The notes under the pieces: model-generated | The model's database searches: none | The model's input: the letters and a program-made list of their open reading frames with translations, nothing else | Told to the model about the DNA's origin: nothing | Assembly (NCBI GenBank): GCA_002839675.1 | Contig: PGYM01000001.1 | Location: 920,683-984,682 of the forward strand | Direction: 5' to 3' | DNA length: 64,000 bases | DNA from: Methanomicrobiales archaeon HGW-Methanomicrobiales-1 | GTDB taxonomy: Archaea > Halobacteriota > Methanomicrobia > Methanomicrobiales > Methanospirillaceae | In this document: piece after piece, positions 1-64,000 of the stretch | How the letters are laid out: every line of letters begins with the position of its first letter | How positions within the stretch are numbered: position 1 is the first letter of the stretch | Program-made: the position numbers and the translations under genes

Positions 1-424
1 ACCCGAACTTGTGGATTACAAAGAACGCGGCTGCCAGGTTTTTTGCCGTGCGGACTAAGAACCGCCAGTCCGCGTGAGGGAAGTGCTCTTTGCGGTGCGT
101 GGGGCCGTACACCTTGTGCACCGGTTCGTAATCGGAAATTCTCGGCATCAGAAAGCCGACAACCGGCCCGCGTTCGGTTGCATAGAGCACGTCAGTAGGC
201 CAGGCCGAGATGCTCTTGAGTTCATCATTGCATCCCCGCGCCATGAGAAGCAGTTTCTCCTGCTTCTGCCGCTCGAGCGGCTTGTGATAGATCTTGGCTA
301 CCTCATTTTTGTGCAGGGGCAGGCACTCGTACACGTCCCCTTCGCCGCCGCTCCCGATCTTCTTCCCCAGGGTAATCCGGGTACCGGTACTATCATAAAA
401 AGACCTGAGAGGAACAGCAGCCAA
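1..424 (-). CDS. Serine/threonine protein kinase, N-terminal part (cut by window edge)
   Basis: The reading frame shows a protein-kinase N-lobe: a glycine-rich loop (ITLGKKIGSGGEGDVYE) followed about 20 residues later by a VAKIYHKPL stretch whose Lys is the likely ATP-contacting residue. The gene runs off the left edge, so the catalytic loop is not visible. In this frame a stop lies just upstream and the only start-like codon is TTG at 424-422, four bases after the stop of the PP2C gene; the match GGTGATC lies almost directly in front of it, which is unusually close, so the start is uncertain. It is third in a VWA / PP2C / kinase operon, the composition of the TerY-P triad described for tellurium-resistance-related stress systems. 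Function as a cytoplasmic regulatory kinase opposed by the neighbouring phosphatase is inferred from that arrangement. Confidence 0.85.
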   Translation of the reverse strand, partial: MAAVPLRSFYDSTGTRITLGKKIGSGGEGDVYECLPLHKNEVAKIYHKPLERQKQEKLLLMARGCNDELKSISAWPTDVLYATERGPVVGFLMPRISDYEPVHKVYGPTHRKEHFPHADWRFLVRTAKNLAAAFFVIHKFG

Positions 425-428
425 ACGA

Positions 429-1193
429 TCACCCGGTAAGCCGGACTGCTAAGACGAGCGTCTTGTCATCATCGCTTCGCGCAGCAATATCCTCCCGGGA
501 GAGGAAGGTTTGCAACCTGGTGGCAAACGGCAAAAACCCGCTCTCCGGGTGTTGTTGCAGTGCGGAAAAGAGCGGCTGGAAAAATCCGGGATGGGCTTTT
601 TTCAGTGCAAACGAGAGAACGAGATTCTGCAAACCGTCGGTGAATAACGCGATCTGATCCGGCAATTCCGCATGGAGGATATGCAGCCGGTCGAGATATT
701 GCTCGTCAGTTATGAAATAGGTTGTATTGGCGTACTCTCCCTGTTCCGGCCAGAAGATGGTCTGGTATTCCGTGCCATTCCCGGTGACAATTGCGCCATC
801 GCCAATCTGGAAAAATAGGGCGCCGCCGTTTCCCGCAACCGCGCCAAGGATCGTGCAGGCAAATTCCCGCAGCCGTTTCCCTTCGGACTGGGTTTCAGCA
901 GTTATTGCTTCCCGGGCCGCAGTGATCCAGATCTTCACCGTTTCATCAGTGATTTGTGAAATATCGTCCTGTTCGCGGAGTGTTTCTGCGATATGCGTGT
1001 ACAGGATTTCGCACGCGATCTCTGCGCCGCGTCCGCCATCCGTGGTACTTCCCGCCCCGTCCGCGGCAATCCCGATAAAAAATTCTGAATCTCCCAGCTG
1101 GATGGTGCCGGCCCGGGATGCGTCCTGGCCGTTCTCACCGCGCTGCGTGTGGGCTTTTCCGGTAACAGATGCGCAGGTGTACTTCCATCTCAT
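429..1193 (-). CDS. PP2C-family protein phosphatase of a TerY-P-like triad
   Basis: A 254-residue soluble protein with the metal-binding signatures of PP2C phosphatases: GENGQDA near residue 20-25, ADGAG with Asp45, GDG with Asp132, FTDG with Asp186, and a C-terminal DDDKT segment. These aspartates hold two Mn/Mg ions that hydrolyse phospho-Ser/Thr. The length equals a bare catalytic domain with no membrane segment. Its ATG overlaps the stop of the upstream VWA gene by four bases (ATGA), and the kinase starts four bases after its stop, so the three proteins are almost certainly made together. The likely substrate is the neighbouring kinase or its targets (inference). Confidence 0.9.
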
Positions 1194-1870
1194 ATCTCAC
1201 TCCAGCCAAGGGGTGGAGCGAGCATAATTTTGTCCCCGGGATTGCTACGGGACGCAGATTTCATCGAGTTGGAAAGCCACTGGAAAAATTCCCGGAACTT
1301 TAAGCCCTGGAGCTTGACCGGATCCCGGACCGAGATCTGTTTTAAGACCTTCATATCCGCTTTGTTAACGCCGATGGCAAAGAAGGCAAAGGATTTTGCA
1401 TTCTCGCCTTCGCGAACCAGGGAGGCAGCGCTCTGCCACTCGTCGGTCGGGGCGCCGTCCGTGATTAAGAATATCCAGGGCCGGTAGAACGAGATGCCGT
1501 TTGCCCGGTACTGTTCTTTCCGGGTCTTGATGAGGTCGATGCCTTTCCGGATTGCTTCTCCCATGGGCGTATCGCCTTCAGCCTTGAGTTCGGGATCAAA
1601 GAAACATTCGGCAGTATTGAACTCGGAGATGAGCCTGACCGGACCGAATGAAAGCAGCGCGACTTCAACTCTTTTTATTGCGAGCGAGTCGTTCTGCAGT
1701 TCATTGTAAAAATCACGGATACCGGCATTGAGTTCGGCGATGGGCTGGCCCGCCATCGATCCCGAGGTATCGAGCAATAAAAGGCAGGGGCACCGTGGCT
1801 CCGGATTTTCTGCAAAGGTCACCGCACCGAGCGGTTGCTGGTCGGGGAGTAAATCAAGATCGTTGCTCAT
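1190..1870 (-). CDS. TerY-like von Willebrand factor A domain protein
   Basis: A 226-residue single VWA domain with a complete metal-ion-dependent adhesion site: DTSGSM (Asp34, Ser36, Ser38), Thr101 in GDTPMGEA, and Asp138 in [11 protein letters not shown]. No signal peptide is visible, so it is cytoplasmic. This form (COG4245/TerY-like) is typically encoded with a PP2C phosphatase and a kinase, as here, and is thought to be a scaffold or target for phosphorylation. It is the first gene of the operon; a GGTGA ribosome binding site sits about 7 bases before the ATG, and an AT-rich promoter-like stretch lies at 1900-1945. No TerD, TerC or TerZ homologue is seen in the window. Confidence 0.9.
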
Positions 1871-2097
1871 GATATTTCACCGTAAAATGTCGGTAGTAAA
1901 CTATCGGCTCTCTATAATACTTAGCGTTCTTTTGTTTTAAATTAAATTTTTTCTGCATGGAGAAAAAGATGCAGTGATCAGATTATCCGTACACAACCTT
2001 CCGGGCATGCCGGTAAAAAAAGCATTCGCTTATCATCGTCCGGGGAATACAGAGAATGTATGAACATTGCTGTCCATTCACGAGAGGAGAATTTTTT

Positions 2098-3759
2098 ATG
2101 ACGGCCCTGAACGTCCGGCTTTTTATTCTTGCCGGCCTTTTGGTCTTCCTTGCTGCCATGGTTTTTCCGGTAACTGCGGTCGCAGATACTGCCAGTTGCC
2201 CGGGCTGCGGGATGGTCTGGAAAGATACCTGCGTTCCGTTCGAGCGGAACAACGAGACTGCCTATAACGAGGAACTTATCGCAGCATATGCACCGGTTGC
2301 AGCAAACCAGACCCCGCTCCCTGATTTCAGCAACCAGTCCTGGAGTTCGGCGTTTCTTTCAGTCCACCAGCTCTTCAGGGAAAAATATGTGTACACGCAT
2401 TGGCGATCGGTGGACTGGGACAAACTCTACACAACCTGGGCGCCGGCAATTGCCGATGCCGAGAAGAAGCAGGATAAGGCTGCCTATTACCGGGCCCTGC
2501 GGGGATACCTGTACGCGATTCCCGACGGGCACGTGGGCATCCTGCCGACAACCGGCGTGTTTGGGGCTAAGTATGCTGATATCGGCGGGGGTTTCGGGCT
2601 TGCCGTGACCCGGCTCGATTCTGGAGATGTCATCGTAAGTTATGTGGCCAATGGCAGTGCCGCAGATGCTGCCGGAATCCGGCCCGGCGACCGGGTGACT
2701 GCCTGGAACGGCAGGGAGATCCACGCGGCTATCAGCGAAACTTCCTATATCTGGGCGGGAAAAAAACCCTCCACCGCAGAAGCAATCCTGCTCAACCAGC
2801 TGCGGTTCTTAACCCGGGCCCCGGTCGGCACGCCGGCCACGATCGCGGTAACCCGGACGGCTGTTCCTGCGTCCCGGGTCGTAAACCTTACCGCATACGA
2901 TGACGGGTATGATAGTCTGACAAAGACTTCCTTTTTCCTGGGCAGGCAGATCAATGATATCGGGGTTGAACGCACCTGGGAGGATGTCCAGCCGCAGATC
3001 AGCAATGATACGGTTACGTACCGGACATTGCCCGGCGGGTACCGGTACATTGCAATCTATGGCGAATCCTATGACGTATACCAGCCGTTCAAGGCTGCCA
3101 TGGAAGATGCGATTGCGAAAAAGGCCCCGGGGGTAGTAATCGATCTCCGGTTCAATGGCGGCGGCGATGATAATATTGCATCCTGTTTTGCGGGATGGTT
3201 TGTGGACAAGCCGGTCTTCTATGAATATGCCTCCCAGTACGATCCCGGCTCCCGACAGTTCACTATTACCTCGGAAGCCTGGACCCAGCCCCGGCCAAAC
3301 GGGTATCATGGCCCGGTCGCAGTGATGGTGAGTCCCGACACGATCAGTTCGGGTGAAGGCATCCCGATGATCTTTGCCCGGTCCGGCACCGGAACAATCA
3401 TCTCCTGGTACGGGACCAATGGGGCATTCGGCATGAACGGACCCCGGGCGATAATGCCGCTCGACCAGTACCTCTTCTTCCCTGCCGGGGCATCGCTCAA
3501 CCAGGACCGCGTGATACAGGTTGACAGCAATGCGTCTCTTACGGGCGGGATTGCGCCGCAGATCCGTGTCCCTCTCAATGAAGATACCGTCGCCCGCGCC
3601 ATGGCCGGCGAAGATGTCCAGCTGACCTATGCAATGCAGTGGCTGGATGAGCAGCAGAAACCGGTAGCAACGCCAACGACAGCAAAGCCTGCTTCTCCGG
3701 GCATTGCGATTGTTGTCCTTGCGGTTGGGCTCCTTGTGCTGGCAGCGGGAAGAAAATAA
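2098..3759 (+). CDS. Secreted S41-like (C-terminal processing/tricorn-type) protease with PDZ domain and C-terminal anchor
   Basis: The ATG at 2098 was chosen because GAGAGGAGA lies just upstream and the protein then starts with a clean signal peptide (MTALNVRLFILAGLLVF..., cleaved near VADTA). A short cysteine cluster (CPGCGMVWKDTC) follows. A PDZ-like segment (VANGSAADAAGIRPGDRV) lies around residues 180-205. The S41 peptidase core follows, with VIDLRFNGGGDD near 345 and SPDTISSGEG near 415, where the second Ser is the expected nucleophile; the usual catalytic Lys was not found by eye. The C-terminus is a hydrophobic anchor beginning SPGIAIVV and ending in RK, resembling the archaeal PGF-CTERM sorting signal with Ile instead of Phe. 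It probably acts outside the cell. Confidence 0.82.
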   Translation: MTALNVRLFILAGLLVFLAAMVFPVTAVADTASCPGCGMVWKDTCVPFERNNETAYNEELIAAYAPVAANQTPLPDFSNQSWSSAFLSVHQLFREKYVYTHWRSVDWDKLYTTWAPAIADAEKKQDKAAYYRALRGYLYAIPDGHVGILPTTGVFGAKYADIGGGFGLAVTRLDSGDVIVSYVANGSAADAAGIRPGDRVTAWNGREIHAAISETSYIWAGKKPSTAEAILLNQLRFLTRAPVGTPATIAVTRTAVPASRVVNLTAYDDGYDSLTKTSFFLGRQINDIGVERTWEDVQPQISNDTVTYRTLPGGYRYIAIYGESYDVYQPFKAAMEDAIAKKAPGVVIDLRFNGGGDDNIASCFAGWFVDKPVFYEYASQYDPGSRQFTITSEAWTQPRPNGYHGPVAVMVSPDTISSGEGIPMIFARSGTGTIISWYGTNGAFGMNGPRAIMPLDQYLFFPAGASLNQDRVIQVDSNASLTGGIAPQIRVPLNEDTVARAMAGEDVQLTYAMQWLDEQQKPVATPTTAKPASPGIAIVVLAVGLLVLAAGRK

Positions 3760-3915
3760 TTTTTTTGTTCATTGAAATTTTCTGAAAGGGGATTCAGGGG
3801 GATGTTCTCCTTGGGCTGTCTCCCCTCAGGGAAAATGAGGGGATCACTCTCCAAACGTTCGATAAGAAGAAGGGAATCATTGGAAAACAGGATTTCAACA
3901 GAGCCGTTTTTTAAT

Positions 3916-5259
3916 TTAATTGAACAGGTGAAGGGCACTGCGAATTTTTGTAGCAGTGAATGGTTTGAAGATATATCCCGTGGGATTGACCGCCTTTGCC
4001 CGGTAGATTGTTTCTGCGTCGTTGGATCCGGAGAGAAAAATAATCTTTGAATTTGTATGGGTGTTTTTAATTGCCCTTGCCGCATCGATCCCATTGAATT
4101 TTCCGGGCACATTTATATCGATAAAGAAAACATCGGCCTTTACTTCCAGATTAAGTTTCATCGCCTGTTCACCACTATCAGCCAGATATATACAGTCATA
4201 GTGAAGATTTTTCAATTCTCTCTCTAAAAGGTGCTGGATAACCGTGCTGTTTTCAACGATCATGATCTTCGTTGATTTTCCGGCTTTTTCTTTAAGTCCT
4301 GGCTTATCTGGAACGGATAATCCGGTGATATCCGGCAGGGCAATTTTTTCCGGTTCTGATTTTTTACCGGAAAGCAGTTTCACGGGCGGGGGGCTGACAC
4401 TTTCGCCCGGGAGGGAAGAATCAGTCCGGGGTTTGTCATCCGGTTCCTCTCCATCTCTCATGTCTGCAGGAAGGGCCGAAGCCATGGTTTTTTCCAGGAC
4501 TGCCATGTAATTTATGGACCGGGAAATTTCATTGAATATTTCCAGACCGTCTCTTCCCATCCCGTTCTGGACCTTGATTTTCTTGAGATCGCTCTTGGAA
4601 AATACCTCAGCTATTGCATCGATATCATGAATCCGCAGATCACCCAGTCCGTAAATTAAGAAAAGAGCAGGCATACCATTGTTATCGTACAGGGAGGAGA
4701 GCAGTTGTTTCCCGAACTTCCTTATCAGTTCCGGCCGTATCCGCCGGTCACAGATCTTGGCAAGCTGGTGAATCGCCGTTGTGCCATCCCGCTGAATCCT
4801 GGCAAGGTCACGGGGATCTGCGATCATGATCAGTGCCGCCCGGTCGATCATCCCGCCCTTTTTTATTACGGCCTGCACAAACCAGCCCCCACTCATGCAA
4901 TCATTTTTGATGAACTGACGGAGCATGTTCACATTCTCTTTCCCGAGAATAGCATCCCCGCGATGCATCGAGTCTATCAGATCCATAGGGGATATGAACA
5001 GGTTGGAAAAGAGTATTCCCCAGATATCCGGGAGTATTTTATAGTTATTCCCTTTGACTTCCCTCTTCACAGCAGTCTCGAACTTTTCAAGCAGCTTGGA
5101 TGACTCACTGGTCTCCAGCGCATAGAGTTCAGAACTTTGAAAGGTAGATCCGAAAATTTTGTTTTCTGTTGGGCTTGCAATTTGTTTTTGTGCGGTACCA
5201 CAGACTTTGCAAAAAATTGCATCATCATCTATTTCTACACCGCATTTTTTACAGAACAT
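3916..5259 (-). CDS. Zinc-ribbon / unknown middle domain / response-regulator receiver fusion
   Basis: A 447-residue protein. Residues 1-22 form a CxxC-x10-CxxC zinc ribbon (Cys3, Cys6, Cys17, Cys20). The middle 270 residues are helical and not recognised. A proline/acid-rich linker leads to a receiver domain at about 329-447, with the acceptor Asp381 in FFIDINVPG, a T/S-like switch in LSGSN, and the conserved Lys432 in FKPF. The first acidic pocket is reduced to one Glu (VEN). There is no output domain after the receiver, so signalling presumably goes through the middle part. GAGGAT precedes the ATG. No histidine kinase is adjacent. Receiver-first-at-C-terminus with an N-terminal zinc ribbon is an unusual order. 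Confidence 0.85.
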   Translation of the reverse strand: MFCKKCGVEIDDDAIFCKVCGTAQKQIASPTENKIFGSTFQSSELYALETSESSKLLEKFETAVKREVKGNNYKILPDIWGILFSNLFISPMDLIDSMHRGDAILGKENVNMLRQFIKNDCMSGGWFVQAVIKKGGMIDRAALIMIADPRDLARIQRDGTTAIHQLAKICDRRIRPELIRKFGKQLLSSLYDNNGMPALFLIYGLGDLRIHDIDAIAEVFSKSDLKKIKVQNGMGRDGLEIFNEISRSINYMAVLEKTMASALPADMRDGEEPDDKPRTDSSLPGESVSPPPVKLLSGKKSEPEKIALPDITGLSVPDKPGLKEKAGKSTKIMIVENSTVIQHLLERELKNLHYDCIYLADSGEQAMKLNLEVKADVFFIDINVPGKFNGIDAARAIKNTHTNSKIIFLSGSNDAETIYRAKAVNPTGYIFKPFTATKIRSALHLFN

Positions 5260-5455
5260 GTATCCTCGTATTTACATTCTGACATAATAAAAATCTTTAT
5301 CTTTTACCGCGGAATTTGCCCCATTTTCAACAATAAAGTATTCTGCTACCGAATCTCCAATCCGTAGCATTAATATTGTACCAGATGCTCTGGAATAAAA
5401 GAGAAAAGTACATCCCTTTTTACGCCAGATAAAAAAAATAATTTAAGGGAATTTT

Positions 5456-6877
5456 ATGGCCTGCAAAATTATTACCGAGGCAATGGATGATGCCCCCTTT
5501 ACGATGAGGCATGCGCATATCTGGTTCCTCTCATCGATGGGGATTTTCCTCGACGGCTTCGATCTCTTCGTGATGTCGATTGCGCTCCCGCTCATCATCG
5601 TCCAGTTTGCGGCAACCCCGGTCCAGCAGGGAATCGTTGGTGCTGCCGCTGTTGTCGGGGCAATCTTCGGGGCGCTTATCGGTGGCAGGCTCTGTGACCG
5701 GTTCGGCAGGAAAAAAGTCTTTTTAGTTGATCTCCTCGTCTTCATCATCTTTGCTGTCCTGTCGGCCTTTGCCTGGGACATCTGGTCACTCATCCTGTTC
5801 CGGTTCCTGCTCGGCATCGGGATTGGGGCTGACTACCCGGTCTGCGCATCCTATGTCAGCGAGTTCATGCCAAAGAGGATCCGGGGGCGGATGCTGATCG
5901 CCGCGTTCAGTTTCCAGGCCGTTGGCATCTTTGCCGCAGCGGGAATCGGTCTTGTCATCCTGGCCCTGCACCCGTCTGAATCGGCCTGGCGGATCATGCT
6001 GGTTGCCGGGGCGATACCGGCCATTGTTATCCTTATCCTGCGGCGTTCTATTCCCGAGAGCGCCCGCTGGTATATCCAGCGCAGGGAATGGAAACTGGCA
6101 ACGGGCGTGGTCCGGTACCTGATACCGGATTTCACGATGGATAAATCCATCAAGCCCCCGGTGGAGGCAGCGGCAAAACCCGCACCGGAAAAGAAAGCGG
6201 CATGGCATGTAACTTTAGATTCCTATGCGGAACTTTTCAACCGAAAGAACCTGCGCCGGACGATTCTCATCACGGTGCCATGGTTTCTCATGGACTTTGC
6301 CTTTTACGGGGTCGGGATCTTCACGCCGATTCTCATCGCGTCCATGATGGGCGCCCATGCAACGGGGCTCAATTTCATTGCGCAGGACTTCTACTCCTCC
6401 GGCCTGACTGCCGTACTGGATGTTTTCCTGGTACTGGGATTTATCCTCAATATTATCTTCATCGAGAGGGTGGGCAGGATGCGTCTCCAGCTGGCCGGTT
6501 TTATCGGGATGGCGGCCGGCATGTTCATCCTCGCCCTGTCCCAGTCCGGTTCCGAGACCATCATTGCCCTTGCGTTTGTCGGGTTCGGGCTCTTTAATCT
6601 CCTCCAGAACTGGGGGCCGAATGCCACTACATTCCTGCTCCCCGCAGAACTCTTCCCCACCCGGCTCCGGGCCACTGCCCACGGTCTGGGTGCCGGGATT
6701 GCCAAGGTCGGGGCTGCCTGCGGCATCATGTTCGTGCCGCTGATGAAGGCGTCCTATGGGGTCCGGGTAACCGTGATCTTCATGGGCGTCATCTGCATCA
6801 TTGCCTTTGTAGTGACGTGGCTGACCCGGATCGATATGACCGGGAAGTCTTTAGAAGATCTCGAAGATGCAGCGTGA
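5456..6877 (+). CDS. Major facilitator superfamily transporter, phosphate/sugar-porter-like
   Basis: A 473-residue protein with about twelve hydrophobic segments. The MFS signature GGRLCDRFGRKKVF lies between helices 2 and 3, and GIGADYPVCASYVSEF resembles helix 4 of Pho84-type H+:phosphate symporters. A charged cytoplasmic loop around residues 230-260 divides two six-helix halves. The second half carries the related ERVGRMR motif and PAELFPTRLRATAHG, also found in sugar and organic-acid porters. The substrate cannot be told from sequence. The gene stands alone between convergent and divergent neighbours; GGGA lies 7 bases before the ATG. Confidence 0.88.
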   Translation: MACKIITEAMDDAPFTMRHAHIWFLSSMGIFLDGFDLFVMSIALPLIIVQFAATPVQQGIVGAAAVVGAIFGALIGGRLCDRFGRKKVFLVDLLVFIIFAVLSAFAWDIWSLILFRFLLGIGIGADYPVCASYVSEFMPKRIRGRMLIAAFSFQAVGIFAAAGIGLVILALHPSESAWRIMLVAGAIPAIVILILRRSIPESARWYIQRREWKLATGVVRYLIPDFTMDKSIKPPVEAAAKPAPEKKAAWHVTLDSYAELFNRKNLRRTILITVPWFLMDFAFYGVGIFTPILIASMMGAHATGLNFIAQDFYSSGLTAVLDVFLVLGFILNIIFIERVGRMRLQLAGFIGMAAGMFILALSQSGSETIIALAFVGFGLFNLLQNWGPNATTFLLPAELFPTRLRATAHGLGAGIAKVGAACGIMFVPLMKASYGVRVTVIFMGVICIIAFVVTWLTRIDMTGKSLEDLEDAA

Positions 6878-7080
6878 TGCCTCCGGACAGGGAGATACGT
6901 TGTGGATTTCCTGCGGCCATTTCATTCTCTTGAGGAATGGATTGCCAGGGCGTTTCCACTCTCGAGGACTGACTTACCCGGGCATTCCCGGAATACAAGA
7001 CCGGGTCTGTTGACGAAGAATAAAATTCCCTTTAAGGAACGGATTTAAAAAAAAAGTAAAAAAAAATTAACCGTAAACAC

Positions 7081-7260
7081 TCAGAAGCGGGGCTTCCGGT
7101 GTTTCGGGAGGCAGTCTCTGCAGTAGACGGGCCTTCCCTCAGTTGGTTTGAACGGTACTTCGCATTCTTTTCCGCAGTCTGAACAGACTACTTTTGTCAT
7201 TTCACGGGGACCGAAGTCGCGGGGACCGCGGTTTCCACCAAAATTTGATTCTCCATACAT
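7081..7260 (-). CDS. Small CxxC-x17-CxxC zinc-binding protein
   Basis: A 59-residue protein read on the minus strand from the ATG at 7260 to TGA at 7081. The N-terminus is glycine/arginine-rich (GGNRGPRDFGPREM), then CSDC and CRDC pairs are separated by about 17 residues including FKPTEGRPVYC, ending KHRKPRF. This is the widespread archaeal/bacterial CxxC-x17-CxxC small zinc ribbon, presumed to bind zinc and perhaps RNA or ribosomes; its function is not established. A TATA-like element (TTTATAC on the minus strand, near 7316-7322) lies about 55 bases upstream. Confidence 0.85.
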   Translation of the reverse strand: MYGESNFGGNRGPRDFGPREMTKVVCSDCGKECEVPFKPTEGRPVYCRDCLPKHRKPRF

Positions 7261-7506
7261 GATAAATTACTCAAACAGTCTGATTATAAACTGTGCTACT
7301 AAACATGATGCCATAGTATAAATGTGTCACTGTTGAGGACATTATCGGAGATGCGGGGTTCGGGGGAATGGAAATGGATTTTTTTTTAGGATTCCCGGAC
7401 GGGATAATATAATCTGACCATCGATAAGCTGGTCATATTGGACTTGGAAAGAAGATTGCTCTCGTTTTCACGGGGGTCAAATGTCGTGGATATTTCTATG
7501 CAGGGA
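7261..7506. other. Intergenic stretch without a recognised gene
   Basis: About 250 bases between the zinc-binding protein and the broken hepT. The right half contains an oligo-T run and short imperfect inverted repeats but no convincing reading frame on either strand. The only thing supported is the upstream promoter of the small zinc gene at its left end. Confidence 0.4.
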
Positions 7507-7837
7507 TTACCCGCGTTTTAAAATAAGGGAAATCTGCTGCATAAGTTGGGGAAGATCCTGTTGGGCCGTACTCCAGACTTCGTCCAGATCGATACCGAAA
7601 TACTGGTGAACAAGAAAGTGTCGCATTGCGATGATATCTTTCCAGGGAATCCCGTGGTGCTGTTCCTGGAATTCCACTGATATTCCATTTGCTGCTTCGC
7701 CGATTACCCGGATATGGCAAAAACCCAGACCTGCAGGAGGTCGACTGGACAAATTCCTCTTTATCTGAAGGGAGTTTTTCCTTGATGCGCTGGATTGCTT
7801 CATTGATATCAAGGAGCCTGTCGATGTCCTATCTCAT
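7507..7837 (-). pseudogene. hepT: HepT toxin remnant (nonsense mutation plus frameshift)
   Basis: The expected start ATG (7837-7835) overlaps the stop of the MNT antitoxin as ATGA, the normal arrangement, but the third codon is TAG (7831-7829). After it the frame continues as a HepT N-terminus (DIDRLLDINEAIQRIKEKL) and then, around 7715-7745, the homology moves to another frame (VIGEAANGIS, RHFLVHQYFGIDLDEVW). The R-x4-H-x-Y RNase motif of HepT is still present in the downstream piece. Two independent lesions mean a functional toxin is unlikely. Sequencing error is possible for one but less likely for both. Confidence 0.82.
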
Positions 7838-8124
7838 AGCGGCACTGCTTCCTGTATTACGGAATGCCGGATCTGCTCTTTGAGTCCGTTTACTGATGCA
7901 ACATCCGCATCGCAGCCAATGAGGTCGGCAAGTTCCCGCTGGAATGCGGCATGGGTAAGAAGAGATGTATCGGGGGGGAACTGTACAAGGAAATCGATGT
8001 CGCTTCCCTTATGGGCTTCATGCCGGGCTACGGAGCCGAAGATACGGATATCTTTTATCCCGAACCGGGCAGCAAGTATGAAGATCTCATCCCGTTTTGC
8101 CGCGATCCGTTCGTAATGATCCAT
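7834..8124 (-). CDS. mntA: MNT-type nucleotidyltransferase antitoxin (partner of a broken HepT)
   Basis: A 96-residue minimal nucleotidyltransferase. IFGSVARHEAHKGSDIDFLV contains the GSxAR...SDID catalytic signature with both metal-binding aspartates intact. Members of this family neutralise HepT by AMPylating a tyrosine of its R-x4-6-H-x-Y motif. It is translationally coupled to the hepT remnant downstream. With the toxin broken, this gene would be orphaned unless it protects against a related toxin such as the second HepT-like locus 1 kb away. Confidence 0.88.
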   Translation of the reverse strand: MDHYERIAAKRDEIFILAARFGIKDIRIFGSVARHEAHKGSDIDFLVQFPPDTSLLTHAAFQRELADLIGCDADVASVNGLKEQIRHSVIQEAVPL

Positions 8125-8291
8125 GTCTTTGTTCCTGTTACCCGTTAGGTATACCGGGGGGATTATTAATGCATTGACTCTCTTATTCCGGCCAGCCAGA
8201 GTTACCCGCGTTCATACGGCTTTTCCGGTTTCCCCATCATCCGCTCGTGGTTCCTGAAAGAGGCAGGGCAATAGGAAATAATCGAAATTGA

Positions 8292-8756
8292 TTATTCCGT
8301 AGGCGAGAGTGGTGTTCCGGTATGATCCGTCCACTGGATCCATTCATCCTGGTTCCGGTAATAGATCTGCTGGTAGCCGTACGTGGACAACCTCGGGACT
8401 CCCGGTTCAAATTTTAAGACTATCACATCAGAGGCCAGTGCCTGGTTCTTGATAATTATCGTGGTCTCATCCGGTCTCTCCCATGTGCCAACCACGACAG
8501 CATCCTGCCCGGGAACGCTGTTGCCGAAATTTCCCTGCTGCACATATGTTTTGTACGTGAGGGTAAAGGTCAGGTCCGGGTGCATTTCAAGCGTCCGTCC
8601 CGGTATAACCTGGTGATTTGTAGGGGGTCCGCCATACGTGGACCATTTCGTGCACAACCCGCCATCGCATGGATTACCATCACACCCTGCGGCAAAGACA
8701 AAGCCGGCCAGCAGGACGGCTAAGACAATGATTCCTCCCCAGTACGTTTTTTGCAT
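8292..8756 (-). CDS. Predicted lipoprotein of unknown function
   Basis: A 154-residue protein with an N-terminal hydrophobic segment ending in the lipobox FAAGC, so it is probably exported and lipid-anchored. The mature part begins with a short cysteine cluster (CDGNPCDGGLC) and continues as a beta-rich domain with many aromatic residues (TWERPDETTIIIKNQ, YGYQQIYYRN). No named family was recognised. It resembles, in size and layout, the lipoprotein encoded at 20.3 kb, though sequence similarity is not obvious by eye. Confidence 0.75.
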   Translation of the reverse strand: MQKTYWGGIIVLAVLLAGFVFAAGCDGNPCDGGLCTKWSTYGGPPTNHQVIPGRTLEMHPDLTFTLTYKTYVQQGNFGNSVPGQDAVVVGTWERPDETTIIIKNQALASDVIVLKFEPGVPRLSTYGYQQIYYRNQDEWIQWTDHTGTPLSPTE

Positions 8757-8912
8757 TGCTGTTTCTCCTGTCTGGAAGATAGGAATGCGGGGTGATAAGG
8801 ATTGTTGTCCGGGTTTTTTGGATTGCTTAGTGACTCTGAATTTATGAGGGCAACCCGGGTCTGGGATTAACCCCCATGTTTAAGTCAGACCATTCATAAA
8901 TTGGATGTACAG

Positions 8913-9194
8913 ATGGATGCACTTGCACTCCTCAGGCAAGCCACGCCGGAACTGAAAAAGCGTTTCGGGGTTGCAAAGATTGGCCTCTTTGGTTCATACG
9001 TACGCGGAGAGGAGCGGCCTGATAGTGATGTGGATGTATTGGTTTTGTTCCGGGAAGAAGAGACCTTTGACAACTACATGGACTGCAAGTTTTATCTCGA
9101 AGATCTTTTCGGGCGGAAAGTTGACCTTGTGATGGAAGGCGCAATCAAGAAACGACTCCGGCCCTATATCATCAGCGAGGTTGTCTATGCGTAG
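8913..9194 (+). CDS. mntA: MNT-type nucleotidyltransferase antitoxin
   Basis: A protein of about 93 residues with LFGSYVRGEERPDSDVDVLV, the intact nucleotidyltransferase signature (GS, then two aspartates). The ATG at 8913 is preferred over the upstream TTG at 8901 because GGATG lies 4-9 bases before it. It ends in TAG overlapping the start of a hepT-like gene (ATG 9187). It belongs to a different subfamily from the antitoxin at 7.8-8.1 kb (GSYVRGEERPDSDVD versus GSVARHEAHKGSDID), and lies in the opposite orientation. Confidence 0.88.
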   Translation: MDALALLRQATPELKKRFGVAKIGLFGSYVRGEERPDSDVDVLVLFREEETFDNYMDCKFYLEDLFGRKVDLVMEGAIKKRLRPYIISEVVYA

Positions 9195-9532
9195 GACTTC
9201 TCTCCAACTGCTCGATGATATTCTTGAGTCGATTGACAACATTGATGAAGATACCGGTGGGATCTCGTTTGACGATTTTTCCAAAGATCGCAGGCGCAGG
9301 GATGCAGTCATACGGAATTTTCAGGTAATTGGAGAAGCTATCAAGAACCTCCCCTCCGAACTCCGGGAGCGTTACCCGGATACCGACTGGAAAAAGATCG
9401 CAGGATTTCGCGATGTTCTCACCCATGTCTATTTCGGGATCAAATTAACGATTCTCTAATGCAAAGAACGAATTGCCGTCACTAAAAAAAGAGATCCGGC
9501 ATATGCTTAAACACGAAGAATCGCAGAATTGA
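9187..9532 (+). pseudogene. hepT: HepT toxin with C-terminal frameshift
   Basis: From ATG 9187 the protein reads MRRTSLQLLDDILESIDNI... through FQVIGEAIKNLP and the RNase motif RDVLTHVY, then stops early at 9459 (YFGIKLTIL). Beyond this, another frame continues the expected C-terminus (NAKNELPSLKKEIRHMLKH) to a stop at 9532. The junction is at the ATTCTCTAATG stretch (9451-9461), where restoring two bases would give ILWN and rejoin the frames. The truncated product keeps the active-site motif but lacks the last helix of the HEPN bundle. It may be inactive or weakened, so pseudogene is the best call. Confidence 0.75.
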
Positions 9533-9541
9533 GCGACAGCA

Positions 9542-10033
9542 TCAGAGCAGAGCAGTAACGCTCTCGACACAAATCTCAAAATCATCTTTTGAACAATCGA
9601 TGGTAATATCGGCATACTTCTCATACAACGAAATTCTCTGGTCATACATATCCCGGAGATCCTGGCCTGCAATCAACACAATTCCCCGTGCTGCACTGTT
9701 CCGGAGTCTCTTTGCCATCTCGTCAAAAGAGATCTGCAGGTAAATGATAATTCCTCCGGATTTCAGGTGCTGCATTGCCCGCTCCGAAAAAACCACGCTG
9801 CCCCCGGTGGCGATAACGGTGTTATGGCAATGCAGGGAAAGGATCGTTTTTTCCTCCAGGATTTTGAATGCACCGGGCCCGTCCGTGTCAATTATTTCCT
9901 GTAAGAGCCTGCCGGTAGTTTCCTGTATTGCGATATCGGTATCGATAAATTTCATACCCCGGGTTTTTGCCAGGATCACGCCCATGGTGCTCTTGCCGGC
10001 GCCGGGCATGCCGATGAGGATGATGTTTTTCAT
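9542..10033 (-). CDS. AroK-like shikimate-kinase-fold P-loop kinase
   Basis: About 163 residues. A P-loop GMPGAGKS lies at the N-terminus, FIDTDIAI matches the shikimate-kinase DxD segment, ATGGSVV matches the GGGxV loop, and RISLYEKYADI the C-terminal R...Y...A motif. Expected shikimate contacts are altered: the Arg of GxxFRxxE is Lys (GAFKILEE), the third Gly of GGG is Ser, and the usual RPLL lid is not obvious. Most archaea use an unrelated GHMP shikimate kinase, so a different small-molecule substrate is quite possible. The second ATG (10033) was chosen because GGAAA precedes it at proper distance. Confidence 0.7.
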   Translation of the reverse strand: MKNIILIGMPGAGKSTMGVILAKTRGMKFIDTDIAIQETTGRLLQEIIDTDGPGAFKILEEKTILSLHCHNTVIATGGSVVFSERAMQHLKSGGIIIYLQISFDEMAKRLRNSAARGIVLIAGQDLRDMYDQRISLYEKYADITIDCSKDDFEICVESVTALL

Positions 10034-10194
10034 GGGCTTTTCCTTTGGTTGCATGGTTAAGCGTCTGTGGTATAAACCATTGTTTCCGCCGGGGTAGGGT
10101 TCAAGGGAGCGGGGAGGTTATGCACAACGGGGGTTTGATGCTGGGCGCGTGGGCCTGACTCCTGAGGTATTAGTCAGGATAAAAACGAAAATTG

Positions 10195-11790
10195 TTATAA
10201 TCCATAAAATTTTTTTACCTGGATACTTTTTCTACTGATATCATTTTTCAATTTCTCTAATCGTGATAAATACTCCTTATCATCGGTTGCCAGAAAATGG
10301 GAACGATTCCATGAGCGGTAAATATTATTTTTCAAAAAAAATTCTATGCGTTTAATATCCCGCCCCATGACGAAATCCAGTGATGAATTCAAGCTAACTC
10401 CTTTATTCTTGGCTGAATTTCCTTCTTCAGGTAATGGCTGATAATCGATTTTCAGGTCAACAAAGGTTTTTTTATTGCCATACACAATACGACCGTTTAC
10501 TATCACACATTTTATTGAATCGTCGTTGGAAACCGGAGATAATAATGCAGTAATGGCATCAGATTCAGGATTTGGTTTCGTGAAGATTAAAAAATCCGCA
10601 AAATTTCCTATTTTTATTTCGCCCACCCTTCCAATACCAAGGCATTTGGCGGCATTCGTAGTAATCATTTTAAAAATATCATAACTTTTTATTTCCTTGT
10701 CAAACAGGTTAACAAACCAAAGAGCGAACCTGGCCTCTTCAAGGATATGTTTTCCACCACTGGGACTCCAGTCAGATCCAAGGGCTACATTCACTCCCTG
10801 TTTCAGCAGTTTAGAAATACAAAGTGTATCTTTGTAAAGCAACAGGTTCGAAATTGGAGCCCATAGTACGCTTATCTGATAGTGTTTTAAAAATTTGATA
10901 TGATCCTTATTGCCTACATCAATCCCGCAACCGTGAATGATCGAAAGATGCATGGGGATTATTTTTTGCCTTTCAAAAGATCTTATGTGTTTCATAAATT
11001 CTTCGAATTCATTGCGGGAATACTTGTCAAATTTTTGATCCATATTCAAGAACCCTGAACGCCCTTCTGCAAGATGAAATAACGTAGAAATAATATTACC
11101 CTTTTTAACTCCTTTATCAAATATATCAAGAGAATCTGTTTTCACGGGTATCTCCGTCGAAGATGGCGAAGGCCTGTAAAAATCAATTACTGAAAAAATT
11201 ATTTTATCCTGGGGAAAATCTAAATCAGAAGCAGAAGCCGTACTTCGTATCAGAATATTTGGAGAATGATCGGGATTGTCGTGTTCAAGGCCTATCATTT
11301 CCTGTATACATGTTGTCCCCCCAGAAATTGCCTGTATTTCAGACGTTACGGTAAACACCGTATCAATAGGACGCCAGTTTTTATCGTCCTGGAGAATTTT
11401 CTCCCGATTTTTAATACAATCTGAAGAGGGATCGTTTTTTTGTTTCCATTGATTGGTAATGCACCCAATTACATTTTTTATATCATTGAGATAACCGGGA
11501 TCCTTCCGCCATTCAAAGCGATTATTCCACGGGGCTTTCACGGAATCCCAGATAGGGATTGTATTGTAATCAATATGGGTATGGAGATTTAAAAAACCAG
11601 GAAAAACGATATCGTTTTCATCCAGATCTAGGGTAATCGAAGAGTCATCCGGTATTTTTTTTGTTTCAGGTTTCTTAATATCTTGAATAATACCATTTTC
11701 TACGATTATCTGTCCTTTGATTATTCTTCCATCATGAGCTAAATAGTTTCCATTAATCTTCAGTGTTTTTCCCGATTTGGTAATCATCAT
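10195..11790 (-). CDS. Amidohydrolase-family metal-dependent deaminase/hydrolase
   Basis: About 530 residues of the cytosine-deaminase / ATZ-TRZ branch of the amidohydrolase superfamily. Visible metal ligands: HTH in FLNLHTHID, His in FHLAEG, His in LSIIHGCGI, and Asp in ALGSDWSPSGG. N- and C-terminal beta-sandwich strands (DIVFPG, GNFADFLIF, VIVNGRIVYGN) frame the barrel. A C-terminal extension of about 100 residues is unassigned. The substrate is unknown. Codon use is strikingly AT-rich (AAA, ATT, TTT) compared with neighbours, a sign of recent transfer. The start at 11790 is preferred over a GTG nine bases upstream because the GGGGTGAAAATT ribosome binding site overlaps that GTG. Confidence 0.85.
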   Translation of the reverse strand: MMITKSGKTLKINGNYLAHDGRIIKGQIIVENGIIQDIKKPETKKIPDDSSITLDLDENDIVFPGFLNLHTHIDYNTIPIWDSVKAPWNNRFEWRKDPGYLNDIKNVIGCITNQWKQKNDPSSDCIKNREKILQDDKNWRPIDTVFTVTSEIQAISGGTTCIQEMIGLEHDNPDHSPNILIRSTASASDLDFPQDKIIFSVIDFYRPSPSSTEIPVKTDSLDIFDKGVKKGNIISTLFHLAEGRSGFLNMDQKFDKYSRNEFEEFMKHIRSFERQKIIPMHLSIIHGCGIDVGNKDHIKFLKHYQISVLWAPISNLLLYKDTLCISKLLKQGVNVALGSDWSPSGGKHILEEARFALWFVNLFDKEIKSYDIFKMITTNAAKCLGIGRVGEIKIGNFADFLIFTKPNPESDAITALLSPVSNDDSIKCVIVNGRIVYGNKKTFVDLKIDYQPLPEEGNSAKNKGVSLNSSLDFVMGRDIKRIEFFLKNNIYRSWNRSHFLATDDKEYLSRLEKLKNDISRKSIQVKKFYGL

Positions 11791-11850
11791 AATTTTCACC
11801 CCGGAGTAAATGAATTGGCAAATAATTATTCATCGCGTATTAACCTAAAT

Positions 11851-11865
11851 ACTTTTATATTTAAT
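11851..11865 (-). promoter_or_regulatory. TATA-type promoter of the amidohydrolase gene
   Basis: On the minus strand the stretch reads ATTAAATATAAAAGT, a good archaeal TATA box. It lies about 61 bases before the chosen ATG, which would give a leader of about 35 bases containing the strong GGGGTGA ribosome binding site. Position and composition are seen directly; activity is inferred. Confidence 0.5.
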
Positions 11866-11930
11866 AATTTTTAAAAAAGGGGACTATGAGAACAGGGGAT
11901 CTCCGGAACAGAAGCCCGGCTCTCCCCGGC

Positions 11931-13628
11931 CTAAATCAACCCCTCCATGCTGGTATTTTTCAGGAAATGGCGGAGGATCATCTCGCCGGGCATATGCTTT
12001 CCGCCGTACATGGTCTTGACCGCGGCAGCAATGACCCGCAGGTCGTACTGGCTGGGATGGACCTCCGGGGGCTGCTTGTCCAGAGCGAGCAGGGTGTAGA
12101 CAGCAGTCATGGCCGAACGCACCGAGTACTCGACCGTAAAGACGCAGTCGCCGGGGATTTCTACGAACTGGCCCAAAAAGGCAAGGTTGGTACTGCCCTC
12201 CGGGACCACTGCCGGACGATCGCCTTTCCTCCGGGGCATGAACTGGCTGGTGATGTAGGGCATCATGCAGGGGATGACCGTTGAGGTTGCAATGATCTTT
12301 TCGGTAAGTTCTCCGGCCCCCAGGTGGTAAAGGAGTTCTCTTAGCAGTTCCTCTCCCGTACAGTCTTCCATCTTCTTTGGCACATGGTTACCTGCCTTGT
12401 CCGGCAGCAGGCCATAGGCCCACAGGACGATGGTGTTCTCCGGCTGGCTGGCAAAATGGGGCTGCCGGTGACAGGTGACGGAGAGAAGCCAGGCCGAGTC
12501 GATCGCGGTCATGATGCCGCCGGTCACCAGTTTTCCCGACCGGGGGTCCCGGCCGGTGAGTTTTTTCAACAGCTCTTCCATGGGCGAGTCGGTGCAGGTG
12601 ATGGTAAAAGACTCCCATTTCGTCTTATCGATATCGCCGCAGAACACTTCCGGCCTGCCAAACGCAGGATCCTTAAAGGCAAGTTTCTTCCAGAGTTCCC
12701 AGCAGGCCCCGGGCCCCCGGTTTACTTTTGCCGGCGTATCCATGCTGCCAAGCGTCGAGTTCTCGGTCATGGAACCGTTGGTGAAAAAGACAAGGTCGTC
12801 TTCGGTTGTGGGGATTGCCTTAGCCACGCCATTTTCTGTTACGTGAATGGCAGTCACAGTCTTTTTCCCGGGCTGGATGTCCAGGGCAAGATCCTCAACC
12901 CGGGCGTTTGCAACAAACGTAACTCCCTTGTTCTCCAGCCATTTTTGCAGGGGCAGGATCATGGACTCGTACTGGTTGTACCGGGAGAAGAGGATGCCTT
13001 TGAGCCGGGAGAGGCCGGGGAAGTGGTGGATGAAACGGTGCATGTAGCGCTTCATCTCGAGTACGCTCTGGTAATTCTCAAACGCAAACATCGACCGCCA
13101 GTAATACCAGAAGTCGGTTGCAAGAAACGAGTCATCGAAGTACTCTTCAATGGTCATGCCCTCGACTTCGGCTTCGGTTGCCATGAAGAGGTTCCTGAGC
13201 TGCCCGATGTTGTGACCCGAGAGACCGAGCGTGTCCCTTTCGATCTTCTCCCCGCAGTTCTGCATGAGCCGGCAGGCAGCAACATTGGGGTCGAGCAGGT
13301 TTACTTCCCGCAGGTCCTCAAGCACAGTCCGGGAAGGATTTTCAATGGTGGGGATGTGGGAAAAAAGATCCCAGCTGCACTCGTAATGCTCCTCCATCTC
13401 CCGGCCGCCCCGGACAAGAAAGCCGTTCTTTGCCGTGCCGCTCCCGTCCATGGCGCCTCCCAGGACGCTGAGGTTTTCAAAGACCGTGATCTGTTTCCCG
13501 TCCATGTGGCCGTCATGGATGAGGTAAAATGCGGCGGCAAGCGACCCGATCCCGCCCCCGACCAGGAATGCCCGTTTCTTCCCAATGCCTTCCGGCACTT
13601 TTGCCCTGACGTTGTTGTAGTTCCCCAT
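11931..13628 (-). CDS. ohyA: Oleate hydratase (myosin-cross-reactive antigen family)
   Basis: A 565-residue FAD protein matching the oleate hydratase family over its whole length. The dinucleotide fold is at residues 18-35 (AFLVGGGIGSLAAAFYL), followed by FENLSVLGGAMDGSG and RGGREMEEHYECSWDLF, whose glutamates include the family's catalytic acid. The family adds water to the cis-9 double bond of unsaturated fatty acids. Archaeal membrane lipids are not fatty-acid based, so the role here is unclear: detoxification of environmental fatty acids or a modified substrate are both possible. GC content is normal for the window. No ribosome binding site is obvious. A long open frame on the opposite strand is an artefact of codon bias. 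Confidence 0.92.
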   Translation of the reverse strand: MGNYNNVRAKVPEGIGKKRAFLVGGGIGSLAAAFYLIHDGHMDGKQITVFENLSVLGGAMDGSGTAKNGFLVRGGREMEEHYECSWDLFSHIPTIENPSRTVLEDLREVNLLDPNVAACRLMQNCGEKIERDTLGLSGHNIGQLRNLFMATEAEVEGMTIEEYFDDSFLATDFWYYWRSMFAFENYQSVLEMKRYMHRFIHHFPGLSRLKGILFSRYNQYESMILPLQKWLENKGVTFVANARVEDLALDIQPGKKTVTAIHVTENGVAKAIPTTEDDLVFFTNGSMTENSTLGSMDTPAKVNRGPGACWELWKKLAFKDPAFGRPEVFCGDIDKTKWESFTITCTDSPMEELLKKLTGRDPRSGKLVTGGIMTAIDSAWLLSVTCHRQPHFASQPENTIVLWAYGLLPDKAGNHVPKKMEDCTGEELLRELLYHLGAGELTEKIIATSTVIPCMMPYITSQFMPRRKGDRPAVVPEGSTNLAFLGQFVEIPGDCVFTVEYSVRSAMTAVYTLLALDKQPPEVHPSQYDLRVIAAAVKTMYGGKHMPGEMILRHFLKNTSMEGLI

Positions 13629-13714
13629 GGTATTTTACCACTCTTTTTTTGGGAAGGGATAATCGTTTGTGAGTGGAGGGCCGGGAGTTTATTTTATTGG
13701 ATCGGATTTTATAC

Positions 13715-13800
13715 CGGGACAGGCCGGGTAAACCCATTCTGGACGAGAGGCTGAAACTCCGGTTAAGCGTAACATCCCCCCATCAAAGAATACCCGGTGA
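13715..13800 (+). repeat. Dispersed intergenic repeat element, copy 1
   Basis: The stretch contains GGCCGGGTAAACCCATTCTG followed by a GAGaGGCtGA segment and a CGGTTAAGCG / CCCC tail. Related sequences occur at 34455-34545 and, partially, at 16305-16365 and 35205-35260. All lie between genes. It could be a degenerate mobile or structural element; no open frame or transposase is associated. Confidence 0.4.
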
Positions 13801-13888
13801 AGAAAAGCATCCTCATAAAAATCCCGGTATCACCCCTCCAACCCAAACCCCCGCATCCCTACAAGAATTAAAAAAAAATATCCCGCCG

Positions 13889-15400
13889 TCAAACCCGCGC
13901 AAACGAGCCCAAATCATCGGAGTTCATCCCGGTAACCGCTCCCGACGGCCCGGTAACAAACGTCACAATCTCGTTCGGGTCGTCCGGGTTGGGAAACGAG
14001 AGAAGCCAGTCGTTGTCCGTCCAGTGCGAAAGGGTTCCTGCAAACCTGCCCGGGCCGACGACAACCGTCATGTTTCCGGTATCCGCACCCGGGCTCACCT
14101 GCAAAATACCGTACAGGTCGCTCTGGTAATTCCCCGCGAGAGCGGAGGGGGTAATCGTTGCCGGGCCGGGGGTTGCGGGGCGCTCGGGTGGAGCAACCAT
14201 CTCGTTGATCATAGCCTGGTCGGCTTTTACCCGGGCCTGCAGGTCGACTCCGCTTTTTCCTATATACCGCTCGAGGAATTCAGCCTGGACTGCTTCGGGA
14301 AATTCGGTCAGATGCTTGCTTGCAATAACCACGATCCCGATCTTTTTACCGGGGACCAGCACAACAAGGGAACGGACGCCATCGAGTCCCCCGTTCTTCT
14401 CCACAACCCGCTCGCCAAGATAGGTGAACGAGTCGCAGCCAAAGCCGGTTGCTTTTAAGGTATACGGGTCCGCCGGATCATCCGGCCGGCCGGAGACAAA
14501 ACTCCCGGCGTTGATGGCATCCACGGTCTTGGGTAAAAGGATCTGCTTCCCGTCGATCGAGCCGTGGTTTAACATCATCTTCATGAACTGCGTCATATCC
14601 CGTCCGGTCGAGATCACCTGCCCGGCCGCCGGCAGGGGATCGATCTCGTGGGGGATCATCTCCAGGCCGCTGGCCGTTTCCCGGTAGCCGGTATACCGGT
14701 TGTCGTCCAGGTACAGGGTCTCGTAGTGCGCCCCCGAGCGGGTCATGTTCAGGGGACGGATGATGCGGGCATCGGTTAAGTCCTCCCAGCTCCGGTTGTC
14801 CGCTGCTGCCGCAACTTCGCCGGCAATGAAAAACCCCGCATTGGAGTACTGGCCCTTTTCCCGGAAACTTGCGCCGGGTTCGAGATACCGCATCTTTTCC
14901 AGCATCACCGGGTTCGAGTATCCCACCCGGCCCAGCAGACCGCCGTCGTAGGCCCTGAGCCCAGACCGGTGGGTGAGCAGGTCGCGAAGCGTTGCGTGCT
15001 CGCCGGCATAGGTATCTTTCAAGGCAAAACCCGGCAGGTATGTGACAACGGGGGTGTCCCAGTCAAGTTTTCCCTCCTCGACCAGCGTCCCGATCCCGGC
15101 CGCGTTGAAATACTTGGAGATCGAAGCGACCTGGAAGCGGGTGTCCGGGTCAACCTTCTCCGGCTTTCCAATCTCCCGAACGCCGAAACCTTTCAGGTAC
15201 ACGACCGTATCGTTCTCGACAATCCCGACAACGGCTCCCGGGACTTCATATTCCGCCATCTTTGTGGTAACAACAGCATCAAAGCCATCGAGTTTCCCGG
15301 TTTTCTGCGGTGCACTTGTACAACCGGCACAACAGATCAGGCCGGCCACAAGGAAAACTGCAAGGAAAAAGAAGAGGTAACGCAGGGTTGGTGCACTCAT
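13889..15400 (-). CDS. Beta-lactamase-fold serine hydrolase lipoprotein (class C / PBP4-like)
   Basis: About 503 residues from the ATG at 15400, chosen because it gives a lipoprotein signal peptide (MSAPTLRYLFFFLAVF..., lipobox CCAGC). The beta-lactamase/D-peptidase fold shows SISK (Ser-x-x-Lys nucleophile motif), YSN (second motif) and a late HxG-like region near KNGGLDG. A C-terminal domain of about 100 residues (YQSDLYGILQVSP...) resembles the beta-barrel domain often attached to such hydrolases. Archaea have no murein, so the substrate may be a peptide, ester or lactone. It is probably anchored on the outer face of the membrane. Confidence 0.87.
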   Translation of the reverse strand: MSAPTLRYLFFFLAVFLVAGLICCAGCTSAPQKTGKLDGFDAVVTTKMAEYEVPGAVVGIVENDTVVYLKGFGVREIGKPEKVDPDTRFQVASISKYFNAAGIGTLVEEGKLDWDTPVVTYLPGFALKDTYAGEHATLRDLLTHRSGLRAYDGGLLGRVGYSNPVMLEKMRYLEPGASFREKGQYSNAGFFIAGEVAAAADNRSWEDLTDARIIRPLNMTRSGAHYETLYLDDNRYTGYRETASGLEMIPHEIDPLPAAGQVISTGRDMTQFMKMMLNHGSIDGKQILLPKTVDAINAGSFVSGRPDDPADPYTLKATGFGCDSFTYLGERVVEKNGGLDGVRSLVVLVPGKKIGIVVIASKHLTEFPEAVQAEFLERYIGKSGVDLQARVKADQAMINEMVAPPERPATPGPATITPSALAGNYQSDLYGILQVSPGADTGNMTVVVGPGRFAGTLSHWTDNDWLLSFPNPDDPNEIVTFVTGPSGAVTGMNSDDLGSFARV

Positions 15401-15608
15401 AAGACAGGAAATGGTGATGGGTGAATAAAAAGGTTTATGATTTTTCCCGGAATGACCGGAATTAAAAAAAACTTGCAATAATCTTCCGGGAAAATGAACG
15501 ATTTTTACGGGGAGATTCGATTCCCGGGAAATTTTGGAAGCCGGAGTTATTCACCGATTTTCTTCCCCCGGGAAAATGCACCTCAATTCTCCGCACAATA
15601 TCGCAGCA

Positions 15609-15619
15609 CTTTTATAATC
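15609..15619 (+). promoter_or_regulatory. TATA-type promoter of the twin-CX3C gene
   Basis: CTTTTATAATC lies about 50 bases before the ATG at 15668, and AAGGAG is present 9-14 bases before that ATG. The same leader (TTTTTTAA next to the start) is recognisable in front of the decayed copy downstream. Promoter activity is inferred. Confidence 0.5.
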
Positions 15620-15667
15620 TTCACCCAAACCGGAGAATAACGACTTGTTCGTAAGGAGTTTTTTAAA

Positions 15668-15964
15668 ATGTCTGAAACACAATCTCCCCTCGCAGGACTC
15701 GTACTGTTCATCGTCTGCTTAGCGTTCGCTGGCACATTGGTTGCCGGGGTCCATTATTTCGCCATAGACCTGCCGCAGCAGAAAGCAGTGCAGGCACCGG
15801 AGAATTCTGAGAACAAGGACTATGCCTGTATCAATGAATGCGGAAGACAGGTTGAAAGCTGTACAAATCTTTGCAACCAGTACGAGGGGGAACAAAAGTA
15901 CTCGTGTCAGCGGGACTGTAAGGTTGCTGAGTACAACTGCCTGAGACTCTGCGATCGTTCCTGA
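15668..15964 (+). CDS. Small membrane-anchored twin-CX3C cysteine protein
   Basis: A 98-residue protein. Residues 9-33 form one membrane segment (LVLFIVCLAFAGTLVAGVHYF) with a short cytoplasmic N-terminus; the rest should be outside. The C-terminal 50 residues contain eight cysteines in two units of the same spacing, CX3C-X6-CX3C, ten residues apart: a layout expected for a disulfide-stapled helical hairpin repeated twice. No known family was recognised. AAGGAG precedes the ATG. A damaged copy of the N-terminal half follows immediately. Confidence 0.8.
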   Translation: MSETQSPLAGLVLFIVCLAFAGTLVAGVHYFAIDLPQQKAVQAPENSENKDYACINECGRQVESCTNLCNQYEGEQKYSCQRDCKVAEYNCLRLCDRS

Positions 15965-15981
15965 ACACAGGTTTTTTTTAA

Positions 15982-16167
15982 GTGTCCAAAACTTTCAGGA
16001 CATCACAGCAATCCTTTTTTTTTCTTCTCGCAGGACTTGTCCTGTTCATCGTCTGCCAGGCAATTGCCGGCACTTTGGTTGCCGGACGCTGTACCCTCAC
16101 GAGATTATTTTTGGGACTGCAGGAAAATACGATGGGCCTGCCACCGGAAAATTCAGGATCGCTTTGA
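15982..16167 (+). pseudogene. Decayed duplicate of the twin-CX3C gene
   Basis: From a GTG at 15982 the frame encodes LAGLVLFIVCQAIAGTLVAG, nearly the same membrane segment as the preceding gene, and the bases around the start match too (GTTTTTTTTAA then GTGTCCAAAAC against ATGTCTGAAAC). After the membrane segment the sequence diverges and ends at 16167 without the cysteine domain. This is a tandem duplication whose C-terminal half has been lost or replaced. A tiny expressed membrane peptide cannot be excluded. Confidence 0.65.
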
Positions 16168-16304
16168 AAGTCCCATTCCCGGAAAAACCGGAGGCCGGGA
16201 TGCAGCGCAAAAAAAGTGCAAAAGAATTACGGGGAATTTTTCTTAACAACACTCATGAATTCTTTTATGCTCAGGGTTACTACGGTCAGTTCTCATAAAA
16301 TTAA

Positions 16305-16365
16305 TGTGAGGCAAGCCCATGCTGCCGGGGGAGCAGATTCCCTTTTGAGCGCAAACCCCCCCATC
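16305..16365 (+). repeat. Dispersed intergenic repeat element, partial copy
   Basis: GAGGCAAGCCCATGCTG, then GGGGGAGCAGATTCCCTTTTGAGCGCAAACCCCCC-like sequence, matches the core of the element at 34455-34545 (CCCCTTTTGAGCG followed by a run of C). It lies between the decayed duplicate and the next small membrane gene. No gene is associated. Confidence 0.35.
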
Positions 16366-16412
16366 ACCAAAACTTTTTCCCCCTCCCCATCCTACAACCC
16401 GGTAGAGCACTC

Positions 16413-16625
16413 ATGGATACCCAGTTACTCTATACCACGTTCACCAACCCAAAAGTCGTAACCAGCATGCTCATCCTGGGAATGGTGCTTGGGATCATCC
16501 TCTCGGCCATGATGCGTTACCTTGCGGGACAATGGTACATGCCCACGGCCTTTGTGGGTCTCTGCCTTGTTGTCGCCCTCGGGTACATGTACTGGCTCGA
16601 CCGGCAGGACTTCCGGGCAGAGTAG
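16413..16625 (+). CDS. Small two-helix membrane protein
   Basis: A 70-residue protein with two hydrophobic segments (VVTSMLILGMVLGIILSAMM and FVGLCLVVALGYMYWL) joined by a short polar loop, ending in a charged tail DRQDFRAE. The start ATG at 16413 is the first in frame. No family was recognised and no operon partner is adjacent, since repeats follow downstream. Its coding status rests on the coherent two-helix pattern. Confidence 0.6.
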   Translation: MDTQLLYTTFTNPKVVTSMLILGMVLGIILSAMMRYLAGQWYMPTAFVGLCLVVALGYMYWLDRQDFRAE

Positions 16626-16676
16626 CACGACCGGCTGCGTGCCGGGCACAGGCCTTTACGGATTAATTCTTATCAG

Positions 16677-16925
16677 GGCCATTTCCTCTCGCACCAGCAC
16701 GAAAATATCTACAACCATTGCTTTTTTTTACGGGTTATTTTTCCCAAGGCCGTTTCCTCTCACACCAGCACGAAAATATCTACAACCATTGCTTTTTTTA
16801 CGGATTATTCTTCCCAGGACCATTCCCCCAACCATCACGGAACTGCCATCCACATTGCTTTTCTCCGACAGGTTACCTCTTATCAGATCCGTTTCCCCTC
16901 ACCCATCACAACCGTTTCCGGGTAT
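16677..16925 (+). repeat. Tandem repeat, about 70-bp unit, four decaying copies
   Basis: Copies begin at about 16677, 16748, 16818 and 16887. The first two are nearly identical over 70 bases (CACCAGCACGAAAATATCTA and ACAACCATTGC followed by a T-run, then TTATT..TTCCCA); the third keeps the ends and spacing, and the fourth is partial. Units start with GGCC/GACC/ATCC plus a TTTCC-type run and contain an oligo-T tract. The array fills the gap before the PocR kinase gene; T-tracts at fixed spacing could bend DNA or act as serial terminators, but this is not established. Confidence 0.75.
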
Positions 16926-17007
16926 CATGTAATTTTTTAGAAAAGAACTCCAACAATATTGCCCATTGAATATTTAATGTTTGTAAAACAATGCAAAGTG
17001 TTTACCC

Positions 17008-20007
17008 GTGACTGGCAAATACCGCATTATCTATGTTGATGATGAAGAGACCCTTCTCGAGATTGGCAAGCTGTTCTTAGAGCGATCCGGGGAGTTTTCC
17101 GTAACAACCGCCCTGAACGCACAAGACGCGATCCGGTTGCTTGAAACGGAGAGATTTGATACCATCGTCTCCGATTACCAGATGCCCGGCATGGACGGCA
17201 TCGAGTTCCTTATCGAAGTGCGGAAACGCTTTGGAACCATCCCGTTCATTCTTTTTACCGGCCGGGGCAGGGAAGAGATAGTCATCCAGGCAATTAACCG
17301 CGGGGCGGATTTCTATCTCCAGAAAGGCGGCGAACCCAAGAGCCAGTTTGCAGAACTCGGGCATAAGATCAAGGCTGCAGTGATACGCCATACCTCAGAA
17401 AAAGCCTTACAGAAAAGCGAAGAAAAATACCGCCGCATTGTCGAAACCTCCCACGAAGGCATCTGGGGAATGGATGAGCATTTTGTCACTACGTATGTCA
17501 ATACCCGCTTGGCAGAGATGCTCGGGTATTCGATTGACGAGATGCTCGGAAAATTAATCCAGTCCTTCATAGCCGATGAAGACCTTGCCGACCACCAGGA
17601 AAAGATAGAACAACGCAAGCGGGGTGAATCGGGCATGTACGAACGGAGGTTCAAGGCAAAGGACGGGACGATCCGGACGTTCAATGTATCGGCAACGTCG
17701 CTTACCGATGAGGATGGTTCATTTAAGGGCTCCTTTGCAATGCTGACCGATATCACCCTGCGGAAACGGGCAAAAGAGGAACTCTTACAGAAAAATGAGG
17801 AACTCTATGCAGCCAATGAAAAACTGGCTGCTGCCGATGAGGAACTCACGGCGCAGCTGGATGCCCTTGCCGAGAGCGAGGGCCGGGTCAAGCAGAAACT
17901 CGACAGTCTCCTTGCCCCAAAAGGCGATATCGGGACCCTGGATCTCGTGGACATTCTGGATAAGCAGGCACTCCAGCGGCTCATGGATAATCTCACCCGG
18001 CTGACCGGTATGGTGACTGCGATACTCGATACGAACGGCAGGGTGCTGGTCGCAACGGGCTGGCAGCCGATCTGTACCCGGTTCTATCGCGTCAACAAAG
18101 AGACGGCACGGTTCTGCACAGAAAGCGATCTTCACCTGGCAAACAACATAAAACGGGGTGAATATGTTGCGTATAAATGCAAAAATAATCTCTGGGATGT
18201 GGTTACCCCCCTGTATATCGGTAACCGGCATATGGGCAACATCTTCACCGGCCAGTTTTTCTATGATGATGATATCATCGACGAATCGGTTTTTATTGCC
18301 CAGGCCGAAAAATATGGTTTTGACCGGGAAGAATACACAACAGCGTTCCGGAAAGTCCCCCGGTTCAGCCGGGAGAGGGTAACTACCCTGATGGATTACC
18401 TGATCCAACTGACCGATTTCATCTCCCGGCTCAGTTACAGCAATCTCACGCTTGCCCGGACCATTACCGAGCGCGATATATTCTTTTCATCATTGCAGAA
18501 AAGCGAAGAGCGGTTACGTCTCACGCTGGATGCAACCGATGACGGCATCTGGGACTGGAATGTCCTTTCCGGCACGGCATATTTCAGTTCCCGCTGGCTT
18601 ACCATAATCGGGTACGAACCCGGAGAATTGCCCGGCACTTTTGCTACCTGGAAATCCTTAATCCACCCGGAAGATATCGGGATCGTTGAAGAGAAGATCC
18701 GGTCCCATATCGAACATAATGACGAGAGATTTTCCTTAGAATTCCGGATGCGGACAAAGCAGGGGGACTCGAAATGGATTCTTGGCCGGGGAAAAGTTGT
18801 TGAGCGGAATGAGAAGGGAAATCCGGTACGGGTGGTGGGGACGCACACTGACATCTCCGCTCGCAAGCGGGCCGATGAAGTACTGCGGGAGAGCGAGAAG
18901 CGCCTGCGTCTTGCCCTTTCGCTCGCCCATATGGGTTACTGGCGGTACGATGTCAACTCCGGGGCTTTACATTCTTACGAAGATCATGGGATGCTTTTTG
19001 GGATATCAACGGACGGGCACCGCTGGACGCTCGCAGAAGTCCAGTCACTGGTCCATGCCGAAGACCGGGCTGACGCAGAAATGGCCCTGCACAAAACCGT
19101 GAGTGAGGGCATACCGTTCGACCGCACCTATCGAACCGTCCTGCCCGGCGGGGATATCCGCTGGCTCCATTCCATCGGCAACCTGTCCCGGGACTCCTCC
19201 GGAAAACCGGAGCATGTTTTTGGCGTAACGCAGGACATCACCGAGTTCAAAAATGCAGAACTGCAACTCGAGCGTTACAATGTTGACCTTGAGAGGGGGA
19301 TTGTAAAACGGACCGCTTCTCTGAATACAACCACGGACCTGCTCTATAACGAAGTGCACCAGCATGAGGTTGCAGAAAAGAGACTCCGTAAATCCCTGGA
19401 AGAAAAAAATATCCTCTTAACAGAGATCCACAACCGGGTCAACAGCAATCTCCAGGTGATTGCAAGCCTGTTGAATCTCCAGTCGCGGTATGTCACCGAC
19501 GAAAAAACCCTCCATGCGATCAAAGACAGCCAGAGCCGGGTCAAAGCCATAGCGCTGATCTATGAAAAACTCTACCGGTCGTCGGATATTTCGCATATCG
19601 ATTTCGCCGATTATATCCGGTTCCTGGGAAACGGCCTGTTAGATGTCATGGGTGCCTCGGCAAAAGGAATTTTGTTCAAACCCGAGATCCAGGATATTTT
19701 CGTTGACATCGACTCAGCAATTAACCTGGGACTCATGGCCAATGAACTCATATCCAATTCGCTCAAACATGCATTTCCCGATGACAGGATCGGAGAGATC
19801 TCCATTTCGGGAAAGAGAGAGGGAAGTACCATCACCCTGGAGTACCGGGACAATGGCGTTGGTATTGCAGAAGACTTAGACTGGCGCAATGCCGAATCGC
19901 TGGGGCTCCGGCTCGTCTGCCTGCTGGTGGAGCAGATGGATGGCACTATTGAACTGGACCGGACTGCCGGTACAGCGTTTACGATTGTGGTGAAAGAAAA
20001 GGAATGA
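17008..20007 (+). CDS. Sensor histidine kinase: REC-PAS-PocR-PAS-PAS-HisKA_2-HATPase
   Basis: A 999-residue soluble protein from a GTG start. Residues 1-120 form a receiver domain with phosphoacceptor Asp56 (IVSDYQMPG). A PAS domain spans about 140-255, then a coiled coil. A PocR ligand-binding domain lies near 310-470 (PICTRFYRVN...RFCTESD, YKCKNNLWDVVTPL, FTGQFFYDDD). Two PAS domains follow near 500-625 and 630-755, then a HisKA_2 dimerisation domain with phosphorylatable His808 (EIHNRVNSNLQV), and an HATPase_c domain (MANELISNSLKHAF, YRDNGVGI). PocR domains often bind small hydrocarbons or corrinoid-linked ligands. No membrane segment or adjacent regulator is present, so the N-terminal receiver may receive phosphate from another kinase. 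Confidence 0.93.
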   Translation: MTGKYRIIYVDDEETLLEIGKLFLERSGEFSVTTALNAQDAIRLLETERFDTIVSDYQMPGMDGIEFLIEVRKRFGTIPFILFTGRGREEIVIQAINRGADFYLQKGGEPKSQFAELGHKIKAAVIRHTSEKALQKSEEKYRRIVETSHEGIWGMDEHFVTTYVNTRLAEMLGYSIDEMLGKLIQSFIADEDLADHQEKIEQRKRGESGMYERRFKAKDGTIRTFNVSATSLTDEDGSFKGSFAMLTDITLRKRAKEELLQKNEELYAANEKLAAADEELTAQLDALAESEGRVKQKLDSLLAPKGDIGTLDLVDILDKQALQRLMDNLTRLTGMVTAILDTNGRVLVATGWQPICTRFYRVNKETARFCTESDLHLANNIKRGEYVAYKCKNNLWDVVTPLYIGNRHMGNIFTGQFFYDDDIIDESVFIAQAEKYGFDREEYTTAFRKVPRFSRERVTTLMDYLIQLTDFISRLSYSNLTLARTITERDIFFSSLQKSEERLRLTLDATDDGIWDWNVLSGTAYFSSRWLTIIGYEPGELPGTFATWKSLIHPEDIGIVEEKIRSHIEHNDERFSLEFRMRTKQGDSKWILGRGKVVERNEKGNPVRVVGTHTDISARKRADEVLRESEKRLRLALSLAHMGYWRYDVNSGALHSYEDHGMLFGISTDGHRWTLAEVQSLVHAEDRADAEMALHKTVSEGIPFDRTYRTVLPGGDIRWLHSIGNLSRDSSGKPEHVFGVTQDITEFKNAELQLERYNVDLERGIVKRTASLNTTTDLLYNEVHQHEVAEKRLRKSLEEKNILLTEIHNRVNSNLQVIASLLNLQSRYVTDEKTLHAIKDSQSRVKAIALIYEKLYRSSDISHIDFADYIRFLGNGLLDVMGASAKGILFKPEIQDIFVDIDSAINLGLMANELISNSLKHAFPDDRIGEISISGKREGSTITLEYRDNGVGIAEDLDWRNAESLGLRLVCLLVEQMDGTIELDRTAGTAFTIVVKEKE

Positions 20008-20264
20008 GCGGGGTGGGATTGTCCCTTTACTCCCCGGAGGCCGGGATTTTTGGGTGAGGGTGGCACGATGATTTTTGCCGGACCCTGCTCTCATTCATCC
20101 GATTGCCCGGTCAACTCAGTACGGCGATTCTGGAAAAATCCCGTAACAAAAGAATTATCGCCCCCTATGTTACCCAGGTCTCCTGAAATTCCCGCAAAAA
20201 ATCCGGAAATTTTTTTTGTCGGTAAACTGCCTGTTTTATCAGGAATCTGCTACTATCTTTCTTC

Positions 20265-20714
20265 ATGAAGATCGCAATTGTTATTCTTCTGGTTATTCTC
20301 GCAGCATTTGCCTGCGGATGCACCTCAACCGCACCGACCGCAGCGACCGCAGTACCAAACACTGCCACACCGGCAGCAGCAGCAACCCCTGACCTCGTCG
20401 GTACCTGGACCGGGCAGATGCAGGGATATGAAGAGAGGATCGGGTATACCGATTATAACAAAATGCCCATAACCTTTGTCGTAACCGAACAGCACGGGCG
20501 TCTCTTCTCCGGCCACGTAACATTCGGCGTCAACAGCACCGACACCCTCCCGATGGCTGGCGTTATCAGCCGCGATGGTAAGACCTTTGCCATGGTTGAG
20601 AATGCCAACGGGTACACGACCGGAGAATTAACCGGAACCGATACTATGGAAATGACTCACATCGACGATGCCGATCCCTACAGTGCGGCACTCGATACGC
20701 TCAAGAGAGCATAA
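20265..20714 (+). CDS. Predicted lipoprotein, beta-rich
   Basis: A 149-residue protein with signal peptide and lipobox FACGC, then a Thr/Ala/Pro-rich linker (about residues 20-42) and a compact beta-rich domain with WTGQMQG, TFVVTEQHGRLFSGHV and GVISRDGKTFAMVEN. Small extracellular lipoproteins of this layout are common in Methanomicrobiales; no specific function is known to me. A hairpin terminator follows at once, so the gene is a single transcription unit. Confidence 0.8.
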   Translation: MKIAIVILLVILAAFACGCTSTAPTAATAVPNTATPAAAATPDLVGTWTGQMQGYEERIGYTDYNKMPITFVVTEQHGRLFSGHVTFGVNSTDTLPMAGVISRDGKTFAMVENANGYTTGELTGTDTMEMTHIDDADPYSAALDTLKRA

Positions 20715-20720
20715 GTCCGG

Positions 20721-20750
20721 TACGGCAATAAGCCGTATCTTTTTTTTTTT
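20721..20750 (+). terminator. Hairpin plus T-run terminator
   Basis: TACGGC, a five-base loop AATAA, then GCCGTA, followed by T-C and eleven T residues. It begins seven bases after the stop of the lipoprotein gene. The perfect six-base stem and long T-run make a terminator very likely. Confidence 0.75.
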
Positions 20751-21031
20751 AGTATTCCGGATTTTTTAGATCCTGATTTTATTGATCTAACCTTTCGGTT
20801 AGCTCATTGATGCGGCACCATCCACCTAATTCCGCAAAAATTTCCCTGCAAAATCGTTTTCCTTACCCCCCCGCGCCGCGTTTTGCCTCCCCAAACATTT
20901 TGTCAGACAATCCGCACAAATCCAATCGCAATCCGCGCCCGGATTCCGCTAAAACTCCGAAATAACTGCGAAAAATTTCGCAGCAACCAATAACCTATTT
21001 AAGAATAATTTCTCAACAGGAGAATATACAC
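20751..21031. other. Intergenic region with promoter and operator-like palindrome
   Basis: No gene is seen. The stretch is the left border of the accessory region. A TATA-like CTATTTAAGA lies at about 20995-21004, roughly 30 bases before the ATG at 21032, and CAGGAG lies about 10 bases before that ATG. The palindrome listed separately is just upstream of the TATA element. Confidence 0.5.
20966..20983 (+). promoter_or_regulatory. Perfect palindrome upstream of the replicon-side gene
   Basis: CTGCGAAA, two bases, TTTCGCAG: eight-base arms with no mismatch. It lies 12 bases upstream of a TATA-like element and 48 bases before the start codon at 21032, the place expected for an activator or operator site in archaea. 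A replication-initiation role is an alternative, since a primase gene follows within 1 kb. Confidence 0.5.
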
Positions 21032-21334
21032 ATGACAAACCGGTTCTGCAAACGGGTAGCACGCAAGATGCAAAAGATGGGAGTTGCTGCAAAAGTTGCG
21101 GCTTTCTTCTCCCGGTTCTTTTACCTCTCCATGCTCTCGGTCAGCGGAATCATGATCACGTGTATGAACCGCCGGAAGGGAGTGAAGAGCCTGGGAGAAG
21201 AAATGTCCCGCACACTCCTGCATATGCTTGCCGGTCTCATCGCAGTGCCCCATCGAAATTCCGGCGCGGGAATCATCGCGGGACCCGCAGCCGAAGCCAT
21301 CCTGCCCGCCTCTTTTTGTATACATAGGAATTGA
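21032..21334 (+). CDS. Hypothetical basic protein
   Basis: A 100-residue frame with a good ribosome binding site (CAGGAG) and an upstream promoter. The N-terminal half is basic and helical (FCKRVARKMQKMGVAAKVAAFFSRFF), followed by a hydrophobic stretch, then a charged segment and a low-complexity Gly/Ala region. No family was recognised. The final third may not be authentic, because a partial copy of an N-terminal stretch reappears at 21408-21435, suggesting rearrangement here. Confidence 0.45.
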   Translation: MTNRFCKRVARKMQKMGVAAKVAAFFSRFFYLSMLSVSGIMITCMNRRKGVKSLGEEMSRTLLHMLAGLIAVPHRNSGAGIIAGPAAEAILPASFCIHRN

Positions 21335-21531
21335 CCGCCGGTTCCGGTCGCTGAATCCCTGACACATCCGTACGGTATAGCCTGCCGTCCGCAGGGAAAC
21401 AGGAAATGGAGTTGCTGCAAAGAGCGGCGGCTTTTACCGGAACCGGCGCTGGAGGTGATTGACCCGGGAGCAAAAGTCTCCCGGAATTTGGAAAAAACCG
21501 GGGAGAAGAAAAAAATTCAGCAGTGATTGTA

Positions 21532-21699
21532 ATGGCAACGAAGAACAGACCAGCAGAAAAAGACACGAGAATTTTAAAAGAGGGAAGCACCGGCAGTGCC
21601 GGACGTTCCCGCACCAGGAACAGGACCAATCCGGCAGCATCGCCCAGAGACGGCGCCGGACGGGAGAACAACGAACGGGCCCGGGGGCGGTACCGGTGA
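21532..21699 (+). CDS. Small Arg-rich hypothetical protein
   Basis: A 55-residue frame from ATG 21532, rich in Arg, Lys, Asn and Gly with no hydrophobic core. Its TGA (21697-21699) overlaps the GTG start of the next frame as GTGA, the coupling style used throughout the window. This is the main evidence that it is real. It could be a small nucleic-acid-binding protein of the mobile element. Confidence 0.4.
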   Translation: MATKNRPAEKDTRILKEGSTGSAGRSRTRNRTNPAASPRDGAGRENNERARGRYR

Positions 21700-22007
21700 C
21701 AAGGGCACAGCGAAACGATCCCATTGTCCCGCTCTTCCTCATCGCAACGGCCGTTGCCGACGGGGTCCGGAAGCGTGGCGGGAAACTCTACCGGATCTCG
21801 GTGGTGCGGACCCACTCGCATGCGTACCGCATCAAGTACAAGTGCCGGATGAAAGGGGAACCCGAACCCCTGTTCGTGTCGGAATGGCGGGAGATGCCCG
21901 GCGAGCAGTGGACATTTACCACGTTAGCGGCGCAGGATACGGCAGGATCTCAAAACCCGCCCGCGATGCCGGGCTGCGGGGTGAGCGGCGATGGCCGGAC
22001 CGGCTGA
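21696..22007 (+). CDS. Hypothetical protein upstream of the primase
   Basis: A 103-residue protein from GTG 21696, overlapping the previous stop and the start of the primase gene (ATG 21991). The central part is convincing protein (PIVPLFLIATAVADGVRKRGG, YRISVVRTHSHAYRIKYKCRM, EWREMPGEQWTF) with alternating beta-strand character. No family was recognised. Overlap at both ends places it in the replication operon of the element. Confidence 0.6.
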   Translation: MTRAQRNDPIVPLFLIATAVADGVRKRGGKLYRISVVRTHSHAYRIKYKCRMKGEPEPLFVSEWREMPGEQWTFTTLAAQDTAGSQNPPAMPGCGVSGDGRTG

Positions 22008-24504
22008 CTATTCCGGGAATGTGGCATCGGTGATCGAACTCCTCGCGGGACCGGGGCAGGTTGTCGAGATCCGGGCACTGGCGGAGAACGCAACGCACAG
22101 CGGGTACTTCACCGACTATGCCGCCCTCGCACAGTTTGCCGGGGCGCTTGACGCGGACCCGGCCGTGCACGGGATTTACGTGACCTTAAACCGGGTGAAC
22201 CCGTCGCTGCTCTCCCGGCGGGCAAACCGGATCAAGATGCGCTTGACCCGGACGGATTCAACCACAGCGGATGCCGAGATTATCCGGCGCCGGTGGTTCC
22301 CGGTTGACATCGACCCGGTCCGGCCGAGCGGGGTCTCGTCCACCGATGCCGAACACGAGGCTGCACTCGCTATGGCCGGGCGGGTTGCCGACTGGCTCGG
22401 TGCGTTGGGATTTCCCGAACCGGTCCGGGCCGATTCCGGCAACGGCGCTCACCTGATGTACCGGATCGATCTCCCCAATGACCCGGCATCGCTTGCGCTG
22501 GTGAAGCGGGGACTTGCGGTGCTCGACGCAATCTTTTCGGACGGTACGGCGACCGTGGATGCAGCGAACTCAAACGCCGGCCGGATCTGGAAACTCTATG
22601 GCACGGTGGCCCGGAAGGGGGACAACACTAAAGAACGCCCGCACCGGAGGAGCCGCATCCTCTCGGTGCCGGACCGGCTCGATACGGTGAGCGGGGCACT
22701 GCTGGAAAAACTGGGAAGCGCTCTGCCCTCTGGAGAGGAGCAGGCCCGGCCGGTGTCGGGCACAAGCATCGAACTGGGCCGATGGCTTGCCGGCCACGGG
22801 ATAAAAGTCCGGTCGGAAAAACCGTTTTGCGGCGGAACCCTGTACACGCTCGCCCAATGCCCGTTCTCCTCTGCCCATAAAGACGGGGCCTACGCGATAC
22901 AGTTTGCAAACGGCGCTATCCATGCCGGCTGTCACCACGCCACCTGCGGCAGCGGGAAACAGCGGTGGCAGGAACTCCGGGAGCAGTGCGAAACGAAAGA
23001 GGAGCGGCAGAAGCACCGGGAAGAGCGGTTGCTGGCCGGCAAACGGGACCGGGTAAGGGCAAAGGCCGGGGATGGCGGCACCGTCCCGCTCGCACCCGAG
23101 TATCCAAGGGAGTTCGCCCTGACGGATGCCGGTAATGCCGAGCGGCTTATCGCGTTGCACGGCGATTCGGTCCGGTACTGTGCAAGTTTTGGCGCCTGGT
23201 ACCTCTGGAACGGTAAATGCTGGGAGCGCGACGCCGCCGGCCGGATGCTCATCATCGCAACCACCGTTGCCCGCTCAATCCATTGCGAAGCCGCTGAGGC
23301 CCCGACTGCCGACCGGTCCCGGGCACTCTCGCGATGGGCGATCCTTTCTGAAAGCCTCCACGCGAGAAAGGCGATGATCGATTCCGCTGCGCCACACTGC
23401 CCGGTGCTGCCGGGGGAGTTCGATGCCCGGCCGGATCTCTTCAACTGCCGGAACGGGACGCTGGAACTTTCGACCATGAGCTTCCGCGAGCACCGGCGCG
23501 AGGACATGCTCACCCGGATGGCAGCCGTTGACTATGACTGCACGGCCGCGTGCCCCCGGTGGCTCGAACACCTGGACCTGATCTTCGGGAGCGATGCGGA
23601 TTATCTTGCAGGGTTCCAGTCCATGTGCGGGTACACGCTGCTTGGCACCAATCCCCAGCAGATCATGTTCATCCTGTATGGCCGGGGCCGGAACGGCAAG
23701 TCCAAGACGATCGAGGTGCTGGCCCGGATCTTTGCTGACTATGCGGTCAACATCGCGTCCGACTCGCTCATGGCCAAACGGTTCGAGACCACCCGGTCGG
23801 ATCTTGCCCGGCTGGCGGGGGCTCGCTTTGCAACGGCGGCCGAAGGTGCGGAAGGCGCGAGGATGGACGAATCGATCATCAAGCAGATCACCGGCGAGTA
23901 CGCGATCACGGTCCGGAAACTCTATGAAAACGAGTTCGAGTTTACGCCCGTTGCCAAGATTTGGATGACGACCAACCACGAGCCCGTCATCCCCGGGACC
24001 GATGACGGCATCTGGCGCCGGCTCTGGATGGTGCCGTTCTCGGTCCAGATCCCGGAGGAGAAGTGCGATCCCGATATTGCGGCAAAACTGCTGGCGGAGT
24101 CGGCCGGGATCCTGAACTGGTGCCTGGCGGGGCTGGAACGGTATTATGCGAATGGGCACCGGCTGGTGCAGCCCCGGAAGGTTTCGCAGGCTACGGTGAA
24201 TCTCCGGACGGTGAGCGATACGGTGGGGTTGTTTTTGGGGACGGAGTGTACGTTTGAAGCGGGGGCCTCGTTGTCGCGGTCCGCGTTCCGGGAGATGTTC
24301 GAGAAGTGGTGTGCGGAGGAAGGAGTACGGCGGGTGCCTTCGGGAAAGAGAGTCGCGGATGCTTTACGGGAACGCAACGTCAGAGATGGCGGGAAGAGTC
24401 ATGGAGAGCGGTTCTGGTCCGGCATCCGTTGGAAAAATGGGGATGAGTTGACTGAACTGGAGAAAGCAGGAGGGTTTCAGGATGTACTGTCCGGTGTATT
24501 GTAA
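21991..24504 (+). CDS. Primase-polymerase / SF3 helicase replication protein (D5/P4 type)
   Basis: An 837-residue replication protein of the kind carried by archaeal plasmids and viruses. The N-terminal third fits an archaeo-eukaryotic PrimPol: FPVDIDP near residue 104 with the two catalytic aspartates, and SGNGAHLMYRIDL as the following conserved block. A zinc-like segment (CPFSSAHKDG, HAGCHHATC) lies near 290-320. A D5 N-terminal domain leads to the SF3 helicase with Walker A GRGRNGKSK near 565, a Walker B-like AAEGAE, and sensor KIWMTTNHEP. It would synthesise primers and unwind DNA at the element's origin. GC-rich codons match the host, so the element may be long resident. Confidence 0.9.
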   Translation: MAGPADYSGNVASVIELLAGPGQVVEIRALAENATHSGYFTDYAALAQFAGALDADPAVHGIYVTLNRVNPSLLSRRANRIKMRLTRTDSTTADAEIIRRRWFPVDIDPVRPSGVSSTDAEHEAALAMAGRVADWLGALGFPEPVRADSGNGAHLMYRIDLPNDPASLALVKRGLAVLDAIFSDGTATVDAANSNAGRIWKLYGTVARKGDNTKERPHRRSRILSVPDRLDTVSGALLEKLGSALPSGEEQARPVSGTSIELGRWLAGHGIKVRSEKPFCGGTLYTLAQCPFSSAHKDGAYAIQFANGAIHAGCHHATCGSGKQRWQELREQCETKEERQKHREERLLAGKRDRVRAKAGDGGTVPLAPEYPREFALTDAGNAERLIALHGDSVRYCASFGAWYLWNGKCWERDAAGRMLIIATTVARSIHCEAAEAPTADRSRALSRWAILSESLHARKAMIDSAAPHCPVLPGEFDARPDLFNCRNGTLELSTMSFREHRREDMLTRMAAVDYDCTAACPRWLEHLDLIFGSDADYLAGFQSMCGYTLLGTNPQQIMFILYGRGRNGKSKTIEVLARIFADYAVNIASDSLMAKRFETTRSDLARLAGARFATAAEGAEGARMDESIIKQITGEYAITVRKLYENEFEFTPVAKIWMTTNHEPVIPGTDDGIWRRLWMVPFSVQIPEEKCDPDIAAKLLAESAGILNWCLAGLERYYANGHRLVQPRKVSQATVNLRTVSDTVGLFLGTECTFEAGASLSRSAFREMFEKWCAEEGVRRVPSGKRVADALRERNVRDGGKSHGERFWSGIRWKNGDELTELEKAGGFQDVLSGVL

Positions 24505-24688
24505 CATGCAGTACGGGTTGGGGGCACATGGGGCACTTATACCCCATTTTCCGGAAAGTCTTACGAGAAAATTGTACAGAAAAAAGATCCCGGAAATGGC
24601 ACTCAATGTGCCCCAAGTGCCCCGGGAAGTAATCACTGACAATACAGGAAATACGAGCGCTGAAGCAGGTACAGGAGTGAAGAGATGA
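24482..24688 (+). CDS. Small hypothetical protein coupled to the primase
   Basis: A 68-residue frame beginning inside the 3' end of the primase gene and ending in TGA that overlaps the next ATG (ATGA at 24685-24688). It has no membrane segment. The DNA contains the near-palindromic stretch GGGGCACATGGGGCACTTAT and a later CAATGTGCCCCAAGTGCCCC, which together could pair as a long hairpin, so the stretch may equally be a structural or regulatory element. Evidence for translation is only the double overlap. Confidence 0.4.
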   Translation: MYCPVYCNMQYGLGAHGALIPHFPESLTRKLYRKKIPEMALNVPQVPREVITDNTGNTSAEAGTGVKR

Positions 24689-25203
24689 CACTATTAATCC
24701 GTGCAGTTACGGAAGAAACGCGAAAGGATCTGATCCATGAACAGATAGTTACCCTGGTGAATATTGCCGTCCAGCAACCTCCGGTACCGGAACGTACGGT
24801 CGGGCAGGTCGGGTACTGCGAGCCCTGCTCCATAACCACTGCGTTCCGTCCCGGACAGAGACGGCTTGAAAAGGAGCTGGCACAGGTTAAGGAGATCTGC
24901 CGTACTGCGCTTGAGGATCTTCAGGGTCCCCGGCACATTATGATGACAGAAGCGTTAGGCGAGCAGCAGCTGGCGCTGGCAGAATTCCAGAAGCACGAGG
25001 GGTTGTTGCAGTTCCTGCCGATGGTGATGGCCGGCGTTCCCATCTGGAACCTGGCCTGGGTTGCATGGCGGGAGGATGATGGATCGGTAATTACGGAGAT
25101 GGAGTCCTGGATCAATGAATCGGTTCTTGACCGGGCGGCCTGCATCCGGATGAGGGAGCGGATCGGGCGGGTGGAGGACGTGATATGGAGACTGGGGGAA
25201 TGA
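24685..25203 (+). CDS. Hypothetical protein of the integrated element
   Basis: A 172-residue soluble protein, mostly helical, with a CEPC pair near residue 47 and a charged helical middle (RRLEKELAQVKEICRTALED). It ends in a tryptophan-containing helix (RVEDVIWRLGE). No family was recognised. It is the last gene of the primase operon, coupled by a four-base overlap. A role in element maintenance is plausible only by location. Confidence 0.6.
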   Translation: MTLLIRAVTEETRKDLIHEQIVTLVNIAVQQPPVPERTVGQVGYCEPCSITTAFRPGQRRLEKELAQVKEICRTALEDLQGPRHIMMTEALGEQQLALAEFQKHEGLLQFLPMVMAGVPIWNLAWVAWREDDGSVITEMESWINESVLDRAACIRMRERIGRVEDVIWRLGE

Positions 25204-25441
25204 ATTTTCTCTTTTATCCTACGCACCTGATTGTTCAGACACTGAGTGGGGTATTGAGCTGGACCCGGTTTAAGGAATGTCATCTTCATTGAGGATCGGC
25301 TTGCACGGGGATTTTCTACCGGGATGTGCCGGACCGCCGCCGCCACGCCCGGTACCAGCCGCACGCCGGATAGGAGCGGAAGGGGGCGAACGACCCAACG
25401 GCATTATAGATGGGAAAAAACCAAGAATATAAATTCAGAAC
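25204..25441. other. Junction between replicon segment and AT-rich pair
   Basis: No gene is seen. Base composition changes abruptly from GC-rich to AT-rich at about 25410. A TATA-like ATATAAAT lies at 25427-25434, about 40 bases before the ATG at 25473. The left part carries no clear reading frame and could be the remnant of an integration boundary. Confidence 0.4.
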
Positions 25442-25474
25442 ATTAATCGTGTGAAATGTAAAATTCACATTAAT
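25442..25474 (+). promoter_or_regulatory. Inverted repeat at the start of the nuclease-like gene
   Basis: TGTGAA (25450-25455), eight bases, TTCACA (25464-25469), flanked by ATTAA at 25442 and TTAAT at 25470. The inner arms are perfect. It sits between the TATA-like element and the start codon, overlapping the expected transcription start and ribosome-binding region, so a bound repressor would block expression. Autoregulation of this locus is an inference. Confidence 0.5.
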
Positions 25475-26564
25475 GGCTGAAGAGCAATTCCCCCCATGGG
25501 CTGAACGCAATGATGTATTGCGCATTTATAAAATATCCGGAAAATTTGGTTGGGTCCATTTAGTCGTCGCACAAGAAAAAAAATCCCAAAGAAAATTTCT
25601 TCGATTAAAGAGATTCCGAAATTGGTTTTCTATACCAAGCGGAGATTATTTAAACCTCGTTCAAAAGATGCTCCACAAGGGTGCGTCAGAATTAGAATGG
25701 AATTCTGACAATAATCTCGAAATTAAAGTAGAGGAAGTAAAATCTGAAGAGGAAATTAAAGACATAATCAAATCGGATGATGATCTGCCGGCAGAAATTA
25801 TTTGTTTCCTCAATGATAATCCAAAGGTTATCGAAGATATCATAAAATTCTGTTCAACAAAAAAAGATATTAATTATTTATCTGATTTATTGGAAATCCT
25901 TGGAGAAAACATTGTAAGTTCAAATGAACGCTTGCGTGTCGCTTTCAAAGAAGTCATCGAAAAGGTTTCCAAAGAAGATACCGAAGGAATGCAAGATCTA
26001 TCGGATCTGATGAAGCAATGGAATCTTTTTCAAATTGCATCAATTTCGAGTTTAGTAAAAAGTCGTCTGGAGACAATTCACACATTTGAACAAATGATTC
26101 ACGATGAAAATACGTATGAGATTGATACACCCGATTCAATCCATAGAGTACTTGAGAAAAGTATGTGGCTCATTGATGAGAATTATTTTTTAGTTCATTC
26201 CAATCGCTCACTTCGAACGTTTATCGGCGATGACATGCAAAAAAAACATAAGGAGTTTGTTAAAAAACGTTTTGATTTTGCAGTCGTTGATTCAGATAAT
26301 AAATTATTAATTCTGGAAATAAAACGACCTTCTATTGAATTGACTAAAGACGAACTAGATCAATTAGAGTTGTATTTGCGAATCTCGAAGCAATATTCCA
26401 CTAAATATCGATCGGTTGAAGGGTATTTAATCGGAAATAAAATATCACAAGAGGCTAGGGAAATAATGGAATATCGGAGGGGAATTAAGCTTATGACGTA
26501 TGATGATCTTCTTGATGGATGTAGAAAAAGATATTCTGAATACCTGAAAGTCATTGAAAAATAG
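25473..26564 (+). CDS. PD-(D/E)XK nuclease-like protein (DUF4263/Shedu-like), probable defence gene
   Basis: A 363-residue, AT-rich gene. The C-terminal part carries a PD-(D/E)XK-type core: KRFDFAVVDSDNKLLILEIKRP near residues 269-290, with Asp in the first strand and Glu-x-Lys in the second, as in DUF4263/SduA-like proteins. The region before it (WLIDENYFLVHSNRSLRTFI) is typical of such proteins. The N-terminal 250 residues are charged and helical and would be the sensor part. No methyltransferase is paired directly. Together with the next gene and the type I restriction system it suggests a defence island. The exact family needs a profile search. Confidence 0.6.
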   Translation: MAEEQFPPWAERNDVLRIYKISGKFGWVHLVVAQEKKSQRKFLRLKRFRNWFSIPSGDYLNLVQKMLHKGASELEWNSDNNLEIKVEEVKSEEEIKDIIKSDDDLPAEIICFLNDNPKVIEDIIKFCSTKKDINYLSDLLEILGENIVSSNERLRVAFKEVIEKVSKEDTEGMQDLSDLMKQWNLFQIASISSLVKSRLETIHTFEQMIHDENTYEIDTPDSIHRVLEKSMWLIDENYFLVHSNRSLRTFIGDDMQKKHKEFVKKRFDFAVVDSDNKLLILEIKRPSIELTKDELDQLELYLRISKQYSTKYRSVEGYLIGNKISQEAREIMEYRRGIKLMTYDDLLDGCRKRYSEYLKVIEK

Positions 26565-26576
26565 GGGGAGGGTAAT

Positions 26577-27281
26577 ATGAACTTCAAATTAATTGCGATA
26601 AAATTGGGTGAGGGATTGAAGTATGATACCACAGTAAACGATATTAATAGGATTTCATCTGCGATTTTTGATTTTTCACTGAAAGAATACCCTCATGAAA
26701 GTATTACCTCAGTACGATCTCAGTTAATTTACAATTGGGTAATGACACTTGCAGATAATTCGATGACCGATGATAAAAAGATCCAACTTTTAGGTGATTT
26801 CATCAAGGGGCTTACTCCTGATAATAGCCCACTTCGAACATTGATTGTCGATAAAAAAGCGATATTAAGTCCCGACATGTGGACTCTTATTCATAAAGAC
26901 ATACAAAGAGTTTCCCAAAAAAAATTTATTGATGGGCATTATTCGGATGCAGTAGAGTCGGCATTCAAAGAAGTGAATACCCGTGTGAAAAAGATTGTGA
27001 GGGATAAAACCAGTCAAGAATTTGATGGTGTGGATTTGATGAATCGTGCATTTTCTTTAGGGAAACCAATAATAGTTTTAGATGATCTCTCTACAGATAG
27101 TGGTAAAGATATTCAAAAAGGGTATTTACAAATTTATTCCGGCTCGATATTAGGAATTAGAAATCCAAAAGCTCATGCAAATTTGACAACCAGTAAAGAA
27201 AATGCCATTCACTTTCTGTTTTTAGCAAGTCTTCTCATGATAAAAATCGATGACTCAAAGTCCTTTCTTACTCAATCATAA
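26577..27281 (+). CDS. Ymh/TIGR02391-family protein, probable abortive-infection component
   Basis: A 234-residue protein. The C-terminal half matches the TIGR02391 (Hypoth_Ymh) family: GHYSDAVESAFKEVNTRVK, DLMNRAFSL, IQKGYLQIYSGSILG and the hallmark GIRNPKAHAN, which resembles HEPN-type RNase folds. It starts 12 bases after the previous gene and has the same AT-rich codon use, so the two form one transferred unit. Family members are found in restriction and phage-resistance loci; toxicity by RNA cleavage is inferred, not shown. It ends four bases from the convergent hsdS gene. Confidence 0.7.
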   Translation: MNFKLIAIKLGEGLKYDTTVNDINRISSAIFDFSLKEYPHESITSVRSQLIYNWVMTLADNSMTDDKKIQLLGDFIKGLTPDNSPLRTLIVDKKAILSPDMWTLIHKDIQRVSQKKFIDGHYSDAVESAFKEVNTRVKKIVRDKTSQEFDGVDLMNRAFSLGKPIIVLDDLSTDSGKDIQKGYLQIYSGSILGIRNPKAHANLTTSKENAIHFLFLASLLMIKIDDSKSFLTQS

Positions 27282-27285
27282 TATT

Positions 27286-28659
27286 TTATAGTCGACCTGA
27301 AAACGCCTTCCCCAGCACCGCCTGCGTCAACCGCTCACATCGTCGGCCCGCCGCAGCAACTTCCTGATCGAACGCATCCGCACGCTCGAATAGCAAACCG
27401 ACACGCCGGACTATCCCGTCCTGCTCGGCAAGGGGGGGGAGGGGAATTATTAATTGAGCAATACGATTTAAGGCTAGTTTACCCAATGTGGCAGAAAAAA
27501 TTTTTCCATTGATTTGTTCCTGAATAAGTGGGGATCTAAAAACAAGGGCAAGGTAATGATTATCGATTCCTTCCAGATTACAAATTTTAGCTGCATTTTC
27601 GGTTAGATTCGCCCCATTGAATTTTTCTGGTACGGTTCCAGAATCACCGATACAAGCCCCAACAATTGTAATATAGATGTCAGAAGAAGAAATTACATAC
27701 CGAGAGATTTTTACCTGAATTTCAGGCTCTAGATAAAAAATTTCCCCCAGTACAGATCCATTTTTGAGATTACCTGCTCGCAGGTAAGGAAAACCAGTAT
27801 TTTTCGTCACGAGTTCTGATCCCTTAGGAAGTCTCTTACCCCCTTTGACACGACCTACAGATCCGACAGTAACATATTTCCAGGAAGCAGGAATTTCAGA
27901 TATGTCTTCTATAAAATCAGGTACTCTATAATTTTTAAGCTTGATTTGATTTGACAATTGAGAAATGTGTAAATTTTCTTCTCTCCATCCTTCCGTCAAC
28001 CTCCCCGAACACGCAGCCGCCAGCACAGCCTGCCGGAACTTCTTCATAATTAACGGCACCCGGCTCAGTTGATTACGGGCGGCGTTGATGTGCGTTATCA
28101 TGGCTTCGATACGGGCGACGATACGCTGCTGTTCGGTGAGCGGGGGGAGGGGGATCATACTCTGTTTGATGAAATCAGCAGGAACTCTCTTTTGTCCGAC
28201 CGAGCCGGTAAAATGAGATTCTGCTTCATTCCGAAAGGATTCCTGCCGGATGTAATAGTAGAGATATTCCGGCATGATTTCCCCTCGTGATCTCATCACA
28301 TGGAATTCTGTTGAACCGAAACCGATCCCATTTTTCATTCCGGTGACAATAGCCGCTTTCCCGTTTTCCATGCAGGGCGTAATCTTTGCCATAATCACGT
28401 CGCCATCACGGAAAGATGTGAAACCGTTACGCACTTCCAGATAGGGTTTGATCTGCGGATTCGTGATCGCTCCCATGTCAGCATCAACCGCAGGCATCGG
28501 GATGAAAGTCACCGGCGCATCAGCAGGGAGAAAATCTTTGGACGGCTTATGAGGATTTACTTCACACGCATCAAGAATTGTTACGAATTTCCAGCCTTCC
28601 GGTAGCTCGTCATCGGGAAAACAACTGGGTTCCGGAGATATCACGACCGGTTTTTTCAT
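27286..28659 (-). CDS. hsdS: Type I restriction-modification specificity subunit HsdS
   Basis: A 457-residue protein with two target-recognition domains. The first runs from LPEGWKFVTILDACEVNP to PLPPLTEQQRIVARIEAM, the second from IPASWKYVTVGSVGRVKGG to PLPPLAEQDGIVRRV; each is followed by a helical spacer (FRQAVLAAACSGRLTEGW; LTQAVLGKAFSGRL) that sets the distance between half-sites. Each domain would read one half of a bipartite sequence. The DNA for the second domain (about 27440-27980) is much more AT-rich than that for the first, which suggests domain exchange. It overlaps hsdM by four bases (ATGA). Confidence 0.93.
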   Translation of the reverse strand: MKKPVVISPEPSCFPDDELPEGWKFVTILDACEVNPHKPSKDFLPADAPVTFIPMPAVDADMGAITNPQIKPYLEVRNGFTSFRDGDVIMAKITPCMENGKAAIVTGMKNGIGFGSTEFHVMRSRGEIMPEYLYYYIRQESFRNEAESHFTGSVGQKRVPADFIKQSMIPLPPLTEQQRIVARIEAMITHINAARNQLSRVPLIMKKFRQAVLAAACSGRLTEGWREENLHISQLSNQIKLKNYRVPDFIEDISEIPASWKYVTVGSVGRVKGGKRLPKGSELVTKNTGFPYLRAGNLKNGSVLGEIFYLEPEIQVKISRYVISSSDIYITIVGACIGDSGTVPEKFNGANLTENAAKICNLEGIDNHYLALVFRSPLIQEQINGKIFSATLGKLALNRIAQLIIPLPPLAEQDGIVRRVGLLFERADAFDQEVAAAGRRCERLTQAVLGKAFSGRL

Positions 28660-30092
28660 TTCTTCCCTTCACTCGCCGCCGCATCCCCATTCTCCAGCAA
28701 CACCAGCACCTGCTTCAACTCATCCATCGCCAACCGCAGTTCCTCAATCGCCTCAACCGCAAGCTCCTCCGGCTCCGGCAAAGAATCCGCATCATCGAGC
28801 GAATCATCCTTGAGCCACTTCAGCGAATCGATCTTGTAGTTCCGCTCCTTCACTTCAGAGATATGGAACGAGTGCCAGCGATCTTCTTTCGAGTCCGCAG
28901 CATTCCGCTTCGAGCCGCCGTTCGGGTCAGCGCCATACAGCCGCTCGAACTCGGCGAAATACTCCGGTGTCAGGGGCCGGTCCTTCTTGGTGATGCCCGG
29001 GACGTTCGTCCGGTCATCATACACCCAGATGGTCTCAGTGGGAAAGCCCTTGGTGAAGAAGAGCAGGTTCGTCTTTGTGCCGGGGGAATAGGGGGTGAAG
29101 GTTCCGTTCGGGAGCCGTAAGATCGTGTGCAGGTTGCAGTCCTCGGTCAGCACCTTGAACACTTCTCCGGCCTGGTCCGCGAAGAGCACGTTGTCCGGCA
29201 CCACGACTGCCGCCCGTCCACCGGGCTTGAGGATCGTCATCACGTGCTGCACAAAGTTGAGCTGCTTGTTGGAGGTTGAGATCGTGAAGTCCTCGCGGTC
29301 CGGTGCCTGGTTCGCCCCTTTCGTACCGAACGGGGGGTTCGTCAGCACCACATCGAAGCGCCGGCTGTCAGGGTTCTCGTAGATCGAGTCCCCGATTTTG
29401 ATCTGGGGCTCGACATTGTGCAGGAAGAGGTTCATCAGCGCAAGCCGTCGCGGGCGGGCAACCAGTTCCTGACCAAAGTACGTGCTCTTCATGACGCGTT
29501 TCGCAACATCGCGGTCAAGTGCCCCTCCTTTCGTCTGCTCCAGAAGCCACTCGTACGAGCAGACAAGGAACCCGCCGGTACCACACGCGGGATCGCAGAT
29601 CGTCAGGTCGGCCCGCTTACGGGGATCGGGTTTCATGCACCGGACAATCGACTGGATCAGGATACGCGGCGTGAAGTACTGCCCGGCACCCTTCTTCCCT
29701 TCGCTTGCCGCCTTCTCTAAGAGGCCCTCGAACGCCTCGCCTTTCACATCAATGTTGAGCTCGGTCCACTCGGTCTCATCGATGAGCCCGATCAGTTTCT
29801 TTAAGTTCACCGGATTGGAAAACCGGGAGATCGCGCCGGCAAAAATATCGCCAAGAAGTCCATGCTCCTTCCCGAGTCTCCGGAGCACATCCTGGTAATG
29901 TTCCGTCAGGTCAGTCCCGGACTTCTCAATGAGCGCCTTCCAGTCGCAGCCTTCGGGAAGCTGTACGCTCCGCTCATCAGCCATCTTGATGAAGAGGAGA
30001 TACGTGATCTGCTCAATATAATCCCCGTAATCGATCCCGTCATGCCGGAGCGTGTGGCAGAATCCCCACAGTTTCTGGACTATATCGCTCAT
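28656..30092 (-). CDS. hsdM: Type I restriction-modification N6-adenine methyltransferase HsdM
   Basis: About 478 residues from the ATG at 30092, chosen because MSDIVQKLWGFCHTLRHDG is the usual HsdM N-terminus. The helical N-terminal domain is followed by the methyltransferase core: AGQYFTPRILIQSIV, CDPACGTGGFL (SAM-binding motif I) and NPPFGTKG (catalytic NPPF motif IV). It pairs with HsdS to methylate adenines and with HsdR to restrict. A leucine/glutamate-rich coiled tail (about 445-478) probably packs on HsdS. Confidence 0.95.
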   Translation of the reverse strand: MSDIVQKLWGFCHTLRHDGIDYGDYIEQITYLLFIKMADERSVQLPEGCDWKALIEKSGTDLTEHYQDVLRRLGKEHGLLGDIFAGAISRFSNPVNLKKLIGLIDETEWTELNIDVKGEAFEGLLEKAASEGKKGAGQYFTPRILIQSIVRCMKPDPRKRADLTICDPACGTGGFLVCSYEWLLEQTKGGALDRDVAKRVMKSTYFGQELVARPRRLALMNLFLHNVEPQIKIGDSIYENPDSRRFDVVLTNPPFGTKGANQAPDREDFTISTSNKQLNFVQHVMTILKPGGRAAVVVPDNVLFADQAGEVFKVLTEDCNLHTILRLPNGTFTPYSPGTKTNLLFFTKGFPTETIWVYDDRTNVPGITKKDRPLTPEYFAEFERLYGADPNGGSKRNAADSKEDRWHSFHISEVKERNYKIDSLKWLKDDSLDDADSLPEPEELAVEAIEELRLAMDELKQVLVLLENGDAAASEGKK

Positions 30093-30200
30093 GTGGATAA
30101 GGATAGAACCGACGTCCGCATTAACCCTGCGCAATCGTCCGCGTGCATCACCAATGCATACACCAGTAGCCTTATGGGTGCAGCAGTACTACAGATAACC

Positions 30201-30431
30201 ATGGAAACCATCCCCATCCGGATCCGGAAGGAGACCAAAGAGGCGCTCATGAAATTCCGGGCACACCCCCGGGAGACCTACGATGAAGTGATCGCCCGCC
30301 TCATGTCCTCCCAGACCGACAAGGATCCCATCAGCGAAGACACACTTCAGGCAATCGAAGAGGGACTCGCCGATATCCGGAAAGGAAAAACCCGGGAGCT
30401 CAACGAGTTCTGCGATGCGCATGGGATCTGA
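30201..30431 (+). CDS. RelB-like antitoxin
   Basis: A 76-residue protein (start at 30201; an ATG at 30174 is possible). The N-terminal half (TIPIRIRKETKEALMKFRAHP followed by TYDEVIARLM) looks like a ribbon-helix-helix DNA-binding unit, and the acidic C-terminal part (EDTLQAIEEGLADIRKG) would wrap the toxin. Its stop is directly followed by the toxin ATG. It is expected to repress its own operon and neutralise the RelE-like toxin. The gene lies on the opposite strand between hsdM and hsdR. Confidence 0.82.
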   Translation: METIPIRIRKETKEALMKFRAHPRETYDEVIARLMSSQTDKDPISEDTLQAIEEGLADIRKGKTRELNEFCDAHGI

Positions 30432-30701
30432 ATGTATACCGTCCATCTCGCAAAGCGGGCACAAAAAGATCTCCTGAGCCTCCCCAAAGAGGATGCACGA
30501 CGCATCCGCACCACCTTAAATGAGCTCGCACAGGAAACTGAGCCGTGGCTGCTCGTCAAAAAACTCCAGGGTCATGAAGAAGTCCCGCTCTATTCCTGCC
30601 GGGTAGGGCATTACCGGATCATCCTGACCATCGATCAGGGCCACCTGGTTATTTTCGTGGTCATGATCGATCATCGCCGGTCCGTGTACCGGAATATTTA
30701 G
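30432..30701 (+). CDS. RelE/ParE-superfamily toxin
   Basis: An 89-residue basic protein with the RelE fold pattern: YTVHLAKRAQKDLLSLP, then WLLVKKLQGHEEVPLYSCRVGHYRIILTI, then VMIDHRRSVYR at the C-terminus, where HRxxVYR is the usual catalytic/ribosome-contact motif. Such toxins cleave mRNA on the ribosome. It starts at the base after the antitoxin stop and ends 12 bases from the convergent hsdR gene. It appears intact. Confidence 0.88.
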   Translation: MYTVHLAKRAQKDLLSLPKEDARRIRTTLNELAQETEPWLLVKKLQGHEEVPLYSCRVGHYRIILTIDQGHLVIFVVMIDHRRSVYRNI

Positions 30702-30713
30702 TCGGCCACCGGC

Positions 30714-33395
30714 TCAGGCTGCAATCGCCTCGTTCCATTGCTGGATCAGGACCGGCAATTCCCCATTGAAGACCCGGTTTGCTTTTCCCCATCCGCCTTC
30801 GTTGGCAAAGAGAGGAATGATATCGAAGTCGTCTTTGCTGATCGAGAGATTTGCAATAAGGTGTTCGCGGATCTTGTCGAGCCACTGCTGCTGTTCCGGA
30901 GTCAGCGAGATTGAATAGGCCATCTTGTCAAAGACCCGGTGAATCCGCTGCTCTGCAGTACAGAGCGGTTCTTCCTCCCGGGCTGCATGTTTCACCATCG
31001 AGATAATATCCACGAGTGCCTTGTTATACCGCACCTTGTGGGCCATCTGGAGGTTCTCAACTGTAAAACGGTACCGGGTTGCGGCGAGTTTCAGCCGCAG
31101 CTCGGACAGGGCATCTGTTCCCCAGTCTTTCGGCCGGTCCAGCAGGATCCGGATCGCCTCGATATGCTCCGGGTTCTCTTTGACAAACTGCGAGAATGCG
31201 GAAAGATAATCCTCCGGCTTGTACTCGTTGCCTGCCGAATCCCGGAAGATATACCGCGAACTGACGGTGTCCTCATTCTCATACGCGACCAGCATCGAGC
31301 GCGAAGGCCGGGGATAGTGAACGAGCAGGTTCTGGAATTCCGGGTTACGGAGCAGCGTCATTGTCCCGGTAAAATCCCGGCGGAGTGCATGCTGCAACCC
31401 GGCAGCGTATCGTTTCATATCGCCGGAAGGAATAAACGCGGCGAACAGGTCACGGGCCTCGCCACTCATCTCCTTGTCGATTCGCTGCAGCCGGCGCACC
31501 AGCACCCGGGCATTATACTCCCGGTCCCGGTTATCCCAGATATCCTTGATCACCTGCGAGATTGGCCGGGTTTCCTTCTCGGGCGGTTCTGCGGTGATAC
31601 TGGTAGCCTGCCGGAAATATTCGAACAGCGTACCGCCAAAACAATCAAAGACCACAAAATGGGATTTGTCCGGGCATCGCTCGCCCTTCCGGGTCCCCCG
31701 GCCCAACATCTGCTCAAAGAGGATACGGGATTTTACCGGCCGCAAAAAGACAATAAATTCCAGGTCCGGAATATCCACTCCGGTCGAGAGCATATCCACC
31801 GTAACTACAACCGACGGCTGTGGCCGGTTCCGGAATTCGCGGATTCGCTGGAGCGGCCGGTCAACCTTACCGGTGATCTTCTGCACAAACGAATCCCCTT
31901 TCCCGAAAACATCCCGGGCAAGATCCACCAGCTGGTCCGCGTGGGAAGTATGGGGAATATCATTCACGGCGAAGATCAGGGTCTTGGGGAACCGGCCAAA
32001 CCGCTGCTCATGCTCTTCTGCGTATTTCCGGATCTCGGTAAGGATCTTCCGGTTCGAGTCCGGCGAAGTGATGGTTCGTTCTACTTCCGTAGTATCGAAT
32101 TGCCGTTCATCCTCAAGGTTATCAAACGATTGTGCTCCGGTTGCTGCATCAATCACGCCGACCTGTTCCCCGGCTTGAAGGAAGATCCCGTTCATTCGCA
32201 CATTTGAGTCAAGAGCAACCGCATCGTAATCGACCAGGAACCCTTCCCGCACCGCCCGGGCATAATCGTACCGGTACACGATCTCCCGGAAATAGGCCAT
32301 TGTGTGAGCTGCCGGGGTAGCCGTCAGCCCGATCTTGATCGCATCGAAATGATCCAGCGTCTTGCGCCAGACCGATTGCTCCGCTGAAGTATATCCCCGG
32401 TGGCATTCGTCCGCAACGATCAGGTCAAAGGCATGGATCGGAATATCCATCTGTTCCGCATCCTCATCGATTGGCTCATCGCTGGATCCGAACAGTGCGT
32501 TACGCCCGAACAGATTGATCGTCATCCGCTGGATCGTGCAGACATAGACAAATGCAAGGCCGGGTTTCGGTTCCAACAGGTAATTCGGAGGGAGCACTTT
32601 TGGATCAAATTTCTCATCCTCCTCAAAATCTTCGCGGAAGAACCGCTGGCTGTAGACCTCATATGCCTTGTCGAATTTCAGCCCGGGCCTGCCTTCAAAT
32701 GAAGCAAATGCTTTGACTGCCTGAGCTGCAAGAGCCCGGCGATCGACGAGGAAGAGAATCCGTTTTCCAACATGGGATTCCATCAGCCTGAAGATCTGGT
32801 TGACCATCGTGTAGGTCTTGCCAGTCCCGGTTGCCATTGCGATCAGCATCTGGCGCTTCCGGTCACGGATCGCCTGCTCGATTGCCGCATTCGCTTCAGC
32901 CTGGTAGGGGCGTATCATCGGGTGCGTATTTTCCCATTCCAAAAGACGCTGGCAGGACGCCTCGAATTTTTCTTTGAGCCGTTCGGCTAACGCGTCCGCC
33001 GTATGGAATTTTGCTATGGGCCGGGATCTGTTTAACTGATTGCGGAGATCGTGGAACCAGATGATCTCGCCATTTGTGGAATAAATAAAAGGGACCCGGA
33101 AGCCGGAGAAATTGAACGGGCTGCCCGGAATCCCGGTGGCGTACCGTTCGGCTTGGGTCAGCACATTTTGCGGGCCGAGAGTGACTTTTTTTGCCTCGAT
33201 AACAGCAATGATCTTCCCGTCAAGACAGAGTGCATAATCAGCGGGACCGTTTGCTGTGGGAAATTCTTCAAGAGCGCACTTGTTGAACCGGGAGATGTCC
33301 ATGCCATTCTTAAAAGGCACAACAGACCAACCTGCAGCTTTCAGTAAGGGATCGATCCGTTTCTTTCGTGTGACTTCTTCAGGCTCACCGTTCAT
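30714..33395 (-). CDS. hsdR: Type I restriction-modification endonuclease/helicase HsdR (EcoEI-like)
   Basis: An 893-residue protein. The N-terminal nuclease shows ALCLDGKIIAVIEAKK (Asp...Glu-x-Lys), a PD-(D/E)XK site, within residues 1-100. The helicase motor follows: ATGTGKTYT (Walker A) near 195, DECHRGYTSA (motif II), TATPA (motif III) and LGRGTRKGE (motif VI). A C-terminal helical domain of about 200 residues contacts HsdM. It would translocate and cut unmethylated DNA. It is separated from hsdM by the toxin-antitoxin pair, so it must have its own promoter; the start at 33395 lies 5 bases after GGAAG. Confidence 0.95.
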   Translation of the reverse strand: MNGEPEEVTRKKRIDPLLKAAGWSVVPFKNGMDISRFNKCALEEFPTANGPADYALCLDGKIIAVIEAKKVTLGPQNVLTQAERYATGIPGSPFNFSGFRVPFIYSTNGEIIWFHDLRNQLNRSRPIAKFHTADALAERLKEKFEASCQRLLEWENTHPMIRPYQAEANAAIEQAIRDRKRQMLIAMATGTGKTYTMVNQIFRLMESHVGKRILFLVDRRALAAQAVKAFASFEGRPGLKFDKAYEVYSQRFFREDFEEDEKFDPKVLPPNYLLEPKPGLAFVYVCTIQRMTINLFGRNALFGSSDEPIDEDAEQMDIPIHAFDLIVADECHRGYTSAEQSVWRKTLDHFDAIKIGLTATPAAHTMAYFREIVYRYDYARAVREGFLVDYDAVALDSNVRMNGIFLQAGEQVGVIDAATGAQSFDNLEDERQFDTTEVERTITSPDSNRKILTEIRKYAEEHEQRFGRFPKTLIFAVNDIPHTSHADQLVDLARDVFGKGDSFVQKITGKVDRPLQRIREFRNRPQPSVVVTVDMLSTGVDIPDLEFIVFLRPVKSRILFEQMLGRGTRKGERCPDKSHFVVFDCFGGTLFEYFRQATSITAEPPEKETRPISQVIKDIWDNRDREYNARVLVRRLQRIDKEMSGEARDLFAAFIPSGDMKRYAAGLQHALRRDFTGTMTLLRNPEFQNLLVHYPRPSRSMLVAYENEDTVSSRYIFRDSAGNEYKPEDYLSAFSQFVKENPEHIEAIRILLDRPKDWGTDALSELRLKLAATRYRFTVENLQMAHKVRYNKALVDIISMVKHAAREEEPLCTAEQRIHRVFDKMAYSISLTPEQQQWLDKIREHLIANLSISKDDFDIIPLFANEGGWGKANRVFNGELPVLIQQWNEAIAA

Positions 33396-33687
33396 GTCTT
33401 CCGGGAATATATTCGATAATGTATGAGATTTATTAAGGCTGTGACATTATTTGTTGCGGTTTGTTTCTATCATCCCTCGCTCCCATTTCTTCCCGCACCA
33501 TCCCCGCCCAACCCCCGCTCTTTTCCGCAATCCAACCGCACACCGCCACCCATTCCCCAAAAATAAAAAAGATTCAGCCACGGCTAAGTCCTTTCACGAC
33601 GTATACTAGCATGTCAAAGGGGCCCCCGAGACAACCAGAAAAACACCAAAAAAACAACCAGAAGAAACAAAAAAGAAGGAAACAACA
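33396..33687. other. Promoter and leader region for the 33.7-kb gene
   Basis: The left part contains divergent upstream sequence of hsdR. A TATA-like GTATACTAG lies at about 33601-33609. A 34-codon basic frame starts at ATG 33611 and runs past the next start codon; with its Lys/Gln-rich content it is more likely an untranslated purine-rich leader, ending in GAAGGAAACAACA before the ATG at 33688. Confidence 0.4.
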
Positions 33688-34191
33688 ATGGCAGATTTCG
33701 TACAAAAGACCATAACAAAATCAGCGGTTCGCGTACTCGCAAACCCGATCGAAGATGTAGCAGCGTTCAACACGATCGTTGAGTCGGTCCTGACCAACAA
33801 CCCGTTCGAATGCGTAGCCTACATGACCGCAGGCACCAACCATGCCGGCGTGGAAAAGACAAAAGAAAGCTATGGGGCAAAAATCGTGTACCAGGACAAC
33901 GAAGCCAACACGGTCGGCACCGACTCCGGCCGCTTCAGCACGATCGCCGGGTTCAATGCCGGGGCAGCCGCAATCCTTGCCAATGCCGCCCTCACTGCAG
34001 CGCACGGCGGAAGCCCCTACCGGGACACCGACAACGAGACCTTCTCGGCCACCCTGAAATGCCACGATGCCAACGGGGAGATCTACATGGTAAATTTCAC
34101 CCGGGACAGCGTGGGGCTCACCTCCTACTCGGACGACAGCATCCGGACAAAAGTCGAGACCTGGGCCGACACAGTCCCGGCACTTGCGTAA
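33688..34191 (+). CDS. Unknown soluble protein, probably highly expressed
   Basis: A 167-residue protein with no signal peptide or membrane segment and a single cysteine in each half. It is not a family I recognise. Codons are strongly C-ending (AAC, ATC, GCC, ACC, TAC), GAAGGAAAC precedes the ATG and the leader is short and purine-rich, all signs of high expression. The middle is Ala/Gly-rich (FNAGAAAILANAALTAAHGG). A tiny membrane protein follows three to six bases after its stop. A structural role (for example a filament or virion protein) is possible but unsupported. Confidence 0.75.
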   Translation: MADFVQKTITKSAVRVLANPIEDVAAFNTIVESVLTNNPFECVAYMTAGTNHAGVEKTKESYGAKIVYQDNEANTVGTDSGRFSTIAGFNAGAAAILANAALTAAHGGSPYRDTDNETFSATLKCHDANGEIYMVNFTRDSVGLTSYSDDSIRTKVETWADTVPALA

Positions 34192-34196
34192 CGGTG

Positions 34197-34334
34197 ATGA
34201 TGATGGAAACCGAACTCATCCTCACCGGGGCATTCCTCGGCGCCGGGCTGCTCGCCTACGTGATCGTTCCCGGGCTCTTAGTCATGTGGGACCGGGTGCT
34301 CGACCATATGGAAAACAGCAACAACCAGAAGTAA
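34197..34334 (+). CDS. Tiny single-span membrane protein
   Basis: Four in-frame starts are clustered here (GTG 34194 and ATGs at 34197, 34200, 34203); the product has about 43-46 residues. One membrane helix (LILTGAFLGAGLLAYVIVPGLLV) is followed by MWDRVLDHMENSNNQK. It lies immediately after the preceding gene and has the same C-ending codon use, so the two are co-transcribed. A second copy of its 3' end lies 983 bases downstream. Confidence 0.6.
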   Translation: MMMETELILTGAFLGAGLLAYVIVPGLLVMWDRVLDHMENSNNQK

Positions 34335-34380
34335 TGCGATGTGAACAACGGCGGGGGATTTTCCCCTGCCGGAATTTTTT
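34288..34380 (+). repeat. Left copy of 93-bp direct repeat around vapBC
   Basis: It begins in the coding sequence of the tiny membrane protein (GGGACCGGGTGC...) and continues past its stop to CCGGAATTTTTT. The right copy is at 35271-35363 with about five mismatches, all in the first 50 bases; from AGTAATGCGATGTGAACAAC onward the copies are identical. Confidence 0.85.
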
Positions 34381-34454
34381 GATATCCCCTGCAGAAAAGC
34401 CGGGAAAATATCCCGGTTTTTCCTGGGAATTATTATTATTTTGGATCAATTTTT

Positions 34455-34545
34455 CCCGGGACCGGCCGGGTAAGCCAACGCTGGCCGAGGGGCAGAGCCC
34501 CTTTTGAGCGTTAAATCCCCGCACCGGGTATCCCGCATCCCCGAA
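34455..34545 (+). repeat. Dispersed intergenic repeat element, copy 2
   Basis: Contains ACCGGCCGGGTAAGCCAACG, then GGCCGAGGGGCAGAG, CCCCTTTTGAGCG and a C-rich tail. It matches the element at 13715-13800 (GGCCGGGTAA...CTGG.CGAG.GGC.GA) and shares the CCCTTTTGAGCG core with 16305-16365 and CCCCTTTTGAACG at 35240. It lies just before the VapBC module. Confidence 0.45.
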
Positions 34546-34585
34546 AAGATTCTATGCATAAAAAACAATAAAATACTGATATTTC

Positions 34586-34804
34586 ATGTCTTCCTCAACA
34601 ATTTCAGTTGAAGAAAAAATTCGTCTGCTCCCTCCCGATCTACGTGAAGAAGCAATTCATTATATCGATGAGCTGGTGAAACGCTCCAAACGAGTACAGC
34701 CGGCTCCATTCCGGTGCGCAGCTGAAGGTACACTTGCTGAACTCGGCAAACACTATTCCTCCGTTGAGCTCCAGCACAAAGCACTGGAGTGGCGGGAAGC
34801 CTGA
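34586..34804 (+). CDS. vapB: VapB-type antitoxin (DUF2281-like)
   Basis: A 72-residue protein: VEEKIRLLPPDLREEAIHYIDEL is the typical DUF2281 helix that starts these antitoxins, followed by a basic linker and a hydrophobic/acidic tail. Its TGA overlaps the ATG of the PIN toxin by one base. It is expected to bind and mask the toxin and to repress the operon. Confidence 0.82.
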   Translation: MSSSTISVEEKIRLLPPDLREEAIHYIDELVKRSKRVQPAPFRCAAEGTLAELGKHYSSVELQHKALEWREA

Positions 34805-35202
34805 TGTACCTTCTCGACACCAACATTTTTCTCGAGTACATTCTCCGCCGCTCACGGGTAGAGGAAGTAAGGGATTTTTTTAAACGGGCCGATCTTACGA
34901 CCCTGTATATCAGTGATTTCTCACTGCATACCATTGGCGTGCTTTACCTGCGGGAACATAAGTCCCGCGAATATCTCATATTTGTCAATGAAGATCTTCT
35001 TGCCAGCGGAATTCGTGTCATCAATATAACTCCCGATAATTTCTCAAAGATCACCGGGGCAGCAGACACGTTTCACCTGGATTTTGATGATGCGTACCAA
35101 TATGCTGTCGCAGTGCAAAACGGGCTTTCAATTGTCAGCTTCGACAAGGATTTCGACCGGACGGAAAAAGGAAGAGTGGAGCCAAAGGATCTCTTCTGCT
35201 GA
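34804..35202 (+). CDS. vapC: PIN-domain ribonuclease toxin VapC
   Basis: A 132-residue PIN domain from MYLLDTNIF. Acidic active-site residues are visible: Asp in LLDTN, a conserved ISDFS segment, DFDDAYQYA near residue 95 and SFDKDFDR near 115. VapC proteins cleave specific tRNAs or rRNA. The start at 34804 gives the canonical first strand. The module sits between two direct repeats, so it may have arrived as an insertion. Confidence 0.88.
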   Translation: MYLLDTNIFLEYILRRSRVEEVRDFFKRADLTTLYISDFSLHTIGVLYLREHKSREYLIFVNEDLLASGIRVINITPDNFSKITGAADTFHLDFDDAYQYAVAVQNGLSIVSFDKDFDRTEKGRVEPKDLFC

Positions 35203-35270
35203 TTCTTAAAGCCTCCAGCCCACCAAGTCTCGCGCAAAAGCCCCTTTTGAACGCGGGCTTCTCATCACAG

Positions 35271-35363
35271 GGGACCGGGTCCTCTATCATATGGAAAACA
35301 GCAACAACCCGAAGTAATGCGATGTGAACAACGGCGGGGGATTTTCCCCTGCCGGAATTTTTT
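35271..35363 (+). repeat. Right copy of 93-bp direct repeat around vapBC
   Basis: It matches 34288-34380. The coding part would read DRVLYHMENSNNPK, the end of a second copy of the tiny membrane protein, but no start or membrane helix precedes it, so it is a gene fragment. The rest of the gap to the tspO gene (35364-35538) is AT-rich and holds no gene. Confidence 0.85.
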
Positions 35364-35538
35364 TAATTCATTTCAGGGAAATTTCCTTTGTCGATTTTTT
35401 TAATTTTTAATTCCTTGCAGGGAAATCTCCCTTCAGGTTTTTATAAATTTATTTTGGCATGGTCCGGGTGCAGAGTGAAAAAGAGCCCCTTTGTTAACAT
35501 CTCCCAGCGATACACTCATTATCTCCGGCTTTCCAGTG

Positions 35539-36024
35539 ATGTCTATGGCTAATCTTCGTTCGGCCGCACTCGCAGCAGCCTGTATCCTGGGACCAATGGT
35601 CGCCGGTATCGTTGTGGGTTTCCTCACGATGGGCGGGATCTCTACCTGGTATGTCACGCTCAACAGACCCTGGTTCTCGCCACCAAATTACGTCTTTGGC
35701 CCCGTCTGGACCGTCCTCTACCTCCTGATGGGAATCTCATTGTACCTTGTCATCTCTCAGGGATGGGAAAAGAAACCCGTGAAAACCGGTGTGACTCTTT
35801 TTGGTCTCCAGATGGTAGCAAACCTGGCATGGTCGTTCCTTTTTTTTGGGATGCAATCACCCATCGCCGGCCTTGCAGACATCTTCCTGCTGCTCGTACT
35901 TATCATTGCAACAATCGTGGCATTCTACCGGGTATCAAAACCTGCCGCCATGCTGCTCGTTCCCTATCTTGCCTGGGTCTGCATCGCCACGGCCCTGAAT
36001 GCCGGAATCGTGCTCCTGAACTGA
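35539..36024 (+). CDS. tspO: TspO/MBR family tryptophan-rich sensory protein
   Basis: About 161 residues with five membrane helices. Family hallmarks are visible: WYVTLNRPWFSPPNYVFGPVWTVLY, a central LQMVANLAWSFLFFG, and the final PYLAWVCIATALNAGIVLLN. TspO proteins bind porphyrins and related tetrapyrroles; methanogens make large amounts of F430 and corrinoids, so a tetrapyrrole role is plausible. Starts at 35539 or 35545 (ATG) are both possible; no strong ribosome binding site decides between them. Confidence 0.93.
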   Translation: MSMANLRSAALAAACILGPMVAGIVVGFLTMGGISTWYVTLNRPWFSPPNYVFGPVWTVLYLLMGISLYLVISQGWEKKPVKTGVTLFGLQMVANLAWSFLFFGMQSPIAGLADIFLLLVLIIATIVAFYRVSKPAAMLLVPYLAWVCIATALNAGIVLLN

Positions 36025-36238
36025 CATCCCCCATTTTTAAAAAAACTCAGGAGATCACCGGCACGCTGCAGCAGGACTGAGTATCGCCCGGGATTTTACC
36101 ATCGTTTTTCCTTTTGGTTCCCGCATGCGGTTGCCGTATCCTTCGGATCCGGTCATTGCCCTGACAAGGAAAAACCGGCCGTAAAATACGATGAGACCCC
36201 GGATGAGACCGGAAGAATTCCGGAGGCAGCCCGGTACC

Positions 36239-37438
36239 TCACACAGAGACCAGATCATCATAGACCCGGTATGCCTCGCCAGAGTACATCTGGGCAATGA
36301 TCTCTACGCGGTCGGCCTCTTGGGATCCTGCGAGCGTGATCTCGGATTGGCCCTTTAAGGGCTGGATGATGCCCGTTGACACCGCACCGTTCGGGTGGGT
36401 GACCTTAATATTCGCACTTTCAATGCCGCCCACTCCCGCACTTCCCGTGAAGATGACCGAGATCTTTAACGTAACCGGGTTTTTCCGGACCTGGAAGTAG
36501 AACTTCTGGTCTGATGGGACCAGTTGTGTTGGCAGGGGGACGAGGCCTGGGGAGACCGGTAGGGTTGTCTCTGGGGGGTCTGGCTGGATTATCACGACAC
36601 TGGATGGTGCTGGTGTGGGGGTGATCTCCACTGTCGACGAATTGCCCAAAACGCCTGAACCACCGTCCCCGTTGAGCATCGGCAGACCGATAAAATAGAT
36701 GGCCGCAATCAAGACTACCAGCACAATAACTACGCCGATAATCCGTGTTATGCCTGCCCGTTGTTTTGCCGGGGTTCCCGGTTTTTTATGCGTGAAAAAC
36801 AGCGCGTCATCGACGGGCTCAGGTTTTTGCTTACGATGGGATCCCACGGTTTCCTCATCTGAATATCCCGCCCCGTATTTTTTCAGTAATGTATCCGTGT
36901 ACGGTTCCTTATTGTCCCTTATAGCAGGGTGCGGAGTATCCATCTCAACCGGCACACGGTCTTCCTCATTATCTTCCGGTACTTCATTCGGTTCTTGTTC
37001 CGGAATCTCCTCTTCATTGTCTTCCGGAACCTGCTCTTCCACCGCCCCGGTATCCTCTTCCCCATTATCTTCCGGTAATTCAACCGTGTCCGATTCCGGA
37101 ATTTCTTCTACATCGCGTTCCGGTACCTGCCCTATAACAGTCCTGATGTTTTCTTTTGCATTATCTACAGGTACTTCAACCATTACTTGTTCCGTGATTT
37201 CTTCTACATCGCGTCCCGGTGCCTGCCCTATAATCGTCCTGGTTTCCTTTTCCTCAGGGTCTTCCGGTACTTCCCCATGGATAAGCGGGGCTCCGCACAG
37301 ATCGCAAAACTTATCCTCAGATATGAACTGGGTACCGCATTTGCTGCAGGTTGACAGTTCCGTTATGTGTGTCCCACAGGCTTCACAGAATTTGTAACCG
37401 GGCTCAACGGGCCTTTTGCAGGTGGGGCAGATATGCAT
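36239..37438 (-). CDS. Double zinc-ribbon membrane protein with acidic repeat region
   Basis: About 399 residues from ATG 37438 (a GTG at 37489 would add 17). Two zinc ribbons come first: CPTCKRP...FCEACG and CSKCG...FCDLCG, four CxxC pairs. Residues about 60-190 are acidic and repetitive, with repeats of PEDNEEE / VGQVPERDVEEIPE type and a period near 20-25 residues. One membrane helix (IIGVVIVLVVLIAAIYFIG) is followed by a Thr/Pro linker and a beta-type domain of about 100 residues (FQVRKNPVTLKISVIFTG...). The zinc ribbons should be cytoplasmic and the beta domain outside. Function is unknown; such zinc_ribbon_2 proteins are frequent in methanogens. Confidence 0.75.
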   Translation of the reverse strand: MHICPTCKRPVEPGYKFCEACGTHITELSTCSKCGTQFISEDKFCDLCGAPLIHGEVPEDPEEKETRTIIGQAPGRDVEEITEQVMVEVPVDNAKENIRTVIGQVPERDVEEIPESDTVELPEDNGEEDTGAVEEQVPEDNEEEIPEQEPNEVPEDNEEDRVPVEMDTPHPAIRDNKEPYTDTLLKKYGAGYSDEETVGSHRKQKPEPVDDALFFTHKKPGTPAKQRAGITRIIGVVIVLVVLIAAIYFIGLPMLNGDGGSGVLGNSSTVEITPTPAPSSVVIIQPDPPETTLPVSPGLVPLPTQLVPSDQKFYFQVRKNPVTLKISVIFTGSAGVGGIESANIKVTHPNGAVSTGIIQPLKGQSEITLAGSQEADRVEIIAQMYSGEAYRVYDDLVSV

Positions 37439-37615
37439 GATCTTTGGGGGTGAGGCCGGATTCTGCATTGAACGCAATTTAGTTTTCACGTATTAAAAAG
37501 GGAGGGGTCATCCGGCTGGTTATTCCTTGGCCCGGTTCTGGGGACGGGGGAAGTCGGGAGCATTGCGGGAAAGTGTTTAATATCCCCCGCAGTAACGGTG
37601 CATAGGGAAAAAAGT

Positions 37616-37774
37616 ATGAAAAAAATTTCCTATTCATTACTATTGGGACTGGTGGCATTTGCAACCGGTGCACTATTGAGTTTTCTCATTGAAGGAAAGA
37701 TTACCTGGATACCTGTTTTGGGACCCGCAATTGGGGTCGCCATTGTAGCATTTTTTTACCCGGGCTCTCAATAA
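37616..37774 (+). CDS. Small two-helix membrane protein
   Basis: A 52-residue protein, MKKISYSLLLGLVAFATG... with a second helix VLGPAIGVAIVAFFYPG. GGGAAAAAA precedes the ATG by a suitable distance. No family was recognised; coding status rests on the coherent two-helix pattern and ribosome binding site. It is followed by about 170 bases without a gene before the regulator at 37948. Confidence 0.6.
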   Translation: MKKISYSLLLGLVAFATGALLSFLIEGKITWIPVLGPAIGVAIVAFFYPGSQ

Positions 37775-37947
37775 TCTGCCCGTCATTTTTTTATGACAGG
37801 CTAATCCGGCCTGGGGGATGGTCCCGACAACCGCTCGGCAAATATTCAGGAGGGTTACGGGATTGGGCGGGTGATGGCGGCAGGAGAAATTTTCCGACCG
37901 GATTTTTTGTTCACGGGATGCATATCGTTTTTCCAGAGATGATCCCG

Positions 37948-38667
37948 TTACCGGGAATCTGCCAGGAATCTCGCCGATTCATCACAGAGACAATATTTCC
38001 GGCATCCCCCATCATCCTGCAGCGAGACGATCCCCTCGCGACAGAGCCTTTTCATGTGCCAGGCAACCGAAGAATGAGATATATTGAGCCTGGCGCTGAG
38101 CTCGGCCAGCGTTGCCGGCGAATCAAGCAGCACGTGAAGGATAGTATTCTTCCGGTCATTGTTCAGCGAAGAGAGAATCTTTTGTTCCAGTCCGGAATAT
38201 TTCCCATTGTTCTCGAAATACCGGGTATAGCCGGGACTACGGGCTGCAATTATTTTTTTGGTCTGGGACAGGATTTCCAGGTGGTATGCGAGCGTGCCAC
38301 GATTGATGCCGGTTATTCGCTCCAGTTCCCGGTAGTGGATGCCGGGATGATCCTGTATGAAGGAAAAAACCCGTTGTCGTTCCGGGCAATCCAGCACATT
38401 GCCGGCGGACACCTGGCGGAAGCCCAGCCATATCCCGAACCCCACGCACCAGTACATCAGGAAATTTGCCGGTTTCATGAGTGCCGGCGAGATGAGGTAA
38501 ATCCCGTGAAAGATAATTGCCTGTGGCGGGTGCTGCCAGAACGGGATGGCTTCATTACCGGGTTTCACGCCAAACAACGGAATGTAGAGATATTCAAGGA
38601 GGAAGAGCGCAATGAGAACTCCCAGAATAATATTGGTGAGGATTTTTTTCTTTTCCATGCGCCTCAT
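37948..38667 (-). CDS. Membrane-anchored tandem winged-helix transcription regulator
   Basis: A 239-residue protein. Two membrane helices lie near residues 9-32 and 68-85. Two winged helix-turn-helix units follow: RELERITGINRGTLAYHLEIL (about 113-133) and LAELSARLNISHSSVAWHMKRL (about 190-211), with RYFENNGKYSGLEQKIL between them. The regulator would bind DNA while held at the membrane, so it may sense an envelope or extracellular state. A paralogue with the same layout is encoded at 45.8-46.6 kb. The 352-base gap to the divergent ArsR-type gene holds promoters for both. Confidence 0.85.
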   Translation of the reverse strand: MRRMEKKKILTNIILGVLIALFLLEYLYIPLFGVKPGNEAIPFWQHPPQAIIFHGIYLISPALMKPANFLMYWCVGFGIWLGFRQVSAGNVLDCPERQRVFSFIQDHPGIHYRELERITGINRGTLAYHLEILSQTKKIIAARSPGYTRYFENNGKYSGLEQKILSSLNNDRKNTILHVLLDSPATLAELSARLNISHSSVAWHMKRLCREGIVSLQDDGGCRKYCLCDESARFLADSR

Positions 38668-38991
38668 TCCTGCATAACGGGAGAAAATTCTCGCAATATT
38701 CCCCTTTACGATAGCATATCCCTATCGGATTATAGAAATTTTGTTATATCATGCATAAAGATTCTGTGACAAATGTCTCATCATGAGAAGTAGAAAATTC
38801 CTTCATAAATTGTATCAATAGGCCAAATGGTATGGCAGCTCTGCGAAGCTCGTGTTCCCTAAAATAAAAAAATCGAACGGATTTTGATTTCATAAAAAAA
38901 AACATTTTCATTATTGTCGGACCGGCAGGACTTTACTTCTTATCAGAGTAAAAACAAAATCCAAAGGATCCTAAATAACAAAAAATTTATC
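38668..38991. other. Divergent intergenic region with promoters
   Basis: AT-rich spacer between the minus-strand membrane regulator and the plus-strand ArsR-type gene. No gene is seen. ACAAATGTCTCATCATGAGAAG near 38770-38792 contains a TCTCATCATGAGA inverted repeat, and TTTATC near 38986 is a TATA candidate for the plus-strand gene. Confidence 0.45.
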
Positions 38992-39015
38992 ATGTGTAAA
39001 AATAATTAAACACAT
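38992..39015 (+). promoter_or_regulatory. Inverted repeat at the ArsR-type gene start
   Basis: ATGTGT, twelve AT-rich bases, ACACAT. It lies directly after the TATA-like TTTATC and ends five bases before the ATG, so it overlaps the expected transcription start. It is a likely autorepression site for the winged-helix protein encoded next; the transcript would be nearly leaderless. Confidence 0.5.
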
Positions 39016-39019
39016 AAGC

Positions 39020-39322
39020 ATGCTGAGCCCATCTTCAGTCCCTGAATTGGCAAAACTCCTGGGATTTCTCGGGAACGAGCAGAGGCTCAACATTCTCAAA
39101 GCGATCGCCCACGAGGAGAAATTCGCGCGGGAGATCTCAGAAGAGGTTGGGATTTCGCGGCCTCTGGTGAACATATACTTAAAGCAGTTCGAAAAGGCCG
39201 GGCTTGTTACCGGAACGAACCGCATTGCCGAAGAGCCGCCATACCTTAAACGGTATTACAAGGCGGTGCCTTTTGAGTTTGTAGTAAACCTGGATTTAAT
39301 CGGGAAACTTGGAGATGATTAG
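39020..39322 (+). CDS. ArsR-type winged-helix transcription regulator
   Basis: A 100-residue protein with FLGNEQRLNILKAIAHEEKF and the recognition region AREISEEVGISRPLVNIYLKQFEKAGLV, followed by a wing (EPPYLKRYYKAV). No metal-binding cysteine motif is present, so the inducer is not obviously a metal. It is followed two bases after its stop by a membrane protein, probably its regulated partner. Confidence 0.88.
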   Translation: MLSPSSVPELAKLLGFLGNEQRLNILKAIAHEEKFAREISEEVGISRPLVNIYLKQFEKAGLVTGTNRIAEEPPYLKRYYKAVPFEFVVNLDLIGKLGDD

Positions 39323-39324
39323 AA

Positions 39325-39735
39325 ATGGATTTTAAAACAATCAGAGAATTTCATTGGTTGACAAAGAGTGTGATTGCATTAACGGGATTGTTCGCGGGAC
39401 TTTTTCTCATCGCAATTGTGGTGACAGTACTCCGCCCTAATGACTACCAGGCAAGTAACGGGCTCTTTATGATCTTCGGATCTCTCGGGTGGGTCCTCAC
39501 GCAGGCGTTTCTCGTGATCCTTGTTATCATCCTGATCACCATGGCAGCAACCTGGATCAAGACTTGGATCGAGAAGTACCTGGATCAGATGCTCGCAAAA
39601 CTGGACATGCTCGCCGCACAAAAATCAGAACGAGAAAATTCTGGGGAGGCACTCGCAGTCATGAACGGGAAAATGGAACGAATCGAGAAGAAACTGGACA
39701 ATATCGAGCGCATACTGGAAAAGGTGTCGGATTAA
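39325..39735 (+). CDS. Two-helix membrane protein with C-terminal coiled coil
   Basis: A 136-residue protein: two membrane segments (VIALTGLFAGLFLIAIVVTVL; AFLVILVIILITMAATWI) and a cytoplasmic C-terminal heptad-rich helix (MERIEKKLDNIERILEKV). It is co-transcribed with the ArsR-type regulator (two-base gap). Pairs of a small winged-helix protein and a membrane coiled-coil protein suggest sequestration or sensing at the membrane; this is inference. Confidence 0.8.
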   Translation: MDFKTIREFHWLTKSVIALTGLFAGLFLIAIVVTVLRPNDYQASNGLFMIFGSLGWVLTQAFLVILVIILITMAATWIKTWIEKYLDQMLAKLDMLAAQKSERENSGEALAVMNGKMERIEKKLDNIERILEKVSD

Positions 39736-39921
39736 CAGGACCAAGAATAATTGAGTTATTGAAATGGACCCCTTTGCGGTATTCGACACATTCTGAATGT
39801 TTTCGCCAACTCATCAAGATTCTGTGTCAATCCTCTCAGGAATAACCGGTAGACAATTGCCACAGAGATCGTTTAAGAACCCGGGACAATTTTTCCTTTA
39901 TCTGAAGATGTTGGTGAATAG

Positions 39922-40929
39922 ATGAAAAATTGCAGAACCGCAGTAACGGCCCTGAGCCTGATAATGCTCATTATTATCGCTCCGGTTGCAGCATCCGTGA
40001 CTTTGATTTCGGACCGTCCGCAGGTAACCGCAAAGGGCGACTTGGTTATGATAAGTGGCACCCATGCAATGAACGGAACCCTGGCCTGCTGGATTATCGG
40101 CAGGAATTATTTCCGGGCCTCACCCGTAATGCCGGATGCAACCGGGAATTTTTCGATAATTCTCAAACCCGAAGAGACCGGGAAATTTTCCAGCGGCCAG
40201 TATGCTGTCGTGATCCAGGACCCGGGGCTCAACAAAAAACTGGATATCAAATCCCGGGTTGCAAGCAACGGGAACATTACGATCCTGAATTCGGGAACCG
40301 TTGTCGCTGAACTCGTGCCAAAACTGGATATCCGGGCGAATGCAGAGCCGGTAGTCAGGATACTTGAGGCGGGTTCCCTGCGCCCGGGAGCCGACGATAT
40401 CTTCACCCCCTATTATCTCCTGGTCGAAGAGCCCTTCATTCATTTCGACCGGAAATCCCAATCGGATCCGGATCGCCCGCTGCCCAGCCTGACCGCCGGC
40501 GAACACCTGGTCATTAGCGGCACAACGAACATGGGCGTGGAAAATACCCTGCAGGTTATTATCCGGAACCTTGACACCAATACTCTCATCAGCACTGAGA
40601 TGATACCAGTCATTGCAGGCAGAGATACAAACCGCTGGTCGTTTGACCTGAACACCATGGGATTTTCGCCCGGCGAATATTTTGTAACCGTTGGCTGGCT
40701 GAAATCGAATACCACCGGAACCAGTTCGACAATATTTACCGTTGTCGCTGAACCGAATTCAACAATGTTTTCCATTGCTGCCGGGCCCGGGTCAACTCCT
40801 GAATCCCGGAACACCGGTATTACCGGGACGGGCAATGGCGGAGAACTGGCCCAGCCCCCCCTGGCCCGGGCGGGGATATTCCTGGGACTTGTCGTGATCG
40901 GGGTCCTGATGTTAAAGAGGAAGAAATGA
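39922..40929 (+). CDS. Secreted envelope protein with two GTT-type beta modules
   Basis: A 335-residue protein with signal peptide (MKNCRTAVTALSLIMLIII..., cleaved near VAAS). Two related modules are seen: GDLVMISGTHAMNGT...SGQYAVVIQD near 33-105 and GEHLVISGTTNMGVENTLQV...RWSFDLNTMGFSPGEYFVTV near 195-260. After a Ser/Thr/Gly linker the C-terminus is QPPLARAGIFLGLVVIGV then KRKK, an anchor-like tail. Several N-x-S/T sequons are present. GGTGAAT precedes the ATG. Its stop overlaps the next gene by four bases. Confidence 0.8.
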   Translation: MKNCRTAVTALSLIMLIIIAPVAASVTLISDRPQVTAKGDLVMISGTHAMNGTLACWIIGRNYFRASPVMPDATGNFSIILKPEETGKFSSGQYAVVIQDPGLNKKLDIKSRVASNGNITILNSGTVVAELVPKLDIRANAEPVVRILEAGSLRPGADDIFTPYYLLVEEPFIHFDRKSQSDPDRPLPSLTAGEHLVISGTTNMGVENTLQVIIRNLDTNTLISTEMIPVIAGRDTNRWSFDLNTMGFSPGEYFVTVGWLKSNTTGTSSTIFTVVAEPNSTMFSIAAGPGSTPESRNTGITGTGNGGELAQPPLARAGIFLGLVVIGVLMLKRKK

Positions 40930-42257
40930 TGATTTCCTTTAATAAACTGGGAAACACCCGGGCAAACCCGGTTACCGCCCGGCATGCCATCCTGTTCTTT
41001 TTCCTCCTCATGGTGATGCTGTCAGTATGTTGCATTCCCGGTAGTGCAGCGGCCGATGAGATCACGCCCGGCACCACTACGTTTGGCATCAGCAACCACA
41101 CCGGCATTATCTGGCGATCAGCCCAGATCGACGGGGATCGGATTGTCTGGGCCGAGCGCACTTCAGATAACGAATCTGTATCCAACATCTATCTCTACAA
41201 TATCACAACCGGGACTGAAACGCTCATATCCTCGTTGTTACAAGACGGAACGCCAAAGAATGCCTCTGGGTTTGACGAACACCCGGTGGCAATCTCCGGT
41301 AACCGGGTTGTCTGGACTACCGACATGGCCATCCGGATGTATGATCTTACGACCAGAAAACAAAGCACCCTTTATGAAAAGTCTGACGATTTCAGCCACC
41401 TCGTATTTCTCTATCCGGGGATTTCCGGTGATACTATTGTCTGGACAGAGCAACCGTTTGCAGCAGCGTCCCATACGCCGGATATCATCGCGTATAACCT
41501 GACAACCGGAAAAAAAATCATTGTCGCACATGGAGCATGGGATAAAACCGGCGTCAGGATCGACGGTTCCCGCATTGTCTGGGAAGATTACCGGAGTGGC
41601 GGGGCATCCCGGGACATCTACCTCTATGACCTGGCAACCGGAAAAGAACAGGTCATCGGCACGAGGACCGGAATACAAGCCGAACCGGAGATATCGGGGG
41701 ATCGAATCGTCTGGAGCGATCACCGTGACCAGAACTGGGATGTGTATATGTACGATATCACAACCGGTAAAGAAACGCTGGTTGCCACTGGTATCAAAGA
41801 GCAGGAGGCCGCGGATATCTCGTGCGATCGAGTCATATGGATGGAAAGGCCATCCATGCTCCTCTACAATCCCTATGATGAGAGCAACCGGCTGATGATG
41901 TATGATATTTCTTCCGGGAAAGAATACCAGGTTCTCAAGGATATTCCCAGCATGTTCGCACCGGCAATTTACGGGAACCGGATCATCTTTATGGATCTTG
42001 CGCATATTCCGGCCGACCGGCGGGATGAACCGAGACAGGATCCTGTACAGGAGATCTCGCTGTTCACGCTCGATCCGGGCAGTTTTCCGTTACCGGAACC
42101 GAGTCCCGCACCGCAGGTAAATGCAACCGGTATCCCCTTGTATTCTCCCGATTCTCCACCGGTTCCTAAACCCACATCGGCTCCGGGTTTTGGTACCTTT
42201 TGTACTCTGTCCGTTTTGGTTATCGGCATCCTCTTCATCCAGATAAGGAGGGAATAA
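40926..42257 (+). CDS. Secreted TolB-like beta-propeller protein with PGF-CTERM-like tail
   Basis: A 443-residue protein with signal peptide ending near SAAADE. At least six repeats of the type I.GDRIVW...(D/N)IYLY(D/N)...TGKE fill residues about 55-360, a TolB/WD-like propeller common in methanogen surface proteins. The C-terminus has a Pro/Ser linker, then APGFGTFCTLSVLVIG and a basic end QIRRE, close to the classical PGF-CTERM signal processed by archaeosortase A. The gene is coupled to the preceding one by ATGA overlap. Confidence 0.88.
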   Translation: MMISFNKLGNTRANPVTARHAILFFFLLMVMLSVCCIPGSAAADEITPGTTTFGISNHTGIIWRSAQIDGDRIVWAERTSDNESVSNIYLYNITTGTETLISSLLQDGTPKNASGFDEHPVAISGNRVVWTTDMAIRMYDLTTRKQSTLYEKSDDFSHLVFLYPGISGDTIVWTEQPFAAASHTPDIIAYNLTTGKKIIVAHGAWDKTGVRIDGSRIVWEDYRSGGASRDIYLYDLATGKEQVIGTRTGIQAEPEISGDRIVWSDHRDQNWDVYMYDITTGKETLVATGIKEQEAADISCDRVIWMERPSMLLYNPYDESNRLMMYDISSGKEYQVLKDIPSMFAPAIYGNRIIFMDLAHIPADRRDEPRQDPVQEISLFTLDPGSFPLPEPSPAPQVNATGIPLYSPDSPPVPKPTSAPGFGTFCTLSVLVIGILFIQIRRE

Positions 42258-42518
42258 ATCTACAAAATAAAACCTTTAAAATTTCGACCGAGGTTTGATT
42301 AATATTCAGGCAGAGGGTCTGCTTGAAAAAAAGCATGGAATGGATAAGGGTGGTGATGTTCCTCGGTTTCGTTGCAGATTCAGAAAGATGCATTAGGTAT
42401 CGTATTGGGATAGGAGTGAGCAGGAGACACCTTTCCCACGTTTCCACATCATTTTATTAAAACACATTTAAAATAATTATATTCTCATAACCATTCTATT
42501 AACAAAACGGATGTTTCC

Positions 42519-45110
42519 ATGGTAAATCTGGATTTTAAAAACCCCCGGAACTATCTCATAGCCGGTCTCATCATTTTTCTCTCGCTTTTTGCGCTCTGGC
42601 TTCGTCTCATCCCGATGTTCCACATGGGGAATACCGATATTCTCAACATGGTTGCAATGGATGACCCGCTCTATAATCTTCGCCAGGTTGAACTGATCCT
42701 CGCAAATTTCCCGGGCTACGGCTGGTTCGAGGCATTGACCAACTATCCCCATGGGACGAATATATACTGGGGTCCGCTGTTTCCCACAATTATCGCTGTC
42801 TGTTGCCTCATCGTCGGTGCCACCACCCGCCCGGAGATTATCGGCATTGGTCTCCTTGTACCACCATTAATGGCTGCGGTAATCGTTGTGCTGATGTATT
42901 TCATCGGGAAGGTCTTTGGTGACTGGAAGACCGGACTCCTGGCAGCAGGATTTACTGCGATCGTATCGGGCCAGTTTTTTACAGTCTCATGGTATGGCTA
43001 CATCGATCACCACATCGCAGAAGTGCTCTTCTCAACACTGTTCTGCCTGATATACAGTTATGCGATTGTCTCTGATAAAAACACAAAAATTGATCTCAGG
43101 AATTTTGTAAGTTATAATAAAATCCTTTTTCTCTCATTACTCGCCGGTGTCTGTTATCTTCTCGGTCTTTTTGTAATGCCGACAATGATCCTGTTTGCCC
43201 TGATCGTGGGAATATTTACAGTAATCCAGTTTGTCGTTGATGTTTACCGCAACCGTACCAGTGAATATCTCCTGATAATAAATATAACCGTTTTTCTCGT
43301 GGCCATCCTCGGGTTGCTCCTCTTTGGCTTAAAAGACCCGGGCGTTGGTCTGTCCACCTATTCGATTGGTCATGTCTATGCCTATCTCGGACTTATCGGG
43401 GGTACGGTACTGCTTTACGGTTTAGCGTATTATCTCAAATGCAGGGAAAAAATCTGGTATCCCGCAGTAATTCTTGTCGGCGCAATGTGTTTTTCAGGAA
43501 TCCTGTATCTTGCAGCACCCCAGATCTATAACCTTCTCGTCTCATCCCTTTTCGCCTTTTTCGGCCAGCAACCGGTAACCGAAACCGTGCTGGAAGCACG
43601 GGGGTGGTCACTCGATCATGCGTGGATGTCGTTTAACTACGGGCTCATCCTGTTTGCCGGGGGAATATTGGTCATGCTCTATAACAACGGAAAAGATGAG
43701 CACCCGCACCAGGTATTTGCACTGGTCTGGTCGCTTGTCATGTTCCTCTCAACATGGCAGCATGTTCGGTACGAATATTACCTTGCAATAAATATCGCCC
43801 TCATGGCAGCGGTCTGCACGAGTTTTGTTTTCAGCAGGTATTGGTCAGAAATTTATTCGAGGATAACACGAAGCCGGAAGAACATTCACCCATCAGAAAT
43901 AAAAGAACAACCAAAAGAGAAATCTCCAAAAGGAAAGCACCAGAAGAAAGATCCGGGGAAACCCGAAAAGATTCCTGCCTTCACATATCTTATTATTATC
44001 ATTGCTATTCTTACCGCAGGAACAGGAATTCTCTTCGCATATTCTTCCGCATCCTACAGCTACACAAATGTGGTGAACAATGGCTACAACATGAATCCGG
44101 ACTGGCGGGAATCACTGGAATGGCTGGGGAATAATTCCCCGGAAACCGGTCTGGATTATTTGACCATTTACGATCCCAAGACGTTCCATTACCCGGAAAA
44201 GGCATATGGCGTTATGTCCTGGTGGGACTACGGGCATATGATTACCTACATTTCAAAACGGATTCCCAATGCCAACCCGTTCCAGCAGGGTGTAGCGGGA
44301 GATACCGGGGCTGCTGCATATTTCGTTTCAATCTCAGAAGAAAATGCCAATGAGATGCTGGACAAACTTGGTACGCGGTACGTAATCACGGATATCGAAA
44401 TGGATATGGGAAAATTCCCCGCTATGGCAACATGGTATAACCCGTCGCTTGCTGCGGATCCTTACATGAAAACCATGTTTATCCCCGATCAGAATGATCC
44501 TAACAGGTTAGAACCACGACTTTTGAATACGCTGCAGTATTATCTGACTATGGTTTCACGGCTTCACAACTTTGATGGTTCGATGACTCCGGCGACTGGG
44601 GTATATTATATCGAATATGCCGATCCGAGCATCACCAATGTATCGTTGCCGGTCATCATCAATGGAGTGTTGACGAATGCATCTGATGCTTCACAGCGTG
44701 TCGAACAATATAATCTGAAAGCACCGGACGGTTACCATGCAATCGCTCTTAGTTCATCACTGATTGATCCGGTAGGAAATGTCCCGGCACTACGTCACTA
44801 CCGGCTGATCCATGAGTCCCCGACTAATGTGTTCAATGCAAAGACACCGGATATAAAATACGTGAAAATTTTTGAATATGTTAAAGGGGCACACATCAAG
44901 GGGACCGGTATCATTGAACTGGACCTTATCTCCAATACCGGGCGGAATTTCACATACCGACAGGAGAGCGTTAATGGGGAATTTATCGTGCCCTTCTCTA
45001 CGACCGGCAATCCCTATGGTGTGAAAGCGACGGGCAAATACCGGATCACTGGTTCCAGTCAGGAATTCGATGTACCGGAATCGGCGGTTATGTTGGGAAG
45101 CAGTATCTGA
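42519..45110 (+). CDS. aglB: Oligosaccharyltransferase AglB (STT3 family)
   Basis: An 863-residue protein with about 12-13 N-terminal membrane helices and a C-terminal extracellular domain. Catalytic features: MDDPLYNLRQVE in the first external loop (Asp48/49, metal and peptide binding), YIDHHIAEV in the second loop region, and the sequon-binding MSWWDYGHM near residue 565. It transfers lipid-linked glycan to Asn in N-x-S/T, and so would modify the many secreted proteins encoded around it. A charged cytoplasmic loop rich in Lys (about 455-485) lies in the middle. A T-run follows the stop. Confidence 0.96.
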   Translation: MVNLDFKNPRNYLIAGLIIFLSLFALWLRLIPMFHMGNTDILNMVAMDDPLYNLRQVELILANFPGYGWFEALTNYPHGTNIYWGPLFPTIIAVCCLIVGATTRPEIIGIGLLVPPLMAAVIVVLMYFIGKVFGDWKTGLLAAGFTAIVSGQFFTVSWYGYIDHHIAEVLFSTLFCLIYSYAIVSDKNTKIDLRNFVSYNKILFLSLLAGVCYLLGLFVMPTMILFALIVGIFTVIQFVVDVYRNRTSEYLLIINITVFLVAILGLLLFGLKDPGVGLSTYSIGHVYAYLGLIGGTVLLYGLAYYLKCREKIWYPAVILVGAMCFSGILYLAAPQIYNLLVSSLFAFFGQQPVTETVLEARGWSLDHAWMSFNYGLILFAGGILVMLYNNGKDEHPHQVFALVWSLVMFLSTWQHVRYEYYLAINIALMAAVCTSFVFSRYWSEIYSRITRSRKNIHPSEIKEQPKEKSPKGKHQKKDPGKPEKIPAFTYLIIIIAILTAGTGILFAYSSASYSYTNVVNNGYNMNPDWRESLEWLGNNSPETGLDYLTIYDPKTFHYPEKAYGVMSWWDYGHMITYISKRIPNANPFQQGVAGDTGAAAYFVSISEENANEMLDKLGTRYVITDIEMDMGKFPAMATWYNPSLAADPYMKTMFIPDQNDPNRLEPRLLNTLQYYLTMVSRLHNFDGSMTPATGVYYIEYADPSITNVSLPVIINGVLTNASDASQRVEQYNLKAPDGYHAIALSSSLIDPVGNVPALRHYRLIHESPTNVFNAKTPDIKYVKIFEYVKGAHIKGTGIIELDLISNTGRNFTYRQESVNGEFIVPFSTTGNPYGVKATGKYRITGSSQEFDVPESAVMLGSSI

Positions 45111-45111
45111 T

Positions 45112-45137
45112 AAAGGAAAAGATGATCCCTTTTTTTG
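45112..45137 (+). terminator. Probable terminator after aglB
   Basis: AAAGGaaaagatgatCCCTTTTTTT: a short imperfect stem around a small loop followed by seven T residues, directly after the aglB stop. The stem is weak, so the T-run is the main evidence. Confidence 0.4.
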
Positions 45138-45783
45138 ATATTGGATCTTCCGGAATATCCATTTTTAATACAATTCGCTCTTGATTTTACCGTTTCTTGG
45201 TTTTTTAAGTTCCAGATAACCCTCCTTCATTTACCCGTCGTATGAGACTCATGGAATAATTGGTCTGGACCCTGATGGCAAATAAGCCCTATACAGGTTC
45301 CTTTTCCTTTGTCGGTATCCCTTTCAATCCCGGAAACCCCCAACAATTCCCTTTTTTCAGTTCGTTCGGAAAATAAGCCTTTAAATCACACGGTTTGCAA
45401 AAATGCGGCTGGAATACTCCCCCCTCCCAAAACCCATCAAATGCGTTTAAATCGAGGTGATTTTCCCCACGTAGTTACTCCATCCGGACACCCAAAACCC
45501 TGCCGGATTGCGAATATGGGGATCTTTTTTTCCGAGGGTAAAATTTCATTCACTTGTACATTTATTCCCCAACAAAAAAACTGGCAAAAACGGGTTCCCG
45601 CACTTCGCCAAGATCCCATGGACCCCGATAAGAACCCGTTCACTTGACCTGGATGTAACCTTCAGGAGGGATTATGCTCTGCCCTGAAAATGCAGGCGTA
45701 TGTTTTTCCGAAACGATCCCGTTATTCGGATCCTGCAGGGATTTATCGGGGAATATTAACAGAAGATACCAGGTAAATCCCCG
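45138..45783. other. Long intergenic stretch without a convincing gene
   Basis: About 650 bases between convergent aglB and the minus-strand regulator. Open frames exist (for example at 45309 and 45674 on the plus strand), but their content is Pro/Ser/Arg-rich with no domain; the second runs antisense through the regulator gene although GGAGG precedes its ATG. Several runs of T, C and A are present. A small RNA or decayed gene could lie here, but nothing specific is seen. Confidence 0.4.
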
Positions 45784-46575
45784 TCACCCTGGAGGGATAA
45801 ATGCCGGTTTTTCTGGCGTGTCTGCAAGATATTTCTCCAGGTATGTCCTCGCGTCCGGATCAATGAGATACCTTGCTGTTTTCCCGCTCCGGGCAACTTT
45901 CAGCATCCCGGCATCGCACAACCGGTTTGTGTGCCACGTCACCGCAGCGCCGGATATCCCCAGTATCTTTTCCAGATCGCCCCGGGTGGATTCAGGATTG
46001 TCCATGAGGTGGACAAATATCGCACGCTCCTTGTCGTTCCGCAGGAATTTTAAGACTTTCTGCTCGGTCTCGGAAAATCTCCCGGAATTTTCAAAATACC
46101 GTATATCGCCTTCCATGGCAAGCGTCGATATCTTACCGGTCACCCGCATGAGCGCAAGATGATACCGGAGGGATCCCCGGTTCAGTCCGGTTTCGCGGGA
46201 TAATTCATTGAAATAAATGCCCGGATTAGCCTGGATTTTCTCAAAAATAAGGGAGCGTGCCGGACTCCCGAGCACATTGCCTGCGGTAATTTTGCGATAG
46301 CCAAGGAACGTGAGGCTCTGTATGAAGAAAAACAGTTCAAACGGGACGAGCAGGATCGGCGAGATCGATTGTATCACCGTGACCAACATCAGGCGGGGCG
46401 GGAGTTCCCAGAACGTGATACGGACCGCATCTGCCCCGGACTGCCCCACTGAATCTGCATCGGTTGCCGGCACGACCACGTACCCGTGATTCGCTACTTG
46501 CGGCGTGGATATGACCGTCACTACGAGAGTCAGACAGATAATGGTGATGATGATCGCGAGATAATCCTCGTTCAT
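45784..46575 (-). CDS. Membrane-anchored tandem winged-helix transcription regulator (paralogue)
   Basis: A 263-residue protein. A first membrane helix lies at residues 5-23, then about 45 external residues, then a hydrophobic hairpin near 58-90. The DNA-binding part has two winged helices: FNELSRETGLNRGSLRYHLAL and RGDLEKILGISGAAVTWHTNRL, with IRYFENSGRFSETEQKVL in between. The linker and both helices match the regulator at 37948-38667 closely in spacing. It is divergent from the envelope gene run starting at 46993, which it may control. Confidence 0.85.
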   Translation of the reverse strand: MNEDYLAIIITIICLTLVVTVISTPQVANHGYVVVPATDADSVGQSGADAVRITFWELPPRLMLVTVIQSISPILLVPFELFFFIQSLTFLGYRKITAGNVLGSPARSLIFEKIQANPGIYFNELSRETGLNRGSLRYHLALMRVTGKISTLAMEGDIRYFENSGRFSETEQKVLKFLRNDKERAIFVHLMDNPESTRGDLEKILGISGAAVTWHTNRLCDAGMLKVARSGKTARYLIDPDARTYLEKYLADTPEKPAFIPPG

Positions 46576-46992
46576 TGGGAAATAGGTGTAAATTCTTTGG
46601 TCTTATAGTGTTATGATCTGGTTTTTGGGCCCGGAAACGCTCATGAACAGGAATTCATTTCGAACAATAATACTCTGGATACTGCGAGGCTCCCCGCCTC
46701 AGGGCATCTCCGAGGCACGGCAGGGCAGGGCAATAAGGTTTTAGTTTTTTTGATTCGCTCCGTGAGCAACCATCAGGTGCAGCAGTTTTTATCGCTACCG
46801 GGGTATGGGGATACTCCTTGGGAGATGCTTTGCCTTCGTGAGAGAAACGGTGTTACTTCTTGATAATCATTTGAGGGTTAAAAAAAATTGGCACCATCAT
46901 CAGCCAGGATTTTTACAGGAAAATCCATCACAGAATATTTCACGGGAATCATTTCACCATTTTTATTACCCGGTGCGTTCGACAATACGTAA
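46576..46992. other. Divergent intergenic region
   Basis: About 420 bases upstream of both the minus-strand regulator and the plus-strand envelope genes. No gene is supported. Near 46685-46735 a GC-rich stretch (GCGAGGCTCCCCGCCTCAGG and following GAGGCACGG) can fold into short hairpins and is followed by a T-run. Promoter elements for both directions are expected here. Confidence 0.4.
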
Positions 46993-47817
46993 ATGAACCG
47001 GAACTGGCCCTGCCCGACGATATGCTTACTGCTCTGCGTCACGCTTGTCATCAGTGCCGGGTGCATAGCCGATCCCAACCCGCGAATGTTTTCAACCAAC
47101 GTGGATTACAAATTCCAGGTCGTTTCCACCGGGCCTTTGACCAATGTCACGCTGTATGTGCCGCTGCCGGTGAAAAACGGAACACCGGTAGCCGGGACGT
47201 TTGTGCTGACAAAACAATACTTTTCGCAGGAAAATATTTCCCTTGATTTTGTCCGGTTCCCGCCGGGAATGGATCCCAACTGGACCAGTCCGGTACCGGG
47301 TGAAACGCCCTTGTTTCTCAAGATCCATGCCGACAGGTTCTACCCGAACAAGACCAATAATATCGAGTATTCGTTCTTTTATGAAAACAAGACCGCGTTA
47401 GACTCTCCGCTCGCATTTCCCGATACAATCTACCCGTTTGACAACCAGTCCGTTTTCCTGCAGAAAATAAATTTCTCGCAAGCATTGCCGGAAGTAACCG
47501 CGTCAAAAAATCCGGATCTCATCGTGTACAGGGATGTTGATGTCAACCAGAAGGTGATGCTCTATGCCGATTATTCTGCATCGCCGTCAACATGGGTGAA
47601 TATCTATTCCCAGGTGCTTGTCCTGAACAAGTGGGATGAACACGGGGATACCCGGGATAATTTTTACGCTGACAGTTATACCTGGTTCCATACCGGGGAC
47701 TCGCAGGGTTGGCAGGTGGCAAAAGGCCTGTTTATCAGGGCATCGGGGGATTACCCGAACCTTACCAGCCCGGCCTGGCAGATGGTATTGGACCGGGATG
47801 CCGGCAAAAACCGGTAA
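46993..47817 (+). CDS. Predicted lipoprotein, envelope-associated
   Basis: A 274-residue protein with signal peptide and lipobox ISAGC. The mature part is beta-rich with YKFQVVSTGPLTNVTLYVPLPV, KTNNIEYSFFYEN and WVNIYSQVLVLNKWDEHG, and has several N-x-S/T sequons. No domain was recognised. Genes of this layout are common in Methanomicrobiales. It begins the long plus-strand envelope run. Confidence 0.8.
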   Translation: MNRNWPCPTICLLLCVTLVISAGCIADPNPRMFSTNVDYKFQVVSTGPLTNVTLYVPLPVKNGTPVAGTFVLTKQYFSQENISLDFVRFPPGMDPNWTSPVPGETPLFLKIHADRFYPNKTNNIEYSFFYENKTALDSPLAFPDTIYPFDNQSVFLQKINFSQALPEVTASKNPDLIVYRDVDVNQKVMLYADYSASPSTWVNIYSQVLVLNKWDEHGDTRDNFYADSYTWFHTGDSQGWQVAKGLFIRASGDYPNLTSPAWQMVLDRDAGKNR

Positions 47818-47913
47818 CGCCGACATAATGTTCCCGACCGGTAAAGGGAATGGCTAGAAATTGTATATACCATGAGATGTAAAAATTGAATTAATTAAGG
47901 ATTTTGATTTAAT

Positions 47914-49299
47914 ATGAAACATAATACCGGCAAAGGAATTTTTGCAATCATGGTGCTTTTTTTCATCATCACTACCTGTTCTGCTGTTGAAAGTCCCGTT
48001 AGTATCGGGAGTGCCCCGGTGGGAATGATGGTTTCGGCAGCCGGAAGTGAGGCGATTGCCATACCATTTCCCGAACCAACACCTTCCGGCGAGAGTTCGG
48101 CCAGTTACACGAAATTAGAATTGACGCCCTCGTACATGAACTTCGTAGTCGAACCGGGCGAGAAAAAAGAGATGACCGTAACGGTCCGTAACCGGGACAC
48201 CAAAAGCGTTCATGTCCAGCCCATAGTCCGGCAGCAACCCTATGGCGGACCCTATGTTGCCGAGAATTCCTGGTTTGTGATAACTCCCGCCAGTGCCGAT
48301 ATCCCTGCCGGTGAGAGCGCGAAATTCTCCATGACAACTACCGTGCCGGAGGATACCGTGCGGGGATCATATTCTTCGATGCTCACCTTAACCGACGAGA
48401 CATATCCCACCCCTTACCCCCAGCCGTTTCCCAATTATATCCATACGCTCGGGCTCAGTGTCAGTGTTGCATCTTCTCCGGTCATCCTCATCTCCACTCC
48501 CTTTATCAGCGACCAGCTGGAATCCGGCGGGGAGTACAGCTATACCATTGATGTCAAAAATAAAGGAAAAACGCCCCTAGCCCTGAATGCCCGGATTGGC
48601 GACGAAAGCTACCCGTCCTATGGGTCATACGGGCCGCAGGCACCCCCGCTGGATGCAAAATCGTTCACCGTAAGCGGACCGTTTAACCTTCCGCCGGGCC
48701 AGAACGGGACGATCACGCTAAAGGTGAATGTGCCGCAGAACGCCAGCGGGTACTTCAACGGGAACCTGGACCTCGGTATCGATGATCCTGCGATACGGAT
48801 GGAGGAGAACCGGATCCAGCTCAATTTCCAGATCTGGAAACAACCTGAGGGAGGTTTTTCCAAAAAGTTCATGGTAACAACGCAGGAGCCCTTATCGCTC
48901 GAACTCAGTTCGTCGATGTACATGATGATGCCCATGACAGAGACGGGGACTCCCCGGGACATACCCCGCAGGGAGCCCTCGTTTGATGCCACGCTCACCG
49001 GGCCGGACGGAAATGCCAACCTGGTTCTCGTGGAGAAAGTGATCAAGGGTTCGGTGAACCTGGGTAATGACCCGATGCAGACTAACGGTGACCGGCCGGG
49101 TCAGTACCAGGAGAGCGGGACCCAGTATATCTTCACGTATTCCGCACAGGGAAGACCGGGCGAGTGGACGCTTGCCGTGATGCCGAGAAATACGCAGTCC
49201 TTTGAGTATAAGATCTCGCAGGGCGGGGATAATCCGTCACCGGGTTTCCCGTGGTTCACCCTGCCCAGCGGGCAGACGGGCAACACCACCCGCAAATAA
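47914..49299 (+). CDS. Secreted protein with Ig-like repeats
   Basis: A 461-residue protein with an N-terminal signal (GIFAIMVLFFIITTCSAVES). Two Ig-like regions of the NEW3/bacterial-surface type are visible: LELTPSYMNFVVEPGEKKEM...VTVRNRDTKSVHV near 68-100, and SGGEYSYTIDVKNKGKTPLALNARI near 200-230, with LPPGQNGTITLKVNVPQNAS. A final beta domain with TGPDGNANLVLVEKVIKG lies near 360-440. It has no C-terminal anchor and would be released or held by another protein. Several sequons are present. Confidence 0.78.
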   Translation: MKHNTGKGIFAIMVLFFIITTCSAVESPVSIGSAPVGMMVSAAGSEAIAIPFPEPTPSGESSASYTKLELTPSYMNFVVEPGEKKEMTVTVRNRDTKSVHVQPIVRQQPYGGPYVAENSWFVITPASADIPAGESAKFSMTTTVPEDTVRGSYSSMLTLTDETYPTPYPQPFPNYIHTLGLSVSVASSPVILISTPFISDQLESGGEYSYTIDVKNKGKTPLALNARIGDESYPSYGSYGPQAPPLDAKSFTVSGPFNLPPGQNGTITLKVNVPQNASGYFNGNLDLGIDDPAIRMEENRIQLNFQIWKQPEGGFSKKFMVTTQEPLSLELSSSMYMMMPMTETGTPRDIPRREPSFDATLTGPDGNANLVLVEKVIKGSVNLGNDPMQTNGDRPGQYQESGTQYIFTYSAQGRPGEWTLAVMPRNTQSFEYKISQGGDNPSPGFPWFTLPSGQTGNTTRK

Positions 49300-49436
49300 T
49301 CCTGTTTACGGAAATGTAATCTGACGCGTCCTGCCCGCCCGGGTTGGGTTCCTGCGGCAGAAGTGCCCGGGAAAATCCCGTCGGCCAAGGCACTGAAATA
49401 CCAGAGAACAAAAAACACAAGGGACGCTCTACCGTT

Positions 49437-50264
49437 ATGAATGCACACGAGTTGATGAAGATAGGCGGCGGGCTTGTCATCGCAGTCTTCCTTGCCGGGT
49501 GTCTTATCCTTGTTTTTTGTGTGCTCGGGATTACGGGCTACCAGTTGCCTCTTCCTGTTTCCGGAAATGCAGGTCCATCCCCCGCTCCTTTGGTATACGA
49601 CACAGTGATGACTCTTGAAGTCCCGCTGCCTGCATCTCCAAAAACCGTTCCCTACTACCGCGTGACATCTGTACAGAAATTTTCTTCCGGCACCGGAACT
49701 GCTCTTTTGGTAAGAGAAAATATCCCATCGATTGCTGAAGCACCCGTACTGGCAGAAAAAGCCCTTGCAAAATACGGGGGACTTCCGGCCGATGCGGTCC
49801 TTGAACGAACTGAGCAGTCATTCATGAACAAATATAATCTTAGGACCGGGATGGTCGAGGAGCAGTCCCCGCAGAATACCCGGGTCATGTACCGCCAGTA
49901 TGTCAACGATTCTCCGGTTATGGGTTCCGGGATAACGGTTTCGCTCGGAGAAGGCGGGGAACTTCTGGATATCTCCAAAGACTGGAGCACGCTTGAGTAT
50001 GCCGGGGATGGTCCGATCATCTCTGCAGAAAGTGCATGGGAAAAACTACAGCGGCAGGAACTGCTCATCCCCGTCCAGTGCAGTATTCTCGGGTATAACA
50101 TCACCCGGGTGCAGTTCGGGTACCATGTCGAGACCCACCTTCCCGATGCTTCGGCCCAACCAACGCCGCCAAACGTATGTACCCCGGTCTGGATCTTTTA
50201 CGGGAAAAAACCGGGAACTGACAGCGAGCCATTCCCGCTGATGGTCAATGCAACGGGGGGATAA
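49437..50264 (+). CDS. Membrane-anchored secreted protein of unknown function
   Basis: A 275-residue protein from ATG 49437. One N-terminal membrane segment (GLVIAVFLAGCLILVFCVLGI) is probably an anchor rather than a cleaved signal. The rest, with SVQKFSSGTGTALLVREN, AEKALAKYGGLPADAVLERTEQ and VSLGEGGELLDISKDWSTLEY, looks like PepSY/YcnI-type repeats as found in secreted inhibitor domains, though this is tentative. An upstream extension to 49344 is possible but has no signal character. Confidence 0.75.
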   Translation: MNAHELMKIGGGLVIAVFLAGCLILVFCVLGITGYQLPLPVSGNAGPSPAPLVYDTVMTLEVPLPASPKTVPYYRVTSVQKFSSGTGTALLVRENIPSIAEAPVLAEKALAKYGGLPADAVLERTEQSFMNKYNLRTGMVEEQSPQNTRVMYRQYVNDSPVMGSGITVSLGEGGELLDISKDWSTLEYAGDGPIISAESAWEKLQRQELLIPVQCSILGYNITRVQFGYHVETHLPDASAQPTPPNVCTPVWIFYGKKPGTDSEPFPLMVNATGG

Positions 50265-50297
50265 GCGACGAAATCCTGGTCTTGTATCATATTCATC

Positions 50298-50729
50298 GTG
50301 TTGCTGACAGGAATTATTGCAATTCCCGGAGTGAGTGCAGAGAATCAGACAATGGACACGTCGTACTACCTGACTCACGCAGATACTCTCGCCGGGCAGA
50401 AGGACATGTCACGTTACAGCAACATACTAAAACCAGAACCCATCCACACGATGAATGCAACCACGGCCCGTCTTTACCCGAACGTGACCTGGTGCGGGAG
50501 CAATGGATGCATGGTAAACAGGCCGTGTTCCTTCCCGTTTACCCGGTGCGAATCCCCGCTCACACTCATGGTCATGTATAACGTGAACGCAACCAACCCC
50601 GGCCAGCCCGGGCCGGTGATCGGGTACAGCCTGACGGGGTGGCCGCTTAAAAATCCGGTATATATTTTCGGGGCCGGAAAACTTGATCTCTTCGGGCCGT
50701 TTGGCGATTTGGCAGGGTGGTTTTCATGA
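50298..50729 (+). CDS. Small secreted protein
   Basis: A 143-residue protein from GTG 50298. It is in the same frame as the preceding gene, 33 bases after its stop. The hydrophobic stretch of its signal (CIIFIVLLTGIIAIPGVSA) extends upstream of the first usable start codon, so the true start may be non-canonical or the N-terminus eroded. The mature part has four cysteines (WCGSNGCMVNRPC...RC) suited for disulfides. Its stop overlaps the next gene (ATGA). Confidence 0.65.
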   Translation: MLLTGIIAIPGVSAENQTMDTSYYLTHADTLAGQKDMSRYSNILKPEPIHTMNATTARLYPNVTWCGSNGCMVNRPCSFPFTRCESPLTLMVMYNVNATNPGQPGPVIGYSLTGWPLKNPVYIFGAGKLDLFGPFGDLAGWFS

Positions 50730-51820
50730 ACCCGTTTATCGATATTCCCCTGATAGGGCCCCTGTTTGGTTATTTTATTGTCTTCCTCATCCCGCCGCTC
50801 CTTGTCGGGGGATATGCCCTGCTCCTGTTTACCGCAATCAACCGGATCCCCCGGCGTTCGGTCAGGTTGCTTGTCGCCATTATTATCGCAGTCATCTTGT
50901 CACTGGCAAATTATTCCTATGAGAATTTCCTGCGGACTTTCCTGACTACCGGCCAGTTCATATCGCTTGGCTCGTCCTCATTTATTATTACCTCATTTCT
51001 TGGCCTGACTATCATGGCCCTGGGCGCAATTTTTGCCTGGCATCTCATGGCAGTTCACCTCCGGCCAAAATATCCGCGATTGTTATTTTTTGCCTGTTTT
51101 GTCATCTCATTCCTTTCCGCGTTCCTGATGGGGTTTGCAGCATTGTTTGGCCCGGCAGCAACCGGCACCATTACCTCCATGCTGGACATACAGACCACTG
51201 ACATTATCTTCCAGATGTTCCGGTTTTTCGAGATGGTGCTGTTTGGCCTCATAGTACTGGGACTGTATGAATTCCTGCAGGAACTGGGCTTAAAACTGGC
51301 GCACCTGCAGCACAATTACCTGGCATATCTTGCTGTGCCAATCATCGTAATCTTCCTGTTCACCCCGTTTTGTATCGGGTGCTGTGCCCTGAGCCTCACC
51401 CTTCTTATGAGCGGGATTCGTTCAACAATGATTCGAAGAATTATCGTTATTGCAATTCCGGTCACCCTTGTTCTTACCGGGTTCTGGCTCACCGGCATGT
51501 CGGGTTATCATGGTCCGGAGTATGCGGGACTTATTGCCTTTGCCCTTCTTGCGTTTGCGGTCATTACGCCTCTGTTCCTTTTCGAGCGGACATTTGACCG
51601 GATCACGGTCAACGGTATATGGATCGTTGCCGGTGCAATCTTTACGGTCACCATTTCAGAATATTTTTACAATAGCTTACCTGCCACCAGCTTCCCACCG
51701 GAAGTTCCTTTCCTGTTATCCTTATACATAATCGCGATACTGGTTGCGTGCATCGGACAGAGCGTGATTCTCCGTGCAGTGGGTGCGTATGAGCAACAGA
51801 CGTTTGGGACGGGGGAATAA
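50726..51820 (+). CDS. Polytopic membrane protein of unknown function
   Basis: About 364 residues with nine to ten membrane helices and very short loops. It is coupled to the preceding gene by a four-base overlap. Residues 212-265 hold FCIGCCALSL (Cys216, Cys219, Cys220), an MIRR pair, and GYHGPEY with His262, a Cys-Arg-His order that recalls exosortase/archaeosortase catalytic residues, but the distances are shorter than in the family and the conserved NxxR is absent. A transport or scaffold role is as likely. Its position among anchored envelope proteins is notable. Confidence 0.8.
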   Translation: MNPFIDIPLIGPLFGYFIVFLIPPLLVGGYALLLFTAINRIPRRSVRLLVAIIIAVILSLANYSYENFLRTFLTTGQFISLGSSSFIITSFLGLTIMALGAIFAWHLMAVHLRPKYPRLLFFACFVISFLSAFLMGFAALFGPAATGTITSMLDIQTTDIIFQMFRFFEMVLFGLIVLGLYEFLQELGLKLAHLQHNYLAYLAVPIIVIFLFTPFCIGCCALSLTLLMSGIRSTMIRRIIVIAIPVTLVLTGFWLTGMSGYHGPEYAGLIAFALLAFAVITPLFLFERTFDRITVNGIWIVAGAIFTVTISEYFYNSLPATSFPPEVPFLLSLYIIAILVACIGQSVILRAVGAYEQQTFGTGE

Positions 51821-51823
51821 TTT

Positions 51824-54016
51824 ATGAAGAAAAAATTTGTTTCTGTTATTATTGCCAGCAGCATCGTTGCCGGGCTGATCGTCTGCTTCCTGCTGGGCGC
51901 AGGATGCACAGATAGTGCGAGTGCTTCGGGTAAGCACTGGGAAAATCTATCAAATTCTTCTTCATTGTTCGTTAATAATGATCCCAATACCGTACCCGTT
52001 GGAACAGCGTATAACCAGACCCTCTTGACATTCTGGAGATTTACTCTCGATGGCCCCTATGCTGCCAACCCCAACTGGAACACCGCAAGCCTTGATCCTA
52101 CACCGGTCATCCTTTATGATATCAATGGACAGCCGCAGTATTACGAATTTTATGTCCGGAACAATAGAGGCATCCCGGGATATTTCTGGACTGCCGCAAA
52201 TAAACTGATGGGGCACGGGATTTTTCGGATATATGAAGGAGCACCCTCGTACAATCACTCTCTGATTGCACAGGATGCAGAAGCGATCGTTAAAGCCCGG
52301 TACCCGGATTACCCGCTTCTGTCAAATGTTCCCGCTCTTTACGGAGGTGGTTATCCGATGCTGTCAAGCAGGATCATGATCCGGAACACGAGTTCCGGAG
52401 TCAGCGAGAGGATCATTGTCGATGCATTTACGCATGAGATCGTTCCGGACCATGCATCTGAAGATTACAAGGGCCATGAATATGCCTGGTCGTACCTGGA
52501 TTCCATCCCGGAGAGCGAATACCCGGCCCGGATTGCGCAGTGGGAGTTGCAGGAATCAAATGCCAGCAGGATCGTCGATTATGCAATGGCGCAGGGAATT
52601 GATATCCGACTCCCGCTGTCGGAGGAGAATGCGAGTATTATCCGGAATTATTATGCGGGGGAATCACCGGGTGAATCCGCTGATGGCTCCCCCGCACAGG
52701 AGACCGATGGTTCCCCGGAAAAAATTGACATCCGCCCCGTTACCGATGAGTTGATACGGGAAAATGTCGTGCCAGTTGAGACTGCCCGGACCCGGGCACA
52801 ATCCGTACTCTGGGACCGGCAGGTTGACCGGCCGGAGATTTATGAAGACTTGTCCTATCGCGATGCCACGCTGGGCAGCCGGGATCCGGTTGCCATCGAG
52901 GATTTTGCCGGGCATAAACTCTCCTATGTGTTCAGTGTCGAACGCAGCGGGAGAGCTATCGGAGAAATTATTGTTGCCGCCAACAAGGGGCTGTTCTCCC
53001 ACCCGTGGGGTCTTGACTCTTCTGCCGGGAGCTATGATCTCGTAAACGCAACGCGGGTCGCTCAGGAAACGGCTCTCCGTGATTTTCCCGGAGAGACCGT
53101 GCTCACGGTACGGCCGGTCTATTCCCTTGCCGACAATTGCTGCCACAATGTCACTGTAATGATGGAGGTGGAGAATCAGGAGACCCGCAGGATCAACCGG
53201 ATTCTTGTCGATACGTATACCCTCAACACCCGGTCAGAAACGGTCACCAGAACCGGGGAAACTGATGCGTACCCCTCATTGTTTTCCAAAGTGACACCGG
53301 AGGATTTTGCAGAAAATGTCGAACGCTGGAATACGGAAAATAACAAAGACCGGGATTTTATCTCGTTTGCAAAATCGCAGGAAATTCCTGTGGACCGGCC
53401 ATTGACCAATAAGGAAATTGTAGCACTCGGTACGTATATCGCCAACAATACACCCGTGTATGGGAACCCCCCGGCACTATTCAACCCCCTCTACCCGGGG
53501 CCTGAAGTTCGCCCGACTCTGAATAAGGAGGCACTGGTCTGGCGTGAGCAGGCAGACTGGTTCACGTATATTGATGTTGATGCGTCACTCAGCGACCGTG
53601 ATATCATCCAGATCATCAGCAGCCACCGGATTCCCTGCCAATACACGGTTCAGATCTGGCCCGCTTCGATTGCAAGGGACTTTTACTTCAGTGTCGCGGA
53701 AGCGGATTACAACCGGACGTTTTTGATTCTTGCGGGCGATACATCCGTAACCATCCCTGAACGAGTAAATTCCCGGGGGGAATATATTGAGATCCCGAAG
53801 CGGGAAAACGGTATGATCACTATCCCGGTTCGTATCGGCGCTCCGAAAGAAGCGAATTTCCTTCACCTTACAAAACTGGGTGTACACCTGAAACCCATGA
53901 AAACCGTCTCCATTAATATCGATCCTGTCATGAACAAGACCGAACAGGAAAAAATTCTTGCTGAATTCAATGATGATGACCGGGTGCTGTTTGCCCGTAA
54001 GGAGTATCCCGGGTGA
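51824..54016 (+). CDS. Large predicted lipoprotein with repeated alpha/beta segments
   Basis: A 730-residue protein with signal peptide and lipobox LGAGC. Three internal segments resemble each other: residues about 155-220 (AEAIVKARYPDYPLLSNVP...), 305-380 (TRARAQSVLWDRQVDRPEIY...) and 405-480 (VAQETALRDFPGETVLTVRPVY...), each with a helix followed by strands and then an inhibitor-like VDAFTHEIVP / VDTYTLNTRS strand, reminiscent of PepSY domains. The C-terminal quarter (VRIGAPKEANFLHLTKLGVHL) differs. Function is unknown. It starts three bases after the previous stop. Confidence 0.78.
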   Translation: MKKKFVSVIIASSIVAGLIVCFLLGAGCTDSASASGKHWENLSNSSSLFVNNDPNTVPVGTAYNQTLLTFWRFTLDGPYAANPNWNTASLDPTPVILYDINGQPQYYEFYVRNNRGIPGYFWTAANKLMGHGIFRIYEGAPSYNHSLIAQDAEAIVKARYPDYPLLSNVPALYGGGYPMLSSRIMIRNTSSGVSERIIVDAFTHEIVPDHASEDYKGHEYAWSYLDSIPESEYPARIAQWELQESNASRIVDYAMAQGIDIRLPLSEENASIIRNYYAGESPGESADGSPAQETDGSPEKIDIRPVTDELIRENVVPVETARTRAQSVLWDRQVDRPEIYEDLSYRDATLGSRDPVAIEDFAGHKLSYVFSVERSGRAIGEIIVAANKGLFSHPWGLDSSAGSYDLVNATRVAQETALRDFPGETVLTVRPVYSLADNCCHNVTVMMEVENQETRRINRILVDTYTLNTRSETVTRTGETDAYPSLFSKVTPEDFAENVERWNTENNKDRDFISFAKSQEIPVDRPLTNKEIVALGTYIANNTPVYGNPPALFNPLYPGPEVRPTLNKEALVWREQADWFTYIDVDASLSDRDIIQIISSHRIPCQYTVQIWPASIARDFYFSVAEADYNRTFLILAGDTSVTIPERVNSRGEYIEIPKRENGMITIPVRIGAPKEANFLHLTKLGVHLKPMKTVSINIDPVMNKTEQEKILAEFNDDDRVLFARKEYPG

Positions 54017-54140
54017 AAGATATGATGGATTCAATGATGCCGATACTATTTACCCGGGAAATTACCCTGCGTCTGAGAACAACAGTGGGGAAAATTCCCA
54101 GGAGATATTTTTGTAATGCAAAAAAACCGGATATGATATC

Positions 54141-55856
54141 ATGAGTTCCCATCATTTTTTTCGGACGAGTGGCCTTCTGATCGTTTTGGTTCTCATTGCA
54201 ACGGTGGCACTTGTTGCACAGGTTTCAGCTGAAAACGGCCAGAAAATAATCATCCCGGACTCCGGGAAATATTCCCTTCCGGCATTGCAGGTCAACAATT
54301 CAATGGAACCAGTGATCCTGAATCAGGAATTCGGCACCGGGGACCAGGCCGGCGTTTACCTCTTACCCGCAGGTTCAATCATCCTCCAGTCGGATGATGG
54401 TATCAACCGTGTTTTCAATGCAGAAGGTACCCAGCTCCTCGCCGTCTATGATACCGGTGCCCAGCACACCCATTCCGTACCAAATGGCGCTTTCATTGAT
54501 TCCGAGGGGAATATAACCTATATAGTGTCCGGGAACCTGCTGGTGATGACAATCATTGATGCAACAGAGCGAGGTCTCGCAATACCAACACCGGCACTGC
54601 TTGTTGCATCGTTCGCGATAAAGTCGAATGAGGGAAATCCTCCCTTGGAGGTACAGTTTTTTGATTGCTCGGAAGGGGCGATCACGACCTGGAACTGGTC
54701 GTTTGACGACGGATCTTTTTCCACAGACCGAAATCCGGTCCACACCTACAAGGTCAATGGCACTTACAATGTAACCCTCGTTGTCCGTGGCCCGTCTGGT
54801 AGTGATACCCGTACCGTTACCGGGGGTCTCCCGGGCGGTGTCACTGTTGGTCCCCGGCCACCTCTGGCACAGTTTGGCGTTGATCCCCAGCGAGCTGATT
54901 ATGCACCGCTTTCTATTACCTTTACTGATAATTCACTGGGCGATATCACGGGATGGCTTTGGAATTTTGGCGATGGGAGTATATCGGCCGAACAAAACCC
55001 GGTGCATACCTACCAGAAACAAGGAAACTACTCCGTGAGCCTGACGGTTTCCGGACCTGCCGGAAACAATACGGTGGAAAATTGGTTTTTCATCCATGTC
55101 GGCCCGTTCCTGCCCGTTGCTCATTTTGAAGCGATTTATACCCCGCATCCGGCACCCTGCACGGTTGAATTCCTGCAATACTCTGAAGGCACGATCACAC
55201 AATGGCTCTGGGACTTTGGCGATGGCACAAAATCCCCCGACAAAAAACCAACCCATACTTACCAGAGGGATGGCAATTTCACCGTGAACCTGACCGTTAC
55301 CAGCCCGGAAGGTACCAGTACAAAGAGCCGGCCTTCCTTCATCCATGTGGGCGAACCGTTCTTTATCAATATAGATCCTGTTAATATCCATTCGATCGGA
55401 GATATTTTTGTCATAACCGGGACAACAAATCTTCCTGCAGGTGAAGATCTTGACTATTATGTGTTTACGAGCGCTTTCAATCCCGGAGGCCCGCGGTTCG
55501 GAAACCCAAGCAATGCATCAGGAACAACCCGGGTGGTTGCGGGAAATTCCGTAAACAACAGTTGGTCATTTACTCTCAACACAAAAGAATTCAGACCGGA
55601 TGAGTATTTTGTTTCACTCGATTCATCCACATTCAATGATATAACCGTCAATGGTATTTTCACGCTCATTAAAGGAAAACAAACGACAGCAAATAATCCA
55701 AGCTCTGCACTGGTGACGCCAACGATTCAATCTTCAATTGCGGTTAATAGTACGGTCGCACCAACAAACCAACCCGCACCCCTCCCGGCGATTATTTCGA
55801 TCGCTGCACTGGTCATCTGTGCCGGTGCATTACTCTTGATCAGGAGGATCCAATGA
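54141..55856 (+). CDS. Secreted PKD-repeat protein with GTT module and PAPLPA C-terminal anchor
   Basis: A 571-residue protein with signal peptide ending near QVSAEN. Three PKD domains occupy about 155-415, with WNWSFDDGS, WLWNFGDGS and WLWDFGDGT. One beta module follows (IDPVNIHSIGDIFVITGTTN...NSWSFTLNTKEFRPDEYFVSL). After a Thr/Ser/Asn linker the C-terminus reads PAPLPAIISIAALVICAG and ends RRIQ: hydrophobic anchor with internal Cys and a basic tail. PKD domains are typical of surface proteins that interact with each other or with surfaces. It is the first gene of the coupled seven-gene run. Confidence 0.88.
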   Translation: MSSHHFFRTSGLLIVLVLIATVALVAQVSAENGQKIIIPDSGKYSLPALQVNNSMEPVILNQEFGTGDQAGVYLLPAGSIILQSDDGINRVFNAEGTQLLAVYDTGAQHTHSVPNGAFIDSEGNITYIVSGNLLVMTIIDATERGLAIPTPALLVASFAIKSNEGNPPLEVQFFDCSEGAITTWNWSFDDGSFSTDRNPVHTYKVNGTYNVTLVVRGPSGSDTRTVTGGLPGGVTVGPRPPLAQFGVDPQRADYAPLSITFTDNSLGDITGWLWNFGDGSISAEQNPVHTYQKQGNYSVSLTVSGPAGNNTVENWFFIHVGPFLPVAHFEAIYTPHPAPCTVEFLQYSEGTITQWLWDFGDGTKSPDKKPTHTYQRDGNFTVNLTVTSPEGTSTKSRPSFIHVGEPFFINIDPVNIHSIGDIFVITGTTNLPAGEDLDYYVFTSAFNPGGPRFGNPSNASGTTRVVAGNSVNNSWSFTLNTKEFRPDEYFVSLDSSTFNDITVNGIFTLIKGKQTTANNPSSALVTPTIQSSIAVNSTVAPTNQPAPLPAIISIAALVICAGALLLIRRIQ

Positions 55857-55865
55857 AACCTCTTC
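55806..55865 (+). repeat. 60-bp direct repeat, copy 1 (gene end plus next gene start)
   Basis: Sixty bases identical to 57668-57727, beginning GCACTGGTCATCTGTGCCGG. Each copy holds the last 17 codons of an upstream gene, its stop overlapping the next ATG, the GGAGGAT ribosome binding site and the first codons ATGAAACCTCTTC. This is far more conserved than protein function requires. Confidence 0.95.
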
Positions 55866-57718
55866 AGAGATATTTTGTCATAATGCTCATTCTGCTTTTG
55901 GCAGTGATGATCTCACCGGTGAATGCGGCGAGCACTGACACCATCCCGGCTCGTGTTGAGAACCAGATCCAGAACCCCGGCTATTATGTCATGCACTGGC
56001 CTGACAATAATAATACCGGGATTTATTTCGGCAGCGAGTTTATGGGAAGGATTCAAAACAATTCGCTTCTGATTCCTGTCAATGACCTGTCACGGGATTA
56101 CCATCGATATTCAGTTATATCCGGCAACAGGACCGTGTTTTCGGATACCCTGCCCGATGCGCCGGTTTCGGGAGAGTATGTTGAAGTATTTCCCCGCTGG
56201 ATTCAGACCCGGCAACCGGGACCTTCAGCGAATGAATCGGTCAGGACTTACCGGATTTATTGGCCGGAAGATGGGGTGAAGGTATTCATCGATGGAGAAT
56301 TACGGGGAACGGTAACTCAGTCGTTGTGCACTATAGAGATCCCGGGACGTAATATCCCCGGTCATCCAGAGTATCCCAAAACGATAACGTTCAGGTATCC
56401 TGATGATCGTAAGGAACAATCCTTCTCCATTGATATCCTTCCGGAAGTTGGAGGACTGACCGAGTATTATCTCTATTGGTCAGCCCCGTTCATGTATCCG
56501 GCCGAATCTTCACGTGCAGGAATTTCTCATACGGTTCCCGGTCCGATCTGGACTGACCGTTTCGACACCTACAACCTGAATTTCGCGCTCGCTTCGAGCG
56601 GGAATGTCGGGGCACTCGGCACAGAACAAAATGGCATAGTCCGTATGTTTTTACCTGACGGAACTCCCCTCTGGTCATATTATGATTATGGAAAATCAGC
56701 CATGGTCGCGGTCAGCGGTGATGGATCGCACTGTGCCATCGGAATCCGGAGAGATGCGTGGACCATGGCGGAATCTACCGGAGAAGTCCTGCTAGTTGAT
56801 CGTGACGGGACGATCCTCTGGAGAAAAGAGATGGAACACGAGGTCGAAGGTATATCCATATCATCGGATGGATCTGTTATTCTTGTAAAGAACGGTCAAA
56901 CTACGGAAATTTTCGATCGGACCGGCAACCGGATTGGAAATTTACCTGTCAATTATTATCGGTCGGTGGTTGTTTCTTCTGATGGGGAATGGATTGCAAG
57001 CCCCCGGTCAGACTCGATTCAATATTTCACCGGGGATGGAACGTTCGTCTGGAGTTATCCGATCAATGCGTGGATTACGGATATTTCCCTCTCTTTCAAC
57101 GGGAGCTCGGGTGCGGCGGTGAGCAACGACCATGTGTATTATTTCACCCGCGAGGGAGAGATTACGTGGCAGCGTCTGTCACAATTCCGGATGACAGCCG
57201 TTTCGATATCTGCCGATGGCGGGTATCTTGTTGGATCGTCCCAATACCGGTTGCTCTATTACGATCATTCAGGGAATCTCCTTTGGCACATTGAATATCC
57301 GGGATATGTGAATGACGTAGCGGTCTCGGGAAATGGATCGGTTGTCGCGGCATTGTTTGCGCCTGAGCGTGCAATACCAAATCACATGGCATTATTTGAT
57401 GCTAATGGCCGGAAGCTCTGGGATTATCAAGTCGGGGAAAAAGATCCTTACCTGCACCGGGTCATGATGTCTTCTGATGGAAACTATCTGGCTGCAAATG
57501 CAGGAGGAAACCTCTATTTCTTCAACCGGTGGGGCAATGCGACGATTATTGAACCCGTGACCCCGCTTGTACCCTCCACACTTGTGCCTGTTGATAGTCA
57601 TACGAATGTAGAACCGTTTCAATATCCCTCCCGTCCCGCACCGCTCCCGGCTATAATTTCGGTTGCAGCACTGGTCATCTGTGCCGGTGCATTACTCTTG
57701 ATCAGGAGGATCCAATGA
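55853..57718 (+). CDS. Secreted beta-propeller protein with PAPLPA C-terminal anchor
   Basis: A 621-residue protein with signal peptide (YFVIMLILLLAVMISPVNA). The N-terminal 200 residues contain two similar beta domains (VMHWPDNNNTGIYFGSEFMGRI and YRIYWPEDGVKVFIDGELRGTV). Residues about 225-580 form a propeller with repeats carrying S-x-DG motifs (VSGDGSHCAIG, SSDGSVILV, SSDGEWIAS, SADGGYLVGS, SSDGNYLAAN). The C-terminus is PAPLPAIISVAALVICAG ending RRIQ, almost identical to the preceding gene product. Overlaps the previous and next genes by four bases each. Confidence 0.87.
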   Translation: MKPLQRYFVIMLILLLAVMISPVNAASTDTIPARVENQIQNPGYYVMHWPDNNNTGIYFGSEFMGRIQNNSLLIPVNDLSRDYHRYSVISGNRTVFSDTLPDAPVSGEYVEVFPRWIQTRQPGPSANESVRTYRIYWPEDGVKVFIDGELRGTVTQSLCTIEIPGRNIPGHPEYPKTITFRYPDDRKEQSFSIDILPEVGGLTEYYLYWSAPFMYPAESSRAGISHTVPGPIWTDRFDTYNLNFALASSGNVGALGTEQNGIVRMFLPDGTPLWSYYDYGKSAMVAVSGDGSHCAIGIRRDAWTMAESTGEVLLVDRDGTILWRKEMEHEVEGISISSDGSVILVKNGQTTEIFDRTGNRIGNLPVNYYRSVVVSSDGEWIASPRSDSIQYFTGDGTFVWSYPINAWITDISLSFNGSSGAAVSNDHVYYFTREGEITWQRLSQFRMTAVSISADGGYLVGSSQYRLLYYDHSGNLLWHIEYPGYVNDVAVSGNGSVVAALFAPERAIPNHMALFDANGRKLWDYQVGEKDPYLHRVMMSSDGNYLAANAGGNLYFFNRWGNATIIEPVTPLVPSTLVPVDSHTNVEPFQYPSRPAPLPAIISVAALVICAGALLLIRRIQ

Positions 57719-57727
57719 AACCTCTTC
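57668..57727 (+). repeat. 60-bp direct repeat, copy 2
   Basis: Identical to 55806-55865; it spans the end of the propeller gene and the start of the next envelope gene. The bases on each side differ at third codon positions, so the exact block is best explained by recent duplication or gene conversion. Confidence 0.95.
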
Positions 57728-58884
57728 GGATAAGCGGTTTCATGGTAATCATACTGGCACTGGCGACACTGATCATGATTCCGCTCGTGACCGCAGAAAA
57801 TCCCACGAATAATTCCGGCACCGGCCCCATCGTAAATGACAACGGCACGGTAACCATCAATGGTGTTACCCTCCCCCTCATTACATCGAAAGAGTTACCC
57901 CTCAATACAACCGAAGTCGACCATCCTCTCACGAGAGAACAGTTCTTTGCAGTAAACTGGCAATATATCGAATACCTCACGGAACATTTTGGTAAAGAAC
58001 GTGCGGAACAGATGGTGAATGCCGAATACGACCGTCACCCAAACTCCACCTCCCGAGTGGATTCAATTCCTGACAGATATGATATACTGTCCATAGATCC
58101 TGTCGGAGATCACGTGGTCGGCGATGTGTTTCTTATTCATGGCGTAGCCATTCTTCCCGCAGGTACTGAACTCCCTATCAGCATTTACGGGGGATCGTTC
58201 AACCCGGGAATTCCCCCGCAGAGCGATCCGTGGTACGACCATATCCCAACAAGTGTCCGAGTGAAATATAATAACAAGAACCTGAATGTCTGGTCCTACG
58301 AAGTAAACACAACCGGATCGTACCCGGATGAATACTTCATCTCGCTAAAGTATCCCGGTGACAGCACGATCAACGCATCGGCAATTTTCAATCTCACCTC
58401 TCCGGGTACAATCGCAACGGGAAATCCGTATATGATTATCATCGATCCGATCAGACCGCATGCCCGGAACGAGTCTTTCCCAATCTCCGGGACAACCAAT
58501 CTTCCTTCTGGTGATGAACTCCTTGTTGAGGTATTTTCACTGAATCATACACTCGTACCCAAAGGGACAGACCAGAGCGGGGCTGTTGGTGTGGTGAATG
58601 TTCAAAAAGGATCGCAGGGAAATATCTGGTCGTTTACCATAAATCCCCCGGACCTGAAACCAGATGACTATAAGATCATTGTTACGTCATACCGGTACGG
58701 AACCAATAATGATACATCATTCACTGTTCATTCTGAACAAAGCGGCAGCCTATCCAGCAACATCCCCGCATCGGGCGTAAATGCCGAAAACTCCCGGAAT
58801 CGAGCGTTACCGATCCCGACCGGAATTGTCATAGGTTCACTTGTGTGTGCGGCGTTCCTTATTGCGAGGCGATGCAAGCAATGA
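57715..58884 (+). CDS. Secreted envelope protein with two GTT modules and C-terminal anchor
   Basis: A 389-residue protein with signal peptide (GFMVIILALATLIMIPLVTA). The N-terminal 110 residues are unique. Two modules follow: IDPVGDHVVGDVFLIHGVA...NVWSYEVNTTGSYPDEYFISL (about 122-212) and IDPIRPHARNESFPISGTTN...NIWSFTINPPDLKPDDYKIIV (about 242-322). The C-terminus is LPIPTGIVIGSLVCAAFL then IARRCKQ: the same layout as the PAPLPA anchor with PIPT in place of PLPA. Sequons are frequent. Overlaps both neighbours by four bases. Confidence 0.83.
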   Translation: MKPLRISGFMVIILALATLIMIPLVTAENPTNNSGTGPIVNDNGTVTINGVTLPLITSKELPLNTTEVDHPLTREQFFAVNWQYIEYLTEHFGKERAEQMVNAEYDRHPNSTSRVDSIPDRYDILSIDPVGDHVVGDVFLIHGVAILPAGTELPISIYGGSFNPGIPPQSDPWYDHIPTSVRVKYNNKNLNVWSYEVNTTGSYPDEYFISLKYPGDSTINASAIFNLTSPGTIATGNPYMIIIDPIRPHARNESFPISGTTNLPSGDELLVEVFSLNHTLVPKGTDQSGAVGVVNVQKGSQGNIWSFTINPPDLKPDDYKIIVTSYRYGTNNDTSFTVHSEQSGSLSSNIPASGVNAENSRNRALPIPTGIVIGSLVCAAFLIARRCKQ

Positions 58885-59897
58885 AACAATCTCAACTCCC
58901 GGGAAAGTTCCTCATACCGGGATTATTTATGCTATTTCTGGCGCTCGCTGGATCTGCCCAGGCCGCACCATCTGTTGATCTTTCCCTTTCTCCCTCTCAT
59001 AATCCGTTGTTCGCATCGGGGCAGTTGCCCTCTTATGCTTTTGGAGAACCAGTTGATGTGCAAGTCACTCTTACGAACCAGGGGCCGGATCCCATCACTA
59101 TCATGGGCTTTCCTCCCAAACGGGGAATCAGTAACCGGAACCAGACCGATTTCCTTGCATTCCCGCGTTCCCCGGATACTGCTGTAATTTTGCCAGGACA
59201 CAATCTTACCTTCGATTTTGCCTGGGATCAAAAGGATGCAAAAGGGATGCAGGTTGATTCCGGGCTCTACACGATTGCCGTTTATTATTTGCTTTCGGAA
59301 AATCCTGATGGAGACCTGGACTTCACTCACGTGGAGCCATATTCCCGTTCTGTCGATATCGTTATCCTGCCAAAGGGCGGTGCATTGATGGCGGATATTC
59401 GGGTCAACCAGACACAGGTTGTGGATAATGTATCAGTAACGCTGGAATCAATCCATCTCACCAATACGACCGGAGATGTATTTTTCACGTTCCAGGTTCC
59501 AGAAGAGATCCCTTTCTGGACTCACCCTTCTGGATGGAAAAGGTGTTATCTGGATTTCGTATCCATTGAGGGAGAGTTTTCGATCGATCACAACACCCCC
59601 CGGCAATTTTTTTATCATGACGTAAGTTGTGAACCACCCCACTTATTCCAATCGATGTATAAAATGGACCCGATCCCGGCAGATGCCCAGGAGATGGAGA
59701 TCAATCTCACCGTATCTGGCTCTCACCAGGGGTCATCGATCTTTCGCGTAAACCTGACACCCTATTCTGCTGTTTCTGGGAATGGTACGGGTACACCAAC
59801 ACCACAATCCGCACCACTTTCAACCTTAATCCCGGTAATTGCACTTTGTTGTATCTCTTTGATCACTATCAGACAAAACAGACCGGGAGATCGTTAA
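58881..59897 (+). CDS. Secreted envelope protein with PLST-type C-terminal anchor
   Basis: About 338 residues; the ATG at 58881 is chosen because it overlaps the previous stop (ATGA), as elsewhere in this run, and gives a clean signal peptide (FLIPGLFMLFLALAGSAQA). The mature part has an Ig-like region with VQVTLTNQGPDPITI and LSPSHNPLFASGQ, and a second beta domain after residue 165 (VNQTQVVDNVSVTLESIHLT). The C-terminus is APLSTLIPVIALCCISLI followed by a basic end. It lacks the GTT module. Confidence 0.8.
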   Translation: MKQSQLPGKFLIPGLFMLFLALAGSAQAAPSVDLSLSPSHNPLFASGQLPSYAFGEPVDVQVTLTNQGPDPITIMGFPPKRGISNRNQTDFLAFPRSPDTAVILPGHNLTFDFAWDQKDAKGMQVDSGLYTIAVYYLLSENPDGDLDFTHVEPYSRSVDIVILPKGGALMADIRVNQTQVVDNVSVTLESIHLTNTTGDVFFTFQVPEEIPFWTHPSGWKRCYLDFVSIEGEFSIDHNTPRQFFYHDVSCEPPHLFQSMYKMDPIPADAQEMEINLTVSGSHQGSSIFRVNLTPYSAVSGNGTGTPTPQSAPLSTLIPVIALCCISLITIRQNRPGDR

Positions 59898-60538
59898 TGA
59901 TGAAACAATGGAAAGAGAAAAAATTTGGTTTTAGTGCAATAGTGATTACATTCTTCTTTTTAATGATAGTCGTAATCCAAACTGTTGCAGCAGATAATAA
60001 CTCAACTTCGGGTCCCGCAAAAGGATATCCGGATATAATAACCATTGACACGATAGAGAACCATATAACCGGGGATTCATTCACGATTCAGGGAAAAACT
60101 GCACAACCGGTCGGGCAAACTCTCTTCATTTCTGTCTGGCCCAACAGCTTCAGACATCCTACCATGGCAGATGCCTATCGCAGGCCGGTTTATGAGGGGT
60201 CCACTTCCGTTGTGCGAGGATCGGATGAGGTAAGTTTTCGCTCATGGTCTTACACGATTAATACAACCGATTACTATCCGGATGAATATATCGTTCAGGT
60301 GAGTTCCCATAATTTTTTGGATCCGCATGATGAATCCGAAATTGCGTATCAGTGGTTTTTGCTCAATTCACCAGGAATGATAAATAAAGAGACAAAATCG
60401 GTGACTGATGCAAATGTTTCCTATTCCCCAATTTCTTCAGTCACACAGCCAGCCCCGCTTCCAGCACTATTTACCATCATAGCAATCGGATGCATCATTA
60501 TGATAGCCGCTAAAAAAAGGATGCGTAAAAATGAATAA
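59897..60538 (+). CDS. Secreted single-module envelope protein with PAPLPA anchor
   Basis: About 213 residues starting at the ATG overlapping the previous stop by one base (TAATG). After a signal peptide (IVITFFFLMIVVIQTVAA) the whole mature part is one module: IDTIENHITGDSFTIQGKT...RSWSYTINTTDYYPDEYIVQV. It ends PAPLPALFTIIAIGCIIM followed by a long basic tail (AAKKRMRKNE). It is the minimal example of module plus anchor in the set. GC content is lower than in the upstream genes. Confidence 0.82.
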   Translation: MMKQWKEKKFGFSAIVITFFFLMIVVIQTVAADNNSTSGPAKGYPDIITIDTIENHITGDSFTIQGKTAQPVGQTLFISVWPNSFRHPTMADAYRRPVYEGSTSVVRGSDEVSFRSWSYTINTTDYYPDEYIVQVSSHNFLDPHDESEIAYQWFLLNSPGMINKETKSVTDANVSYSPISSVTQPAPLPALFTIIAIGCIIMIAAKKRMRKNE

Positions 60539-61280
60539 ATTTCACTGGATTACAATTTTTTATGCGGTATTGCTGTTCAGTTGTTGTATTCAGATTGTAC
60601 ATGCAACGCCTCCACCGCCAGAAGGCCGGTCTTTTTATCTGCTGCCGAACCCGACCGGGCCATACTATAATCAATCCATTGATTTAGGTTTTGACGTTAG
60701 TTCCACGTATTATGATAATGGAATATCATCACCGTTTCCCCATCTGACGGAATACCGGGGTTTCAGGAATTTTTCTTTTAGAAAAACCGGGAAAGCCTAC
60801 ATCTCCGAAGTCTGGTATTTTAATGACAGATCCACGTTCAAAACGAATAAAGACGATTTGTTTCAATATTTAAAAAAACACGGCACGCTCTCTCCCATTG
60901 TCCTGAATATAACTGAAGAACTTACCCGGACGAATGACCCCTGGATTGCCAGATTACGTGCAAAACAGATCAATGCCACAAAATATGTCGCGAATGATAC
61001 ATCCGGATATTTCATACTATTTTCTACCGACTACTTCCCGGGAGAGAATTATTATATCGCATACTACGGAGTGGTCGGGCGATCTGATCTGGCAGATGAT
61101 ATACCTCAGATAAAGACATTAATCATGTCCTGTTTCCCCGGTTTTGTGGAAACGCAGAAATATACATTTGACCCGACCACCTCAACAAACCAACCCGCAC
61201 CACTCCCGGCCCTCCTTCCCATTCTTGCGATCGCATGCATTATCTTTATCGCAGCAATTCGAAAACAAAAAAAGGAGTAA
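60531..61280 (+). CDS. Secreted envelope protein with PAPLPA anchor
   Basis: A 249-residue protein, overlapping the previous gene by eight bases, with a signal peptide (ITIFYAVLLFSCCIQIVHA). The mature domain is aromatic-rich and not recognised (HLTEYRGFRNFSFRKTGKAY; FILFSTDYFPGENYYIAYYG); it lacks the GTT module. The C-terminus is PAPLPALLPILAIACIIF with a KQKKE tail. The domain may be shared with other methanogen surface proteins; none is named with confidence. Confidence 0.8.
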   Translation: MNKFHWITIFYAVLLFSCCIQIVHATPPPPEGRSFYLLPNPTGPYYNQSIDLGFDVSSTYYDNGISSPFPHLTEYRGFRNFSFRKTGKAYISEVWYFNDRSTFKTNKDDLFQYLKKHGTLSPIVLNITEELTRTNDPWIARLRAKQINATKYVANDTSGYFILFSTDYFPGENYYIAYYGVVGRSDLADDIPQIKTLIMSCFPGFVETQKYTFDPTTSTNQPAPLPALLPILAIACIIFIAAIRKQKKE

Positions 61281-61282
61281 CT

Positions 61283-62641
61283 ATGGAGAGACAAATGCAC
61301 GTTTTCGGCAAACGCATCATTATCACATCAATAGTTGTTGTGACATTGTTGTGCTCAATTTCGATAGTCTCTGGAGTTCCATTGTACGATTCAATCAATG
61401 TCCCTTCATCCACAATAAGACAGGGACAACCCTGGCTGCTGAACGGATCAGCGCCGGGATACGAGAACATCCAGGTCTGGGTTTTTGGACCTGTTGAGGT
61501 ATTGTTTTTCGTACAAAAGATAGAACCCGATGGTTCCTACACGGTCTCATTACTCCCGGAAAATACCCGGGAAATGGATCCGGGAAATTATCATGCTGTA
61601 ATCCAGTTTCCGCACGAACCTGGATTATACGATATCCGGGTAAAAGACTGGCAGGTGATTAACACCAAAAAGCCGGTACCACAACAACAGATCTTCTCAT
61701 TAATGCCGGGCCCACAAACTCCCTTCAGCCGGATTGCGTATGCAAGTCTTATCCAGGCGCTGAATGATCCCGCAGTCAATGATACCTATACAGATGTGCC
61801 TTTCGTCATCACACCGGCTCCTGTGACGGAACCTGATCCGGAAAAAGTGCCGATTCTTATTCATCCGGTTGAGGATCATACCGTGAGAGATCAATTCGTA
61901 ATCGATGGCACGACAACCCTTTCTGAAGGTGAAGAAATCCTTGTGCAGATCATGCCATCTTCATTCGTACCAGGTCTCAAGATACCGGAAGGTATGCAGG
62001 AAGGCACGACAGGGACCGTCTATGTTATGGGGAGCCACAAGGGAGATAATACCTGGCGTTTTCCGGTCGACACCACCCATTGGCTCGCACATGAGTACCT
62101 CGTGGGTGTGGCAGCGGTCAGGGGAAATGCAACCGCCTCAACCCTCTTTACATTGTATAGCGGATCCATCCGCATTGATCCCGTAAGCAATCATACCGCA
62201 GGGGACACATTTCTAATAACCGGAACAACCGTGCTTTCAGATAACGATCCACTGTATGTTCAGTTACTATACCAACCTCACATTCTCACCAAAGAAATTA
62301 CCGCACGGCAACCTTCCTGTGGGGATACCGGGGGTCACGCCACGACAATCAACCGGACATCGCAGAAATACTGGTCCCTTGTTCTCAACACCAGCGGGTG
62401 CTCTCCCGGTACGTATCGGGTTGAAGCATTCTCCAGTACCAGCCAGGTCCGGGGAGATGCCCGGCAATTTGAGATCTATCCCGATGCCAATGCAAGTCCC
62501 AGCCCGACACCAGAAGTCATTCCGGTAATTTTGAATGCAACTCCGCAAACCCCGGCATCCCGTCCCGCACCGCTCCCGGCCGTAATTGTCATAGGCTCGC
62601 TCCTGTGTGCAGTGTTCCTTGCCGCGAGAAAAGAGAGATGA
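61283..62641 (+). CDS. Secreted envelope protein with two GTT modules and PAPLPA anchor
   Basis: About 452 residues from ATG 61283, preceded by AAAGGAG. Signal peptide IIITSIVVVTLLCSISIVSG. The N-terminal domain (PLYDSINVPSSTIRQGQPWL...YTVSLLPENTREMDPGNYHAVI) is a distant version of the module. Two clear modules follow: IHPVEDHTVRDQFVIDGTTT...NTWRFPVDTTHWLAHEYLVGV and IDPVSNHTAGDTFLITGTTV...KYWSLVLNTSGCSPGTYRVEA. The C-terminus is PAPLPAVIVIGSLLCAVF with an AARKER tail. It is the last gene of the coupled run. Confidence 0.84.
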   Translation: MERQMHVFGKRIIITSIVVVTLLCSISIVSGVPLYDSINVPSSTIRQGQPWLLNGSAPGYENIQVWVFGPVEVLFFVQKIEPDGSYTVSLLPENTREMDPGNYHAVIQFPHEPGLYDIRVKDWQVINTKKPVPQQQIFSLMPGPQTPFSRIAYASLIQALNDPAVNDTYTDVPFVITPAPVTEPDPEKVPILIHPVEDHTVRDQFVIDGTTTLSEGEEILVQIMPSSFVPGLKIPEGMQEGTTGTVYVMGSHKGDNTWRFPVDTTHWLAHEYLVGVAAVRGNATASTLFTLYSGSIRIDPVSNHTAGDTFLITGTTVLSDNDPLYVQLLYQPHILTKEITARQPSCGDTGGHATTINRTSQKYWSLVLNTSGCSPGTYRVEAFSSTSQVRGDARQFEIYPDANASPSPTPEVIPVILNATPQTPASRPAPLPAVIVIGSLLCAVFLAARKER

Positions 62642-62903
62642 TGCCGCACCATCATACTCCTTATCATCCTTTATGGTTCGCTTCCCGCGTCTTCTCCTCG
62701 GTCCAGAAAGTCCGGTACCAATAAAAAAAGTTCCCGGTATTTTTTCTCACATGGATCTCGCATCACATTTTTCCCCGCGTGCATTTCACAGGTTCCGGGC
62801 GGTTCACGGGGGCGCAATATCTGCACTGCCACAGCCCGGTTAACAGGGCATCATAAAGGTTCCCCATCAGTATTATGATTCGGCGAGAATCATTGAATAG
62901 ACA
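62642..62903. other. Spacer between the envelope run and tbp
   Basis: About 260 bases. No gene is supported; the reading frames are short and low in quality. Promoter elements for tbp should lie at the right end, although no strong TATA box was picked out by eye. Confidence 0.4.
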
Positions 62904-63458
62904 ATGGTTGATAAGAAGTACGAATCCTTGAAGATTGAGAACATCGTTGCATCCGGTGTCATCGCTGAATCCATTGACCTGGTTGAGTTATCAGAAAAGG
63001 TCAAGAACTGCGAGCTCAACAAGAAGCGGTTCCCCGGCGCAGTTTACCGCATCGAGGACCCCAAGATTGCATCCCTGATCTTTTCATCAGGTAAAGTCGT
63101 GCTCACCGGTATCCGGAACCACAAGGCGCTCAAGGACGGACTTGCGATCATCATCAAGTCGTTAAACGATGCGGGCATTGCAACGCTCAAGGAGCCCAAG
63201 GTCGCCATCACCAACATGGTCTGTTCCTACAATCTCGGCAAGTACATCAATCTCAACAAGCTCGTTGTCACGCTCAATGTTGAAAATATCGAGTACGAAC
63301 CCGAACAGTTCCCCGGCCTCGTGTACCGGATCAAGGAACCCCGGATAGTCGTGCTCATCTTCTCATCAGGAAAGATCATCCTCACGGGTGGCCGGAACCT
63401 GGAAGATATCCGGAAAGGTCTGGATGTTCTCGAGCAGAAGCTCGAATGCATTATGTAA
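62904..63458 (+). CDS. tbp: TATA-box binding protein
   Basis: A 184-residue archaeal TBP made of two imperfect direct repeats of about 90 residues: IENIVASGVI...RFPGAVYRIEDPKIASLIFSSGKVVLTG and ITNMVCSYNL...QFPGLVYRIKEPRIVVLIFSSGKIILTG. The repeats form the saddle that bends promoter DNA and recruits TFB and RNA polymerase. Length and motifs are normal. Methanomicrobiales often carry more than one TBP, so this may be one of several. A T-run follows the stop. Confidence 0.98.
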   Translation: MVDKKYESLKIENIVASGVIAESIDLVELSEKVKNCELNKKRFPGAVYRIEDPKIASLIFSSGKVVLTGIRNHKALKDGLAIIIKSLNDAGIATLKEPKVAITNMVCSYNLGKYINLNKLVVTLNVENIEYEPEQFPGLVYRIKEPRIVVLIFSSGKIILTGGRNLEDIRKGLDVLEQKLECIM

Positions 63459-63891
63459 TACCAACAAACTTTTTTTGTTTCTATCCGGCTGGATTTTTTA
63501 AATTCTATCGGCATTTTTCCCATGATTCCCGTTTTCCGGTAAAATTTTCCTATCCGGGAATCTTGATGGAGGTTGAGACCCCCATACCCCCACTAAGGAT
63601 GCTCCGCCGCTCCGAAGGGGCGTCCCCGCGGCGGGTCAAAAACGGTAGAGAGAAAATATAAAAGGAAAAAACGGTTTGCCCCGCTTCTCCCTGATATCCC
63701 TGCCTTATGTTAACGCATCTGGCATCACCCACGCAGGGTTCTGGTAATAGTTGGTGCTGACCGGATACCAGACCAGGAATTTTCCATTCGATTGCTCTAA
63801 CGGGCTGGTGGTCGGGCACGCTGATGATTTTTTAAGAGTATGCGGGATGCAGGCCAGAAAATTTATGAGCCCTCAGCCGGAATTGCAACAC
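63459..63891. other. Intergenic region with GC-rich inverted repeat and possible gene remnant
   Basis: After a T-run at 63468-63478, a GC-rich inverted repeat CCGCCGC...GCGGCGG lies near 63604-63635. On the minus strand, about 63714-63845 reads as an open stretch ending ...GKFLVWYPVSTNYYQNPAWV and a few residues more to a stop; it has protein-like composition but no ATG, GTG or TTG start, so it may be the tail of a decayed gene. No functional gene is called. Confidence 0.4.
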
Positions 63892-64000
63892 ATGATAACT
63901 AAACTTCCGGAAAGTTCCGCAAACATTGTTGGTTTCCGGGTCCAGGGAAAACTGGCAGACGAGGATTACCAGCAGAGACTTCTCCCCCCGATAGAAGAGG
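63892..64000 (+). CDS. SpoIIAA-like family protein, N-terminal part (cut by window edge)
   Basis: The first 36 codons read MITKLPESSANIVGFRVQGK then LADEDYQQRLLPPIEE, the usual beginning of the SpoIIAA-like (STAS-related) family of small cytoplasmic proteins. The gene leaves the window. Function in archaea is not known; structural relatives bind lipids or regulate partners. Confidence 0.7.
   Translation, partial: MITKLPESSANIVGFRVQGKLADEDYQQRLLPPIEE

Follow-up and report, generated by a model that had tools for sequence, protein, structure and literature searches.

Does an AT-rich pair of adjacent genes, lying beside a type I restriction system in a methanogen genome, encode a two-part defence system in which a nuclease serves as sensor and an RNase-like protein as effector? 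This was proposed in an initial annotation of a 64,000-nt stretch of DNA (here called the window), and we followed the proposal up by computational analysis. The two genes, A and B, are co-directional on the same strand, with an operon-like spacing of 12 nt between them in the list of open reading frames. The features of the locus are the following:

21991-24504, plus strand: P4-family primase (D5_N), a mark of an integrated element, to the left of the block
25396-27300, no strand: AT-rich accessory block (cassette) flanked by two repeat parts; contains both genes and the promoter region, GC 0.340
25427-25432, plus strand: candidate archaeal TATA box ATATAA, read from the sequence, 46 nt 5' of the ATG of gene A
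25473-26564, plus strand: gene A, 363 aa; N-terminal ~95 residues without assignment, then a paraMORC3/BbrUII-type PD-(D/E)XK domain (~94-358) with D268 and E282-x-K284
26577-27281, plus strand: gene B, 234 aa; the first ~100 residues helical and of poor prediction quality, then a Ymh/TIGR02391 (PF09509) HEPN domain (~104-228) with the motif R195-NPKA-H200
27286-28659, minus strand: hsdS, specificity subunit of the type I system, running towards B with 4 nt between the stops
28656-30134, minus strand: hsdM, type I methyltransferase
30432-30701, plus strand: ParE-type toxin, with a probable antitoxin in 29862-30431
30714-33395, minus strand: hsdR, type I restriction subunit

The purine-rich GGGGGAGGG lies immediately 5' of the ATG of B. 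The GC content is 0.341 in A and 0.342 in B, compared with 0.587 for the adjoining 2 kb on the left, 0.504 for those on the right and 50.6% in the window, in agreement with the earlier statement that the pair differs in base composition from both neighbours. More specifically, GC3 is 0.30 in the pair against 0.76 in hsdM and the primase, and equal AT-richness was reached in 1 of 621 segments of the same length. The composition of the pair is foreign, and the 12-nt spacing together with the matching GC of the two genes argues for their joint transfer. The presence of type I restriction and toxin-antitoxin genes beside the block, also claimed previously, is borne out by the hsd genes and the ParE-type toxin to its right. 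Our best reading of these and the following results is that A-B is an accessory defence cassette acquired by import and consists of either a two-part unit resembling PD-lambda-3 or two solo genes.

Gene A had been described as a Shedu-like PD-(D/E)XK protein, and only the second part of this description was retained. The PD-(D/E)XK signature is present, and D268, E282 and K284 fall on the E-D-ExK residues of paraMORC3, in which the C-terminal domain has been classed as an endonuclease of the RE fold bearing E-D-ExK motifs (PMC2292703). The best relatives of A are the C-terminal nucleases of paraMORC3/BbrUII proteins. Using phrog_6203, a family that spans whole paraMORC3 proteins (profile length 644), we found that positions 353-626 match residues 94-358 of A (E 7e-28), while a whole archaeal paraMORC3 covers the profile over 6-634; the NCBIfam family NF050001 (BbrUII/HgiDII) matches A at positions 423-644 of 659 (E 1.4e-10). 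A Shedu assignment was tried and rejected, as SduA_C (PF14082) gave 21.4 bits, under its curated cut-off of 27, and paraMORC3 fits better. NucS_C and HSDR_N_2 also match A, just under their cut-offs. The domain profile search gave no HATPase (GHKL/S5 ATPase) match in A; residues 1 to ~95 match no family, and the N-terminal 110 residues have no Pfam or plasmid match. AlphaFold models A poorly (pLDDT 46). Taken together, the profile matches suggest that A is probably an ATPase-less PD-(D/E)XK protein of the paraMORC3 type and a putative DNase. When the A-domain profile was run on 393 archaeal genomes, it returned 15 full-length matches (E < 1e-40), of which 14 lie in reading frames 584-718 aa long; the window's own, in a 369-aa frame, is the sole exception. 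A has one copy in its own genome and was not found in the rest of the genus, and a single-protein scan of viral contigs gave no direct relatives; phage records contained one paraMORC3 match.

The assignment of B as a HEPN-type Ymh protein was confirmed, with scores that greatly exceed the curated cut-offs (PF09509, 95.4 vs 25 bits; TIGR02391, 72.9 vs 39.45), and by these scores B is clearly predicted to be a member of the Ymh family. It carries the HEPN R-x4-H motif as RNPKAH (R195, H200), in which R, N and H are invariant in one Ymh alignment, and N and H are invariant and R nearly so in another. Conservation of the active-site residues, on which the initial annotation had staked its proposal beforehand, was thus observed for both A and B. 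Confidence in the predicted model of B is restricted to the HEPN half and peaks at about residues 101-190; the best match of the model in the PDB is the HEPN protein 2hsb (probability 0.99, E-value 0.17). B probably cuts RNA. The nearest relatives of B are from Bacilli (58% identity), Arcobacter (54%) and Lachnospiraceae (47%), followed by Bacteroidales (46-49%) and Spirochaetales (43%), and in the tree B is nested in a bacterial clade (support 100/96) and is separated from the Ymh proteins that its own archaeal genus and order contain. This bacterial kinship, together with the low GC, points to an import of B from bacteria. Single-protein scans of viral contigs and genome contigs gave no direct relatives of B, and phage records contained two distant Ymh matches.

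A nuclease-like protein followed by a Ymh protein has a described counterpart, PD-lambda-3 (Vassallo 2022, PMC9519451), which in E. coli acts by abortive infection (PMC13190303) and is also listed under PD-(D/E)XK (PMC10952713). The initial annotation knew of no described system with this exact pair; this stands insofar as the A family differs, but not for the domain pairing, which PD-lambda-3 shares. Like A-B, PD-lambda-3 consists of two genes, with a PD-(D/E)XK-like protein upstream and then Ymh, and the reference system, carried by an Enterobacter plasmid (L033), has a 159-aa protein followed by a 267-aa Ymh. Its first protein (PD-Lambda-3_A, L033:2077-2553) is PD-(D/E)XK-like, with E41, P94-D95 and E111-x-K113. 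PADLOC gave no match between PD-Lambda-3_A and A (159 vs 363 aa) at E<=1, and hhalign aligned the two around the active site only (probability 47, E 1.9e-4). PD-Lambda-3_B matches B in the Ymh domain (PADLOC, E 2.2e-16, profile 141-264 of 270) but not in the N-terminal half; the proteins differ in length (267 vs 234 aa) and lie on separate Ymh branches in the tree. As A is not PD-Lambda-3_A and B belongs to another branch, A-B would at most work like PD-lambda-3, without being a member of it. A third gene closely follows Ymh of the PD-lambda-3 type in two loci, encoding an Mrr_cat nuclease (L033:3402-4835) or a 427-aa protein without assignment (L034:3400-4683), which hints at a three-gene variant of PD-lambda-3. 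In four loci from other archaea (L007, L009, L188, L192), a Ymh resembling PD-Lambda-3_B is immediately followed by a gene resembling type I hsdS, and a PD-Lambda-3_A homologue beside this Ymh is absent.

Other known systems share single modules with the pair. ParaMORC3/BbrUII-HgiDII proteins have the C-terminal linker and RE-fold nuclease domain in common with A, but they possess a GHKL/S5 ATPase, in place of which A carries another N-terminal stretch of ~95 residues. Fusions of Ymh to paraMORC ATPases have been reported (Anantharaman 2013, PMC3710099) and, like A-B, bring together a paraMORC module and a Ymh HEPN domain in the vicinity of R-M genes; these fusions keep the ATPase joined to Ymh, whereas A-B keeps the nuclease without the ATPase and has Ymh as a separate gene. 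We also observed a 546-aa GHKL ATPase-Ymh fusion (L053:1564-4375), whose gene overlaps the end of one resembling a DNA cytosine methyltransferase. Considering these fusions, A-B combines related modules in another way. Shedu (SduA) resembles A in having a variable N-terminal domain and a PD-(D/E)XK domain, for which an N-terminal clamp sets the specificity (PMC12904381); it is a single-gene system, unlike A-B.

The proposal had also rested on the adjacent pair recurring elsewhere, and this expectation failed among the loci searched. We compared 77 Ymh loci including the window's own, with flanks of up to 1.5-4 kb, and found a homologue of A beside Ymh in 0 of the 76 others; at one locus (L059) another gene gave a partial match to A (E 1.7e-4). 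For bacteria, the architecture of A was covered by plasmid and phage records and by the neighbours of the fetched Ymh loci. No conserved linkage thus backs a dedicated two-part A-B system, and within the data covered the pair stands alone, a functional parallel being known. At L046, whose Ymh is the closest to B along the tree, an Mrr_cat nuclease gene lies 85 nt downstream of Ymh, and in the Enterobacter plasmid PD-Lambda-3_A precedes Ymh and Mrr_cat follows it, suggesting that Ymh sometimes accompanies PD-(D/E)XK proteins, though not those of A's family.

We tentatively favour, with a probability of about 0.42, that A-B is a horizontally acquired defence cassette at the 3' end of the type I operon, acting by abortive infection in the manner of PD-lambda-3. 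A sensor plus effector arrangement is plausible, and we infer DNA cleavage, RNA cleavage, a physical or functional coupling of the two proteins and a trigger along the following lines. By analogy with Shedu, the N-terminal domain and helical linker of A would recognise some feature of invading DNA; A would then nick or cut this DNA and/or release B, and the RNase activity of B would finally halt the cell. Solo defence genes are often found side by side in islands, which counts against a coupled A-B. It is accordingly a serious possibility that two independent genes share the cassette, A as a Shedu-like DNase system and B as a solo Ymh abortive-infection RNase: the near relatives of B are mostly solo, with no nuclease as neighbour, A homologues never stand beside Ymh among the loci compared, the Shedu, NucS and HSDR domains match A weakly, and an N-terminal clamp with PD-(D/E)XK suffices for Shedu (PMC12904381). 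The 12-nt spacing, the common GC and GC3, the placement of both genes in a single block between repeat parts and the existence of a tested system with such a pairing, PD-lambda-3, speak against this independence.

A toxin-antitoxin module, with B as HEPN toxin and the upstream A as its neutraliser and autoregulator, is quite improbable. HEPN toxins frequently occur in two-gene modules, the gene order would be antitoxin first, and the ParE-type toxin and other toxin-antitoxin genes are close by; A, however, has a full nuclease active site, needless for an antitoxin, and the domain profile search gave no match in A to the nucleotidyltransferase (MNT) of HEPN-MNT modules. Nor is this reading helped by the palindromic operator that had been claimed at the start site of A:

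25450-25469, no strand: inverted repeat TGTGAA-8-TTCACA, claimed as operator, at chance level

We judged this repeat, and also a gapped version with flanking ATTAAT, against dinucleotide shuffles, 100 at first and then 300 under differing scoring. It was equalled or bettered in 18 of 100 and, depending on the scoring, in 108-172 of 300 shuffles, and the operator was consequently rejected. Weakest of all, and very improbable in our estimate, is that A is a decay product, a C-terminal paraMORC3 remnant with a chance N-terminal extension and no present function, next to a stranded B: although A aligns with the C-terminal ~40% of paraMORC3 only, its residues 1 to ~95 match nothing and the left repeat part is truncated, both frames are intact, the active-site residues are kept, the ATG of A follows the TATA-like box by 46 nt and the list of open reading frames shows no trace of ATPase coding sequence upstream.

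The block that holds the favoured defence cassette is bounded on both sides by parts of one dispersed repeat:

25328-25395, minus strand: repeat part of 68 bp, left boundary of the A-B block, 91% identity, E 2.1e-21
27301-27354, minus strand: right boundary of the block, formed by the 3' end of hsdS, which doubles as the second half of the repeat, 93% identity, E 1.7e-16

The complete repeat is ~110 bp long. Of 39 genomes of the genus, 15 carry it, one of them in 21 copies. On several contigs, copies follow each other on one strand at intervals of ~1-2.5 kb and enclose one or a few accessory genes. In the arrays of related genomes (L101/L146, L149, L151, L152, L156), the cargo between repeats includes defence or toxin-antitoxin genes, namely GmrSD/HEC-05, YhcG/PDC-S02, RmrA-like, Schlafen AlbA_2, KAP NTPase and PIN. 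The same gene may occur in different neighbourhoods with a fixed orientation to the repeat, as we saw for the Schlafen gene (L149 and L151), the PIN gene (L151 and L156) and the RmrA-like pair (L146 and L151). Direct repeats of the kind left by target-site duplication are absent immediately beside A-B. An integron-like attC or hairpin recombination site found no support, as the single-strand folding of the repeat did not surpass that of shuffles in six copies. Homologous exchange between repeats would suffice for the movement of the cargo, and the repeat is possibly a site of gene-cassette exchange; this setting, rather than the A-B pair, may be the more novel observation.

Both sides could be joined into one reading, which we hold to be unlikely as a whole: A-B would be a new two-component abortive system, made of a paraMORC3-type nuclease that gave up its ATPase and took on another sensor domain, and of a separate HEPN RNase, and it would travel as a cassette of a repeat-bounded defence and toxin-antitoxin array of methanogens, with the ~110-bp boundary element, including the 3' end of hsdS, as the exchange site. 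If A-B is one unit, the pairing of a DNase with a Ymh-RNase known from PD-lambda-3 would have arisen at least twice, from nuclease families unrelated to each other, a paraMORC3 nuclease would be able to act without its ATPase, and what the nuclease does in such pairs, as sensor, cutter or switch, becomes testable. The repeat-bounded cargo offers a handle on the exchange of defence genes beside type I restriction operons in methanogens.

Some variation was also seen around the block. The open reading frame that follows the P4-type primase (24685-25203, 172 aa) has no family match and weakly resembles the post-primase reading frames of one relative (L108). Comparison of the hsd operon with its relatives (L100-L105, L115) shows strong conservation of hsdR and hsdM, but variation or replacement of hsdS and of whatever genes follow. 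Some relatives carry the ParE-type toxin module next to hsdM (L100, L115) and others lack it.
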